From IMG/VR virus record IMGVR_UViG_3300006030_000015, positions 1-38,032 of that record: a DNA stretch of 38,032 nucleotides. One strand, given 5' to 3'. Origin of the DNA: a virus. Numbering within the stretch: the stretch's first letter is position 1; every line of letters begins with the position of its first letter. Position numbers and translations under genes: made by a program. This document shows, one piece after another, positions 1 to 38,032 of the stretch. Under the pieces are notes generated by a model. The model ran no database searches and had not been told where the DNA came from. It saw only the letters and a list, made by a program, of their open reading frames with translations.

Positions 1-47
1 GCTCATTGGGTGAGCGCGGAGCCACGGAGACGCGGGAGCCGGAGCCA

Positions 48-64
48 CGGGAGCCGCGCTCCCG
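48..64. other. GC-rich hairpin in control region
   Basis: The arms CGGGAGC (48-54) and GCTCCCG (58-64) are perfectly complementary with a CGC loop. An alternative longer pairing uses CACGGG (46-51) with CCCGTG (68-73). Only four Ts follow (75-78), so a terminator reading is weak. The element lies in the gene-free control region just before a G-quadruplex motif. Confidence 0.6.
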
Positions 65-91
65 GTGCCCGTGATTTTGGAGGGTTGATTT

Positions 92-113
92 GGGTCGAGG
101 GGGTGGGGGAGGG
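92..113 (+). other. G-quadruplex motif
   Basis: Four G runs of 3, 5, 5 and 3 residues are separated by loops TCGA, T and A (GGG at 92-94, GGGGG at 99-103, GGGGG at 105-109, GGG at 111-113). This fits the canonical G3+N1-7 rule with very short loops, which generally gives stable quadruplexes. It lies in noncoding DNA upstream of the terminase promoter and directly before a GGGCC/GGCCC hairpin (111-123). The role is unknown; replication, packaging or transcription pausing are all possible. Confidence 0.7.
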
Positions 114-179
114 CCGACGGCCCAAGGGTCCAGCGCCGTAGGGTCCGCACGGAATTTTTTTATTTTTTGAATCCTAGAA

Positions 180-188
180 CCCAGTGGG
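180..188. promoter_or_regulatory. CCCANTGGG site at terminase promoter
   Basis: CCCAGTGGG, extended to an 11-bp palindrome ACCCAGTGGGT (179-189), ends only four bases before the TTGACA -35 box at 193-198. The same core sits in the spacers of the scaffold promoter (10804-10812) and of the early minus-strand promoter (37538-37546). A shared operator for one regulator is the inference. Confidence 0.5.
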
Positions 189-192
189 TCAC

Positions 193-221
193 TTGACACA
201 CGTTCCCAGAAAACGTATACA
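193..221 (+). promoter_or_regulatory. Sigma70-like promoter for the packaging operon
   Basis: A perfect -35 box TTGACA (193-198) is followed, after 17 bp, by TATACA (216-221; GTATAC one base upstream is the alternative). The first gene starts at 234. No obvious Shine-Dalgarno precedes that ATG (CACACCTACT), so the mRNA may begin nearly leaderless. Confidence 0.65.
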
Positions 222-233
222 CTCACACCTACT

Positions 234-788
234 ATGGAACAAGGCAACCCTAATCCCGTAGGCACGGCTGTCGCCAGTGAACAATCCATCGAATTGCCCA
301 ACTGGCTGTCCGTGCCCGACCCCAAACCACCACGGCTCCCACAGGAGTCGCGGGAACTGCTGCACACCCAGTATCAGCAGATGTTTGAGCGCGTCATCGA
401 ACAGGTGTATCGGGGCCGAAGTTTGCAGTCACTTCTCGAAGATGACTATCGAGTGATCAGCTACGAGGATTTCTTGCGCTGGATCAAGCGTGACCCGATG
501 CGCCATGAGCGATTCAAAGAAGCGCAAGAAAGCAGGACCGAGTTCATCGCCGGTGAGATTCTCGAGATCGCTGATGCGGAAGACAGCATCGAGGATGTGC
601 AACGGTCCAAGTTAAAGATCGACACTCGCAAGTGGCTCATGGGCGCTTGGAACAAAAAGCGCTATGGTGAGGTCAAGCAGGTCGAGGTGGCCGGATCGAT
701 CTCGATCACTGAGGCGCTCCAGCAAGCGCAGATGCGAGTGATCGAAGCTGAAGTGATTGACGTTGAACCCAAACAACTGGAGCAGTGA
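234..788 (+). CDS. terS: Terminase small subunit
   Basis: This 184-aa protein is the likely DNA-recognition subunit of the packaging motor. Assignment rests on position and size: first gene of the late operon, directly upstream of and overlapping the large subunit. Residues about 45-110 are helical and resemble the helix-turn-helix region of phage small terminases (segment DDYRVISYEDFLRWIKRDP, then a charged helix AQESRTEFIAGEILEIAD). The C-terminal half is charged and likely mediates oligomerisation and large-subunit contact. Its TGA stop overlaps the next ATG (TGATG), a translational coupling arrangement. It starts 13 bp after the likely -10 box. No catalytic motif is expected. Alternative: another small DNA-binding protein, but context makes that unlikely. 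Confidence 0.85.
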   Translation: MEQGNPNPVGTAVASEQSIELPNWLSVPDPKPPRLPQESRELLHTQYQQMFERVIEQVYRGRSLQSLLEDDYRVISYEDFLRWIKRDPMRHERFKEAQESRTEFIAGEILEIADAEDSIEDVQRSKLKIDTRKWLMGAWNKKRYGEVKQVEVAGSISITEALQQAQMRVIEAEVIDVEPKQLEQ

Positions 789-2329
789 TGCAGCGACTCA
801 GATACTCACCCGAGGAGGAGCAACTGCTGATGACGCAGTTGTGGAGTCCGCAGATTGCAGACAACCCAGAGACTTTCGTGTTGTTTGCGTTCCCGTGGGG
901 TCAGCCAAACACACCGCTTGAGAGGTTCAAGGGACCGAGGAAATGGCAGCGCGAGGTGCTTCGTGAGATTGCCGAGTTCATCAAAGACAACCGAGGACGG
1001 ATAAGCGCCGATGAGATGATCGATGCGTTGCGTGAAGCCGTATCGTCAGGACGCGGTGTCGGTAAATCTGCACTCGTGTCGTGGCTGATCCTGTGGATGC
1101 TGACAACTCGCATTGGCTCGTCTGTCGTGGTGTCAGCCAACAGCGAGACACAGTTGCGAACGGTTACCTGGGGTGAGTTGACCAAGTGGGCCACGATGAG
1201 CATCAACGCGCACTGGTGGGAGCCATCGGCTACCAAACTCGCACCTGCTGCGTGGTTGACCGATCTGGTTGAGCGTGACTTGAAGAAGGGCACACGCTAC
1301 TGGGGCGCTGAGGGCAAACTGTGGAGCGAGGAGAACCCAGACGCATACGCCGGTGTTCACAACATGGACGGCATGATGGTGATCTTCGACGAGGCCAGCG
1401 GTATCCCCGACTCGATCTGGTCCGTGGCTGCGGGCTTCTTCACAGAGAACATTTTGGATCGCTACTGGTTGGCGTTTTCCAACGGTCGTCGCAACACTGG
1501 GTACTTCTACGAGGCGGTGGACGGCAACAAGCGGGACTTTTGGAGAAGCAGAAAGATCGACGCACGGACCGTCGAGGGCACCGACAAGTCGATCTACGAG
1601 CAGATCATCGCCGAGTACGGTGAAGACTCCGACGAAGCCCGCGTCGAGGTGTATGGGGATTTCCCTAAGTCTGGGGACGACCAGTTCATCATGCCATCAG
1701 TGGTTGAGGATGCCATGAAGCGGCCCAGGTACAAGGACATGAGCGCACCCGTGGTGCTCGGTGTCGATCCGGCCCGTGGTGGCATGGACTCCACAGTCAT
1801 GGTGGTGCGCCAGGGGCGCGACATCGTGGCGATACGGCGGTTCAAGGGTGACGACACCATGACGACTGTTGGCAACGTCATCGACATGATCGAGGAGTTC
1901 AAGCCCACGCTGACCGTGATCGACGAGGGTGGCCTGGGTTACGGGATACTTGACAGATTGAACGAGCAGAGGTACAAAGTCCGTGGGGTAAACTTTGGCT
2001 GGAAAGCGAAGAACCCTGTCATGTGGGGTAACAAACGGGCTGAAATGTGGGGCGCGATGCGGGAATGGCTGAAAACAGCGGCACTTCCCCAGGACAGACA
2101 GTTAAAAACTGACCTGACCGGCCCCATGAAGAAGCCCAACTCCGCTGGCACCATATTCTTGGAGGGCAAGAAGGAAATGAAAGCAAGAGGATTGGCTTCA
2201 CCAGATGCAGCAGATGCGCTGGCAGTTACCTTCGCGTTTCCTGTCGCCCACCGGGAGTACAATCCGCGCACAGATGTCCGCAGACCGATGGGAATGCAGG
2301 GTATCACAACCTCTTGGATGGGAGCGTAA
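788..2329 (+). CDS. terL: Terminase large subunit (packaging ATPase/nuclease)
   Basis: A 513-aa motor protein that pumps DNA into the prohead and cuts it. The ATPase domain shows a Walker A SGRGVGKS (about residues 87-94) and a Walker B MMVIFDEA (about 196-203). The C-terminal RNase H-like nuclease shows its acidic residues in VVLGVDPARGG (about 323-333), LTVIDEGGLG (about 375-384) and DAADALA (about 473-479). Length is normal for the family. I chose ATG 788, which overlaps the terS stop (TGATG) and has GGAG five bases upstream; a GTG at 785 would add one residue. The type of DNA end it makes (headful or cos) cannot be decided from sequence alone. Confidence 0.97.
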   Translation: MQRLRYSPEEEQLLMTQLWSPQIADNPETFVLFAFPWGQPNTPLERFKGPRKWQREVLREIAEFIKDNRGRISADEMIDALREAVSSGRGVGKSALVSWLILWMLTTRIGSSVVVSANSETQLRTVTWGELTKWATMSINAHWWEPSATKLAPAAWLTDLVERDLKKGTRYWGAEGKLWSEENPDAYAGVHNMDGMMVIFDEASGIPDSIWSVAAGFFTENILDRYWLAFSNGRRNTGYFYEAVDGNKRDFWRSRKIDARTVEGTDKSIYEQIIAEYGEDSDEARVEVYGDFPKSGDDQFIMPSVVEDAMKRPRYKDMSAPVVLGVDPARGGMDSTVMVVRQGRDIVAIRRFKGDDTMTTVGNVIDMIEEFKPTLTVIDEGGLGYGILDRLNEQRYKVRGVNFGWKAKNPVMWGNKRAEMWGAMREWLKTAALPQDRQLKTDLTGPMKKPNSAGTIFLEGKKEMKARGLASPDAADALAVTFAFPVAHREYNPRTDVRRPMGMQGITTSWMGA

Positions 2330-2590
2330 ATGGCAAAGAAAAGCGTGTCTCTCAGCGTTGGACGGGGCGAGAAGCTGCCCGTGTCCAAGGGAGCAGGCTT
2401 GACTGCCAAAGGGCGCGAGAAGTACAACGCTGCGACTGGTAGCAAGTTAAAAGCGCCAGCCCCAAACCCCAAAACCAAAGCCGATGCGGGTCGTAAAGCC
2501 TCGTTTTGCGCCCGAATGGAAGGTGTTGTCAAACACGCCAAAGGCGACGCGGAACGCGCCAAAGCATCGCTCAAACGCTGGAAGTGCTGA
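2330..2590 (+). CDS. Small basic protein, DUF6321-like
   Basis: An 86-aa, lysine- and arginine-rich protein starting directly after the terL stop with no gap. It contains GRGEKLPVSKGAGLTAKGR at residues 10-28, a middle KAPAPNPKTKADAGRKASFC and a C-terminal helix ending KASLKRWKC. I recall this pattern as the DUF6321 family of environmental phages; the label is from memory. Function is not known; a basic protein between terminase and portal could bind DNA or help head assembly. Two cysteines near residues 60 and 86 are conspicuous in an otherwise Cys-free protein. Confidence 0.8.
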   Translation: MAKKSVSLSVGRGEKLPVSKGAGLTAKGREKYNAATGSKLKAPAPNPKTKADAGRKASFCARMEGVVKHAKGDAERAKASLKRWKC

Positions 2591-2592
2591 TC

Positions 2593-2748
2593 ATGGCGAC
2601 AAAACCCGGACTCTACGCTAACATTCACGCTAAACAGGCAAGAATTGCCGCTGGCAGCAAAGAGAAAATGCGTAAGCCGGGGACCAAGGGCGCACCTACC
2701 GACAAAGCGTTCCGCGAGTCTGCGAAAACAGCAAAGAAAGGTAAGTGA
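2593..2748 (+). CDS. Small basic conserved protein (51 aa)
   Basis: A 51-aa protein starting MATKPGLYANIHAKQ, strongly basic, with a GSKEKMRKPGTKGAPT segment and a lysine-rich tail. A longer in-frame start at 2506 would lie inside the previous gene; the ATG at 2593, two bases after that gene's stop, matches the usual N-terminus of this phage protein type. It is the second of four tiny genes packed between terL and portal. Function unknown. The composition (disordered, about one third Lys/Arg) suggests nucleic-acid or capsid binding, which is inference. Confidence 0.75.
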   Translation: MATKPGLYANIHAKQARIAAGSKEKMRKPGTKGAPTDKAFRESAKTAKKGK

Positions 2749-2749
2749 T

Positions 2750-2899
2750 ATGCCACTCGTCAAAAGCACAGGCAAAGAAGCGTTCCGCAAGAACGTGAAA
2801 GCCGAAGTCAAGGCTGGTAAACCAGTCAAACAGGCCGTCGCCATCGCATACAGTGTCAAACGCGCCGCTGCAAAATCATCCCCGAAAGGTAAAAAATGA
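2750..2899 (+). CDS. Small basic conserved protein (49 aa)
   Basis: A 49-aa protein MPLVKSTGKEAFRKN followed by EVKAGKPVKQAVAIAYSVKR and a lysine-rich end. The ATG at 2750 follows the preceding stop at 2748 by one base and has AAAGGTAAG upstream. The central GKPVKQAVAIAYS helix is a pattern I recall from several aquatic phages. Its last bases overlap the next start (ATGA). No function is known; it is one of four consecutive very small, mostly basic proteins. Confidence 0.75.
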   Translation: MPLVKSTGKEAFRKNVKAEVKAGKPVKQAVAIAYSVKRAAAKSSPKGKK

Positions 2900-3081
2900 G
2901 CAACAAACTCGAACCCATTGCCAAACTCAACGCCCGCGAACCCAAAATGTCCGGCGCTGGTATGCCCGACCGCAACAAAGAAACCTACTCCAAGATGCCC
3001 GGTATGGGCTGTCACGGTAGCATCCCCAGCGGCACCAACGTCAAGGCGACGGTTGCCAAAGTTTTGAACAAAATCAAGTAA
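2896..3081 (+). CDS. Small hypothetical protein (61 aa)
   Basis: A 61-aa protein starting at an ATGA overlap with the previous gene, so translation is coupled. It is rich in Lys, Met, Gly and Pro with a segment KMPGMGCHGSIPSGTNVK near residues 33-50. No known domain recognised. It is the last of the four small genes before the portal, three bases upstream of the portal ATG. Probably a virion or assembly accessory protein, by position only. Confidence 0.7.
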   Translation: MSNKLEPIAKLNAREPKMSGAGMPDRNKETYSKMPGMGCHGSIPSGTNVKATVAKVLNKIK

Positions 3082-3084
3082 ACC

Positions 3085-5289
3085 ATGCCGCAAGACTACA
3101 CAGGAGTCGTCGCTGCCGGTGCGGTCAGTGAAGGCGGCTCGGCCAAGGACAAAAGCGACGCGCAAGTCCTCTCGACCGCCCGCAGCCGCCTCGACATGGC
3201 GATTTCTGCGTTGTCAGAGTCGCGTGAAGACGAACTCGATGACCTGCGTTTCTATGCAGGCTCACCCGACAACCACTGGCAGTGGCCCGCCGATGTGCTG
3301 GCGACCCGTGGTGCAGTGCAAGGGCAGACCATCAACGCCCGCCCCTGCCTGACCATCAACAAGCTGCCCCAGCACGTTCACCAAGTCACCAACGAGCAGC
3401 GACAAAATCGCCCGCAGCCCAAAGTCATCCCCGTCGATGACAAGGCCGACGTTGAAGTGGCCGAGATTTTTAACGGTGTCATCCGTCACATCGAGTACAT
3501 CTCCGATGCTGACGTAGCCTACGACACCGCATGCGAGAACCAAGTGGCCTACGGTGAAGGCTACGTGCGTATCCTGACCGAATACTGCGACGCTGCCACG
3601 TTCAATCAGGACATCAAAATCGGTCGCATCCGAAACAGCTTCTCGGTCTACATGGACCCGCTGATTCAAGACCCTTGCGGCGCTGATGCCCGCTGGTGCT
3701 TCATCACCGAAGACCTGCCGCGTGACGAGTACGAACGCCAGTTCCCCAACGCCTCACCTCTGACCACTTTGCAGACCCTGGGCGTGGGCGACCAGTCCAT
3801 CAGCCAGTGGCTCAACGAGAACACGGTCCGTATCGCCGAGTATTTCTACATCGAAAACACCCGCGAAACGCTGAATTTATACCCTGGCAACGTGACTGCG
3901 TTTGAGGGCACTCCTGAAGACAGGATGCTCAAAAAGCAGTTCATCAAGCCCCTGAAGCAGCGCCAATCTGATCGCAAACGCATCAAATGGCTCAAGATCA
4001 ACGGCTACGAGGTGCTTGAGCGGGCCGACTGGGCTGGTTCTCACATCCCCGTGATCCGCTGCGTGGGCAACGAGTTCGAGGTTGAGGGTCGTTTGTACGT
4101 CAGTGGCCTTGTGCGTAACGCCAAAGACGCGCAGCGCATGTACAACTACTGGACTTCGCAGGAAGCCGAGATGCTGGCGCTGGCCCCCAAAGCACCGTTC
4201 ATCGGTTACGGTGGTCAGTTTGAAGGGTATGAGAATCAGTGGAAAACGGCCAACACGCAAAACTGGCCTTACCTTGAAGTCAACCCTGATGTCACAGACG
4301 GCCAGGGAGCCGTTTTGCCGCTTCCGCAACGTGCGGCCCCACCTCTGCCTCAAACGGGTCTGATTCAGGCCAAAATGGGCGCTTCTGACGACATCAAGAG
4401 CACGACGGGTCAGTACAACGCATCGCTGGGCCAAACGTCCAACGAACGCTCTGGCAAGGCCATCCTGGCGCGTCAGCGTGAGTCCGACACCGGCACCTAC
4501 CACTACGTTGACAACTACGCCCGCATGATCCGCTACGTCGGTCGTCAACTTGTGGACCTGATCCCCAAGATTTACGACACCGAGCGCATCGCCCGCATCA
4601 TTCAAGAAGACGGCGAGTCGGGCATGGTCAAGATTAACCCGATGCAGCAAGAGCCGGTCAAAAAGATCAAGAACGAGCAAGGCATCGTGATCGAAAAGGT
4701 CTACAACCCTGGCGTTGGCAAGTACGATGTCCGCGTGATCACCGGTCCTGGCTTCCAAACCAAGCGTCAAGAGTCGCTCGAGTCGATGGCTCAGTTGCTG
4801 CAAGGCAACCCAGACCTGTGGAAAGTGGCTGGCGACCTGTTCATCAAAAACATGGACTGGCCGGGTTCGCAAGAGATGGCGAAACGCTTCGCTAAGGTCA
4901 TCGATCCGGCCATTATTGGCGACGACGAGGACAATCCGGCACTGGCTGCTGCGAAACAGCAGATCGAGGCCATGAACCAAGAGATGCAACAGATGGCTGG
5001 CATGCTGCAAAACGTGCAGCAGTCCATTGAAGCCCGCGACATTGCGATCAAAGAGTTCAAGGCCGACATCGAAGCCTACAATGCCGAAACCAAGCGCATT
5101 GCTGCGGTCCAGGCTGGCATGACTGAGCAACAGATTCAGGATATTGCGATGGGCGTTGTGGCCGCAGCCATGCACAGTAACGATCTGGTCATGGGACACG
5201 AAGGGCAAGAGATGCCTGAGATGCCCGTGGGTGCCGAGATGGCTCCCGAGCAACCGCCCATGATGCAACCTGAAGGGATGCCCCAATGA
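3085..5289 (+). CDS. Portal protein, P22-type
   Basis: A 734-aa portal subunit that forms the dodecameric ring at the capsid vertex, through which DNA enters and leaves. Sequence resembles the P22 portal family: an N-terminal DLRFYAGSPDNHWQWP, then RPCLTINKLPQHVHQVTNEQ near residues 92-111, VDDKADVEVAEIFNGVIRHI, and a core with TGQYNASLG and RSGKAILARQRESD. The C-terminal 150 residues are helical and rich in Gln, Glu and Met (QQIEAMNQEMQQMAGMLQ), as expected for the barrel and core region of P22-like portals. Length matches the family (about 725 aa). The stop overlaps the next start (ATGA). Confidence 0.95.
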   Translation: MPQDYTGVVAAGAVSEGGSAKDKSDAQVLSTARSRLDMAISALSESREDELDDLRFYAGSPDNHWQWPADVLATRGAVQGQTINARPCLTINKLPQHVHQVTNEQRQNRPQPKVIPVDDKADVEVAEIFNGVIRHIEYISDADVAYDTACENQVAYGEGYVRILTEYCDAATFNQDIKIGRIRNSFSVYMDPLIQDPCGADARWCFITEDLPRDEYERQFPNASPLTTLQTLGVGDQSISQWLNENTVRIAEYFYIENTRETLNLYPGNVTAFEGTPEDRMLKKQFIKPLKQRQSDRKRIKWLKINGYEVLERADWAGSHIPVIRCVGNEFEVEGRLYVSGLVRNAKDAQRMYNYWTSQEAEMLALAPKAPFIGYGGQFEGYENQWKTANTQNWPYLEVNPDVTDGQGAVLPLPQRAAPPLPQTGLIQAKMGASDDIKSTTGQYNASLGQTSNERSGKAILARQRESDTGTYHYVDNYARMIRYVGRQLVDLIPKIYDTERIARIIQEDGESGMVKINPMQQEPVKKIKNEQGIVIEKVYNPGVGKYDVRVITGPGFQTKRQESLESMAQLLQGNPDLWKVAGDLFIKNMDWPGSQEMAKRFAKVIDPAIIGDDEDNPALAAAKQQIEAMNQEMQQMAGMLQNVQQSIEARDIAIKEFKADIEAYNAETKRIAAVQAGMTEQQIQDIAMGVVAAAMHSNDLVMGHEGQEMPEMPVGAEMAPEQPPMMQPEGMPQ

Positions 5290-5651
5290 GTACCGCAGCC
5301 GACTTTGTAGGCACCTTGTTTTTGGCCCGCGATGTGGCTCACTCGGTGCATTTGAACACGCGCAGCTTTTCCAAGCACATGGCGCTCAATACCTTCTACG
5401 ACAGCATCATCGACCACGCCGACGCGTTTGCCGAGGCGTATCAAGGTCGTCACGGCCTCATCGGGCCGATCAGCCTGATGACGGCCAAGAAAACCACCAA
5501 CATCATCGAGTTCCTCGAGTCGTCTTTGGCCGACGTTGAGGAGATGCGATACAAGGTGGCAAAAAAGGAAGATACGTCACTGCAACAGTTGATCGACAAC
5601 ATCGTTGAACTGTATTTGACGACACTTTACAAGTTGAAATTTTTGGCATAA
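5286..5651 (+). CDS. Helical Dps/ferritin-like small protein (DUF5856-like)
   Basis: A 121-aa, all-helical protein translationally coupled to portal (ATGA overlap). The first helix FVGTLFLARDVAHSVHLNTR, then SFSKHMALNTFYDSIIDHAD and AFAEAYQGRHGLIG, give a His/Asp/Glu pattern like the short ferritin/Dps-like family DUF5856 in phages (label recalled, not searched). A metal-binding four-helix fold is therefore plausible but catalytic ligands cannot be confirmed. The position after the portal suggests packaging with the virion or host DNA protection early in infection. Function not established. Confidence 0.75.
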   Translation: MSTAADFVGTLFLARDVAHSVHLNTRSFSKHMALNTFYDSIIDHADAFAEAYQGRHGLIGPISLMTAKKTTNIIEFLESSLADVEEMRYKVAKKEDTSLQQLIDNIVELYLTTLYKLKFLA

Positions 5652-5662
5652 GGTGGATCGTC

Positions 5663-6061
5663 ATGGCCGTCTACAACAAATTCCAACCCGCAATTGAAAA
5701 CCTGTTTGAGAACATCAACGCAGGCTCTGATTCGTGGGTCATCAAACTGGCGACGGCTGTCAGCCAAGCTGCTGGCACGATTACCGAGGTTGCCAACGGC
5801 AACGGTTACACGACCGGTGGTAACGCAGCCGCTACTGTCAGTGCCACCCAAAGTGGGGGCACGTACAAACTGGTGCTGTCAAGCCCGACCGCTTGGACCG
5901 CCAGTGGCGCAGGATTTTCTTTCCAGTATGCTGTTTTGGTTGACTCGACAACGGGCACCAACGTGGCATATTGGGACTATGGCAGTTCACAAGCCGTGGC
6001 TGCTGGTGAAACCGTAACCGTGACGCTGGATGGCACTAACGGGGTCTTCCAAGCGACGTAA
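5663..6061 (+). CDS. Predicted virion surface/beta protein (132 aa)
   Basis: A 132-aa protein with a short helical N-terminus (MAVYNKFQPAIENLFENI) and then a Thr/Gly/Ala-rich beta-strand pattern (VSATQSGGTYKLVLSS, GETVTVTLDGTNGVFQAT). This composition is common in phage decoration and tail-accessory proteins. AAGGTGG upstream supplies the ribosome site. It lies between portal and a repeat protein in the structural operon, so a virion role is inferred. No specific family recognised. Confidence 0.8.
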   Translation: MAVYNKFQPAIENLFENINAGSDSWVIKLATAVSQAAGTITEVANGNGYTTGGNAAATVSATQSGGTYKLVLSSPTAWTASGAGFSFQYAVLVDSTTGTNVAYWDYGSSQAVAAGETVTVTLDGTNGVFQAT

Positions 6062-6063
6062 GT

Positions 6064-6948
6064 ATGGGATTAGTAGCCTATCTTCTGTGCGAGGATGGCT
6101 CCTATCTTGTTCAGGAAGATGGAGGGAAGCTAGACCTTGAACCGCTTCAGTACATTGTTGTTGCAGCGTATGGCACGTACACCGTCACGGGCCAGTCTGC
6201 AACTGTCGCTAAAAACCGCTCACTCACAGCGGCCTATGGAACGTACTCGGTCACCGGTCAGAGCGCCACAATCACTCGAAGCAAGGTCATATCTGCCGCC
6301 GCTGGCAGTTATGCAGTTACAGGACAGTCTGCCAGCATCTATCGAAGCCGCGCTCTTGCAGCCGCAGCCGGTAGCTATGCCGTCACGGGCCAGGATGCCA
6401 CAATCCTGCGCTCCAAAGCGCTTGCAGCCGACTCGGGCAGCTATGCCGTCACCGGCCAAAGCGCCAGCATCTACCGGTCCAAGCAGGTCACCGCTGACTC
6501 AGGCAGCTACACCATCAACGGCCAGCCTGCCACGCTCAGGCGCGGGCACAACATCGCAGCCGCGTCAGGCAGCTATGCCGTCACAGGGCAGTCTGCTGAC
6601 CTTTTGCGGTCAAAACTGGTCACAGCCGCCCCAGGCAGTTATGCTGTCAGCGGTCAGTCAGCATCAATCCTCAAAACGCGAGTTGTGTCTGCCGATCCGG
6701 GGGCGTATGCAGTCGCCGGACAAAATGCGACAATTGCGTATGTCCGCAACATCACATGCGAATTTGGGGTGTACGCGTATTTGGGTGAATCGGCCACAAT
6801 CTCGGTTGATCGAGTCATCTCAGCTTTGCCGGGGGCGTACTCGGTGGTTGGAAATGAGGCAGCGATTGTCATTGGCGGCACGCCGACACCCTCTGTCGAA
6901 AATCCGTTTATTAAGTTAAGATCGTTCACTGAACGAAGGAGATTCTGA
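6064..6948 (+). CDS. 22-residue tandem-repeat virion protein
   Basis: A 294-aa protein with a short N-terminal part (LLCEDGSYLVQEDGGKLDLE, residues 7-26) and then eleven consecutive 22-aa repeats covering residues 34-275. The core of each is GSYAVTGQSA followed by a variable strand, for example SIYRSRALA. Repeats 3-8 are most alike and the last three diverge. The alternating hydrophobic pattern suggests a repeated beta-hairpin forming a solenoid or chain of small beta domains. Similar repeats occur in other phage structural proteins. The C-terminal 19 residues are basic (KLRSFTERRRF). The stop overlaps the next start (TGATG). Likely an elongated virion appendage; function unproven. Confidence 0.85.
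   Translation: MGLVAYLLCEDGSYLVQEDGGKLDLEPLQYIVVAAYGTYTVTGQSATVAKNRSLTAAYGTYSVTGQSATITRSKVISAAAGSYAVTGQSASIYRSRALAAAAGSYAVTGQDATILRSKALAADSGSYAVTGQSASIYRSKQVTADSGSYTINGQPATLRRGHNIAAASGSYAVTGQSADLLRSKLVTAAPGSYAVSGQSASILKTRVVSADPGAYAVAGQNATIAYVRNITCEFGVYAYLGESATISVDRVISALPGAYSVVGNEAAIVIGGTPTPSVENPFIKLRSFTERRRF
6163..6888 (+). repeat. Eleven tandem 66-bp coding repeats
   Basis: The DNA encoding residues 34-275 is eleven in-frame 66-bp units with no length variation. Nucleotide similarity is highest in the middle units (GGCAGCTATGCCGTCAC and close variants recur) and lower at both ends. That pattern fits expansion by slippage or unequal exchange in the centre and older decay at the edges. Confidence 0.85.
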
Positions 6949-7253
6949 TGGCAATCAACCTCAAAGCAATTACCTCGGTGCTGGGTTACCAGCAGATCAC
7001 GAGTCTGAGTGCAGCGACCAAACTGACTGTGCCGCAAAAAGACCTGAACGGTCTTGCTGGCACTCCCCGCATCGCAATCATCATTCCCGAGGCTCAGGCC
7101 GTGCGTTGGCGTGATGATGGCGTGGCCCCGACCGCAAGTGTTGGCATGCCCCTGGCTGCTGGCGTGACGTTGCAATATGATGGCGACATCTCCCAGATTC
7201 AGTTCATCGAGCAAACTGGCGGCGCAAAACTGAACATCACCTACTACTCTTGA
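6948..7253 (+). CDS. Conserved small virion protein (101 aa)
   Basis: A 101-aa protein, coupled to the repeat protein by a TGATG overlap. The pattern YQQITSLSAATKLTVPQ, then AQAVRWRDDGVAPTASVG, then ISQIQFIEQTGGAKLNITYY is one I recall from many tailed phages and prophages, always near head or tail genes. It predicts a compact beta-sandwich. Molecular function is not known. The RDDG loop and the closing NITYY strand are the most conserved-looking parts. Confidence 0.8.
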   Translation: MAINLKAITSVLGYQQITSLSAATKLTVPQKDLNGLAGTPRIAIIIPEAQAVRWRDDGVAPTASVGMPLAAGVTLQYDGDISQIQFIEQTGGAKLNITYYS

Positions 7254-7263
7254 TGAGGTTGCC

Positions 7264-7752
7264 ATGATCATTTCCAACGACACGCCCGCAACCGATCCCA
7301 TCGAGTACATCACCAAGCAGTTGCCCAAGGACTTGGTGCAGTTGCTGAAAGTGCGCGACGAACTGGCAAAGCGCCAGGGTTCACTGTCTGCGGTTGAAGA
7401 TGCCGCAGCCGACCGCGCCAAAGCCAAGGCCGAACTCGAGTCCGCGCAAGCCGAGGCGCTGGCTGTCCGTGCTGACGCAAAGCGCACGGCTGATGAGATC
7501 AAGGCAGCGGCTCAAGTCGATGCCGACAACGCCAAACGCATGATGGCGGACGCTGATGCCGCAGGCAAGCAAGTGGCTGCGCGTGAAAAGGCAATAGATG
7601 TCCGCGAAAAACAAGTGGCTGCACGAGAGGCCGATCAGGCCAGCACTCAAGCCGATATCAACAAGCAACGCGCCGACCTGACTGCTCAAGTTGCAGCCCA
7701 TGAAGCCCGCGTTAAAGCATTCCAAGACAAAGTTGCCGCTCTAAGCGCTTGA
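7264..7752 (+). CDS. Alanine/glutamate-rich coiled-coil protein
   Basis: A 162-aa protein that is almost entirely a predicted coiled coil from residue about 45 to the end (AKAKAELESAQAEALAVRAD, AREKAIDVREKQVAAREAD). It is rich in Ala, Asp, Lys and Gln, lacks Cys and has no catalytic motif. Position between the small virion protein and the tail-fibre genes suggests a structural spacer, fibre stem or assembly chaperone. That is inference from composition and neighbourhood only. Confidence 0.75.
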   Translation: MIISNDTPATDPIEYITKQLPKDLVQLLKVRDELAKRQGSLSAVEDAAADRAKAKAELESAQAEALAVRADAKRTADEIKAAAQVDADNAKRMMADADAAGKQVAAREKAIDVREKQVAAREADQASTQADINKQRADLTAQVAAHEARVKAFQDKVAALSA

Positions 7753-7769
7753 TCTTGATGGAGTAACAC

Positions 7770-8270
7770 ATGGCCGTATTTCTCTCCCCAGTGGGCGGCG
7801 TTGCGGCCCAGTTTTTCACCAATTCTGGTGCGGTGCTGACTGGCGGCAAGCTGTACACCTACGCTGCTGGCACCACGACTCCTTTGCCTAGTTATACAAC
7901 CAATGCGGGAAATGTGGCGCGAACAAATCCGATTATTTTGGATTCTGCTGGCCGTGTACCCGACGGCGGCGAGATTTGGATTACGCCTGCGTCATATAAA
8001 TTTGTTTTGAAAGATTCAACAGATGTTTTAATTGCAACATACGACAACATTACTGGCGTAGGTGTTTCAACCATTAACCCGGATAATTTTACCGGCAATG
8101 GAACAACAGTTGCATTTACATTGTCTACTAGCGTAGGTAATGAAAACACAATTTCCGTATACATTAACGGCGTATATCAAAACAAAAACACGTTTTCTGT
8201 CTCCAACACAACTTTAACTTTCTCCCAAGCACCTCCGAATACATCTTTAATTGAAGTGTGTTATAGCTAA
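7770..8270 (+). CDS. Tail-fibre/tailspike adaptor protein
   Basis: A 166-aa protein whose N-terminal 100 residues (TNSGAVLTGGKLYTYAAGTT, NPIILDSAGRVPDGGEIWI, YKFVLKDS) resemble the head-binding domain of P22-like tailspikes and other fibre N-termini, which attach the receptor-binding protein to the tail. The C-terminal 60 residues form a beta-rich domain ending TSLIEVCYS. It is a separate short gene rather than fused to the spike at 9396, so it probably works as an adaptor. GGAG precedes the ATG. DNA becomes visibly more A+T-rich from about residue 45 onward, marking the edge of the exchanged receptor-binding block. Confidence 0.8.
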   Translation: MAVFLSPVGGVAAQFFTNSGAVLTGGKLYTYAAGTTTPLPSYTTNAGNVARTNPIILDSAGRVPDGGEIWITPASYKFVLKDSTDVLIATYDNITGVGVSTINPDNFTGNGTTVAFTLSTSVGNENTISVYINGVYQNKNTFSVSNTTLTFSQAPPNTSLIEVCYS

Positions 8271-8281
8271 TAAAAACAATT

Positions 8282-9205
8282 ATGGCCGATACAAAAATCT
8301 CAGCACTAACCGCAGCGACCACGCCGCTGGCGGGTACTGAGGTATTGCCAATTGTTCAGAGCGGCGTGACTAAGCAGGTCAGCGTTGCTGATCTGACCGC
8401 AGGCCGAGCAGTTAGTGCCGCATCATTGACATTGACCACAACCCCATTGGCTGCGACCAGTGGTGGCACAGGCCAATCGTCTTATGCTGTCGGTGATTTG
8501 CTGTACGCCAGCACCACCACAGCGTTGTCAAAACTTGCTGATATTGCAACTGGAAATGCGCTAATTTCTGGTGGTGTCGGTGTAGCCCCTTCATGGGGAA
8601 AGATTGGCCTTACAACGCACGTTTCAGGAACTTTGGGCGTTGGTAACGGTGGCACTGGAATAACAACAACACCAACAAACGGTCAAATTCCAATTGGTAA
8701 CGGCACAAATTATGTTGCCGCCACTTTAACGGCTGGTGCTGGTATTGGTATTACAAACGCCCCTGGTGCAGTTACTGTTGCGGTAACAGGTGGACCAGCG
8801 TTTAGCGTGTACAGAACGGGCGCAAATCAATCACTTACAACCGCAACGTTTACAAAAGTTCAGTTGAATGCTGAAGAATACGATACTAACAATAATTTCG
8901 ATTCAGCGACCAATTACAGATTTACTCCAACAGTTGCTGGCTATTATCAAATTTCAGGCTCTGTTGGTTTGACTGGAACAAACACAAGAATTTTATGTTC
9001 AATATACAAAAATGGCTCAGAATACTTTAGAGGACAAGACGCTAGTGTTAACTTGAGCCAAGTAACTGTTACAGGTTTGGTTTATTTTAATGGTTCAACA
9101 GATTATGTTGAACTGTATGCTTTTGGAACATTTGTTGGAACAAGCGACATTGCGGCAGGGCAAAAATATACCTACTTAACTGGTGTATTAGTAAGGGGTG
9201 CATAA
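8282..9205 (+). CDS. Tail fibre with C-terminal C1q-like domain
   Basis: A 307-aa fibre protein. The N-terminus (MADTKISALTAATTPLAGTE) is a typical phage fibre start, followed by a Gly/Thr-rich shaft with the repeated motif GGTGQSSYAVGDLLYAS and GNGGTGITTTPTNGQIPIGN. The C-terminal 135 residues, from PAFSVYRTGANQSLT to KYTYLTGVLV, have the layout of a C1q/TNF-like trimeric jelly roll (TFTKVQLNAEEYDTN, YRFTPTVAGYYQISG). This is likely a host-recognition tip. No Shine-Dalgarno is visible before the ATG. Its TAA stop overlaps the next ATG by one base. A+T-rich relative to the rest of the operon. Confidence 0.85.
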   Translation: MADTKISALTAATTPLAGTEVLPIVQSGVTKQVSVADLTAGRAVSAASLTLTTTPLAATSGGTGQSSYAVGDLLYASTTTALSKLADIATGNALISGGVGVAPSWGKIGLTTHVSGTLGVGNGGTGITTTPTNGQIPIGNGTNYVAATLTAGAGIGITNAPGAVTVAVTGGPAFSVYRTGANQSLTTATFTKVQLNAEEYDTNNNFDSATNYRFTPTVAGYYQISGSVGLTGTNTRILCSIYKNGSEYFRGQDASVNLSQVTVTGLVYFNGSTDYVELYAFGTFVGTSDIAAGQKYTYLTGVLVRGA

Positions 9206-9363
9206 TGAATTTATACGAAAAACCTTTTGCAATATACCCTGATTTAAAACCAGAAGATTTTGACTTAGATAAAGGTTCAATTCTTTTAAGAAATGATGGC
9301 AATGCAAATGGGGATTACATATTTGAATGGAATCATCCAACATTAAAAAAAACCAACCGATGA
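9205..9363 (+). CDS. Small tail-fibre-associated protein, probably frameshifted
   Basis: A 52-aa ORF starting at ATG 9205, which overlaps the stop of the fibre gene. It reads MNLYEKPFAIYPDLKPEDFD and, near the end, EWNHPTLKKTNR, then TGA. An eight-A run at 9344-9351 lies just before the end. Removing one A would continue PTLKKPTDEQLNSIA and stop at TAA 9383-9385, giving 59 aa and placing the stop ten bases before the tailspike ATG. The PTxEQL ending is a common ending in small phage tail proteins, so the annotated end is likely a sequence error, a true mutation or a programmed +1 shift. Function unknown; possibly fibre assembly. Confidence 0.65.
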   Translation: MNLYEKPFAIYPDLKPEDFDLDKGSILLRNDGNANGDYIFEWNHPTLKKTNR

Positions 9364-9395
9364 GCAATTAAATTCAATTGCGTAAAGGATAAAAA

Positions 9396-10787
9396 ATGTC
9401 TTTGACTAAAGTATCTTATTCAATGATCCAAGGTGCGTTGATTAACGTCTTGGATTATGGTGCTATAGGCGATGGTGTAACAGATGATACAGCCGCTATG
9501 CAAGCCGCAATCGCTGCCGCAACAGCAAATGGTCAAAGCACGCTGTACATCCCAACTGGAACATATATTGTTAAACAACAACTAAATGTAAGCCAGTGTT
9601 CAGTTTTGGGCGAAGGTGTTTATGCGTCCATCATCAAGGCTGGCAGCGGGTTTACTGGAACCAATTTGATGTATGTTGGTTCGCTGGCACAAAATTTGGT
9701 TTATGAGAATTTCCAATTAGACGGCAACACCGGAACGGCAAGCGTAAAAGGATTGTTAGTCGAAGGGAATGTATTACATTGCCGTTTTTCAACCATCAAA
9801 ATCAGCAACTGTTCTGACATTGCGCTGTACATTAAAAACGGGGATAGTGGAACAACCAGACCAAGCGTCAACACATTCATTGACTTGCGAATTATTACCA
9901 ACAATTACATTGGTTTGTATTACACCTCTGGCCGTCAAAACACCTTTATCAATTGCGATTTTGAAGAATTAGGCGAACAAGGCATTGTTTGCGATGGCTC
10001 TGGTAATCCAACAGATGCTCCTCAATCAAGTACTTTTGAAGAATGTTGGGTTGAGCGCGTAGGTCAAAACCATACTACTAGTGGTGGCGTAAGCGGCATA
10101 GTCTTAAATGCCGCAGATTCCATCATGTTTAGAAATTGTACGGTTGACGGATATGGATCAAACCCGGCAACAACTGGTCATGGAATTGAGTTAATTGATT
10201 CGTTGTTTTGTACTGTTCAATCCCCTTCAATTGGTTTTAATCGTTCAGGCACTGCAACATCTGGCAGTGCTCCTATTCGTATTCAGGGCGGTATAAGGCA
10301 TCGTTTTATCCAGTTGCCTTCAAACATCAACAGCAGCAACATTTCAAACACTCTAGGTGATTATTCGGTTAAATCTGCTTATAGTCCTTCCGCAAACAGT
10401 GGTGTTCAACTGTTCATTGCAAACGCATCAAGCATTGCTGGCGGTTCTGGTGTAGTTGTTCAACCTTCTACTGGATTGGTTTTTGCATCAAACAATGCAG
10501 CCAGAATGCCAGTAGCTAGTCGATTCACTTTATCAAGAATTTGGGCTGAAGCAACAACATTGCCTGGGCCAGTTGGATTACTTTACACCGTTACTGTTCG
10601 CAAAAATGGTGTAAATACTGGGTTAGTGGTTAACTTGAGTGATGCTAATGGCGCAAGTGCCTCAACCGTTTATGAAGTAAGTTTTGAGCCAGGTGATTTT
10701 TTTGGTGTGTTGGTTGATACATCTGCTGGCGCAGTCACTATACCAGCCGGTGGTTTGCACATTGCTTTAGCTTACATGGAACGTTAA
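9396..10787 (+). CDS. Tailspike, right-handed beta-helix (pectate-lyase-like)
   Basis: A 463-aa predicted receptor-binding or depolymerase spike. The N-terminal motif NVLDYGAIGDGVTDDTAAMQ (residues 17-36) is the signature start of pectate-lyase-superfamily phage spikes, followed by IPTGTYIVKQQLNVSQCSVL and helical-coil strands with N/G/I ladders up to about residue 330. The last 130 residues form a separate beta domain (WAEATTLPGPVGLLYTVTVR), probably for trimerisation or adhesion. It lacks the head-binding domain, which is encoded by the separate gene at 7770. The ribosome site AAAGGA is seven bases upstream. A+T-rich DNA marks it as part of the swapped module. Catalytic residues cannot be assigned. 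Confidence 0.88.
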   Translation: MSLTKVSYSMIQGALINVLDYGAIGDGVTDDTAAMQAAIAAATANGQSTLYIPTGTYIVKQQLNVSQCSVLGEGVYASIIKAGSGFTGTNLMYVGSLAQNLVYENFQLDGNTGTASVKGLLVEGNVLHCRFSTIKISNCSDIALYIKNGDSGTTRPSVNTFIDLRIITNNYIGLYYTSGRQNTFINCDFEELGEQGIVCDGSGNPTDAPQSSTFEECWVERVGQNHTTSGGVSGIVLNAADSIMFRNCTVDGYGSNPATTGHGIELIDSLFCTVQSPSIGFNRSGTATSGSAPIRIQGGIRHRFIQLPSNINSSNISNTLGDYSVKSAYSPSANSGVQLFIANASSIAGGSGVVVQPSTGLVFASNNAARMPVASRFTLSRIWAEATTLPGPVGLLYTVTVRKNGVNTGLVVNLSDANGASASTVYEVSFEPGDFFGVLVDTSAGAVTIPAGGLHIALAYMER

Positions 10788-10792
10788 TCGTC

Positions 10793-10820
10793 TTGACACC
10801 CGGCCCACTGGGTGTAAGAT
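10793..10820 (+). promoter_or_regulatory. Sigma70-like promoter for scaffold/coat
   Basis: A perfect TTGACA (10793-10798) and TAAGAT (10815-10820) are 16 bp apart; AAGATA one base later gives a 17-bp spacer. It lies in an 81-bp gap after the tailspike and 49 bp before the scaffold start, one of the few intergenic gaps in the late region. The spacer contains CCCACTGGG (10804-10812), the same core found at two other promoters. Expected to boost coat and scaffold expression. Confidence 0.65.
10804..10812. promoter_or_regulatory. CCCANTGGG site inside scaffold promoter spacer
   Basis: CCCACTGGG lies wholly between the -35 and -10 boxes, where a bound protein would block or remodel RNA polymerase. 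It matches the cores at 180-188 and 37538-37546. Operator function is inferred from the recurrence. Confidence 0.5.
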
Positions 10821-10868
10821 AAAACCTGTACTGGCCCAGTTGACCAGGGATTCTAAAGAATCGACAAA

Positions 10869-11672
10869 ATGACTGAAGAAGTCCAACAAGCCTTAGCGGA
10901 AGTAGACTCCGCGCCAGCAACCGAGGTGACGGCCACCACGGATATTGCACAAAATGCGCCGGAAGTAGCTGAGAATCAGCCCGAGCAACAACCTGCGACG
11001 AAGACATTCACCCAGGAAGAACTCGATGCTGCTATCGGCAAGCGCCTCGCAAGAGAACAGCGCAAATGGGAACGGGAGCAGCAAGCACGGTTGGCAGAAG
11101 TGCAAACCGCGCAGTCAATGCCCAAAGGCGATTTGGATCGCAGTGCTTTTGAGTCTGACGAAGCCTATGCTGACGCATTGGCCGAGCGCAAGGCCCATCA
11201 GCTTCTCGAGATTCGTGAACGCCAGAAGCAACAGGCTGCGACGCAAGCCGCGTATCAAGAACGTGAAGAAGCCGCACGGGATAAGTACGATGACTTTGAA
11301 CAAGTCGCCTACAACCCCAGCGTCAGAATCACCGACTCGATGGCCGAAGCGATTCAGGCTTCTGAAATTGGACCCGATCTGGCCTACTGGTTTGGATCGA
11401 ATCCGAAAGAAGCGGACCGCATTTCTCGTTTGTCCCCTATTTTGCAGGCAAGAGAGATCGGGAAAATTGAAGCCAAACTTGGCAGCAATCCCGTTGTCAA
11501 ACCCACAACGTCTGCGCCAGCACCTATCACACCTGTAACAGCACGAACCAGCGGTAACCCGTCATACGACACGACTGATCCTCGTTCTACGAAGACCATG
11601 AGTACGTCAGAATGGATTGAAGCTGAACGCGCCCGCCAGTTGCGGAAGATGCAAGCACAGATGAACCGCTAA
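10869..11672 (+). CDS. Capsid scaffold protein
   Basis: A 267-aa internal scaffold that guides coat assembly and is lost before or during packaging. It lies directly upstream of the coat gene, as in P22-like phages. The sequence is acidic and disordered at the N-terminus (residues 1-50), then strongly helical and charged (FTQEELDAAIGKRLAREQRK, LAERKAHQLLEIRERQKQQ), then Pro/Thr-rich, and closes with a basic amphipathic helix (SEWIEAERARQLRKMQAQMN) like the coat-binding tail of scaffolds. Ribosome site is weak (AAAGAATCGAC) and overlaps a GATTC-TAAA-GAATC hairpin (10849-10862), which may modulate translation. Confidence 0.88.
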   Translation: MTEEVQQALAEVDSAPATEVTATTDIAQNAPEVAENQPEQQPATKTFTQEELDAAIGKRLAREQRKWEREQQARLAEVQTAQSMPKGDLDRSAFESDEAYADALAERKAHQLLEIRERQKQQAATQAAYQEREEAARDKYDDFEQVAYNPSVRITDSMAEAIQASEIGPDLAYWFGSNPKEADRISRLSPILQAREIGKIEAKLGSNPVVKPTTSAPAPITPVTARTSGNPSYDTTDPRSTKTMSTSEWIEAERARQLRKMQAQMNR

Positions 11673-11693
11673 AACTTCGAAAGGACTCGCATC

Positions 11694-12896
11694 ATGGCGA
11701 ATAGTATTCTTACCATTGACATGATCACCCGAAAGGCTCTCGAAATTCTCGAGAACAATCTGGTGCTCACCCGCAACGTGAACCGTCAGTACGACGACAG
11801 CTTCGCTGTCGAAGGTGCCAAGATTGGTTCGACCCTCCGTATCCGTTTGCCCGACCGCGCTCTGGTGACTGACGGTGCCGCTCTGCAAGTTCAGGACGAC
11901 AACGAACAGTACACCACTCTGACTGTTTCCAGCCAGAAGCACATCGGTGTGAACTTCACCTCTGCTGAATTGACCATGCAATTGGACGACTTCGCAGAGC
12001 GTGTGTTGAAGCCTCGTATTAGCCAGTTGGCATCGTCCATCGACGCTGATGTGGCAAACAGCTTCAAGAGCATCTATCAGTCCGTGGGCACTCCCGGCAC
12101 GACTCCCGCTACTTCTTTGGTTCTGTTGCAAGCGCAGCAGAAGCTGAACGAAGCCGCTGCTGTCATGTCGCCCCGTTATGCCACCGTCAACCCTGCCGCT
12201 AACGCTGGTTTGGTCGAAGGCATGAAAGGTCTGTTCAACCCCACCGACACCATCAGCCGCCAGTTCAAGAACGGCATGATGGGCATGGGCGTGTTGGGCT
12301 TCGACGAGATCAACATGTCTCAGTCGATCAAGCAGCACACCACTGGCTCGTGGGGCACTGGCATCACCGTGACCAGCACTGTGACCACCCAAGGCTCGAC
12401 CACCCTGGGCATCAGCTTCACCGGCTCCAGCAAAACCTGGAACGTCGGCGATGTGTTCACCGTGGCCGGTGTGTACGCAGTGAACCCGCAGACCCGCGAG
12501 TCCACTGGTTCGCTCCAGCAGTTCGTGGTGACCGCTGCCGCTTCTGGCTCGTCCACTGCTACGCTGACTGTCAGCCCCGCGATGTACACCGCTGATCAAG
12601 CCCTGGCTACCATCGACGCATTCCCGGTTGCTACCGCTGCCGTGACCATGCTCGGTTCTTCTGCCAGCGCCTACGCTCAGAACTTGGTCTACCACAAGGA
12701 CGCGATCACGTTTGCTACGGCTGACTTGTTGCTGCCCCAGGGTGTCGATATGGCCGCTCGCGCTGTCCACAACGGCATCTCCATGCGTGTGGTTCGCCAG
12801 TACGATATCAACAACGACCGGATGCCTTGCCGTATTGACGTTCTGTACGGTTACAGCGTCATTCGTCCGCAAATGGCTTGCCGTTTGTGGGGCTGA
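11694..12896 (+). CDS. Major capsid protein, P22 coat type
   Basis: A 400-aa HK97-fold coat protein of the P22 gp5 family. The N-terminal MITRKALEILENNLVLTRNV, then GSTLRIRLPDRALVTDGAAL, the strand KHIGVNFTSAELTMQLDDF, and the C-terminal GISMRVVRQYDINNDRMPCR with IDVLYGYSVIRPQMACRLWG are family-typical. The middle part around residues 215-305 (Thr/Ser-rich beta, TVTSTVTTQGSTTLGISFTG) corresponds to the inserted I-domain of P22-like coats. Length is close to P22 coat (430 aa). GAAAGGA precedes the ATG. A UUCG-capped hairpin lies eight bases after the stop. Confidence 0.96.
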   Translation: MANSILTIDMITRKALEILENNLVLTRNVNRQYDDSFAVEGAKIGSTLRIRLPDRALVTDGAALQVQDDNEQYTTLTVSSQKHIGVNFTSAELTMQLDDFAERVLKPRISQLASSIDADVANSFKSIYQSVGTPGTTPATSLVLLQAQQKLNEAAAVMSPRYATVNPAANAGLVEGMKGLFNPTDTISRQFKNGMMGMGVLGFDEINMSQSIKQHTTGSWGTGITVTSTVTTQGSTTLGISFTGSSKTWNVGDVFTVAGVYAVNPQTRESTGSLQQFVVTAAASGSSTATLTVSPAMYTADQALATIDAFPVATAAVTMLGSSASAYAQNLVYHKDAITFATADLLLPQGVDMAARAVHNGISMRVVRQYDINNDRMPCRIDVLYGYSVIRPQMACRLWG

Positions 12897-12903
12897 TCTG
12901 AAA

Positions 12904-12921
12904 CGGGGCTTCGGCCCCTTT
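12904..12921 (+). terminator. UUCG hairpin after coat gene
   Basis: GGGGC (12905-12909) and GCCCC (12914-12918) pair around a TTCG tetraloop, followed by TTT. The T tract is short, so this is probably a partial terminator or a 3'-end stabiliser that keeps coat mRNA abundant. Two similar hairpins follow the next two genes. Confidence 0.6.
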
Positions 12922-12950
12922 CAACGTCTTAATTTTGAAAGGAATTTATC

Positions 12951-13358
12951 ATGGCTCTCCCTAATGGTGCTGGTGGTTATCAACTCGGCGACGGCAATTT
13001 GACCGAAGCCAAACTGGGTGTTCAAACCATTCCCACGACTTTGACTGGTGACACGACTGTTACCGCTGCTCAAATGGCTGTTGGTTTGATCGTTTGTAAA
13101 AAAGCAAGTGACGCTACGTTGACCGTTACCACGGCCACCGGTGCTCAACTGGACGCTGCTATCCCCAGCGCAAAAGTTGGTTCTTGCTTTGATCTGACGA
13201 TCTGCAACAACAATGACAGCGGCACGTCGTCTACTGTGCCGGTCACGGCTGGTACTGGCATTACGTTCTACGGTTCTGTGACCGTGCCCCGCCTGGGCGC
13301 GATCACCTATCGTTTGGTGCGTACTGCTGACGCTACTTGGTCTGCATTCCAAATGTAA
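12951..13358 (+). CDS. Probable capsid decoration protein (135 aa)
   Basis: A 135-aa beta-rich protein, Thr/Ala/Gly-rich, directly after the coat gene. Features are LPNGAGGYQLGDGNLTEAKL at the N-terminus and a compact C-terminal beta part (TGITFYGSVTVPRLGAITYR, LVRTADATWSAFQM). Location and composition fit a head decoration or stabilisation protein, a class usually found beside the coat gene. GAAAGGA lies eight bases before the ATG. No named family recognised; function is inferred. Confidence 0.8.
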   Translation: MALPNGAGGYQLGDGNLTEAKLGVQTIPTTLTGDTTVTAAQMAVGLIVCKKASDATLTVTTATGAQLDAAIPSAKVGSCFDLTICNNNDSGTSSTVPVTAGTGITFYGSVTVPRLGAITYRLVRTADATWSAFQM

Positions 13359-13361
13359 TAA

Positions 13362-13385
13362 ATGGGGACTTCGGTCCCCGTTTTT
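13362..13385 (+). terminator. UUCG hairpin with T tract
   Basis: GGGGAC (13364-13369) and GTCCCC (13374-13379) pair around TTCG, followed by G and five Ts (13381-13385). Of the three UUCG hairpins in this region this has the best terminator form. It lies four bases after the stop of the 135-aa gene and the next gene starts at 13400, so it likely acts as an attenuator. Confidence 0.7.
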
Positions 13386-13399
13386 GAAAGGACAACCAC

Positions 13400-13702
13400 A
13401 TGCCTAATACCAAACCGGTTGGCGTTGCGTATAGTGATCCCGAACTTGTTTTGGGCACCACTATTTCCGGCGCTACGATCACATCATCCACAGTTAGCGG
13501 CACGTTTACTTCGACTGCGACTTCTGACGCAACGATTGCAAACGGCACCGCTGGTCTGTACTTTCTGACCACCGCAATTACTGCTAACACCACCACGACC
13601 ACCGCCCCCAAAGGCTCTATTGGCACCACGACTAACGCAACTGGTGCTGGTAAGCTGTTTGTGTCCGATGGCACGAAGTGGCAATTTGCTGTTGTTGCTT
13701 AA
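13400..13702 (+). CDS. Small Thr/Ala-rich virion protein (100 aa)
   Basis: A 100-aa protein, very rich in Thr, Ala, Ser and Gly (SGATITSSTVSGTFTSTATS, TTAITANTTTTTAPKGSIG) and ending KLFVSDGTKWQFAVVA. The pattern is a repetitive beta strand ladder as in decoration or fibre-tip proteins. The ribosome site GAAAGGA matches that of the two genes before it. It lies between two UUCG hairpins. A structural role is inferred from context; family not recognised. Confidence 0.75.
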   Translation: MPNTKPVGVAYSDPELVLGTTISGATITSSTVSGTFTSTATSDATIANGTAGLYFLTTAITANTTTTTAPKGSIGTTTNATGAGKLFVSDGTKWQFAVVA

Positions 13703-13707
13703 CCCAA

Positions 13708-13728
13708 ACGGGGCTTCGGCCCCGTTCT
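13708..13728 (+). terminator. Third UUCG hairpin
   Basis: ACGGGGC (13708-13714) and GCCCCGT (13719-13725) pair perfectly around a TTCG loop, followed by TCTT. The T run is poor, so it may stabilise or process mRNA rather than terminate. It lies six bases after one stop and eight bases before the next ATG, which has no visible Shine-Dalgarno. Confidence 0.6.
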
Positions 13729-13732
13729 TAAA

Positions 13733-13981
13733 ATGCCCATAATTTACCTGCAACACCCGGTTCACGGCACCAAGGTCGCCTCGCTCGACATGGAAGCCGA
13801 AGCAGATGAACAAAACGGCTGGACACGCTACAATCCTGACACGCCTTCGACTGTCGAAGAAGTGGCCTCGGAAGCCGATGTGGCTCCGATTGCGCGGCGC
13901 GGTCGCCGCAAGAAAACCGATGAATCGGTAGAAACCCCAGTGCCCGACTTTTTGGCACCGCAGACAGACGAAGGAGAGTGA
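13733..13981 (+). CDS. Small acidic head/tail accessory protein (82 aa)
   Basis: An 82-aa protein starting MPIIYLQHPVHGTKVASLD, then a largely disordered acidic stretch broken by a basic patch IARRGRRKKTDE near residues 53-64. It lies between the decoration-like genes and the gp4-like tail factor. The N-terminal YLQHPVHGTKVA part looks like a short folded anchor with a flexible tail. No family known to me; a virion or assembly role is suggested by position. Confidence 0.65.
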   Translation: MPIIYLQHPVHGTKVASLDMEAEADEQNGWTRYNPDTPSTVEEVASEADVAPIARRGRRKKTDESVETPVPDFLAPQTDEGE

Positions 13982-13982
13982 C

Positions 13983-14714
13983 ATGGCTACCTACACCGCA
14001 GGCGAACAGATCAATCGAGCGTTGCGGCTGCTAGGTGTGCTGGCCGAAGGTGAAACGCCTTCCGCAGCCGTGTCTCAAGACTGCCTGATGGCGCTCAATC
14101 AGATGATTGAGTCATGGAACACTGAGCGCCTGTCCGTCTTCTCAACCATCGACCAAATCTGCAACTGGCCGGTTGACCAGATCAACGCAACCCTTGGCCC
14201 CACCGGATCGCTGGTGCGTTTGAACGGCACTGCCGAGCGCCCTATTCTGGTTGACGATGCCACCTATTTCCGTGATCCGCAGACCAATGTGTCCTACGGC
14301 ATCAAGCTGATCAATCAGCAACAGTACGACGGCATCGCGGTCAAGACCGTGACATCCACGTATCCCCAGGTCATGTTCGTCAACATGACCTACCCCGACA
14401 TCGACATTTACATCTATCCGCGCCCCACGCGCTTGCTGGAGTTTCACTTCATCAGCGTGGAGCAACTGACACAACCGGCAAACCTGTCCACGCAGATTTT
14501 GTTCCCTCCGGGTTACCTGCGGGCGTTTGCCTACAACCTCGCATGCGAAATTGCACCTGAGTTTGGCGTGGAGCCATCGCCCCAGGTTGTGCGTATCGCC
14601 ATGACATCCAAGCGTGACCTCAAGCGCATCAACAACCCTGACGATGTAATGTCGATGCCGTACTCGCTGATCGCAACGCGCCAGCGCTTCAACGTCTATG
14701 CGGGTAACTACTAA
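13983..14714 (+). CDS. P22 gp4-like tail accessory factor
   Basis: A 243-aa protein matching the P22 gp4/tail-accessory pattern. It starts GEQINRALRLLGVLAEGETP followed by DCLMALNQMIESWNTERLSV, the helical head-completion signature, and continues with a long beta and helix part including FPPGYLRAFAYNLACEIAPE. In P22, gp4 binds under the portal to close the head and starts tail assembly. Larger than P22 gp4 (166 aa) but typical for aquatic relatives. It directly precedes the gp10-like gene with a TAATG overlap, the same order as in P22. Confidence 0.88.
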   Translation: MATYTAGEQINRALRLLGVLAEGETPSAAVSQDCLMALNQMIESWNTERLSVFSTIDQICNWPVDQINATLGPTGSLVRLNGTAERPILVDDATYFRDPQTNVSYGIKLINQQQYDGIAVKTVTSTYPQVMFVNMTYPDIDIYIYPRPTRLLEFHFISVEQLTQPANLSTQILFPPGYLRAFAYNLACEIAPEFGVEPSPQVVRIAMTSKRDLKRINNPDDVMSMPYSLIATRQRFNVYAGNY

Positions 14715-16153
14715 TGAAGACCCCGATCCTTGGCTCGACGTATGTGACTCGCAGCGTCAACGCTGCGGATGCCCGCATGATCAATCTTTTCCCCGAGGTC
14801 ATTCCCGAGGGTGGTAAAGAGCCTGCGTACTTGCAACGTTGCCCAGGACTGCTGAACCTTGCCACCGTTGGTGACGGACCGATCCGAGGGCTGTGGGCCT
14901 TCTCGTCCGACAACACCGTGGCGTTTGTTGTCTCGGGCAACAGCCTGTACAAAATCAACACCAGTTACAGCGCCACGTTGCTGGGCACAATTGCAGGCAC
15001 TGGGCCAGTCAGCATGGCCGACAACGGCACCCAGTTGTTCGTTGCTGCCAACGGCCCCGGCTACATCTACAACAACACAACCAACGTGTTTTCGCAGATC
15101 ACCGACCCAGACTATCCTGGCGCGGTAAGCGTGGGTTATTTGGACGGCTACTTTGTGTTCAACGAACCGAACAGCCAGAAAATCTGGATCACCAGCCTGC
15201 TTGACGGGTTGTCGGTTGACCCACTCGACTTTGCAAGCGCCGAGGGTTCTCCTGACGGCGTGGTAGGTTTGATCATCGACCATCGCGAGGTTTGGGTCTA
15301 CGGCACAAACAGCGTAGAGGTTTGGTACGACGCAGGCACTCAGGACTTTCCGCTTCAGCGCATCCAAGGCGCATTTAACGAGATCGGTTGCATCTCGGCC
15401 TACACAATTGCCAAGATGGACAACGGCATCTTCTGGCTGGGCGCTGACGCTCGAGGTCAGGGCATTGTCTATCGCGCCAACGGCTACACAGGCCAACGCA
15501 TCAGCACCCACGCTGTCGAGTGGCACATCCAGCAGTACGGCAATCTGACTGACTCGCTGGCCTATACCTACCAGCAAGACGGCCACAGTTTCTACGTGCT
15601 CATTTTCCCCAGCGCCAACACGACCTGGGTGTACGACGTTGCCACTGGCGCGTGGCATGAGCGGGCAGGCTGGAACAATGGCTCGTTCACGCGCCACCGC
15701 AGCAACTGCCAGATGGCGTTCAACAACAAGATCATCGTGGGCGACTACGAGAATGGCAACATCTACTCGTTCGACCTTGACACCTACGCCGACAACGGCC
15801 AGATTCAAAAGTGGCTGCGTACATGGCGGGCGTTGCCGACAGGTCAAAACAACCTCAAGCGCACCGCGCACCACAGTCTTCAGATCGATCTGGAGTCGGG
15901 TGTTGGCCTGAACCTTGGGCAAGGCAGTGATCCCGAACTGATGCTGCGCTGGTCAGACGATGGCGGTCATACGTGGTCCAACGAACACACGGCATCAATT
16001 GGCAAGATCGGCCAGTATTACCGCCGCGTGTTTTACCGTCGTCTTGGCATGACCATGAAACTGCGCGACCGGGTGTACGAGTTGTCAATGACCGACCCCG
16101 TAAAGACTGCAATCATGGGTGCTGAACTGATCATCAGTCCGACCAATGCTTAA
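14714..16153 (+). CDS. P22 gp10-like tail hub / DNA stabilisation protein
   Basis: A 479-aa protein like P22 gp10, which forms the hexameric tail hub that retains packaged DNA. The N-terminal RSVNAADARMINLFPEVIPE and RCPGLLNLATVGDGPIRGLW motifs are characteristic. The middle has a repeated beta-propeller-like pattern (NTVAFVVSGNSLYKI, GTQLFVAANGPGYIYNN, VWVYGTNSVEVWYDAG), and the C-terminus has LMLRWSDDGGHTWSNEH, recalling an Asp-box strand, and RRVFYRRLGMTMKLRDRVYE. Length equals P22 gp10 (472 aa). It overlaps the gp4-like stop by one base. Confidence 0.92.
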   Translation: MKTPILGSTYVTRSVNAADARMINLFPEVIPEGGKEPAYLQRCPGLLNLATVGDGPIRGLWAFSSDNTVAFVVSGNSLYKINTSYSATLLGTIAGTGPVSMADNGTQLFVAANGPGYIYNNTTNVFSQITDPDYPGAVSVGYLDGYFVFNEPNSQKIWITSLLDGLSVDPLDFASAEGSPDGVVGLIIDHREVWVYGTNSVEVWYDAGTQDFPLQRIQGAFNEIGCISAYTIAKMDNGIFWLGADARGQGIVYRANGYTGQRISTHAVEWHIQQYGNLTDSLAYTYQQDGHSFYVLIFPSANTTWVYDVATGAWHERAGWNNGSFTRHRSNCQMAFNNKIIVGDYENGNIYSFDLDTYADNGQIQKWLRTWRALPTGQNNLKRTAHHSLQIDLESGVGLNLGQGSDPELMLRWSDDGGHTWSNEHTASIGKIGQYYRRVFYRRLGMTMKLRDRVYELSMTDPVKTAIMGAELIISPTNA

Positions 16154-16155
16154 CG

Positions 16156-17460
16156 ATGGCAACCGTCGATCTAACCAACATCACACCTCCCAGGGTTCCG
16201 CTAACAGATGCGCGGACTGGGTTGATCTCGCGTGAGTGGTATCGGTTTTTCCTGAACTTGTTTCAGTTGACCGGTAACGGTCAAAACACCACATCGCTGA
16301 CTGACCTGCAACTTGGGCCTCCCACGCCTCAGCAGGAAGACCTGACCGACATCATCATCGACATCAATGGTTTGCAAACTCAACCTGCACCCGGTACGTC
16401 CGAGTTGCAAGCCGCGCTCGATGCTGTGCGCCAGGAACTGCAAACCTTGCGCCAGCCTGAACTGGGTAGCATGGCCCCGCTTGAGCAGGACAATGTGCCC
16501 TGGCTCACGTTCAACACAGCCCCGTCGCCTGTACCCACTGCTGTGGGTAGCATGTACTGGGACGGTGGCACAACGATGGGTATTCAGGCCACGACCAGCG
16601 TTTTAATTCGAGTCGGTGAAGCTGAGTACGTTTACGCCAAGGCATCGTCAGCCGTGGCCAAAGGGCAACTCTGCTACCACACGGGCGCAGTGGGCGCGTC
16701 TGGTGTGATCACCGTGGCCCCTACGCCGCTGGCGCTGACTGATCCTAATCAGATCGTTGGCGTGGCCGCTGAGACAATCGCGCTCAACGGGTTTGGCCTG
16801 ATCCAGATCAGCGGCGACCTCCGGGGCTTCAACACCACCGGCAGCAGCGTCGGTGAGACATGGGCTGACGGCGACCCGCTGTATTACAACCCAGCGTATG
16901 TCGGCAGTTTTACAAAAACAAAGCCGGTAGCGCCCAATCAGAAAACTTACATTGGTGAGGTGACGAACGCTGGGTCCGGTGCTTCTGGATCGATCCACAT
17001 CCGCATCGTGCCTGGGTCTGTGCTGGGCGGCACGGACAGCAACGTGCAATTCACCTCGCTGGCAAACAGTGATCTGATTCAATACGACAGTGCTTTGGGG
17101 TATTGGAAAAACGTCACCCCTGCGTCGGTAATCTCAGGCGCTGGTGGCGCACCGGTTACCAAGACAGCGGATTTTACGGTTGCGGCCAGCGAGACTTGGC
17201 TAATCAACAACAAGTCGGGATCGTCTTGCACCGTGACGCTGCCGACAGCCAGCGCCAACAGCGGACGGACGCTGCATTTCCAGAACTATCAGGCTCAAAC
17301 CCTTGTGTCAGCATCCAGCAACGTGGTGCCCCTTGCCGGGGGCGCGGCAACCACGGCCATTCTGGCCGCTGTGGCCGGTGCAAACGCAACCCTTGTGTCT
17401 GATGGCACAAACTGGATAATGACGCAATACACCTCGAACAACGCCCTACTTTTGGAGTGA
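16156..17460 (+). CDS. Tail-associated structural protein (434 aa)
   Basis: A 434-aa protein following the gp10-like hub, in the slot held in P22 by the tail-needle gene 26. The N-terminal PPRVPLTDARTGLISREWYR and FFLNLFQLTG are typical of a group of aquatic phage proteins beside gp10-like genes. Residues 70-105 form a short coiled coil (SELQAALDAVRQELQTLRQP). The rest is beta-rich, with SMYWDGGTTMG, a domain at about 140-300 and a fibre-like C-terminal end (CTVTLPTASANSGRTLHFQN). A needle, fibre or adhesin role is inferred. No clear Shine-Dalgarno precedes the ATG. Confidence 0.8.
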   Translation: MATVDLTNITPPRVPLTDARTGLISREWYRFFLNLFQLTGNGQNTTSLTDLQLGPPTPQQEDLTDIIIDINGLQTQPAPGTSELQAALDAVRQELQTLRQPELGSMAPLEQDNVPWLTFNTAPSPVPTAVGSMYWDGGTTMGIQATTSVLIRVGEAEYVYAKASSAVAKGQLCYHTGAVGASGVITVAPTPLALTDPNQIVGVAAETIALNGFGLIQISGDLRGFNTTGSSVGETWADGDPLYYNPAYVGSFTKTKPVAPNQKTYIGEVTNAGSGASGSIHIRIVPGSVLGGTDSNVQFTSLANSDLIQYDSALGYWKNVTPASVISGAGGAPVTKTADFTVAASETWLINNKSGSSCTVTLPTASANSGRTLHFQNYQAQTLVSASSNVVPLAGGAATTAILAAVAGANATLVSDGTNWIMTQYTSNNALLLE

Positions 17461-17464
17461 TGAC

Positions 17465-17800
17465 ATGACAGTCACCGTCAAGAATATAGTTCCGGCCAAA
17501 ACGGTCGAGAACACCCAAACCACCCAGTACACCGCGACTGGCGTGACGACCATCATCGACAAGTTCACCGCGACGAACTACAACACTGCCGCTGCCACAA
17601 TCAGCGTCAACCTCGTCACGGTGACCGGATCGGCTGGCAACCAGAACTTGATCACCAAGACCAAGACGCTCCAGCCTGCCGAGGTCTACACGTTCCCCGA
17701 ACTGGTGGGTCAGGTGCTCAACCCTGGCGACTTCATTTCCACGATTGCTGGCACCGCATCGGCCATCAACATGCGAGTCAGCGGACGCGAGGTGACTTAA
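17465..17800 (+). CDS. Small beta-sandwich virion protein (111 aa)
   Basis: A 111-aa protein made of beta strands (IIDKFTATNYNTAAATISVN, LQPAEVYTFPELVGQVLNPG, DFISTIAGTASAINMRVSGR). This matches a small conserved phage structural type recalled from tail regions, where the PGD turn and closing MRVSGRE strand recur. Its TAA overlaps the next ATG. A tail or head accessory role is inferred from position. Confidence 0.78.
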   Translation: MTVTVKNIVPAKTVENTQTTQYTATGVTTIIDKFTATNYNTAAATISVNLVTVTGSAGNQNLITKTKTLQPAEVYTFPELVGQVLNPGDFISTIAGTASAINMRVSGREVT

Positions 17801-18267
17801 TGCGAATTACTTACGGCAAAGGGTTTGAGATAGCGCCGCCCGAGATGATGCGGCAAAAAGTGGATGCGTTGCAGGATGAACTGTCAAAGCTGCCACAATA
17901 CGAACCTGAAACGAAACACTACTTTCACGGTGGTATGTACTGCCGTGAGGTGTTTCGGCATGCCGGAGTGCTGGTTGTTGGAGCAGTCCACAAAAAGGAA
18001 CACTTCTACCTCATCGTGTCGGGAACCGTGGCAATCACGGACGGCGAGGGTAATGTGCAAGAGGTCACCGGGCCTCATCTTTTCCAAAGTAAACCCGGGA
18101 CAAAGCGGGCGGTGTACGCAATAACCGATACGCTTTGCATGACATTTCACGCAATCGAGGCGACAACTGTCGAGGAAGCTGAGGCCGAACTGGTTGAGGC
18201 AGACCCTGATTCGATGTACAGTCTCGGTAATCAGGTTAAACACAAAGAAATCGAGGTGCAGCCATGA
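17800..18267 (+). CDS. Cupin-fold protein
   Basis: A 155-aa protein with a single cupin-like beta barrel at about residues 45-125: GMYCREVFRHAGVLVVGAVH, then KKEHFYLIVSGTVAITDGEG, then GPHLFQSKPGTKRAVYAITD and CMTFHAIEAT. The KKEHFYLIVSG strand matches the metal-binding H/E motif of cupins, but the usual HxH pair is reduced to H.KKEH, so metal binding is uncertain. It overlaps both neighbours (TAATG and ATGA) inside the virion operon. Similar cupins are found in aquatic phages with no known function; a virion component or carbohydrate-related role is possible. Confidence 0.8.
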   Translation: MRITYGKGFEIAPPEMMRQKVDALQDELSKLPQYEPETKHYFHGGMYCREVFRHAGVLVVGAVHKKEHFYLIVSGTVAITDGEGNVQEVTGPHLFQSKPGTKRAVYAITDTLCMTFHAIEATTVEEAEAELVEADPDSMYSLGNQVKHKEIEVQP

Positions 18268-19004
18268 CTTTTTGGGTTGCTGGTGCCGTCGTAGGCAGTT
18301 CTCTAATTGGGGCAAGCGCTTCTAGAAGTGCTGCCGGTACGCAAGCCGCTGCTGCCGAACAAGGCACTGCCGCGCAGGAGCGCATGTTTGAACGACAAGT
18401 TCAACTGCAAGAACCTTGGCGCAAGGCTGGCGAAGCTGCACTTAACAAACTGATTCCTCTTACGGACTATCAGAAATTCGGCATGTCTCAGTTCCAGGCC
18501 GATCCTGGTTACGCATTCCGTTTGTCCGAAGGCCAAAAAGCACTCGAGCGTTCGGCTGCTGCTCGAGGTGGTTTGCTGTCGGGTGCAACGGGTAAAGCGT
18601 TAACTCGATATGGTCAGGAAATGGGTTCGCAAGAATACCAAAACGCGTTCAATCGATATCAGGCTGAACGTGCTGCTCAGTTGCAACCGCTTCAATCATT
18701 GGCAGGTGTTGGTCAAACATCGGCCAACACATTGACAAATGCTGCGGGCCAATTGGGTTCAAACATCGCCGAAGGTATCGGATCAGCCGCAGCGGCCCGC
18801 GCTTCGGGTTATGTGGGCGGCGCAAACGCGTTGACGAGCGGATTGGGTACGTATTTGAATTATTCGCAAGGTCAGAATATGCTGGCCGCGTTGCGAGGTG
18901 GTGGTGGTGGAGTTGGAATACCAACTGGGTACACGCCCACGACTGATTATTCGTTTACGCCCGACTACTCGTTTGGTGGCGCTCGTTTGGGTGGTGGAGG
19001 TTAA
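18264..19004 (+). CDS. Internal virion/DNA ejection protein, gp7/gp14-like
   Basis: A 246-aa protein with a hydrophobic N-terminus (FWVAGAVVGSSLIGASASRS), then Ala/Gln helices, a conserved-looking segment DPGYAFRLSEGQKALERSAA and AARGGLLSGATGKALTRYGQ, and a Gly-rich C-terminus. This composition is typical of small internal virion proteins injected ahead of DNA in podophages (P22 gp7/gp14 class by position). It is followed by two larger helical ejection-protein candidates, the same three-gene pattern as in P22. Family assignment is by pattern; role inferred. Confidence 0.8.
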   Translation: MTFWVAGAVVGSSLIGASASRSAAGTQAAAAEQGTAAQERMFERQVQLQEPWRKAGEAALNKLIPLTDYQKFGMSQFQADPGYAFRLSEGQKALERSAAARGGLLSGATGKALTRYGQEMGSQEYQNAFNRYQAERAAQLQPLQSLAGVGQTSANTLTNAAGQLGSNIAEGIGSAAAARASGYVGGANALTSGLGTYLNYSQGQNMLAALRGGGGGVGIPTGYTPTTDYSFTPDYSFGGARLGGGG

Positions 19005-19006
19005 AA

Positions 19007-20371
19007 ATGCCAATCAATCCCGCAATCGCACTTGGCGTTCAACCGCTTCAACTTGCCGACCCATTGGCTCAGTACGGCAAGATTGCCAGCATTCAAAGCG
19101 CTCAAAATCAAAACGCATTGGCTCAGTATCAACTGGGTGCAGCGCAACGCGAAGAAGCCGCTCAAAACGCGCTGAGTGAAGCCTACAAGGCCGCATACAA
19201 CCCTGAAACGGGTGCGTATGACATGAACAAACTGCGTGGCGCTGTGATTAGCGGCGGCGCAGGCGCACGTTTGCCCGACATCGAAAAGAAACTAGGTGAA
19301 CTGCGTACTCAGCAATTAACTCAGCAAAAAACTGAGACTGAACTGGTTGACTCCAAACTCAAGCAATCGCGTCAGTTTTTGGAAAACATCAACCCCGCTG
19401 ACCCAAACGCGCCTCAGCAATACATCGCATGGCACGAGGCAAACCACCGTGATCCGATTCTTGGTCCGTTGCTTGCCAAGCGCGGTGTTACAGCCGATCA
19501 ATCCCGCGCACGAATTGCACAGGCAATTCAACAAGGCCCAGACGCTTTTGCTGAGTTGTTGAACCAGTCAAAGTTGGGTACTGAAAAATTCATGGAGTTG
19601 AACAAACCCACTGTGTCCACGCGCAACTTGGGTGCAACGACCGAAACAAGCCTGATCTCGCCGTTGACTGGCAAAGTGCAAAAGATTGCCACGGAAGCCA
19701 ACACAATTGCTCCGGCAGACGCACAACGCATCAAGCAAGAAGGCCAGCGTATCGGCCTCGAAAGTCGTCGTGTTGCTGTGCTCGAGGAAAACCAACGCCG
19801 CGATGCCGACCCAGCGTTCCAGCAACGCATGGCTGGCGCAAAGGCCGTTGGCGAGGCGATTGCCAAGGGCGATGTGGCTGCACAACAGGCATTGCCAAAG
19901 ATCATCACTCGCGCCGAAGATGGCCTGCGCTTGATCGACGAGATGATCGGCAAACAAGAAGTGCGCGACAAGAATGGCAAGGTCATTCAAGCCGCGACAA
20001 AGCCGCACCCTGGTTTCGAGAACGCCGTGGGCACCACTTGGCTACCAGGTATTCGGTTTGTTCCTGGCACCGATGCCGCCGACTTTATGTCGCGCTTTGA
20101 CCAGATCAAAGGCTCATCGTTCCTTGAAGCGTTTGAGTCGCTCAAGGGTGGCGGTGCGATCACGGAAAAAGAAGGCGCAAAAGCTACCGATGCAATCAAC
20201 CGCATGTCCACTTCGCAAAGCGAAAAAGAGTTCATGGCTGCTGCCCGCGATCTGCAAGAAGTGGTTCGTAAAGGTGTGGCAAACGCACAAGCCCGTGCTT
20301 CTCGCTCAGGCGGCGCTCCTGGTGCTGCTCCCGCTGCCGCTGGTGGTGTCAAATTCTTAGGATTTGAATAA
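19007..20371 (+). CDS. Internal virion/ejection protein (454 aa)
   Basis: A 454-aa, mainly helical, Ala/Gln-rich protein with no hydrophobic stretches and no enzyme motif. It starts MPINPAIALGVQPLQLADPL and has long coiled segments (QLTQQKTETELVDSKLKQSR, RIKQEGQRIGLESRRVAVLE). The C-terminus is Ala/Pro/Gly-rich and ends KFLGFE. It lies second in a three-gene set before lysis, which corresponds to gp20 of P22 by order. An ejection or internal-core role is inferred. GGAGG is six bases upstream and the stop overlaps the next ATG (TAATG). Confidence 0.78.
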   Translation: MPINPAIALGVQPLQLADPLAQYGKIASIQSAQNQNALAQYQLGAAQREEAAQNALSEAYKAAYNPETGAYDMNKLRGAVISGGAGARLPDIEKKLGELRTQQLTQQKTETELVDSKLKQSRQFLENINPADPNAPQQYIAWHEANHRDPILGPLLAKRGVTADQSRARIAQAIQQGPDAFAELLNQSKLGTEKFMELNKPTVSTRNLGATTETSLISPLTGKVQKIATEANTIAPADAQRIKQEGQRIGLESRRVAVLEENQRRDADPAFQQRMAGAKAVGEAIAKGDVAAQQALPKIITRAEDGLRLIDEMIGKQEVRDKNGKVIQAATKPHPGFENAVGTTWLPGIRFVPGTDAADFMSRFDQIKGSSFLEAFESLKGGGAITEKEGAKATDAINRMSTSQSEKEFMAAARDLQEVVRKGVANAQARASRSGGAPGAAPAAAGGVKFLGFE

Positions 20372-22521
20372 TGCCAGTCGCCCGCTTTCAACTTCCCGAT
20401 GGCCGTGTTGCTCGGTTTGAAGTACCGGAAGGCACGACCCCTGAGCAAGCCCAGTCGCTGATTCAGGCCCAACTGCCCAGCATCAGCCAGCCCCAACCTG
20501 CATTGCCTCAGTCGATGCAGCCATCTGTCGCCCAGGTATCGCCTGACGCGATCCCCGGCAACCGTCAAGACCTGACCACTGGTCAGCGCGTCTATCAAGC
20601 CGTGCGCCCCTACGCTGCGCCTTTGGTGGAGGCTGCTGGCGCGATTGGTGGCGGATTGCTGGGCGGCACAGCAGGCACGTTTGGCGCTGGCCCAGTGGGC
20701 ACCGCTGCCGGTGGTGTCGCTGGCGCTGGCTTGGGCTACGGCATCGCCAAAGAAGCCATTGAAGCCGCTGATGTGGCGATGGGGATGAAGCAGCCCAGAA
20801 CCGGCGCTGCGCTCGTCACTGAACCTGCTCGTAACGTGCTTGAGGGTGCGACCTTTGAAGCGGGTGGTCGAGTCCTTGGTCCAGTGATCGGCAAGGTCGC
20901 TGGCAAGGTCATGGACATTCGCAACATCCCGGCCAACAAGGCTGCTGACATCGCCCGTAACGCCCTTGGCCCTGATCTGCCCGAAGTGCTCAACGCACTC
21001 AAGGCAGCGCAAGGCCAGAACGTCAGCGCAGCCCAGGCCACGGCCAACATCAACAGCCCGACATGGCAAGCGCTGATCGACCGCGCTACGGCCCGCGATC
21101 CGCGTTTCCTCGAGGCGCTCAAGGCATCTCAGGGCGAAGTGTCCCTGAACGCCCTGGCAAAACTTGCCGGTGGTGCTACGGCTGCGGAAGCCCGAGGCAC
21201 AACGACCGCCATGAAAGAGGCGCTCAACACTACCCAAGGGCCGGTGCGTGAGGCTGCTTTGAGCCGTGCGAACCTGGGTAAAGCGGTGGCCGACTACGAG
21301 GCGCAGGCAGGCAAGTTAAGCGCCGAGGCTGCTGCCGAGGTGCAGAAGGTTCGTGACTTGATCAATGCTGGCAAGATTGCCGAGGCTTCTGCCCGACTTG
21401 ATTTAATCAAGGGCAACCTGCCAGTCGGCTTGACCAAATACACCTACAAGGGCGATCTGGCCCGCATGGCTGACGAGTGGGCAAGCCAAGCAGCAAACGC
21501 ATCGCTTGATCTGGGCCAAGGCGCTCGGTTTGCTCAAGGTGCGGCTGATGCGCTGCGCTCTGTCGGCATCAAGCCGCTCAAGGGCGATGAAGTGATCGGC
21601 AGCGTCCGTGCGATTGCGAACAATCCCGAGTTCGCGGGCAATGACTTGCTGCTGGGTGCGGTCAAAAATGTGGCCGATGACATCGCCAAGTGGACCGGCA
21701 GCGGTGGTGTCATCGATGCCAAGGCGCTCGATGCCATTCGCAAAAACTCGATCAACGCTGCGATCCAGCAGTTGCGTCCAGGCGTGGATGCCACGACCCA
21801 GCGCAACCTTGCAGCCGAGGTCATGGCAAAACTCAAGCCCACACTGATCGACGCTATTGAGGCGGCAGGCGGCACTGGGTATCGCCAGTACCTGACCGAC
21901 TACGCCAAGGGTATGCAAGCGATTGCCGAGCGCAAGTTGACCGGCGAGGCGGCAAAGTTGTGGAAGACGGACAAGGATGCCTTTGTTCGTTTGGTGCAAA
22001 ACGAGTCGCCCGAGGTAGTCGAGAAGTTCCTCGGCCCTGGCAACTACAACATCGCCACCGAACTCAGCGACAACGCGCTGTCAGTGCTGCGCGAACAGGC
22101 TCAGAAGCGCCTGACCGAACTGGCCGTCAAGGGTCAGGTCAGCGCAGGCCAAGACGCACTTAAGCAACTGTTGCTCGACAACACATCGAAGCTGCGCTTG
22201 CCATCGTACCTGAGCGCGGTGGCCGCAACGACCAACAAGGCACTGAACATCTTGGAAAACAAGATCGGTGCCAAGACAATGACAACGCTCACCGATGCGC
22301 TCAAGACACCCGAGGGTGCTGCGAATCTGCTTGAGCGTTTACCTGCTGAGGAGCGCAGCCGCGTGTTGAAACTGATCTCTGATCCGTCACAATGGAGCCA
22401 GGGTGCCAAAGCCATAGTGCGCGGCACCACCGCTGCCGGTGTCAACGCGCTTGCACCTGAGCGAAACAACAGCAATGCGCTGGCGAAGCAGCCGGTACGA
22501 ATTATTGAAACTCAGGAGTAA
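20371..22521 (+). CDS. Large internal virion/ejection protein (716 aa)
   Basis: A 716-aa protein starting MPVARFQLPDGRVARFEVPE followed by GTTPEQAQSLIQAQL, an N-terminal piece common in phage internal virion proteins. Residues about 85-135 form a Gly/Ala-rich membrane-active stretch (AAGAIGGGLLGGTAGTFGAG, AAGGVAGAGLGYGIAKEAIE). The rest is long alpha-helical and Ala-rich. In order and architecture it parallels P22 gp16, which reaches the host membrane during DNA ejection. No lytic transglycosylase motif was seen. It is the last virion gene, three bases upstream of the lysis set. Confidence 0.82.
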   Translation: MPVARFQLPDGRVARFEVPEGTTPEQAQSLIQAQLPSISQPQPALPQSMQPSVAQVSPDAIPGNRQDLTTGQRVYQAVRPYAAPLVEAAGAIGGGLLGGTAGTFGAGPVGTAAGGVAGAGLGYGIAKEAIEAADVAMGMKQPRTGAALVTEPARNVLEGATFEAGGRVLGPVIGKVAGKVMDIRNIPANKAADIARNALGPDLPEVLNALKAAQGQNVSAAQATANINSPTWQALIDRATARDPRFLEALKASQGEVSLNALAKLAGGATAAEARGTTTAMKEALNTTQGPVREAALSRANLGKAVADYEAQAGKLSAEAAAEVQKVRDLINAGKIAEASARLDLIKGNLPVGLTKYTYKGDLARMADEWASQAANASLDLGQGARFAQGAADALRSVGIKPLKGDEVIGSVRAIANNPEFAGNDLLLGAVKNVADDIAKWTGSGGVIDAKALDAIRKNSINAAIQQLRPGVDATTQRNLAAEVMAKLKPTLIDAIEAAGGTGYRQYLTDYAKGMQAIAERKLTGEAAKLWKTDKDAFVRLVQNESPEVVEKFLGPGNYNIATELSDNALSVLREQAQKRLTELAVKGQVSAGQDALKQLLLDNTSKLRLPSYLSAVAATTNKALNILENKIGAKTMTTLTDALKTPEGAANLLERLPAEERSRVLKLISDPSQWSQGAKAIVRGTTAAGVNALAPERNNSNALAKQPVRIIETQE

Positions 22522-22523
22522 TC

Positions 22524-22736
22524 ATGGCGTTAGAGGGAAGCGCGGAGATTGATCCAGTGAAGTACGGTGTTCTGTGGGAACGCGTACAAAACATGGACAA
22601 AAAGATGGATCGCATGGAAAAACAAATGGAGCAACTGCTTGACATGGCGAGTCGTTCCAAGGGTGCTCTATGGATCGGTATTGGTCTGTGGTCGATGCTC
22701 ACAGGAATTGCTGGATTCTTTTTCGGTAAACACTGA
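22524..22736 (+). CDS. Small membrane protein, lysis-associated
   Basis: A 70-aa protein with a soluble coiled N-terminus (WERVQNMDKKMDRMEKQMEQ, residues 18-37) and one C-terminal transmembrane helix (about 47-67, GALWIGIGLWSMLTGIAGFF). This layout resembles XhlA-type hemolysin or antiholin proteins. It is directly upstream of the endolysin, with a TGATG overlap, so a holin, antiholin or lysis regulator is likely. GGAG is six bases upstream of the ATG. Confidence 0.8.
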   Translation: MALEGSAEIDPVKYGVLWERVQNMDKKMDRMEKQMEQLLDMASRSKGALWIGIGLWSMLTGIAGFFFGKH

Positions 22737-23116
22737 TGTACCAACTTGGCCCACGATCAATCATGCGACTCAAGGGGGTCCACCCCGATCTGGTCAAGGT
22801 CGTCAAGCATGCGATTGAGATCAGCCTCGTGGACTTCACGGTGCTCGAGGGACTGCGGACCATCGAGCGTCAGAAAGCCATGTTCGATGCTGGCGCGAGT
22901 CAGACCATGAACAGCCGCCATCTTGACGGCCATGCCGTCGATCTGGGAGCCTGGGTCGATGGTCAGGTGGACTGGTCGTGGCCCCTATACTCCAAGATCG
23001 CCACCGCCATGAAGACGGCAGCGCAGGAACTCAACATCCCTATCGAGTGCGGGGTCGATTGGAAAAAATTTCCAGACGGGCCGCATTTTCAATTACCTTG
23101 GAAGGACTATCCATGA
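22736..23116 (+). CDS. Endolysin, peptidase M15 type
   Basis: A 126-aa zinc peptidase that would cut the peptide stems of peptidoglycan (L-alanyl-D-glutamate or D-Ala-D-Ala endopeptidase). It shows the M15 motif SRHLDGHAVDL (residues 60-70, zinc ligands H62 and D69) and the downstream GPHF with H117. The conserved EGLRTIERQ motif is at 38-46. No signal peptide, so export depends on a holin. It sits between two small membrane proteins: coupled upstream by TGATG and downstream by ATGA. Confidence 0.94.
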   Translation: MYQLGPRSIMRLKGVHPDLVKVVKHAIEISLVDFTVLEGLRTIERQKAMFDAGASQTMNSRHLDGHAVDLGAWVDGQVDWSWPLYSKIATAMKTAAQELNIPIECGVDWKKFPDGPHFQLPWKDYP

Positions 23117-23286
23117 ACGCAACTATTGTTCAAGCCATCGTGCGCCACTTGTTGACGACGGTGGGCGGCGGTTTTCTGATGTCGTTTGGCATCACCGGTG
23201 GCACTTTGGATGCCGTGGTGGGCGCAGTGTCCACGTTGGCCGGTGTTGCTTGGTCGCTGTATGATAAGAAAAAAGCATCAGAGTAA
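23113..23286 (+). CDS. Putative holin, Pam3-gp28-like
   Basis: A 57-aa membrane protein beginning at an ATGA overlap with the endolysin gene. Two hydrophobic segments (IVQAIVRHLLTTVGGGFLMS, residues 5-24, and VVGAVSTLAGVAWSLY, 35-50) are followed by a charged tail DKKKASE. The pattern matches a small holin family I recall as Pam3-gp28-like. I chose ATG 23113 because longer in-frame starts lie within the endolysin. It is the last plus-strand gene of the late operon. Confidence 0.82.
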   Translation: MNATIVQAIVRHLLTTVGGGFLMSFGITGGTLDAVVGAVSTLAGVAWSLYDKKKASE

Positions 23287-23317
23287 CGTGGTTACCACGG
23301 TGCATCTTCTACGTCGT

Positions 23318-23509
23318 CTAAGTTAGCCTTACGTCGCCGAGGGGCGACGTTTTGGTACATCCGGCCACCTTCTTCGTAGATTCGGAAGGGCCAATTTTCA
23401 CGACGCTTTCGAGGGTAACAAACCGGTGCAGGTTCGCACATTCCCTGCGTCGGCGACCATTCCGAGTCTCGAGCACTATTGTCCAAGTTCCGCATACGGG
23501 GCATTTCAT
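23318..23509 (-). CDS. Small zinc-ribbon protein, NrdR-N-like
   Basis: A 63-aa protein starting MKCPVCGTWTIVLETRNGR and continuing CANLHRFVTLE. C3-x2-C6 and C24-x3-H28 form a zinc knuckle like the N-terminal zinc ribbon of NrdR-type proteins, where two-Cys pairs precede an RRRxC and a RF(V/I)TLE strand. It lacks the ATP cone of NrdR, so is only the ribbon plus about 30 basic residues. The ATG at 23509 overlaps the upstream stop (ATGA), which decides the start. Likely a small nucleic-acid binding protein. The C-terminal end overlaps the terminator of the opposing operon. Confidence 0.75.
   Translation of the reverse strand: MKCPVCGTWTIVLETRNGRRRRECANLHRFVTLESVVKIGPSESTKKVAGCTKTSPLGDVRLT
23331..23353 (+). 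terminator. Late operon terminator hairpin
   Basis: ACGTCGCC (23331-23338) and GGCGACGT (23343-23350) pair perfectly across GAGG and are followed by a TTTT run that includes the last stem base (23350-23353). It lies 45 bp after the holin stop, where plus- and minus-strand operons converge. The T tract is short. A smaller CGTGG/CCACG hairpin (23287-23299) lies between the holin stop and this element. It overlaps the 3' end of the minus gene at 23318. Confidence 0.55.
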
Positions 23510-23712
23510 TTCACCTCCGTTGCGTTGTGTAAATACGCGGTCAAGCGTTTGATCTTGGTTTCGTAATAGTTGCACATTGATATGGCGTAGTCGCGGCCTG
23601 ACTGCGCCTCGAGCAACTTGCGCTTGGCCTCCTCAAGTTCACGCAGCGCCAGCACTTCGGCACTGGGTATCTTGTAAACAGTCTTCAGCCATTCAATTGA
23701 TTCACGGATCAT
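23506..23712 (-). CDS. Small helical protein (68 aa)
   Basis: A 68-aa protein starting MIRESIEWLKTVYKIPSAEV followed by a charged coiled segment LRELEEAKRKLLEAQSGRDY and ending in a helix (YYETKIKRLTAYLHN). AAAGGAG lies eight bases upstream of the ATG at 23712; the longer reading to 23751 has no such site. Not recognised. It is a late member of the replication operon, followed by the zinc-ribbon gene (ATGA overlap) and preceded by two tandem GTGTRACAC sites at 23733-23751. Confidence 0.7.
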   Translation of the reverse strand: MIRESIEWLKTVYKIPSAEVLALRELEEAKRKLLEAQSGRDYAISMCNYYETKIKRLTAYLHNATEVK

Positions 23713-23732
23713 TACATTTACTCCTTTGGTTG

Positions 23733-23751
23733 GTGTGACACAGTGTAACAC
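23733..23751. promoter_or_regulatory. Tandem GTGTRACAC near-palindromes
   Basis: GTGTGACAC (23733-23741) and GTGTAACAC (23743-23751) are two near-palindromic 9-mers one base apart, in the 42-bp gap between the helicase stop and the next gene. A TTGACA on the minus strand (23772-23767) lies upstream, which could make an internal promoter for the two small genes, but the matching -10 box is poor. Operator function is a guess from symmetry. Confidence 0.4.
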
Positions 23752-23754
23752 AAA

Positions 23755-25161
23755 TTATGCGCCCTTTGTCAAGCGGTATTGTTTGACTGCGTTGCGAAGC
23801 CCTGCTTGCGTGGTTGCCTTCTCGTCAAGCGCCATCGCCTGCGCCTGATCCAGTGTGGCTTGCATGAGGATGCGATGGCAGATCACGGGCGCTCCCTGGC
23901 CCTGACGACGCACCCGAGCATTGAACTGCTCGTACAGGTCCAGGCTCCAGTTGAGGCCGTACCAGACAAGGATGTGGCCGTTCTTTTGCAAGCCGTCAAT
24001 CCCGTGACCCATCGATGCCGGGTGGCCGATCATCAGCGAACAGTCGCCAGTCTTCCACCGGTGCATGGCGTTGGTCAACGATGCTTCGCTCTTGCACTCG
24101 GTCAAGTTAATCGGGTCCAGGTGCTTGAACTTGTCCATGATGCGTTGCGCGTCTGATCTGTACGCATACGCACACAGCACCGGACTGCCTTGCGCCTCGT
24201 CCAGAATCTCCTCGAGCGCCTCGAGTTTCAGGTCATGCACTGGCTCCCACAGTGGCATGCCTGCGATGGGATACATGGCCCCGTTGGAGAACTGCAAGCA
24301 TTTGTTGGTCAGCGCCGCCTGGTTGAATGCTTCGACCTCTTTCCCGCTGTCGAGCACCAGGAAGAACTCGCGCTCCAGTTTCTCGTACTTGGCCCGCAGG
24401 TCGTCAGGCATCTCAATCTCGATGTTGTTGACCATGAGGTCAGGCAGCGGGTTGTAGTCCTCCGCTGACATCTCGAGTGTGATGTCGCCGATCAGCTTCT
24501 TGATGGTGTCCTCGGTGTCTTCGTAGGGCACCTCTTTGTACGGCCCCACCTTCTTGTAGAACCGCGTCCTGAAGGCCGTCTTGCTGGTGCCCAAGCGCTC
24601 ACCCCTGTCCACCACAAGAAACTGGCCGTGCAGGTCTTTGTAGCCGTTGCTGGCCGGTGTTCCGGTGAGGCCCGTGGTCCAGTCGAACTTGTCAGCGATC
24701 TTGCGAAACGCCTTGACCCGGTTGGTCGCGGAGTTTTTCATCTTGCTGATCTCGTCCCAGATGATGCCGTTGAACGGCAGCGGGCGCTCTTTCTTGACGA
24801 AGTAGGTCTGTAAGGTTTCAGCAAGCCAGCCGAGGTTCTCGTAGTTGATCAGGTAAACGTCAGCAGGCCGCAGCAGCGCCCTGGTGCGCTGATCCTTGGT
24901 GCCCGTGACCATGCTGAACTTGAGGTGCTTGGTGTGCTCCCACTTCGTCGCCTCTTGCCTCCAGACCAGCCGAATGACACGGATCGGAGCCACAATGATC
25001 ACGCCACGCAGGAAGCCCGTGCGAAGCAGATGCGCGAGGCTGGTGAGCGTGATGACCGTCTTGCCTAGGCCCATGTCCAGCCACAGCATCGAGGCCGGGT
25101 GGGTGCATTGGAAGTTGACAGCTTTTTGCTGGTAGCCGTGGAGTAAGTCAGGTGTCAGCAT
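23755..25161 (-). CDS. SNF2-like DEAD/H helicase
   Basis: A 468-aa superfamily-2 ATPase. Motif I is DMGLGKT (residues 29-35), motif II is DEIS in the stretch GIIWDEISKMKNS, motif III is LTGTPASN, and motif VI is FNARVRRQGQGAP near residue 415. This is the short SNF2-type helicase common in phage replication modules beside VRR-NUC and DUF2800/DUF2815 genes, where it may remodel forks or recombination intermediates. I start at ATG 25161 (MLTPDLLHGYQQ), with a GGA site, overlapping the upstream stop by seven bases; an in-frame ATG at 25182 is possible. Confidence 0.93.
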   Translation of the reverse strand: MLTPDLLHGYQQKAVNFQCTHPASMLWLDMGLGKTVITLTSLAHLLRTGFLRGVIIVAPIRVIRLVWRQEATKWEHTKHLKFSMVTGTKDQRTRALLRPADVYLINYENLGWLAETLQTYFVKKERPLPFNGIIWDEISKMKNSATNRVKAFRKIADKFDWTTGLTGTPASNGYKDLHGQFLVVDRGERLGTSKTAFRTRFYKKVGPYKEVPYEDTEDTIKKLIGDITLEMSAEDYNPLPDLMVNNIEIEMPDDLRAKYEKLEREFFLVLDSGKEVEAFNQAALTNKCLQFSNGAMYPIAGMPLWEPVHDLKLEALEEILDEAQGSPVLCAYAYRSDAQRIMDKFKHLDPINLTECKSEASLTNAMHRWKTGDCSLMIGHPASMGHGIDGLQKNGHILVWYGLNWSLDLYEQFNARVRRQGQGAPVICHRILMQATLDQAQAMALDEKATTQAGLRNAVKQYRLTKGA

Positions 25162-25403
25162 ACAGCATCCTGAAAAATCCAATGCGGAGAGTCATCAATC
25201 CAGATGTCGGCTTTGACGGTTTTCGCTTTGGCCTTGCGACTGGTGTAAATGACTTCACACGGTGGATTAATGATCACCTCGTGCGGATACCGCATCGTCA
25301 CAATCTTTACGGTGTGTCCGCTGGATTGAGCATCTCTTACGAACCGATTCCATAGTTTCGGATCGGCGGTGTAGGTGTTGTCGTAATCAAGAGCAATTAA
25401 CAT
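25155..25403 (-). CDS. Mini HAD-like phosphatase
   Basis: An 82-aa protein with the HAD-fold motifs: motif I DYDNT (residues 6-10, nucleophile D6 and D8), motif II T36 in KIVTMR, and motif IV IWIDDSP with D70-D71. A motif-III lysine may be K60 or K62 (SRKAKAKTVK). Small HAD proteins of this kind occur in phage replication clusters and may dephosphorylate nucleotides or DNA ends; substrate not predictable. The start overlaps the stop of the VRR-NUC gene (ATGTTAA) and its stop overlaps the helicase start, so all are coupled. Confidence 0.85.
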   Translation of the reverse strand: MLIALDYDNTYTADPKLWNRFVRDAQSSGHTVKIVTMRYPHEVIINPPCEVIYTSRKAKAKTVKADIWIDDSPHWIFQDAVC

Positions 25404-25693
25404 AAGCGGGCCTCGATAAGTTGCAGCATCGTGTTGATGGTTGACTTGCCATCATCTACGCTGTCGACCACGAACACGCTGATCAAGTGCTGGCGCAGTC
25501 TTTGATGCTCACGATCCTGTGCAGCCGTAGGTTTTTGCCCCTTGCGTTTGAACTCGATGAAGAACATGCGCCCCTTGTAGATGAACATGCGGTCGGGTAC
25601 TGCCATGCGATTGGGGCTGGTGAACTTGTAAACCAACACCCCGAGTTCTTTGGCGTAATTGCAAACCTTGGCTTCAATTTGTTTTTCGAGCAT
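25397..25693 (-). CDS. VRR-NUC domain nuclease
   Basis: A 98-aa PD-(D/E)XK-type nuclease of the VRR-NUC family. Key features are the N-terminal E-rich helix (LEKQIEAKVCNYAKELG), the RMAVPDRMFI strand with catalytic D (PD), and FFIEFKRKGQKPTAAQ with E-x-K. Related small proteins process branched DNA junctions in phage replication. It starts inside the end of the small gene 25674-25844 (20-bp overlap) and overlaps the next gene by seven bases. Length is typical. Confidence 0.93.
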   Translation of the reverse strand: MLEKQIEAKVCNYAKELGVLVYKFTSPNRMAVPDRMFIYKGRMFFIEFKRKGQKPTAAQDREHQRLRQHLISVFVVDSVDDGKSTINTMLQLIEARLC

Positions 25694-25844
25694 GGTCCAC
25701 CACCAGTTTTCTGTATGCGTCCAGCACTGTGCGAAGGTCTTCGCGCAGCGCCTCGATCTCTTTTTCTTGGTCCTTCATCCTCTGGTAGCAGTCTTGCGAG
25801 AACCGCGCAAGGTTGTCACGCTCCCAGGCTTCAAACCGATTCAC
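25674..25844 (-). CDS. Small coiled protein with GTG start (56 aa)
   Basis: A 56-aa ORF that fills the gap between polymerase and VRR-NUC. It starts at GTG 25844, whose GTGA overlaps the polymerase stop by three bases, and ends at TGA 25674-25676. The sequence is MNRFEAWERDNLARFSQDC, then YQRMKDQEKEIEALREDLRT and VLDAYRKLVVDHARKTN, a single amphipathic coiled helix. The overlapping ends and lack of another gene in 147 bp support reality. Function unknown; probably a replication accessory or partner of a neighbour. Confidence 0.65.
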   Translation of the reverse strand: MNRFEAWERDNLARFSQDCYQRMKDQEKEIEALREDLRTVLDAYRKLVVDHARKTN

Positions 25845-27691
25845 GCCAGCCCGAGGCAGAGTTTCTCCACCTCCCTCACGTAGTATTCAAAGTCCACCGG
25901 CAACTTGCCAGCATCCTTGATGTCGTTGCAAGGCTGGACACCCCAGCCGCTCTCGACACCGATCTTGCGCCACTCGGCTTTGCCCTTGAGGGGCGGCATC
26001 CACTTGAATAGTCGGCCACCGCCCACGGCGATGTAGTAGCGCGTGATGTTCTGCAACTGCGTGGTCACGCCATCGTGCTCCAGGCCAAGGTAGCTGCTCC
26101 TGGGCACCTTGGTGCGAAGCATGAAGTCCATGATGTCGGGCCACTGCTCCACGGTCTGCCGGATGGGCGCACCCTCAACCAGCACCTTCTCGGCCACCTT
26201 GGGGATCACGAGGCCACCAGCGTTCTGATGCCACAGGGCGTTCCACTCGTATGCGCCCTTGCGCTTGACGGAGCCGTCTTCGTACTGGCCGATGTAGTTG
26301 TTCACATCACGAATGAAGACGCGCTTGTAGACGGCCTCCTCGAGATTCAAGCCGGTGCGCGTTTGCCATGCTGCGCGGGCCATGTCCACCAGCCACTTGT
26401 TTGACCTGGGCACCCGCACGGTCAGGCCGTCAGTGTTCACCTGGATCAAGCGCAGGCCGGGGATGTGCATCAGCCCCTCGGCCAGCAGGCACAGCAGCAG
26501 TTGCCCGTTGAGCGTGATGCTCATGGTGAACAGCGGGTCATAAAACACGCTGAACTGATTGTTGCTGTCACCGTACACGCCGTTGAGCGCCAGCTTCAGC
26601 ATGGCTGATTCTGCGGACTTCTTGGGGTATTGCTTGCGCTGCTCAAAGAGGTGCTTGTAGATGGTGACAAAGGTCTTGCCGAGATGCGCGGGATAGAACC
26701 CATTCGTGATTGCCAAGTTTGGATAGTATGAAGTGACATCGAGGTCCACGATGACGAACTCATCGTCTGACTCAATGACTTCCGACTCCACTGATCCATG
26801 AATACCGCCTAATCCAAATACAAAATCAAAATTGTTGACCCGAGCGATGAGGTCCGTGAAGACACCCTTTGTCTCGGTGATGATCTGGCCCTTGAGCCAG
26901 TTGAGCACCCGATTGAACTCGGGCTGCTCGAATGCGATCCACGGCAGAATGGCATCCTTGAGCGCGATGGTAGGGCGCTTGGTCTGCCGGGGTGTGCGCC
27001 CCTTGTCACCGTAGTCGTAGCAGGCGACCCCAGCCTCCTCCAGTTTCATCACGAAGTAGTCCTTGCCGATCTTCGTGTCATTGTGGTTGATGAAGTCGCG
27101 GTTGTACTTGTGCGTCAACTCCTCGCGGAATTTGAGCATGTCGAACGTGTGTTTGTAAAACGCCTTGGTTTGCGCCACATCGTGCTTGTTGTACTTCTTG
27201 AGCACGGGCACTTGTCCTTGCGTCAGCGTGGTGCCTACCTTGAACGGCAGGTCTTCGATGTTGTCGCTACGCATGTTGAACTCCAATACCTTCAGACTGG
27301 TGGCGCGGGCCTTGTTGTCGAAGTGATGAATCTTGAACAGGTCGATCTGCGGCACAAACCGGTCTGATGGGTTGACTTGGTGTGCCCACTTGTCGTCACC
27401 ATCATCTTGCGAGTTGATGATGGCCTGAGCCTTTTGATACAGCGTGGGCGCGTCTGAGCGGCCCATGCGGATCAGGGTGTGCAGGACGGGGTAGTCAAAC
27501 CCCAGGTTATTGAACCCGACCATGCGAGCGTTTGTATCCTTGAGATACTGAAGGAACGCGATGATCTCGCGTGAGTCGTTGCGCCAGTCGCTGATCTCAA
27601 ACAGCCAGCACAGTGGTGCTTCCGCATGCTCCACCGCCAGCGTGAAGACGTTGGGATAGGTTTCGATGTCGTACACATAGTCGTTACTCAT
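25841..27691 (-). CDS. Family-B-like DNA polymerase with 3'-5' exonuclease
   Basis: A 616-aa replicative polymerase. Exonuclease motifs: Exo I YDIETYP (D8, E10), Exo II VGFNNLGFDYP (D66), Exo III YNKHD (Y167, D171). A GGIHG element (295-299) recalls the YxGG motif. Polymerase motif A is DLDVTSYYPN (D318), motif B KLALNGVYG (K366-N370-Y373-G374), and motif C QVNTDG (D421), where the usual DTDS has N-T-D-G. That makes it a compact family-B enzyme without an evident protein-primed insertion. It lies between DUF2815 and VRR-NUC genes. A long structured leader ending in six Ts precedes it. The weak ribosome site TTGAG lies in TTTTTTGAGTAACTGTA. Confidence 0.92.
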   Translation of the reverse strand: MSNDYVYDIETYPNVFTLAVEHAEAPLCWLFEISDWRNDSREIIAFLQYLKDTNARMVGFNNLGFDYPVLHTLIRMGRSDAPTLYQKAQAIINSQDDGDDKWAHQVNPSDRFVPQIDLFKIHHFDNKARATSLKVLEFNMRSDNIEDLPFKVGTTLTQGQVPVLKKYNKHDVAQTKAFYKHTFDMLKFREELTHKYNRDFINHNDTKIGKDYFVMKLEEAGVACYDYGDKGRTPRQTKRPTIALKDAILPWIAFEQPEFNRVLNWLKGQIITETKGVFTDLIARVNNFDFVFGLGGIHGSVESEVIESDDEFVIVDLDVTSYYPNLAITNGFYPAHLGKTFVTIYKHLFEQRKQYPKKSAESAMLKLALNGVYGDSNNQFSVFYDPLFTMSITLNGQLLLCLLAEGLMHIPGLRLIQVNTDGLTVRVPRSNKWLVDMARAAWQTRTGLNLEEAVYKRVFIRDVNNYIGQYEDGSVKRKGAYEWNALWHQNAGGLVIPKVAEKVLVEGAPIRQTVEQWPDIMDFMLRTKVPRSSYLGLEHDGVTTQLQNITRYYIAVGGGRLFKWMPPLKGKAEWRKIGVESGWGVQPCNDIKDAGKLPVDFEYYVREVEKLCLGLA

Positions 27692-27702
27692 TACAGTTAC
27701 TC

Positions 27703-27840
27703 AAAAAAGGGGGGACCGGAGACTGGCTGTACAGTACCGAGGGGGCGCTTTCACCAAGCATCTCGACGCCCACTTTCTGCAAACCCCATTCGACTTGCGT
27801 CTTGGCGGGGTTTCACTTCGTTTGCCCGGCACCGGTCCCT
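27703..27840 (-). ncRNA. Structured RNA element upstream of DNA polymerase
   Basis: On the minus strand, GGGACCGG (27839-27832) pairs with CCGGTCCC (27719-27712), enclosing about 110 nt, and six Ts follow (27708-27703). Inside, AAACCCC (27813-27807) pairs with GGGGTTT (27787-27781) and holds a GAC-GCAA-GTC GNRA hairpin (27801-27792). GGGCG (27771-27767) pairs with CGCCC (27747-27743), with an inner CTT/AAG hairpin. This is a multibranch fold ending in a U tract, in the only large gap of a tightly overlapped operon. It may be an attenuator or regulatory RNA. No known family recognised. Confidence 0.6.
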
Positions 27841-27847
27841 TTATCAC

Positions 27848-28030
27848 TTAGTCAGTGCCGCCAGCGTTTTCTACTGGAATAATCTCAGCATTGTCTGGAA
27901 TGTTGGGATCGGGCATAGGGGGCTGGGGCGGCTGCGACTGTGCAATCGCCTGCTCCCTGATCTTCTCAGCCAAGCCACTGAATAGGGCGATGGCAGCGTT
28001 GATCTCGCTCACATGAAGGTCGAGTTGCAT
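27848..28030 (-). CDS. Small hypothetical protein (60 aa)
   Basis: A 60-aa protein starting MQLDLHVSEINAAIALFSGL, with a helical first half (AEKIREQAIAQSQ) and a Pro-rich acidic tail (PPQPPMPDPNIPDNAE). The ATG at 28030 overlaps the DUF2815 stop (TGATG); a GTG at 28033 would add one residue. Similar short ORFs with an LDL...ELN start accompany phage replication genes, but the function is unknown. Its stop is just before the structured RNA element. Confidence 0.7.
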   Translation of the reverse strand: MQLDLHVSEINAAIALFSGLAEKIREQAIAQSQPPQPPMPDPNIPDNAEIIPVENAGGTD

Positions 28031-28686
28031 CACTGTGCTCCAGTCATAAAGGGTGGCAGGGGCATCGCTGGGGCGGCAGCGGGGGCAAACATACCAGCGG
28101 GTGCGGCGGCAGGCGCGAACAGGCTGGACGCATCGACTGCACCCTCGCCAAACGCTTTGTCGTCAGCAGCGAACTGGATGGCAATCAGGTCGCAACGGAT
28201 ACCACGGCCATGCTTGTTGTCTTGCAACCAGGGCTTGACAGCAGCGTTGACGCGGCAACCGCCGTACATCTTGCGTGTCAGTTGCTGGTAAGCCATCGTG
28301 TTGGTCGGGTCGATGGGTTGACCATCAGCCTGAATCACCTGGGGCTGCGAGTCGCGGCCAGCGGTGATAAACACATGACCAGCGTAGCCGTCATAAGGTT
28401 GGAAGGTTTTCTTGTTGACCTTCTCCTCACCACGACCGTAGCAGCGAGTCTTGCGGTCGCCTTGGATCATGCCCATGACGGTCTGGGCGTGTTCTTTCCA
28501 CTTTTCAAGCGCCAGCGCACCATACTTCTGCATGAACTGCGTGAAGCCAGGATGATCCTGGGGCATGATGAACTCGCAGTTGTAGCTGACGCGCTCCTTA
28601 CCAGTGGCCTCGTTGATCTGACGCTGTGGCTCCGCAAGGTGCGGGAAAGACAGACGGACGTTTGACAGAAAAATGATATCGGACAT
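28030..28686 (-). CDS. ssDNA-binding protein, DUF2815
   Basis: A 218-aa protein of the DUF2815 family, OB-fold ssDNA-binding proteins of phage replication modules. The start MSDIIFLSNVRLSFPHLAEP and motifs SYNCEFIMPQDHPGF, RCYGRGEEKVNK, DGYAGHVFITAGRD and YGGCRVNAAVKPW are characteristic; the last is near the conserved end of the domain (about residues 145-165). The C-terminus (FAPAAAPAGMFAPAAAPAMP) is a flexible Ala/Pro tail likely to contact partners. It has the GGAGTAACTGTA leader also seen at other genes here. Confidence 0.93.
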   Translation of the reverse strand: MSDIIFLSNVRLSFPHLAEPQRQINEATGKERVSYNCEFIMPQDHPGFTQFMQKYGALALEKWKEHAQTVMGMIQGDRKTRCYGRGEEKVNKKTFQPYDGYAGHVFITAGRDSQPQVIQADGQPIDPTNTMAYQQLTRKMYGGCRVNAAVKPWLQDNKHGRGIRCDLIAIQFAADDKAFGEGAVDASSLFAPAAAPAGMFAPAAAPAMPLPPFMTGAQ

Positions 28687-28701
28687 TACAGTTACTCCAG
28701 T

Positions 28702-30000
28702 TTAGGTTAGCCACGAGGGCAGGGATTCGGCAGCGGGTGCTGCTTCAACTGCACCGAACATCGGCGCAGCATTCAGTACGACAGCGGGACGGCCATCGGA
28801 TTCAGGGACAACAGTCAGCTTGCCAGCCATCTTGACGACGTACTCGTTTTCCATCGTCTTGAGTTGGCGGTCGGACAGTTGCATCTTGGTTCCGTCACGC
28901 TTCTCCCAGGTCAGCTTCTCAGCCTTGGCGGGGGTGACGAGTTTGGTTTCGTAGACTGCGGTCTTGGGGATGCCCATCTTGACCAGCTTCTCGGCCATCT
29001 GCTCCTCGGGCAGCGCCCAGGCGCGTGAGCCGCGACCGTTGACCAACTTGAGTCCAGGGATTGATTGACCGGCCTCCAGACGGCGCAGGGCTTCCTTCTC
29101 CACGCCCTCGAGTAGCTGGCGCATGAGCGGAGCCGCCTCCATGATCTGTCTGATCTGGGCATCGTCCATTGTCGTGGGGTCTTTGTCAGCGCTTTGCTGC
29201 GCGACATCCATCGGGTTCATTACTGCTGGCTGGAACATGATTCCTACCTCCTTCATTACGTTACTTGCCAGCGCGGCGCAGGAGCCTTTAGCGCGGCAAA
29301 ATTTACATTGACTGTCACCCGGCACCAGTGGTGCGTCCGGTGCATCGCAGGCAGCGCCTTCGATGACCATCTTGCCAATCATATCAAGAATTGCCTGAAC
29401 CGGCACCTCATGCGATGTGATTGGCTTCATGCCCTTCAGCGCCAGCTTGGGCTGGATGATGGTCATGCGGACCCGCTTCCACGGGTACTGGCCGTTGACG
29501 GGCAGCTTCAACTCAGCCAAGCAGCCCATCGCGTACAGTTCGAGTTGGTAGTTGCCCTCGGCCTCCACCACACCCATGCCGTCTTTGTAGTCCACCAGTT
29601 CGAGCACTTCAGTGCCGCGAATCTGGATGTCCACTGTGCCGCTCATGTCGTCACGGCCAAGCAGGTGCTGAGGGTTGACTCGCGTTTCCGCGATGACCTC
29701 GCACATGCCGAACTGCTCCGCGATGCGGTGTTTCACATAGTCCGTGGCGACCTTGACCCTAGCAGCGCGGTCAGCGTCCACCTTGAAAGCCCCATCGTCA
29801 TCACTCAGGACTTGACCGATCATTGTCTCAGGCTCAACGCCCTCGCTCAGACAGTGCTCAAGCAGTGTGTGACTATGGGTGCCGTCAATCGCGGCTTCGC
29901 TGGTGCGCTCCTCTGGGTACTTGGCTTCCTCACGAACGCTGCCCGGACACAGCGCCCAGCGGTGGCGCTTGCTCGGGGACAGGTTAGCGTGGGTGCTCAT
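28702..30000 (-). CDS. DUF2800 nuclease (Cas4/AddB-like PD-(D/E)XK)
   Basis: A 432-aa exonuclease-like protein of the DUF2800 family. Catalytic region shows GTVDIQI (D124) and ELVDYKDG (D137-x-K139), and the flanking Q motif YQLELYAMG. Iron-sulphur-type cysteines are C18 in ALCPGS, plus C232-x2-C235-x5-C241 in QCKFCRAKGSCAA, as in Cas4 and AddB nucleases. The C-terminal half is helical, with a long conserved-looking SRAWALPEEQMAEKLVKMG. DUF2800 and DUF2815 are usually neighbours in phages. A 5'-end-processing or recombination role is inferred. Confidence 0.93.
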   Translation of the reverse strand: MSTHANLSPSKRHRWALCPGSVREEAKYPEERTSEAAIDGTHSHTLLEHCLSEGVEPETMIGQVLSDDDGAFKVDADRAARVKVATDYVKHRIAEQFGMCEVIAETRVNPQHLLGRDDMSGTVDIQIRGTEVLELVDYKDGMGVVEAEGNYQLELYAMGCLAELKLPVNGQYPWKRVRMTIIQPKLALKGMKPITSHEVPVQAILDMIGKMVIEGAACDAPDAPLVPGDSQCKFCRAKGSCAALASNVMKEVGIMFQPAVMNPMDVAQQSADKDPTTMDDAQIRQIMEAAPLMRQLLEGVEKEALRRLEAGQSIPGLKLVNGRGSRAWALPEEQMAEKLVKMGIPKTAVYETKLVTPAKAEKLTWEKRDGTKMQLSDRQLKTMENEYVVKMAGKLTVVPESDGRPAVVLNAAPMFGAVEAAPAAESLPSWLT

Positions 30001-30002
30001 GG

Positions 30003-30404
30003 TTAACCCTTCAGCGCTTCAACGCCAGCATGCAAAGCGCCGTAGTGCTCAGGCTTGACATCGTTGATATTGCCGTAGCCCAAGCCGGTCAAGACCTTCT
30101 GAATCTCGGCACCCTTCTGCGGGCCAAGCGCCTTGTATGCGCTCATCACGTAGTCGATCAGCCCCTTCGGATCGCTGAACGGAGCACCAGTGGCGGCAGG
30201 CGCGGCGGGGGCGGGTTGAAACGTGGGAGGCGCGGGCATGGCAGCAGCCACCGGTGCAGGGGCTGGAGCGGGTGCCGGTGCAGCCACGGGTGCGGGGGTA
30301 GGGTTTACCACAGGCGCGGCTGGCGCTACATTCGTAGATTCCAGTTTCGCGGTCAAGGCAATGACGGCGGCGGTGAGGGCTTCAATCTTGGATTCGAGGG
30401 ACAT
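30003..30404 (-). CDS. Pro/Ala-linker protein (133 aa)
   Basis: A 133-aa protein with a short N-terminal helix (MSLESKIEALTAAVIALTAK), a long Ala/Pro linker (residues 25-75, repeated APAPAP), and a small C-terminal folded part of about 55 residues (DPKGLIDYVMSAYKALGPQK, KVLTGLGYGNINDVKPEHYG). The linker joins two domains. It is coupled closely to DUF2800 downstream (2-bp gap) and overlaps the ribbon-helix-helix gene upstream by 23 bases. A replication accessory role, for example bridging DUF2800 with other proteins, is inferred from position. Not recognised. Confidence 0.78.
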   Translation of the reverse strand: MSLESKIEALTAAVIALTAKLESTNVAPAAPVVNPTPAPVAAPAPAPAPAPVAAAMPAPPTFQPAPAAPAATGAPFSDPKGLIDYVMSAYKALGPQKGAEIQKVLTGLGYGNINDVKPEHYGALHAGVEALKG

Positions 30405-30585
30405 ACAGTGACTCCTTACGGGGGTTGGGTTGGATTACAAGTCGATCATCAAGAAAAGCCTCGATGAGTTCACGCAAGACATCGGACGGTTTCCCGTATC
30501 GCTCTGCCTTGCGATTGAACGCGGTACGGACACGGTTTGTGACTCGTAGAGTCATGTGCGTGTCGAATGATTTAAGTGCGGGCAT
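30382..30585 (-). CDS. Ribbon-helix-helix DNA-binding protein
   Basis: A 67-aa protein with the CopG/Arc-like pattern: a basic strand MTLRVTNRVRTAF followed by a helix NRKAERYGKPSDVLREL and IEAFLDDRL. The turn YGKPSD and the hydrophobic spacing fit RHH folds. It is the first gene of the replication operon, sitting next to a dyad that forms the operon's promoter, so autoregulation is plausible. The start at 30585 has GGAG ten bases upstream; an internal ATG at MTLRV (residue 11) is an alternative. Confidence 0.75.
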   Translation of the reverse strand: MPALKSFDTHMTLRVTNRVRTAFNRKAERYGKPSDVLRELIEAFLDDRLVIQPNPRKESLYVPRIQD

Positions 30586-30607
30586 TTGAAAAAATCTCCG
30601 TTTGATG

Positions 30608-30636
30608 TTGCAATCGTATCACAGATGCTGTACGAT
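30608..30636 (+). promoter_or_regulatory. Plus-strand promoter for leader ORF and primase
   Basis: TTGCAA (30608-30613) and TACGAT (30631-30636) are 17 bp apart. The two promoters together form an imperfect dyad TTGCAATCGTA...TACGATGTGCAA, so either only one is used at a time or a dimeric protein binding the dyad controls both. Confidence 0.6.
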
Positions 30637-30642
30637 GTGCAA
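30613..30642 (-). promoter_or_regulatory. Minus-strand promoter for replication operon
   Basis: On the minus strand, TTGCAC (30642-30637) is followed after 18 bp by TACGAT (30618-30613). It overlaps head to head with the plus-strand promoter at 30608-30636, its -35 being next to the other's -10. Transcription would start near 30606, about 20 bp before the RHH gene. Confidence 0.6.
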
Positions 30643-30675
30643 CAGGTCAAGCGAAAATATTTTTGGAGCGTCGAA

Positions 30676-30780
30676 ATGACAAGCGGAAAAAGAAACGCCT
30701 CGGGGGTCAGCCGAGGCGGTAAAGGGGTCACTATGAGGAGACTGTTGGCAACTGCAATCACCAACGAGGCTAGTGTATGA
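30676..30780 (+). CDS. Short leader ORF before primase (34 aa)
   Basis: A 34-aa basic ORF MTSGKRNASGVSRGGKGVTM then RRLLATAITNEASV. GGAG lies seven bases before the ATG, so translation is likely. Its TGA overlaps the primase ATG (ATGA). An 8-bp hairpin CGCCTCGG/CCGAGGCG (30696-30718) lies inside the ORF. It could be a leader peptide that couples primase translation to ribosome passage, or a real small protein. A TTG start at 30586 in the same frame exists but overlaps the promoters. Confidence 0.5.
   Translation: MTSGKRNASGVSRGGKGVTMRRLLATAITNEASV
30696..30718 (+). promoter_or_regulatory. Hairpin in primase leader ORF
   Basis: CGCCTCGG (30696-30703) and CCGAGGCG (30711-30718) are perfect complements with a seven-base loop. 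No T run follows, so it is not a terminator. It would be melted by a translating ribosome, which fits a translation or processing control of the following primase gene. Confidence 0.5.
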
Positions 30781-33269
30781 CAGCAGTCCCCTCAGTGCAA
30801 CAACATCCCGCATCTGTTGATGCGTACATCCGACACGGCTGGAGCCTTGTGCCAATCCCCCCAGGCACGAAGGGTCCGACAGGCGCGGCTGCGGTGGGCT
30901 GGAACAAGCGTGAGCGGTGCCTGAAAGACCAGACCCAACTGCCCCCAGGCTACGGCATCGGGCTGGCCCATGCGTACAGCGGCACGATGGCCTTTGACAT
31001 CGACAACTGGGACGCTACGCTGGCGCAGGGGATCGACCTGCAAGCGCTCTACGATGCACCCGATGCTGTGATCATCAACAGTGGTCGCCCTGGGCACGGC
31101 AAGTTACTGTACTCGATGCCCTTTGGCCTCGCGCTGCCGAGCAAAAAGATTCTGGTTGGCGGCGTGACAGCCTACGAGTTGCGCTGCGCCACGGCCAACG
31201 GGTTGACGGTGCAGGATGTCTTGCCCCCGAGCATTCACCCAGACACCAAGCAGCCCTATCACTGGGCCGGTGACGGTCACTGGATGCGCCTGCCAGTGAT
31301 CCCCCAGCAACTGCTGGACATCTGGCAAGAACTGCTGGCGCAGGACAAAGAGCGCACCATCGCTACCGGTGAGCAGGTTGACGCATCCTGGGAGGAGATC
31401 AGGCAGGCACTCGAGGCGATCCCTGCTGACTGCGCCCGCGAGGAGTGGATCAACGTCGGGATGGCTCTGCACTGGGCTGGCACCCAGACCGAGCAGCTTG
31501 ACGCAGCCCTGCAACTGTGGAACGAGTGGTCCGCGCAGTCTGCGGCCAAGTACCCTGGTGAGCGCGGCATCGTGACGCAGTGGGTCAGCTTCAAGCCGGA
31601 CAAAGCCACCGCTGTCAAGTTGGGGACACTCTTTCACATCGCCAAGCAACACGGGTGGCAGCGCCCCACGCCTGACGCGCACGAGTTGTTCAGCAAGGTG
31701 GAAGCCCCACCGATGGCCCCGGTCGATGTGCTGCAAGGGCTGCGGCCACCGCCACCTGAGATGGACATGGGGCTTTGGCCCTCGGTTTTGCAAACACGGG
31801 CGCTGGAGATATCCGACAGCGTTGGGTGCGACCCTTTGGTCCCTTTGTTCGCTGGGTTGAGCGCTGTCTGCGGGGTGGTTGATGCCCGCATCCGGCTTGA
31901 GTTGATGCCAGGGTTCAGAGTGCCGCCGGTGCTCTGGTTGATGACCCTCGGTGACCCAGCGGACAAGAAGTCACCCGGATCGCGCCCCATGCTGTCGCCG
32001 CTCAAGGACATCGAGTCCGAAGACCGGCCACGATACCAGAAGGAACTGCTGGACTGGGAGGGCAAGGAGGCCGCATACGCCAGTGCCAAAAAGTCGTTCC
32101 TCGAGTTCTCAGCTTCACCCGATGCCTTGCTTGGGGGCCAGCCGCCAGCCGTGCCCGAGATGCCACCGCAGCCTGTGCCGCTCAAGATCACAGTGAGTGA
32201 CATCACCAGCCAGAAACTTGTGCGCTCTGCTGCCGAGCGGCCACGGGGGCTGCTGTGCCACCTTGATGAGATGAACTCATGGATTCGCAAACTGACCGAC
32301 AAGCAAAGCGGCGAGGATCGATCAGCGTGGGTGGTGTCATACGAGGCAGAGCGGTATGAGATGGACCGCGTGGGCGCGGGGTCGATCCACTGCGAGAACT
32401 TGGCCGTTTCGATTTACGGCAACATCCAGCCACAAGTTTTTAAGCAAAACCTGGCCTCCCTCGCAAGCGATGGTCTGCTCCAGCGATTTATACCAGCGAT
32501 CCTGCGGGGCAGCAAGACGCGCCTGGGTAACCCTGTGCCCGAGTACATGACAAGCGCCCAGGCATGGGAAAACACGCTGCGCTTGATCTATGCGCTGCCG
32601 CCCCAGACCTACAAGTTATCCCCAGACGCATACCATGCCTATCGGGATTTCCAATCATGGTACGAAGGGGCCAAGCAGGACGAGCGGCTCTTGAACGCAT
32701 CCAGCGAATACATGACGGCATTTGGCAAACTTGAGGGCACCGCAGGCCGTTTGATTCTGTTGATGCACTTGATGGAGAACCCGTTCAGCCCGCAGGTCGA
32801 TGTCGAGATTGTCCACAAAGTTGTCCACATCGTGCGGGGTTACGTGATCCCTGCGTTTCGGTATGCCCTAGGTGAGTTGGCCGGGGTGCTTGATGACTCG
32901 TTCGATCAGTGGATGACGGACTACATCATCCAGGTGAGCGGGGACACGCAGATGGTGGACCTGAGAAGCCTCAAGCGGTCAGCCAGAAGGCGGCTCGAGG
33001 GCAAGACCGAGTGGCAGAAGGATCAGATGGTGCTCGATGCCATGTACACACTTGAGAAGGCTGGCTGGGCCATGCAGATCGAGGAGAAAATGACCAAGCA
33101 CCATGTGGTCTGGGCGATCAACCCGAGCATCTCGACCATGTTCCGCGAGTACCGCGAGAAGGTGATCAAGGCCAAGCAGCGGCATGCGGACTACATTTAC
33201 CGCTATGCCACCGCCCAGGGTAAAGAGCGCAAATTGGTGAAGGGTTACGACCCCGAATCGATGGATTGA
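30777..33269 (+). CDS. Prim-pol / DUF3987 primase-helicase
   Basis: An 830-aa replication protein. Residues 10-180 are a bifunctional primase-polymerase domain, with AFDIDNWD carrying D74 and D76 and NSGRPGHGKLLY carrying H107 and K109. Residues about 203-293 form a PriCT-like module (SWEEIRQALEAIPADCAREE, WINVGMALHWAG). The C-terminal half is DUF3987-like helicase: its P-loop is GDPADKKSP (392-400), deviating from GxxxxGK[ST] by having K where G is expected, with a Walker B-like LCHLDEM. The 3' end overlaps the convergent small gene by 25 bp. It supplies primers and likely unwinds DNA. GAGG upstream; coupled to the leader ORF. Confidence 0.92.
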   Translation: MTAVPSVQQHPASVDAYIRHGWSLVPIPPGTKGPTGAAAVGWNKRERCLKDQTQLPPGYGIGLAHAYSGTMAFDIDNWDATLAQGIDLQALYDAPDAVIINSGRPGHGKLLYSMPFGLALPSKKILVGGVTAYELRCATANGLTVQDVLPPSIHPDTKQPYHWAGDGHWMRLPVIPQQLLDIWQELLAQDKERTIATGEQVDASWEEIRQALEAIPADCAREEWINVGMALHWAGTQTEQLDAALQLWNEWSAQSAAKYPGERGIVTQWVSFKPDKATAVKLGTLFHIAKQHGWQRPTPDAHELFSKVEAPPMAPVDVLQGLRPPPPEMDMGLWPSVLQTRALEISDSVGCDPLVPLFAGLSAVCGVVDARIRLELMPGFRVPPVLWLMTLGDPADKKSPGSRPMLSPLKDIESEDRPRYQKELLDWEGKEAAYASAKKSFLEFSASPDALLGGQPPAVPEMPPQPVPLKITVSDITSQKLVRSAAERPRGLLCHLDEMNSWIRKLTDKQSGEDRSAWVVSYEAERYEMDRVGAGSIHCENLAVSIYGNIQPQVFKQNLASLASDGLLQRFIPAILRGSKTRLGNPVPEYMTSAQAWENTLRLIYALPPQTYKLSPDAYHAYRDFQSWYEGAKQDERLLNASSEYMTAFGKLEGTAGRLILLMHLMENPFSPQVDVEIVHKVVHIVRGYVIPAFRYALGELAGVLDDSFDQWMTDYIIQVSGDTQMVDLRSLKRSARRRLEGKTEWQKDQMVLDAMYTLEKAGWAMQIEEKMTKHHVVWAINPSISTMFREYREKVIKAKQRHADYIYRYATAQGKERKLVKGYDPESMD

Positions 33270-33394
33270 GGGTCATCGGATTTCTCCGCTTGACCCGCTT
33301 TGAAACCCAACTCGTAGGCCAACTCGACAGCATCGATGGCTGACGAGTCAGCGTTGCACAGGCGAAGGATTGCCAGCAGTTCGTCTTTGGTCAT
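33245..33394 (-). CDS. Small helical protein (49 aa), convergent overlap
   Basis: A 49-aa ORF MTKDELLAILRLCNADSSAI followed by DAVELAYELGFKAGQAEKSD, starting at ATGA overlap with the gene upstream and preceded by AAGGAGAAGAACAC. Its 3' end runs 25 bp into the antisense end of the primase gene. It is the last gene of the early accessory operon. A short helical protein; no function recognised. Confidence 0.7.
   Translation of the reverse strand: MTKDELLAILRLCNADSSAIDAVELAYELGFKAGQAEKSDDPQSIDSGS
33270..33296 (+). terminator. Hairpin after primase-helicase
   Basis: Directly after the primase stop, GGGTCA (33270-33275) pairs with TGACCC (33291-33296), and an inner CGGA (33277-33280) pairs with TCCG (33285-33288) around TTTC. 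Only a three-T run follows, so it is a weak terminator candidate or a transcription pause where convergent operons meet. Confidence 0.4.
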
Positions 33395-34059
33395 GTGTTC
33401 TTCTCCTTGAGTTGATAGTCTTTGAAAACAGTTCCTTTGCTTGCATCACCTTTCCAGCATTCACTTACCCATCCTCGTTTTCCAGATTTGTAGGTGCGCC
33501 AATGACCTCGCACTTGATGCCTGCGCGGGGTTGCGTGAGTGCCACCCTGTGAATCATTCTTTTGCTTTGGCGGTTCTACCAATACGGTGTGCCAGTCGAA
33601 TGTCAGTGCCGATTTGCCTTTGGATTGCCTCTTTTGGTTGATGAAGGTTCGCCGTGGTGTTGGCCTGTAACCCTCGGACTGCATAGCCAATTTGATCACC
33701 ACAGCAAGCACCATACGGTGCACTGGTTTGATGTCTTCTAAGGTTATTTCTTGGCCTTTGCGGTAAACCTTAAAACCATCTGGAGTTGCCATATATGCGT
33801 ATGGCGGGAAATATTTGCCACCATGCCACATTGAACAACCACCAACAGTAACAGAGCCATCGCCCTGAGTAAGCCACAGAGCAAAGTCTTTACCTACAGT
33901 GTCAAAACCAACAATGCCAGTTCTTTTTGATGGCAAGTTCATTAAGAACTCGGCAGGAACTTTCATTGCGGGGGTTGTATCCATTTGACCAACATCAAAC
34001 CACAAGGCTGTTTCTGGTTCAGGCGCAAACTTGACCGCTTTGCAAACCAAAGGCGTCAT
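33391..34059 (-). CDS. Conserved phage protein with HWRTYK-type C-terminus (222 aa)
   Basis: A 222-aa protein. Its C-terminal half has a pattern GGTHATPRRHQVRGHWRTYK then SGKRGWVSECWKGDASKGTV and FKDYQ, which I recall from several phage and prophage proteins without known function. The N-terminal half is beta/helix mixed. The rich His/Arg/Trp content of the C-terminal region suggests nucleic-acid contact (inference). It ends LKEKNT, the same ending as two neighbours, in DNA that also carries the next ribosome site. ATGA overlaps link it to both sides. Confidence 0.75.
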   Translation of the reverse strand: MTPLVCKAVKFAPEPETALWFDVGQMDTTPAMKVPAEFLMNLPSKRTGIVGFDTVGKDFALWLTQGDGSVTVGGCSMWHGGKYFPPYAYMATPDGFKVYRKGQEITLEDIKPVHRMVLAVVIKLAMQSEGYRPTPRRTFINQKRQSKGKSALTFDWHTVLVEPPKQKNDSQGGTHATPRRHQVRGHWRTYKSGKRGWVSECWKGDASKGTVFKDYQLKEKNT

Positions 34060-34487
34060 GTGTTCTTCTCCTTGAGTTTGGCTTCTATGGCTTCGGCAAA
34101 CTCATTAAACCCACCACCCTCTTGCGTGTCATCAAAGGCAATGTCGATGTCTTGCTGAGTCAGCCCAACCCATTCACGCTGTGGTTGTGGGGTGGTGTAG
34201 ACAACCCGAACAGTCGCTTGACCGTGGCGAACGTTGTAGTCGTAACTGTTTTTTGTTTGGTCAATCCACGAACCACTCGCCAATTGGTATTGATAGATCG
34301 CCACCGACTCCTGCTTCTCTTGCTTGTAAACGTCAGACGGGTACAGGTTCTGCGTGATAACTTTTCCGTCCTCATACCAAGTCTTTGTGCCAATCACAGG
34401 CTCCTGCTTCTCAGCCTGCGCTGCATGCTTTGGCGAAGCGCATACGTAACATTCTTTAAACGTTAATCCATGTTCGTATTTAGGCAT
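34056..34487 (-). CDS. Mosaic accessory protein (143 aa)
   Basis: A 143-aa protein that shares modules with its neighbours: AAQAEKQEPV early, PQPQREWVGLTQQDIDIAF in the middle, and EAIEAKLKEKNT at the end. The last two occur nearly identically in the gene at 34860. The N-terminus (MPKYEHGLTFKECYVCASPK) and central part are unique. Proteins of this modular type (QAEKQEPVAW, then a variable part, then REWVGLTDEEI, then AIEAKLKEKNT) are common in aquatic and Burkholderiales phages; role unknown. Overlaps the upstream gene by eight bases. Confidence 0.75.
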   Translation of the reverse strand: MPKYEHGLTFKECYVCASPKHAAQAEKQEPVIGTKTWYEDGKVITQNLYPSDVYKQEKQESVAIYQYQLASGSWIDQTKNSYDYNVRHGQATVRVVYTTPQPQREWVGLTQQDIDIAFDDTQEGGGFNEFAEAIEAKLKEKNT

Positions 34488-34863
34488 TGCTTATTCTCCT
34501 TGCTCTAAAAATTCCCCGCACATCGGGATCGTCAACGCCATCACACTCGTCACCCACTGAGTACTTGACGACCTTGAACTGCATCTCATGTACCAGACCG
34601 CAGTCGCAGCATTTCATGAAGTATTGTTCTGGGTCAGGGCAGACCCACTCTGACCAGTCGCCTTCATTCTCAACCTCATGCACGATGAAGTCTTGCGGCA
34701 GTCCTCCGGGTCGGTATGCTGTGTCGTTGGGCTTCCACGCATCCTGCTTCTCAGCCTGCTCTATGGCTTGGCGTAGGGATGTAATGATTTGCTCATCAAC
34801 CTCATCGCCAGCACTATGAAATTCCAACGCCTCAAGCGCTTGTTTCATTACTTCTATGCTCAT
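34480..34863 (-). CDS. Mosaic accessory protein with Cys motif (127 aa)
   Basis: A 127-aa protein starting MSIEVMKQALEALEFHSAGD and continuing IITSLRQAIEQAEKQDAW, the same N-terminal module as the gene at 34860. The C-terminal half differs: ADGD-like acidic stretch, then FMKCCDCGLVHEMQFKVVKY (residues about 82-101), a C-C-x-C metal-like cluster, and ends RGIFRARRISNA. The ATG at 34863 overlaps the upstream stop (ATGA); longer readings lie in another gene. A paralogue formed by N-terminal module exchange is the inference. Confidence 0.75.
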   Translation of the reverse strand: MSIEVMKQALEALEFHSAGDEVDEQIITSLRQAIEQAEKQDAWKPNDTAYRPGGLPQDFIVHEVENEGDWSEWVCPDPEQYFMKCCDCGLVHEMQFKVVKYSVGDECDGVDDPDVRGIFRARRISNA

Positions 34864-35210
34864 GTGTTCTTCTCCTTGAGTTTGGCTTCCGCCCACCAGA
34901 CAGCGGACTGCCATGCTTGTAAAGTTACCCAAGACTCTTTACAGCCTTGTTCAATTTCCTCATCCGTCAGCCCGACCCATTCACGCTTTGGTTGTGGGTG
35001 GGTGTAGAGGGGTGTTCCTTTGTTTGGCTCATCCCAAACTAAGTTATCACCGCCTTTGTGGTGCTCAATCCACGCCACAGGCTCTTGCTTCTCAGCCTGC
35101 TCTATGGCTTGGCGTAGGGATGTGATTGCTTCATTTTGATAGCGCCAAAAATCATCCTTGCCGGCGTACTCCAACGCATCCAGCGCCTGTTTCATTGCTT
35201 CTATGCTCAT
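34860..35210 (-). CDS. Mosaic accessory protein (116 aa)
   Basis: A 116-aa protein starting MSIEAMKQALDALEYAGKDD, then ITSLRQAIEQAEKQEPVAWI, a variable core with PLYTHPQPKREWVGLTDEEI, and ending WAEAKLKEKNT. It carries both the N-terminal module of 34480 and the C-terminal module of 34056, showing it as the complete form of the mosaic family. Overlaps both neighbours by ATGA. Role unknown; helical N-terminal part looks like a dimerising coil. Confidence 0.78.
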   Translation of the reverse strand: MSIEAMKQALDALEYAGKDDFWRYQNEAITSLRQAIEQAEKQEPVAWIEHHKGGDNLVWDEPNKGTPLYTHPQPKREWVGLTDEEIEQGCKESWVTLQAWQSAVWWAEAKLKEKNT

Positions 35211-35431
35211 TGCATTCTCCCCTCGATCTCGGACGGGTCAACGTGCATCATCTGCCCGACATACACGGCAAACGATGCGCGGGTGTCGTCACCCAGTGGC
35301 ATGGTGTTCAGGCGCTTCATAAACTCCTCGAGGGCGCTGTTCCAGCCTGATGCAAAGACCCAGCGGGCCGCGTCCTTGGGTGACAGGCCCAGGTCGCCAT
35401 AAAGGCGTTCGTAGTGGTCATTGGCGTTCAT
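35207..35431 (-). CDS. Small hypothetical protein (74 aa)
   Basis: A 74-aa protein MNANDHYERLYGDLGLSPKD, then AARWVFASGWNSALEEFMKR and LNTMPLGDDTRASFAVYVGQ. The ATG at 35431 has GGAG nine bases upstream; a TTG-started longer reading would overlap the XRE gene and lose it. The AxWxFASGWNxALEEF pattern is a short helical domain seen in other phages. Function unknown. Confidence 0.7.
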   Translation of the reverse strand: MNANDHYERLYGDLGLSPKDAARWVFASGWNSALEEFMKRLNTMPLGDDTRASFAVYVGQMMHVDPSEIEGRMQ

Positions 35432-35445
35432 GGTGGTTGACTCCT

Positions 35446-35745
35446 TCAAAGTGGATTTTCTGACATGACCGAATCGGTTGACCTTTTCAATCTGGATTTT
35501 CGGACATGACTCGATTCTGTGGGCAAAAACCCAGCGTGAAGCGCGGGAGCAAAGACCTCCAAAAAATTCAAAACATCGAGTAGCCGGATGAGCGCGGCTC
35601 CCGCGTTACGCTCTCCGCTCTCCCATTTGCGGAGCGTGAATACAGACACTCCCAAATAATCGGCCATTTGAATCTGTGAAAAATTGAGACGGGAGCGCAA
35701 TTCGATGAGCCGATGAGAGAGCGCGGATTGTGTGTACTGTGACAT
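35446..35745 (-). CDS. XRE-family helix-turn-helix regulator
   Basis: A 99-aa protein with a clear HTH at residues 12-65: ALSHRLIELRSRLNFSQIQ, then MADYLGVSVFTLRKWESGER (recognition helix with WESGxR), followed by a helical dimer segment. This is the HigA/Cro-like antitoxin or repressor class. It lies just after a strong terminator, so it may have its own expression. GGAGG lies seven bases before ATG. The C-terminal 30 residues come from DNA with a near-direct repeat, TGGATTTTCNGACATGAC, 42 bp apart. Candidate binder of the CCCANTGGG sites; unproven. Confidence 0.9.
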   Translation of the reverse strand: MSQYTQSALSHRLIELRSRLNFSQIQMADYLGVSVFTLRKWESGERNAGAALIRLLDVLNFLEVFAPALHAGFLPTESSHVRKSRLKRSTDSVMSENPL

Positions 35746-35769
35746 ATTAAGCCTCCAAAATACGGGATC

Positions 35770-35798
35770 AAAAAAACCCGGAGAGCGTGTCTCCGGGT
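35770..35798 (-). terminator. Strong intrinsic terminator
   Basis: On the minus strand, ACCCGGAGA (35798-35790) pairs perfectly with TCTCCGGGT (35784-35776) around a five-base loop, followed by seven Ts (35776-35770). This would end the early operon started near 37530 before the XRE gene. The stem is 9 bp with a good T tract, the best terminator in the window. Confidence 0.9.
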
Positions 35799-35819
35799 AC
35801 TGGGTGAGCGTGTCTCGCT

Positions 35820-35894
35820 CTACAAATCAAGAAAATGGGCTATTAACGGGAGCAAAATTGCTCCCGCGAGTGCAATTAAGAGAGCCGTTATCAT
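35820..35894 (-). CDS. Tiny membrane peptide (24 aa)
   Basis: A 24-aa hydrophobic ORF MITALLIALAGAILLPLIAH ending FLDL, starting at ATGA overlap with the upstream gene and preceded by GAGGGAG. It would be a single transmembrane helix. Its TAG lies 22 bp before the terminator stem. Small phage membrane peptides of this kind can act as inhibitors or antiholin-like modulators, but no family is known. Support is the overlap, ribosome site and hydrophobic composition. Confidence 0.5.
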   Translation of the reverse strand: MITALLIALAGAILLPLIAHFLDL

Positions 35895-36202
35895 GCGGCT
35901 CCCTCTGCGTTATCGATAGCCGTGAAAATCACGGATTTGTCATAGTCTGAGGTTACAGACGGAGCCGGATAATGTCCGGCCAGATGCTCGAAACACTCCT
36001 CAAAAAATGCGCGATACTCCGCATAATCCTGGGTTTCTCGCTGCAAATCCCGCAATTCATCACGGAGCCGCTCTACCTCATCGAGTAACGCGTCTCGCTC
36101 TGTTTGTGCATCATCGGTTTGGCCCAATACTCGAGCCGTCTCCGTGAATCCCTCCGCGTATGCCAAACGCTCACGCTCTGCAATTGTCAGTGAATCAAAC
36201 AT
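35891..36202 (-). CDS. Coiled-coil hypothetical protein (103 aa)
   Basis: A 103-aa acidic protein MFDSLTIAERERLAYAEGFT with a long coil AQTERDALLDEVERLRDELR then DLQRETQDYAEYRAFFEECF. The ATG at 36202 has GAGGAG upstream; a longer reading to 36217 has none. It ends AEGAA and overlaps the tiny membrane peptide start by ATGA. Function unknown. Confidence 0.72.
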   Translation of the reverse strand: MFDSLTIAERERLAYAEGFTETARVLGQTDDAQTERDALLDEVERLRDELRDLQRETQDYAEYRAFFEECFEHLAGHYPAPSVTSDYDKSVIFTAIDNAEGAA

Positions 36203-36213
36203 AGTATTTCTCC

Positions 36214-36507
36214 TCAAAATTGGTGAATGTTTCCATCATCTCCGATGTACAAATCCGCGCTCCCGGAGTGCTTCGCGGCTCGAGTGAGTGTGTCTCCAAT
36301 GGGGCCAATTCCACGATCCCAGAATCCCGCTCCGTGGCCATTACGGGTGAGCCAAAAATCGTGGCCAATTTGCTCATCAGATAACCCAGATTCACGGAGC
36401 GCGGCTTTGTTACTCTCCACAAATTCGGATACATCGGAGCGCATGCGCTCGAGCGTCTCCGCGCTCAATTCATCGAATGAATAAACCTCAATTTGTACTG
36501 TTTCCAT
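36214..36507 (-). CDS. Conserved phage protein with FWLTRNGHGAGFWDRG motif (97 aa)
   Basis: A 97-aa protein with a highly characteristic core IGHDFWLTRNGHGAGFWDRG (residues 47-66) and DTLTRAAKHSGSADLYIGDD. I recall this core from many unrelated phages and plasmids as an uncharacterised early gene product. The GHGAGF part looks like a tight ligand or metal site. It has a GGAGGCTTAAATC leader like that of the genes around it. Function unknown; N-terminal helix of 35 residues. Confidence 0.82.
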   Translation of the reverse strand: METVQIEVYSFDELSAETLERMRSDVSEFVESNKAALRESGLSDEQIGHDFWLTRNGHGAGFWDRGIGPIGDTLTRAAKHSGSADLYIGDDGNIHQF

Positions 36508-36510
36508 GAT

Positions 36511-36636
36511 TTAAGCCTCCTCATCTATTTCTTCAATTACCTCAATTCGGATAAATCGAGAGCCCTCGAATATCTCAATTACCTCAAATTTAATACCTGC
36601 TCCATCTAACAATTGGTAAATTTCCAATGCTGTCAT
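36511..36636 (-). CDS. Small hypothetical protein (41 aa)
   Basis: A 41-aa ORF MTALEIYQLLDGAGIKFEVI then EIFEGSRFIRIEVIEEIDEE A. It fits exactly between neighbours (TGA of the upstream gene ends at 36640, and its TAA is three bases before the next ATG) and has the GGAGGCTTGAATC leader. Predicted helix-strand fold, strongly acidic. Not recognised, but the position and leader make it credible. Confidence 0.65.
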   Translation of the reverse strand: MTALEIYQLLDGAGIKFEVIEIFEGSRFIRIEVIEEIDEEA

Positions 36637-36639
36637 GAT

Positions 36640-37176
36640 TCAAGCCTCCACAGTTACAAAGTAATGACGGCCATACACTGTGGCCCCAAATTCTCCGGCT
36701 TTGTCGCTCTCGATTGTGTCGATAGTCTCCTCATCTTCGCGGCTCCATCCATTCCCTTGAGCATCTTCGCGCATTAAATCCCGGACATATTCGAGCGCAT
36801 CATCCGGCTCCTCAAATTCCACCGGCTCCGCGTCTGGGAGATATCCGGGAAAATTCCATCCGGCCAGATAACGCGGCTTACATGATTTACACGCTCCGGG
36901 ATAACGCTCCGCATAATCGGCCATTTCGTCATAAGTCTCAAAATCATGCTCCTCACCACAATCAGGGCATGAGTAGCACCACGAAACATCGAAACCGATA
37001 GAGCAATACACACAACCCGGCCAGTCTTCATTCCAAACCCAGACATTCCCAGAGCCTTGATTCACTCCGGCTTGAGTGTGTTTGTCTACACTCATTCCGG
37101 CCAGTTTGACCTCATTCAGGCAAGCTATGAGCCGCTCCAAATCGGCTCCCTCGAATTGTTCAAATAAGTTACTCAT
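36640..37176 (-). CDS. Zinc-ribbon hypothetical protein (178 aa)
   Basis: A 178-aa protein starting MSNLFEQFEGADLERLIACL. Cysteine pairs C55-x2-C58, C67-x2-C70-x2-C73 and C96-x2-C99 form a zinc ribbon or similar metal site. The C-terminal half is acidic (PDAEPVEFEEPDDALEYVRD) and ends VYGRHYFVTVEA. I chose ATG 37176, preceded by GAGGAG; longer readings to 37272 run over another small ORF. CTCATTGGG, a variant of the control-region motif, lies over the start codon (37172-37180). An early regulator or anti-defence role is possible; no family known. Confidence 0.75.
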   Translation of the reverse strand: MSNLFEQFEGADLERLIACLNEVKLAGMSVDKHTQAGVNQGSGNVWVWNEDWPGCVYCSIGFDVSWCYSCPDCGEEHDFETYDEMADYAERYPGACKSCKPRYLAGWNFPGYLPDAEPVEFEEPDDALEYVRDLMREDAQGNGWSREDEETIDTIESDKAGEFGATVYGRHYFVTVEA

Positions 37177-37193
37177 TGGGTTACTCCTCACAG

Positions 37194-37328
37194 TTACAGA
37201 GAAAAAAGAAAGACACACACAATCCACAAAGCCGCGAGCGTGAGCGCGGCTCCTCCAATGATGAGGAGCCAATGCGGCTCACGCTCCTCACGCTCACGCA
37301 TGTATGGATAGTCTCGATGATTGTTCAT
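37194..37328 (-). CDS. Small single-pass membrane protein (44 aa)
   Basis: A 44-aa ORF with a charged N-terminus (MNNHRDYPYMREREEREPHW) and one transmembrane helix (WLLIIGGAALTLAALWIVC, then VFLFSL; residues 20-44). Preceded by GGAG and separated from the upstream stop by one base, as expected of an operon gene. The positive/negative N-terminus suggests cytoplasmic location. Possibly a host-takeover or superinfection-related membrane protein; function not known. Confidence 0.65.
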   Translation of the reverse strand: MNNHRDYPYMREREEREPHWLLIIGGAALTLAALWIVCVFLFSL

Positions 37329-37329
37329 C

Positions 37330-37470
37330 TCAATACTCCTCACGCAATACACGCTCTACCTCCGCATCATCTCGCTCACGGAGAGCCTCCACAATTGCGG
37401 GATTCTCGAGAGCCAATGATGGAGGGATTGTGTACTTTTCACACAATGCTGCAAATTCGGATTTGGTCAT
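37330..37470 (-). CDS. Small conserved early protein (46 aa)
   Basis: A 46-aa ORF MTKSEFAALCEKYTIPPSLA, then LENPAIVEALRERDDAEVER and VLREEY. I recall this pattern (MTK-EF-LC.., ALENP, ERDD..V) as a frequent short phage gene. First gene of the early minus operon, about 60 bp after the promoter, with GAGGAG seven bases before the ATG. Function unknown. Confidence 0.72.
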   Translation of the reverse strand: MTKSEFAALCEKYTIPPSLALENPAIVEALRERDDAEVERVLREEY

Positions 37471-37530
37471 AGTCTTACTCCTCACGGGTTACGGGTTACA
37501 GAGAGCGCGGCTCACTTGAGCCACGGATAC

Positions 37531-37559
37531 ATTGTGGCCCATTGGGTGAGCCGTGTCAA
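37531..37559 (-). promoter_or_regulatory. Early minus-strand promoter
   Basis: On the minus strand, TTGACA (37559-37554) is followed after 17 bp by CACAAT (37536-37531). Transcription would start near 37525, about 55 bases before the first gene. The spacer contains CCCAATGGG (37546-37538), and the sequence GTGGCCCATTGGGTGAG is repeated at other sites. Best placed promoter for the accessory operon. Confidence 0.65.
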
Positions 37560-37922
37560 GCATTCGATGAAATAACCCAGTAAACCCAATGGGTATTGAG
37601 TATCCGTGGCCCATTGGGTAATGAGTTAGCAAACTGTGACAAATTGCCCTTTTATCTCAAGGGTAAGGATTCAAGGATTCTGAAAAAAAAGACCCAATGG
37701 AAAAAGTATCAATCTGGGGGGTCGCCTGCGCGAAAGTAACAATTGTCACACTCCCTCGAATTGACCCAATGGGAAAGGGAATTCCTATGTTTCTGTGGCC
37801 CATTGGGTGAGAGCCTCAAGGGAATTCCCGCTCACTGGGTGAGCGCTCGAGAATCCCAGATTTTGTGTGTCTGTAACCCATTGGATCAATACCCATCGGG
37901 TTAATTGCTCCAGCTCATTGGG
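37538..37922. repeat. CCCAWTGGG repeat array
   Basis: Exact CCCATTGGG or its complement lies at 37538-37546, 37585-37593, 37610-37618, 37765-37773 and 37799-37807. Near copies lie at 37693-37701 (CCCAATGGA), 37831-37839 (CTCACTGGG), 37877-37885 (CCCATTGGA), 37892-37900 (CCCATCGGG) and 37914-37922 (CTCATTGGG). Three of them share the longer context TGGCCCATTGGGT. The 9-mer is nearly its own complement, like a dimer-binding site. Confidence 0.8.
37775..37829. repeat. Two AAGGGAATTCC palindromes
   Basis: AAGGGAATTCCT (37775-37786) and AAGGGAATTCCC (37818-37829) lie 43 bp apart and flank a CCCATTGGG copy at 37799-37807. GGGAATTCCC is a perfect palindrome. Paired palindromes around a repeat fit an origin or operator cluster; not proven. 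Confidence 0.55.
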
Positions 37923-38032
37923 TGAGCGCGGAGCCACGGAGACGCGGGAGCCGGAGCCACGGGAGCCGCGCTCCCGGTGCCCGTGATTTTGGAGGGTTGA
38001 TTTGGGTCGAGGGGGTGGGGGAGGGCCGACGG
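37913..38032. repeat. Terminal direct repeat, right copy
   Basis: Identical to bases 1-120, including the GC hairpin (37960-37976) and the G-quadruplex motif (38004-38025). It shows the contig closes on itself; genes should be counted once on a 37,912-bp circle. Confidence 0.95.

Follow-up and report, generated by a model that had tools for sequence, protein, structure and literature searches.

Genomic context of the RNA element

The window, by which we mean the whole 38,032-nt stretch of viral DNA analysed (IMG/VR record IMGVR_UViG_3300006030_000015), carries on its minus strand a Gp2.5-like single-stranded DNA-binding protein (SSB) gene, a small ORF without a PHROG match and a DNA polymerase gene (Table 1). 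The polymerase ORF and the 61-aa ORF are 156 nt apart (27692-27847), so ORF coordinates bear out the gap that an earlier, sequence-only reading of this DNA had placed before the polymerase. That reading saw in the minus-strand RNA of the gap a riboswitch, attenuator or small RNA controlling polymerase expression. Elsewhere in the window, the plus strand, which faces that of the SSB-polymerase operon, encodes a primase/polymerase gene (PF09250, PF08707, PF13148; 30777-33269). A small ORF on the minus strand (25184-25402), HAD-like by eye, is replaced by 26 nt in the near-identical relative L001; the surrounding region (25162-25444) was considered as a second RNA slot and rejected, as it consists of this small ORF missing in L001.

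Table 1 Features between the SSB and polymerase genes of the window and the basis of their assignment
Feature	Positions	Strand	Basis
DNA polymerase gene, downstream of the RNA element	25841..27691	-	phrog_1252; PF10108 exonuclease domain
U6 tract	27703..27708	-	sequence; not conserved in the slot
CCC directly 3' of P1, where relatives have an A-C-C tail	27709..27711	-	sequence; tails of relatives
Type W structured RNA module, from one P1 arm to the other	27712..27839	-	sequence, fold, four-sequence comparison
P1 closing stem, 3' arm CCGGUCCC	27712..27719	-	sequence and four-sequence alignment
P5, 3' mini-hairpin CUG-UACAGC-CAG	27723..27734	-	two of three pairs changed on both sides
P2, 3' arm UCGGUA	27735..27740	-	four-sequence alignment
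P4 arm (second stem-loop)	27743..27771	-	U-G to C-G in L280
P3 arm	27779..27825	-	C-G to U-G in L280
GNRA hairpin GAC-GCAA-GUC	27792..27801	-	sequence; invariant in four of four, so covariation is silent
P2, 5' arm UGCCGG, pairing with 27740-27735	27826..27831	-	G-U to A-U in L280
P1 closing stem, 5' arm GGGACCGG	27832..27839	-	pair changes on both sides relative to L279-L281
61-aa ORF overlapping the SSB gene end, likely translationally coupled	27848..28033	-	ORF list
Gp2.5-like ssDNA-binding protein (SSB) gene	28030..28686	-	phrog_112, PF10991

Fold of the element

The 8-bp closing stem (P1) pairs exactly where the sequence-only reading had placed it, and the GCAA (GNRA) hairpin, the second stem-loop and the run of six U that it described are likewise present. 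To that fold are added here an inner closing helix (P2) and a 3' mini-hairpin (P5, 27734-27732/27725-27723). P3 consists of the helices GCAAA/UUUGC (27825-27821/27783-27779) and CCCC/GGGG (27810-27807/27787-27784) together with a 10-nt bulge and an internal loop GCCAA/GAAU, and P4 of the helices GGGCGU/GCGCCC (27771-27766/27748-27743) and CGAG/CUUG (27765-27762/27758-27755). The fold stops 20 nt before the polymerase AUG and, as supported, leaves the ribosome site unpaired. A covariance model of the module (R1) matches 27705-27842 at 154.9 bits, a score that arises by construction, the window being one of the sequences from which the model was built.

Homologues and covariation

An exact 21-mer of the window's module found no match in viral contigs. 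A looser pattern gave six matches, of which L279-L281 are real and L276-L278 due to chance, and a pattern with fixed loops and free stems returned L279-L281 again along with L510-L513; the covariance model does not accept the latter as type W and they are read as chance. The same module of about 130 nt is thus present by pattern scan in three IMG/VR contigs (L279, L280 and L281), with a core of about 110 nt nearly identical to that of the window. The gene downstream of it in all three belongs to one cluster and encodes a Cas4-domain/RecB-like exonuclease. The covariance model found no further type W member in 250 sources (51+99+100), a set that excludes L481-L505 and most polymerase-slot loci beyond those named here, and a search for type W in 50,697 phages, 72,556 plasmids and genome contigs gave nothing.

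The closing stem reads (G)AGGGCUGG/CCAGCCCU(C) in the homologues as against GGGACCGG/CCGGUCCC in the window, and their P5 is GCG-CGC. Over the 45 pairs of P1-P5, 99.4% of cells pair in the four-sequence alignment, and five pairs are changed on both sides, a number reached in 0 of 500 shuffles; with three of the four sequences nearly alike, this amounts essentially to one deep comparison. Sliding the partner register lowers pairing to 36-53%, the unslid register being the best. Single-side changes in L280 (G-U/A-U, C-G/U-G and U-G/C-G) preserve P2, P3 and P4. The changes in the closing stem and the mini-hairpin, where the variable pairs lie, can be considered unselected because the pattern by which the homologues were found covers neither, while CCCC/GGGG of P3 and its hairpin carry no covariation evidence because they are invariant and inside that pattern. 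The compensatory changes that the sequence-only reading had proposed to look for in relatives are therefore found between the window and L279-L281, in the five double-changed pairs. Judged from sequence comparison, a real folded RNA of about 130 nt on the minus strand of the gap is confirmed.

Folding energy, which that reading had also proposed as a test, gave a different answer for the window by itself. Dinucleotide shuffles are not convincingly beaten in minimum free energy, with z -0.63 for the whole interval (54 of 200 shuffles did as well) and z -1.42 for the trimmed element (19 of 200). Homologues reach z -2.98 (L279), -5.30 (L280) and -2.05 (L281). Energy z-scores were dropped as a structure test on account of their insensitivity: type A elements (see below) score about -0.1 to -1.6 despite overwhelming covariation, values biased by the choice of elements by best stem.

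Against Rfam 15, the window gave nothing above the curated gathering threshold, and positions 27500-28000 gave two irrelevant weak matches only at E<=10. Eleven loci with type W, A, B, I and loop-E elements had no match at E<=1, which agrees with the earlier statement that no known RNA family was recognised. Readings as HDV-like, twister or pistol ribozyme, group I/II intron or T-box were dropped, their motifs being absent and Rfam showing none. ARAGORN reported 0 tRNA genes in the window.

A slot for unlike RNAs downstream of the SSB gene

The position was compared over 147 distinct upstream spacers of polymerase relatives, including that of phage DSL-LC05 (OR003940), where the element is of type E; the SSB gene was located upstream in 135 of these loci and the remaining 12 were left unclassified. 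The leader before the polymerase holds TAA, so spacers cannot be cut by ORF, and best-stem extraction misassigned many loci. Clustering of elements by k-mers was rejected, as it chained them via shared flanks, and signature classes defined in this analysis were used instead.

By these classes, the gap after SSB in the 135 relatives holds about ten dissimilar kinds of element plus singletons, in the form of pseudoknots, loop-E scaffolds, tRNA-like folds and plain UNCG hairpins. The commonest are type C (36), type B (29), plain UNCG hairpins (16) and type A (14), followed by other loop-E elements (8, and 3 more with C), types I (6), E (5) and D (3), tRNA-like type II (2), W (1, the window) and B with J (1); 11 loci are single or other, among them L084 with an empty gap. 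Replacement can be seen between close relatives. L001, the closest, carries a bare UACG hairpin and has 16 nt in place of the window's 132 nt, and both flanks are collinear and 95-98% identical. Among the 66 locus pairs whose polymerase genes are at least 94% identical in their first 1500 nt, 25 differ in element class. Tandem elements occur in L014, L017, L145, L176 and L200. Unlike modules in the slot share a GGGG/CCCC base stem, and W, A and B stand on different base stems elsewhere.

The placement of these elements is narrow. A strong stem starts at most 20 nt after the SSB stop in 133 of 135 loci (counted by a best-stem search without a shuffled control), and the closing stem ends 14-20 nt upstream of the polymerase AUG in 81 of 147. 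Where the SSB-polymerase gap is 300 nt or more, the RNA immediately follows SSB and is separated from the polymerase by another gene in 21 of 25 loci as judged by eye, two of which (L152 and L157) have a second element before the polymerase; the four exceptions (the window, L056, L107 and L166) have an ORF directly after SSB and an RNA adjoining the polymerase. Based on this comparison, the RNA in most cases accompanies the end of the SSB cistron. In L026, L032, L040, L061, L070, L073 and L203, genes that look by eye like homing endonucleases separate the slot RNA from the polymerase and continue without a break into its start.

Some slot elements resemble tRNAs. ARAGORN found tRNA folds in L014 and L142 (two of 22 loci scanned), and Rfam gave a tRNA match of 38.2 bits in L003 (one of 20 loci). 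The tRNA-like folds seen are those of L014 (1100-1172, plus strand), L142 (625-697, minus strand), L003 (266-331), L021, L242 and L109, some with odd anticodon arms by eye.

A U tract is not a conserved feature of the slot. Four or more U follow the stem in 3 of the 81 slot elements with a clear closing stem, and a terminator scan found none on the minus strand of the window, where U6 begins 3 nt past a stem closing a 112-nt loop, outside the 0-2 nt in which an intrinsic terminator has its U tract. The earlier reading as an attenuator with a U tract loses ground accordingly. Its proposal that the U tract replaces a usual strong ribosome site fails as well, GGAG preceding the polymerase in 3 of 147 relatives and L001 having CAUUGAGUAACUGUA.

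Two widespread families, A and B

At least 120 viral contigs match the type A pattern, and at least 120 match that of type B. For type A, 107 pattern matches were counted, 59 fitted a stricter regular expression and 45 were aligned after near-copy removal, so that matches failing the stricter expression, such as those with inserts, stand outside the alignment. Type A is a pseudoknot in which 95.3% of cells pair (45 sequences, from among the matches listed). Changes on both sides affect 17 of 22 pairs, in 195 cells compared with a shuffle mean of 59, and the unslid register is by far the best. One of its four helices (columns 30-35/72-76) pairs in no more than 82% of cells, and the pseudoknot helix is mostly invariant with one pair changed on both sides. 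A blastn search for type A in 50,697 phage records gave no match.

Type B consists of a constant scaffold with a GAA/AGUA internal loop, which we take to be loop-E-like. Its base stem covaries: 4 bp pair in 107 of the 119 matches listed, where shuffles give a mean of 28.9 and a maximum of 42. The same 119 matches hold 118 distinct inner sequences. Type B was also found in four bacterial genome records, namely metagenome-assembled genomes of Xylophilus, Limnohabitans and Armatimonadetes, and Comamonas odontotermitis. In L303 (2057-2116) a type C tip (CCACUGGGGGUUCCCGGUGGACCGG) is nested inside a type B scaffold. Base stems are often just 4-6 bp long. In the sense strand, G-U outnumbers A-C in type A helices (62:19) and in type B base stems (16:4), and UUCG and UACG loops stand in mRNA sense.

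Outside the slot, and among the matches listed, an SSB-like gene lies upstream of 20 of 117 type B and 2 of 90 type A elements, a family-A DNA polymerase gene downstream of 6 of 117 type B and 8 of 90 type A elements, and a 5'-3' exonuclease gene downstream of 19 of 90 type A elements. Other neighbours of A and B include terminase small subunit and HNH genes; a minority of neighbours have an assignment. The L399 cluster, to which 29 of the 90 type A loci listed from elsewhere than the slot belong, has a phrog_18140 gene ahead of its type A element. A conserved stretch, AGUCCyCAGCCGUGUUGGGU, lies 5' of type A in L405, L407, L411, L417, L419, L427, L434, L443, L444 and others; in L411 a terminase small subunit gene follows. 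The stretch is possibly a further RNA module.

An acceptor-like foot

Families A and B share what follows their base stems. Outside the slot, the type B tail is A (73%), C (88%), C (79%) and U (66%) in the matches listed. Among these matches, 68 of 108 type B elements have RCC right at the end of the base stem, compared with 2.3% per position further on, as do 19 of 59 type A elements, compared with 1.2%. The tail lacks RCC in 40 of the 108 type B elements and in 40 of the 59 of type A; a U-rich tail is seen in 18 of the latter 59, including one that also has RCC. The +1/+72 pair is G-C in 87 of 110 listed type B elements, and the foot pair of the window, G27839-C27712, is likewise of the G1-C72 kind. 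C at -1 is common among the elements. The tail after P1 is C-C-C in the window and L281 and A-C-C in L279 and L280. In the slot, C-ACC occurs within 40 nt of the AUG in 105 of 147 loci; 16 are plain hairpins without A-C-C, and the remaining 26 include the window and loci with a gene between RNA and polymerase. The tRNA-like type II elements (L021 and L242) end in AAC.

Such an end recalls substrates of RNase P. Two papers (PMC12710915, PMC11143913) state that the GGU of bacterial RNase P RNA base-pairs with C74, C75 and the discriminator base; that hairpin and pseudoknot substrates carrying RCC at the 3' end are cut, cleavage of a small pseudoknot being undetectable when the motif is missing; and that mRNAs, phage RNAs and hairpins are processed by the enzyme too. 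As two unlike families share an acceptor-like end and some modules are tRNA-like, RNase P is a candidate agent. It cannot explain the whole slot, because UNCG hairpins lack A-C-C and L021 and L242 end in AAC, and its recognition would be weaker in the window, where the tail is C-C-C followed by U6. Also counting against it are base stems of 4-6 bp, as opposed to the 12-bp stack of a tRNA acceptor plus T stem, the frequent type A and B tails without RCC, and the common C at -1, which PMC12710915 reports to induce cleavage at an alternative site.

Discussion

The comparisons above demonstrate the fold of the window's RNA, its portability, the replacement of such elements by unlike ones at a fixed place, their placement with respect to SSB and the following start codon, and their mRNA-sense orientation. 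Within an exchangeable RNA pool, the module of the window is a rare member with clear support. As for its role, a generic cis-acting one in processing or insulation between SSB and polymerase mRNA appears to us the best explanation, with close to an even chance of being correct. The portable, self-folding module follows SSB, or a small ORF that is coupled to SSB, and lies immediately upstream of the next ribosome site. Its stable base stem, flush between the cistrons, would separate them in cis on a polycistronic mRNA, which could give the SSB and polymerase segments differing 5' and 3' ends, stability and yield. Host RNase P might cut on the 5' side of the base stem and leave the downstream mRNA with its 5' end locked in the stem; as a part of the same explanation, and counted within its chance, RNase P as the processing agent is possible but doubtful. 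In the window, partial transcription termination may add to or replace such cleavage.

Several observations count for an intercistronic role: the compensatory changes of type W and its homologues in a different gene context, the 132 nt of the window as against the 16 nt of L001, the change of class in 25 of 66 close pairs, the stems near the SSB stop, the RNA beside SSB in 21 of 25 wide gaps, the closing stem shortly before the polymerase AUG, the G-U excess in the sense strand, the shared RCC tails and G-C foot, and the tRNA folds. Counting against it, most A and B elements outside the slot do not adjoin SSB, and a generic stem needs no conserved loops, yet A, B and W have them.

Known systems offer partial parallels. 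Phage operons of the T7 type carry intercistronic RNase III or stability hairpins. These resemble the slot elements as stable stems flush between co-transcribed cistrons, but they are long perfect duplexes, whereas the slot holds elaborate conserved modules that are exchanged wholesale. In T4, the gene 43 operator is a hairpin covering the ribosome site that the DNA polymerase binds in autoregulation. It too is an RNA structure before a phage DNA polymerase gene; the window's ribosome site, however, is not part of the fold, and the module changes while the polymerase stays nearly constant. Non-tRNA substrates of RNase P (the C4 antisense RNA precursor of phages P1 and P7, operon mRNAs, and model hairpins and pseudoknots) are alike in having a G1-C72 stem followed by R/N-C-C and in their phage mRNA location, and some slot modules are tRNA-like. 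Differences are the CCC tail of the window, the unlike cores and the lack of an Rfam C4 match, and cleavage of the slot RNAs is conjectural. The STAXI motif, as described in PMC2864571, is comparable to type A as a pseudoknot near ssb genes but differs in being a tandem pseudoknot, and no Rfam match to it was found here. It is the nearest case among open-licence papers on structured RNAs near phage polymerase or SSB genes, none of whose titles or abstracts describes the slot elements (PMC2864571); an earlier description outside open-licence papers is possible.

Alternatively, the elements could act in trans as small RNAs, for instance as decoys for tRNA-directed nucleases, defence systems or RNA-binding proteins, with replacement driven by an arms race. 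The fast exchange of unlike modules in a fixed slot, the odd anticodon arms of some tRNA-like members and the nearly always distinct inner sequences of type B on its constant scaffold would suit such a role. We consider it unlikely: the slot elements lie flush between co-directional genes, plain hairpins suffice in 16 of 135 classified loci, and no promoter was found near the element.

Ranking below this is a riboswitch, attenuator or autogenous operator, in which a ligand or the polymerase would alter the fold and thereby termination at U6 or access to the start site. The window's element does directly precede the polymerase gene, has a complex multi-helix fold with conserved loops and is followed by U6. 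Hairpins also stand directly before the polymerase in three of five distant phages inspected, one annotated as a terminator (AVIO78A) and two found by fold (PEi21 and DC31), with that of K459 one gene further up. These four are similar in having a hairpin between an upstream gene and the polymerase, but their hairpins are short and three of the four have U runs of four or more, which the slot elements mostly lack. Judged as a riboswitch, the module has a core conserved in four of four sequences and downstream genes that differ (polymerase in the window, exonuclease in the other three), and no conserved expression platform was seen in the type W or slot comparison. The change of slot content under polymerase DNA at least 94% identical, the RNA that keeps to SSB when a gene intervenes, the scarcity of U runs with the negative terminator scan, and the unpaired ribosome site all speak against regulation of this kind. 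Of the sequence-only reading, then, the structured minus-strand RNA stands, while control specific to the polymerase is not supported, given the same module ahead of an exonuclease gene, the wholesale replacement in the slot and the RNA's usual place beside SSB. The window RNA is better described as an exchangeable intercistronic module than as a polymerase riboswitch.

More improbable again are selfish or mobile RNA cassettes that move from phage to phage and whose presence in the loop of a resident stem between cistrons is tolerated. Unlike modules on the common GGGG/CCCC base stem of the slot, the different base stems of W, A and B elsewhere, the tandem and nested cases (C within B in L303) and the HNH endonuclease genes among downstream neighbours would fit. 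No reverse transcriptase, transposase or target duplication was noticed, outside any systematic search, and ordinary recombination between conserved flanks gives the same outcome. A structure acting as single-stranded DNA, for example at an origin, is very unlikely: SSB, polymerase and exonuclease genes are nearby, and such a role was once suggested for STAXI near ssb genes (PMC2864571), but the G-U excess and the UUCG and UACG tetraloops in mRNA sense point to RNA. A foldable spacer arising by chance and without function, for which the weak energy z of the window could be cited, is hardly credible given the compensatory changes and the near-invariant core in a different gene context.

Returning to the intercistronic role, a broader form of it would have freshwater phages swap unlike but functionally equivalent RNAs, as nested modules, in one slot dedicated to RNA between replication genes, all read by RNase P via the acceptor-like foot. 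Taken jointly, this is rather unlikely, less so than the trans-acting alternative. If true, any fold with the foot would serve, and the rest would be free to diversify, perhaps as decoys. The pool so envisaged would comprise pseudoknots, loop-E scaffolds with hypervariable tips, tRNA mimics and the multi-helix type W, with several families that are undescribed; types A and B, each in at least 120 viral contigs, have no Rfam match in the loci tested. A fixed intercistronic position would then be a natural library of interchangeable folded RNAs. With the slot RNAs as natural constructs, one could ask whether phage operons are shaped by RNase P and which features of an intercistronic RNA count in mRNA processing.

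Follow-up and report, generated by a model that had tools for sequence, protein, structure and literature searches.

The window, the whole 38,032-nt stretch of viral DNA analysed here, carries an array of short palindromes in one noncoding control region that continues across the junction of its two ends (Table 1). Bases 1-120 are an exact copy of 37913-38032, and in relatives the array and the terminase small subunit gene (terS) are contiguous with no break between them, which indicates from the sequence that the genome is circular or permuted. The 120-bp end repeat is better explained by the assembly of a circular genome with overlapping contig ends than by packaging of a terminal repeat, since the end overlaps of near-complete relatives have other lengths (141, 127, 127 and 109). 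Because the contig is circular, the site at 180 is the far end of the array's own control region, and the terminase site was rejected as an independent locus.

Table 1. Features of the control region, its promoters and the proposed regulator gene (window coordinates).
Feature	Position	Strand	Remarks
Single control region	37473 to 233, across junction		Between divergent gene blocks: early genes leftward, late genes rightward
XRE (HTH_3) early protein P0001, 99 aa	35446-35745	-	Proposed cognate regulator
Early promoter	37531-37559	-	-35 TTGACA (37559-37554), N17, -10 CACAAT (37536-37531); matching geometry in relatives
Putative early-promoter operator GCCCATTGGGT	37537-37547	none	Within spacer of minus-strand early promoter
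Array site ACCCAATGGGT	37584-37594	none	
Array site GCCCATTGGGT	37609-37619	none	Centre 22 bp left of 114-bp core
Conserved 114-bp core	37636-37749	none	Imperfect dyad GTGACAA...TTGTCAC; nhmmer and alignment
Array site ACCCAATGGGA	37764-37774	none	Centre 20 bp right of core
Array site GCCCATTGGGT	37798-37808	none	Centre 54 bp right of core
Weak site GCTCACTGGGT	37830-37840	none	
Array site ACCCATTGGAT	37876-37886	none	
Array site ACCCATCGGGT	37891-37901	none	
Weak site GCTCATTGGGT	37913-37923	none	In end overlap, same DNA as window 1-11
Late (terS-proximal) site ACCCAGTGGGT	179-189	none	11-bp palindrome; near-universal in array-bearing relatives, after A/T tract
Late promoter	194-223	+	-35 TTGACA (194-199), N18, -10 TACACT (218-223), 16 nt before terS ATG (234)
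Terminase small subunit gene, first late gene	234-788	+	PHROG 1482, E 6.5e-24
Scaffold/coat promoter	10793-10820	+	TTGACA-N16-TAAGAT; site GCCCACTGGGT (10803-10813) in spacer

The count against shuffled sequence that the initial annotation had proposed bears out its claim of enrichment: the 9-mer CCCANTGGG occurs nine times in the window (at 180, 7787, 10804, 20691, 37538, 37585, 37610, 37765 and 37799), while 100 dinucleotide shuffles give a mean of 0.91 and a largest value of 4. All of its site coordinates were correct except 7788, which should read 7787, and the five one-base variants that it reported were all located (37693, 37831, 37877, 37892 and 37914). CCCA is the commonest palindromic 4-bp arm of its type genome-wide, with 9 occurrences, followed by GCGC with 7. 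Six of the exact copies fall in the control region (∼670 bp, noncoding), where 0.05 are expected, and three fall outside it, where 0.8 are expected (p about 0.05).

A search with the large terminase subunit (TerL) yielded 80 IMG/VR loci, and in most of them the array lies ∼600-1400 bp upstream of TerL, and also upstream of terS. Among named phages the nearest is DSL-LC05 (OR003940; TerL 84%), which is predicted to be lytic, and whose description contains no promoter or repressor analysis (PMC10611076). In the relatives the motif is the 11-bp palindrome ACCCANTGGGT; 393 sites give ACCC(A)N(T)GGGT, with little information beyond the 11 bp, and a weight matrix built from the relatives alone, with the window left out, recovers the window's array. 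The comparison thus establishes the sites as a family feature, and, as the initial annotation had suggested checking in related phages, they recur there at the early and late promoters.

The array also keeps company with one early protein. P0001 matches PF01381 (HTH_3) at 30.3 bits (cut-off 23, E 4.4e-7), and its AF2 model (mean pLDDT 82) has a compact helical XRE fold, for which Foldseek returns HigA2, C.Esp1396I, the MqsA C-terminal domain and P2 C (2xcj) with probabilities near 1 but E values of only 0.03-0.25. A match to PF15731 (MqsA; 21.2 bits, E 3e-4) is below the curated cut-off of 30 and aligns the HTH only. The recognition helix of the XRE protein, GVPVFTLRKW, is nearly invariant. 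Among long loci, 24 have both array and XRE gene, none has the array without the gene, four have neither, and five have the gene with few sites (Fisher p 0.003, relatedness uncontrolled); three contigs that seem to carry the array without the gene (L019, L055 and L078) end less than 4 kb from TerL, in the range where the XRE gene lies in relatives. Of the early gene families, XRE alone is present in all 21 long loci with an array and in none of the three long loci without one. On the TerL tree there are two independent co-losses of array and XRE, one of which (L052) is surrounded by array-bearing phages, and no discordant case; a search seeded with XRE rather than TerL likewise retrieved loci mostly with array and core. 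Sites are few or drifted in the XRE-bearing clades L042-44 and L059/L065. In L059/L065 the recognition helix changes from RKW to RHW, and GC follows directly after the half sites in 7/10 versus 13%, which is suggestive of a specificity change, in two sister loci only. The RHH protein (30382-30585), which the initial annotation had named as a second candidate, was rejected because it is found in both array-bearing and array-less relatives. By eye, a protein of 185-204 aa in the early region of L111-L114 (G008, G010) resembles a DnaN-type sliding clamp.

If instead a host DNA-binding protein read the sites, the co-occurrence with XRE would be a phylogenetic coincidence, and the independent co-losses are indeed only two. 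Against this, no other early family co-occurs perfectly with the array, and the array-less relatives keep the core and, wherever one is recognisable, the early promoter, some of them bearing an AAACATC repeat instead; we judge a host reader improbable.

At the early promoter, the palindrome lies in the 16-18-bp spacer and touches the -10 box in 46 of the 53 loci where, after deduplication, a minus-strand promoter can be recognised; in DSL-LC05, for example, the arrangement is TTGACA-ATCTG-ACCCAGTGGGT-TAGAAT. Two array-less relatives, L032 and L036, keep the promoter at the early position and have no palindrome there. By analogy with known spacer operators, a palindrome lodged in this way is expected to exclude RNA polymerase, and the position strongly suggests an early-repressor role for the XRE operator array. 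The promoter shifts relative to the 114-bp core in steps of ∼11 bp, the distances from -35 to core clustering at 53-59, 63-66, 74-78, 86-88 and 94-97, with a single value of 45.

The scaffold/coat promoter holds the sole promoter-located copy of the motif outside the control region. Only two phages have a palindrome in this spacer: the window and, as the variant GCCCGCTGGGT, its nearest relative G001; the scaffold promoters of other relatives have different spacers, several of them AGCGCCTTCTTAGCG, and no palindrome. As a family feature the scaffold site was therefore rejected, and from the sequences it is a local addition that forms no family network. The initial annotation had placed the motif at three independent promoters; it is present at all three, but the terminase and early sites lie in a single control region, and only two phages have the scaffold site. 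TTGACA-AGCGCCTTCTTAGCG-CATAAT is the scaffold promoter of L114 (G010), L047, L048, L038 and L035, whatever the type of regulator.

The sites of the control region are arranged around the 114-bp core, which a profile matches in nearly all relatives, array-less ones among them. To the right of the core, site centres fall at 20, 31-32, 43-45, 53-55, 63-66, 74-77 and 85-87 bp, with a best period of 10.6 bp (R 0.46, n=178 from 45 non-redundant regions, where related phages are pooled; the maximum of 1000 nulls is 0.28). The phasing is repeated in 26 new loci fetched via XRE (R 0.47), and for sites within 110 bp in the same loci R rises to 0.81 at 11.0 bp, with a null maximum of 0.42. To the left, the sites close to the core lie at 22, 33 and 44 bp and far sites track the early promoter; here no one period fits both sets of loci (9.9 in the first, 12.0 in the XRE-fetched set). 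Expansion of one short sequence by chance, or as low-complexity DNA, would suit the clustering of the copies, but nine are present against 0.9 expected, and it is refuted by the way the sites are conserved, phased and placed at promoters throughout a divergent family, so that we give it practically no credence.

The folding of the core is not significant (z -0.75 as DNA, -1.42 as RNA), RNAalifold found no consensus structure for it, and an Rfam search of the control region including the core gave no match. Complementarity between its arms is 6.1, versus 4.9 for swapped arms, and 0/2000 permutations reach 6.1, with relatedness uncontrolled. A search for the core in MW202483, MW202898, Rhodoferax P26218 and Thalassomonas BA3 found no copy. 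Candidate roles are an origin or an architectural site. In the former case the palindromes would be iterons, the dyad the origin, and XRE or a replication protein the loader, a role that may coexist with one in transcription. The conserved dyad, its phased flanking sites and a change in the sign of GC skew at the control region all fit such an origin, but gene direction also changes at that point, the sites hold fixed places in promoters, and the XRE protein has no replication domain. In addition, the dyad persists in phages that lack both array and XRE, so the array is dispensable for whatever the dyad does. We regard a replication origin as possible, if doubtful.

Other repeats stand in place of the array in some relatives. 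The array-less L036 and L033 have an AAACATC/GATGTTT repeat around the core (10 copies in L036), and in this clade the regulator has possibly been swapped. The control region of L079 contains 8-10 copies of TGTGACAA/TTGTCACA repeats in place of the palindromes, and this repeat is similar to the arms of the core.

At the late end, positions 98-175 hold a G-rich block (GGGGGAGGGCCGACGG...) and then a small stem and T tract, ahead of the late site; many relatives have a similar block, which is a possible terminator or packaging site. In 47/48 relatives the late -10 box precedes the terS ATG by 15-16 nt, and because of this short interval the first late mRNA is predicted to be near-leaderless, with a leader of ∼3-4 nt (218-236).

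The centre of the late site lies 47-50, 57-61 or 68-69 bp from the ATG in all 60 loci scored, with no value between these classes and no out-of-phase locus. The TerL tree requires no fewer than 15 switches between the classes, and this is the only distance statistic counted on the tree, the others pooling related phages. If transcription starts ∼12 bp downstream of the first base of the -10 box, the centres are near -45, -55 and -66. Activators that face polymerase from one side of the helix obey such whole-turn spacing. The late-site spacing can thus be read as an activator spacing rule, with phased looping by a repressor as the alternative, and we have moderate confidence in a late-activator role for the XRE operator array. 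The late promoter of the window may not require activation, because its -35 box is perfect.

The phasing, the promoter positions and the restriction of the array to phages with the XRE protein together look like a one-protein early-to-late switch. We think it probable, on comparative grounds, that the sites serve as operators for the early XRE protein of the phage, which would repress early and support late transcription much as phi29 p4 does. The host sigma-70 polymerase would read the early operon, including the XRE gene, leftward from 37559 after infection, and accumulating XRE dimers would occupy the ACCCANTGGGT palindromes. The copy between -35 and -10 would then shut the early promoter by occlusion, the phased copies flanking the core would form a nucleoprotein complex with it, and the copy ∼45 bp upstream of the terS start would aid polymerase at the late promoter, which points rightward. 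An extra operator would have arisen in the scaffold promoter of the window and its nearest relative.

An array acting purely in repression, in which XRE represses both early and late promoters and the phased sites loop or wrap the DNA with no activation, would explain the early and scaffold sites within promoter spacers, and helical phasing suits looping as well. The late site, however, is not inside the late promoter but immediately upstream of it, and keeps its register at three distances in an activator-like manner; pure repression is in our view rather unlikely. More tentatively, and on a par with the origin in likelihood, one XRE complex on an origin-like dyad might turn early genes off and late genes on and time replication, with regulator and array as a swappable cassette and the dyad and promoters fixed.

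Co-occurrence, promoter positions and phasing thus support the proposal of the initial annotation that one phage-coded regulator, for which the XRE protein was a candidate, serves both early and late promoters; the control region that it described is real, and its guess at the protein seems to have been right. If the switch is real, it would be a compact early-to-late switch with a cis geometry readable from sequence alone, in a large family of uncultured podoviruses that numbers hundreds of IMG/VR contigs. The 15 or more whole-turn shifts are natural experiments on face-of-the-helix contact, and they make the activator and repressor models testable with one protein and two promoters. Operator array and regulator may be exchanged around a fixed dyad.

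Several known systems share features with this one. Mycobacteriophage stoperators are also many copies of one repressor site per genome, but they are asymmetric and scattered genome-wide, whereas the window's sites are palindromic and clustered (PMC9283540). TgrL of phiCbK is likewise an XRE transcription factor and an early gene product of a lytic phage, but it acts on host genes, and the parts of that report available to us describe no clustered phage operator array (PMC10688885). The operator of the MqsA antitoxin, AACCT-N3-AGGTT, has the arm spacing of ACCC-N3-GGGT with a different half-site sequence (PMC4894380), and the PF15731 match of P0001 is limited to the HTH and falls below the curated cut-off.

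Lambda CI/Cro and P2 C have in common with P0001 the XRE fold, palindromic operators in promoters and possible activation from an upstream site. The lambdoid and P2 repressors differ in that the window has no match to the PF00589 integrase profile (a control was found in 14/14 genomes), so that the integrase of a temperate-phage immunity switch was not found, and in that a 99-aa protein in a normal early operon is here paired with many sites in one long region.

The proposed likeness to phi29 p4 is functional: p4 is not known to be an XRE protein, P0001 matches XRE families, and none of the tests made indicates homology. The p4 site is CTTTTT-N15-AAAATG, present four times and used with p6, whereas the array described here has 7-12 short palindromes around a dyad of 114 bp. 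Like the proposed regulator, p4 is a phage early protein whose several inverted-repeat sites lie in the region separating divergent early and late promoters; with p6 it assembles a nucleoprotein complex on multiple sites, through which early transcription is blocked and late transcription activated (PMC3100819). The window has the corresponding layout, with predicted operators at the early promoter and upstream of the divergent late promoter.
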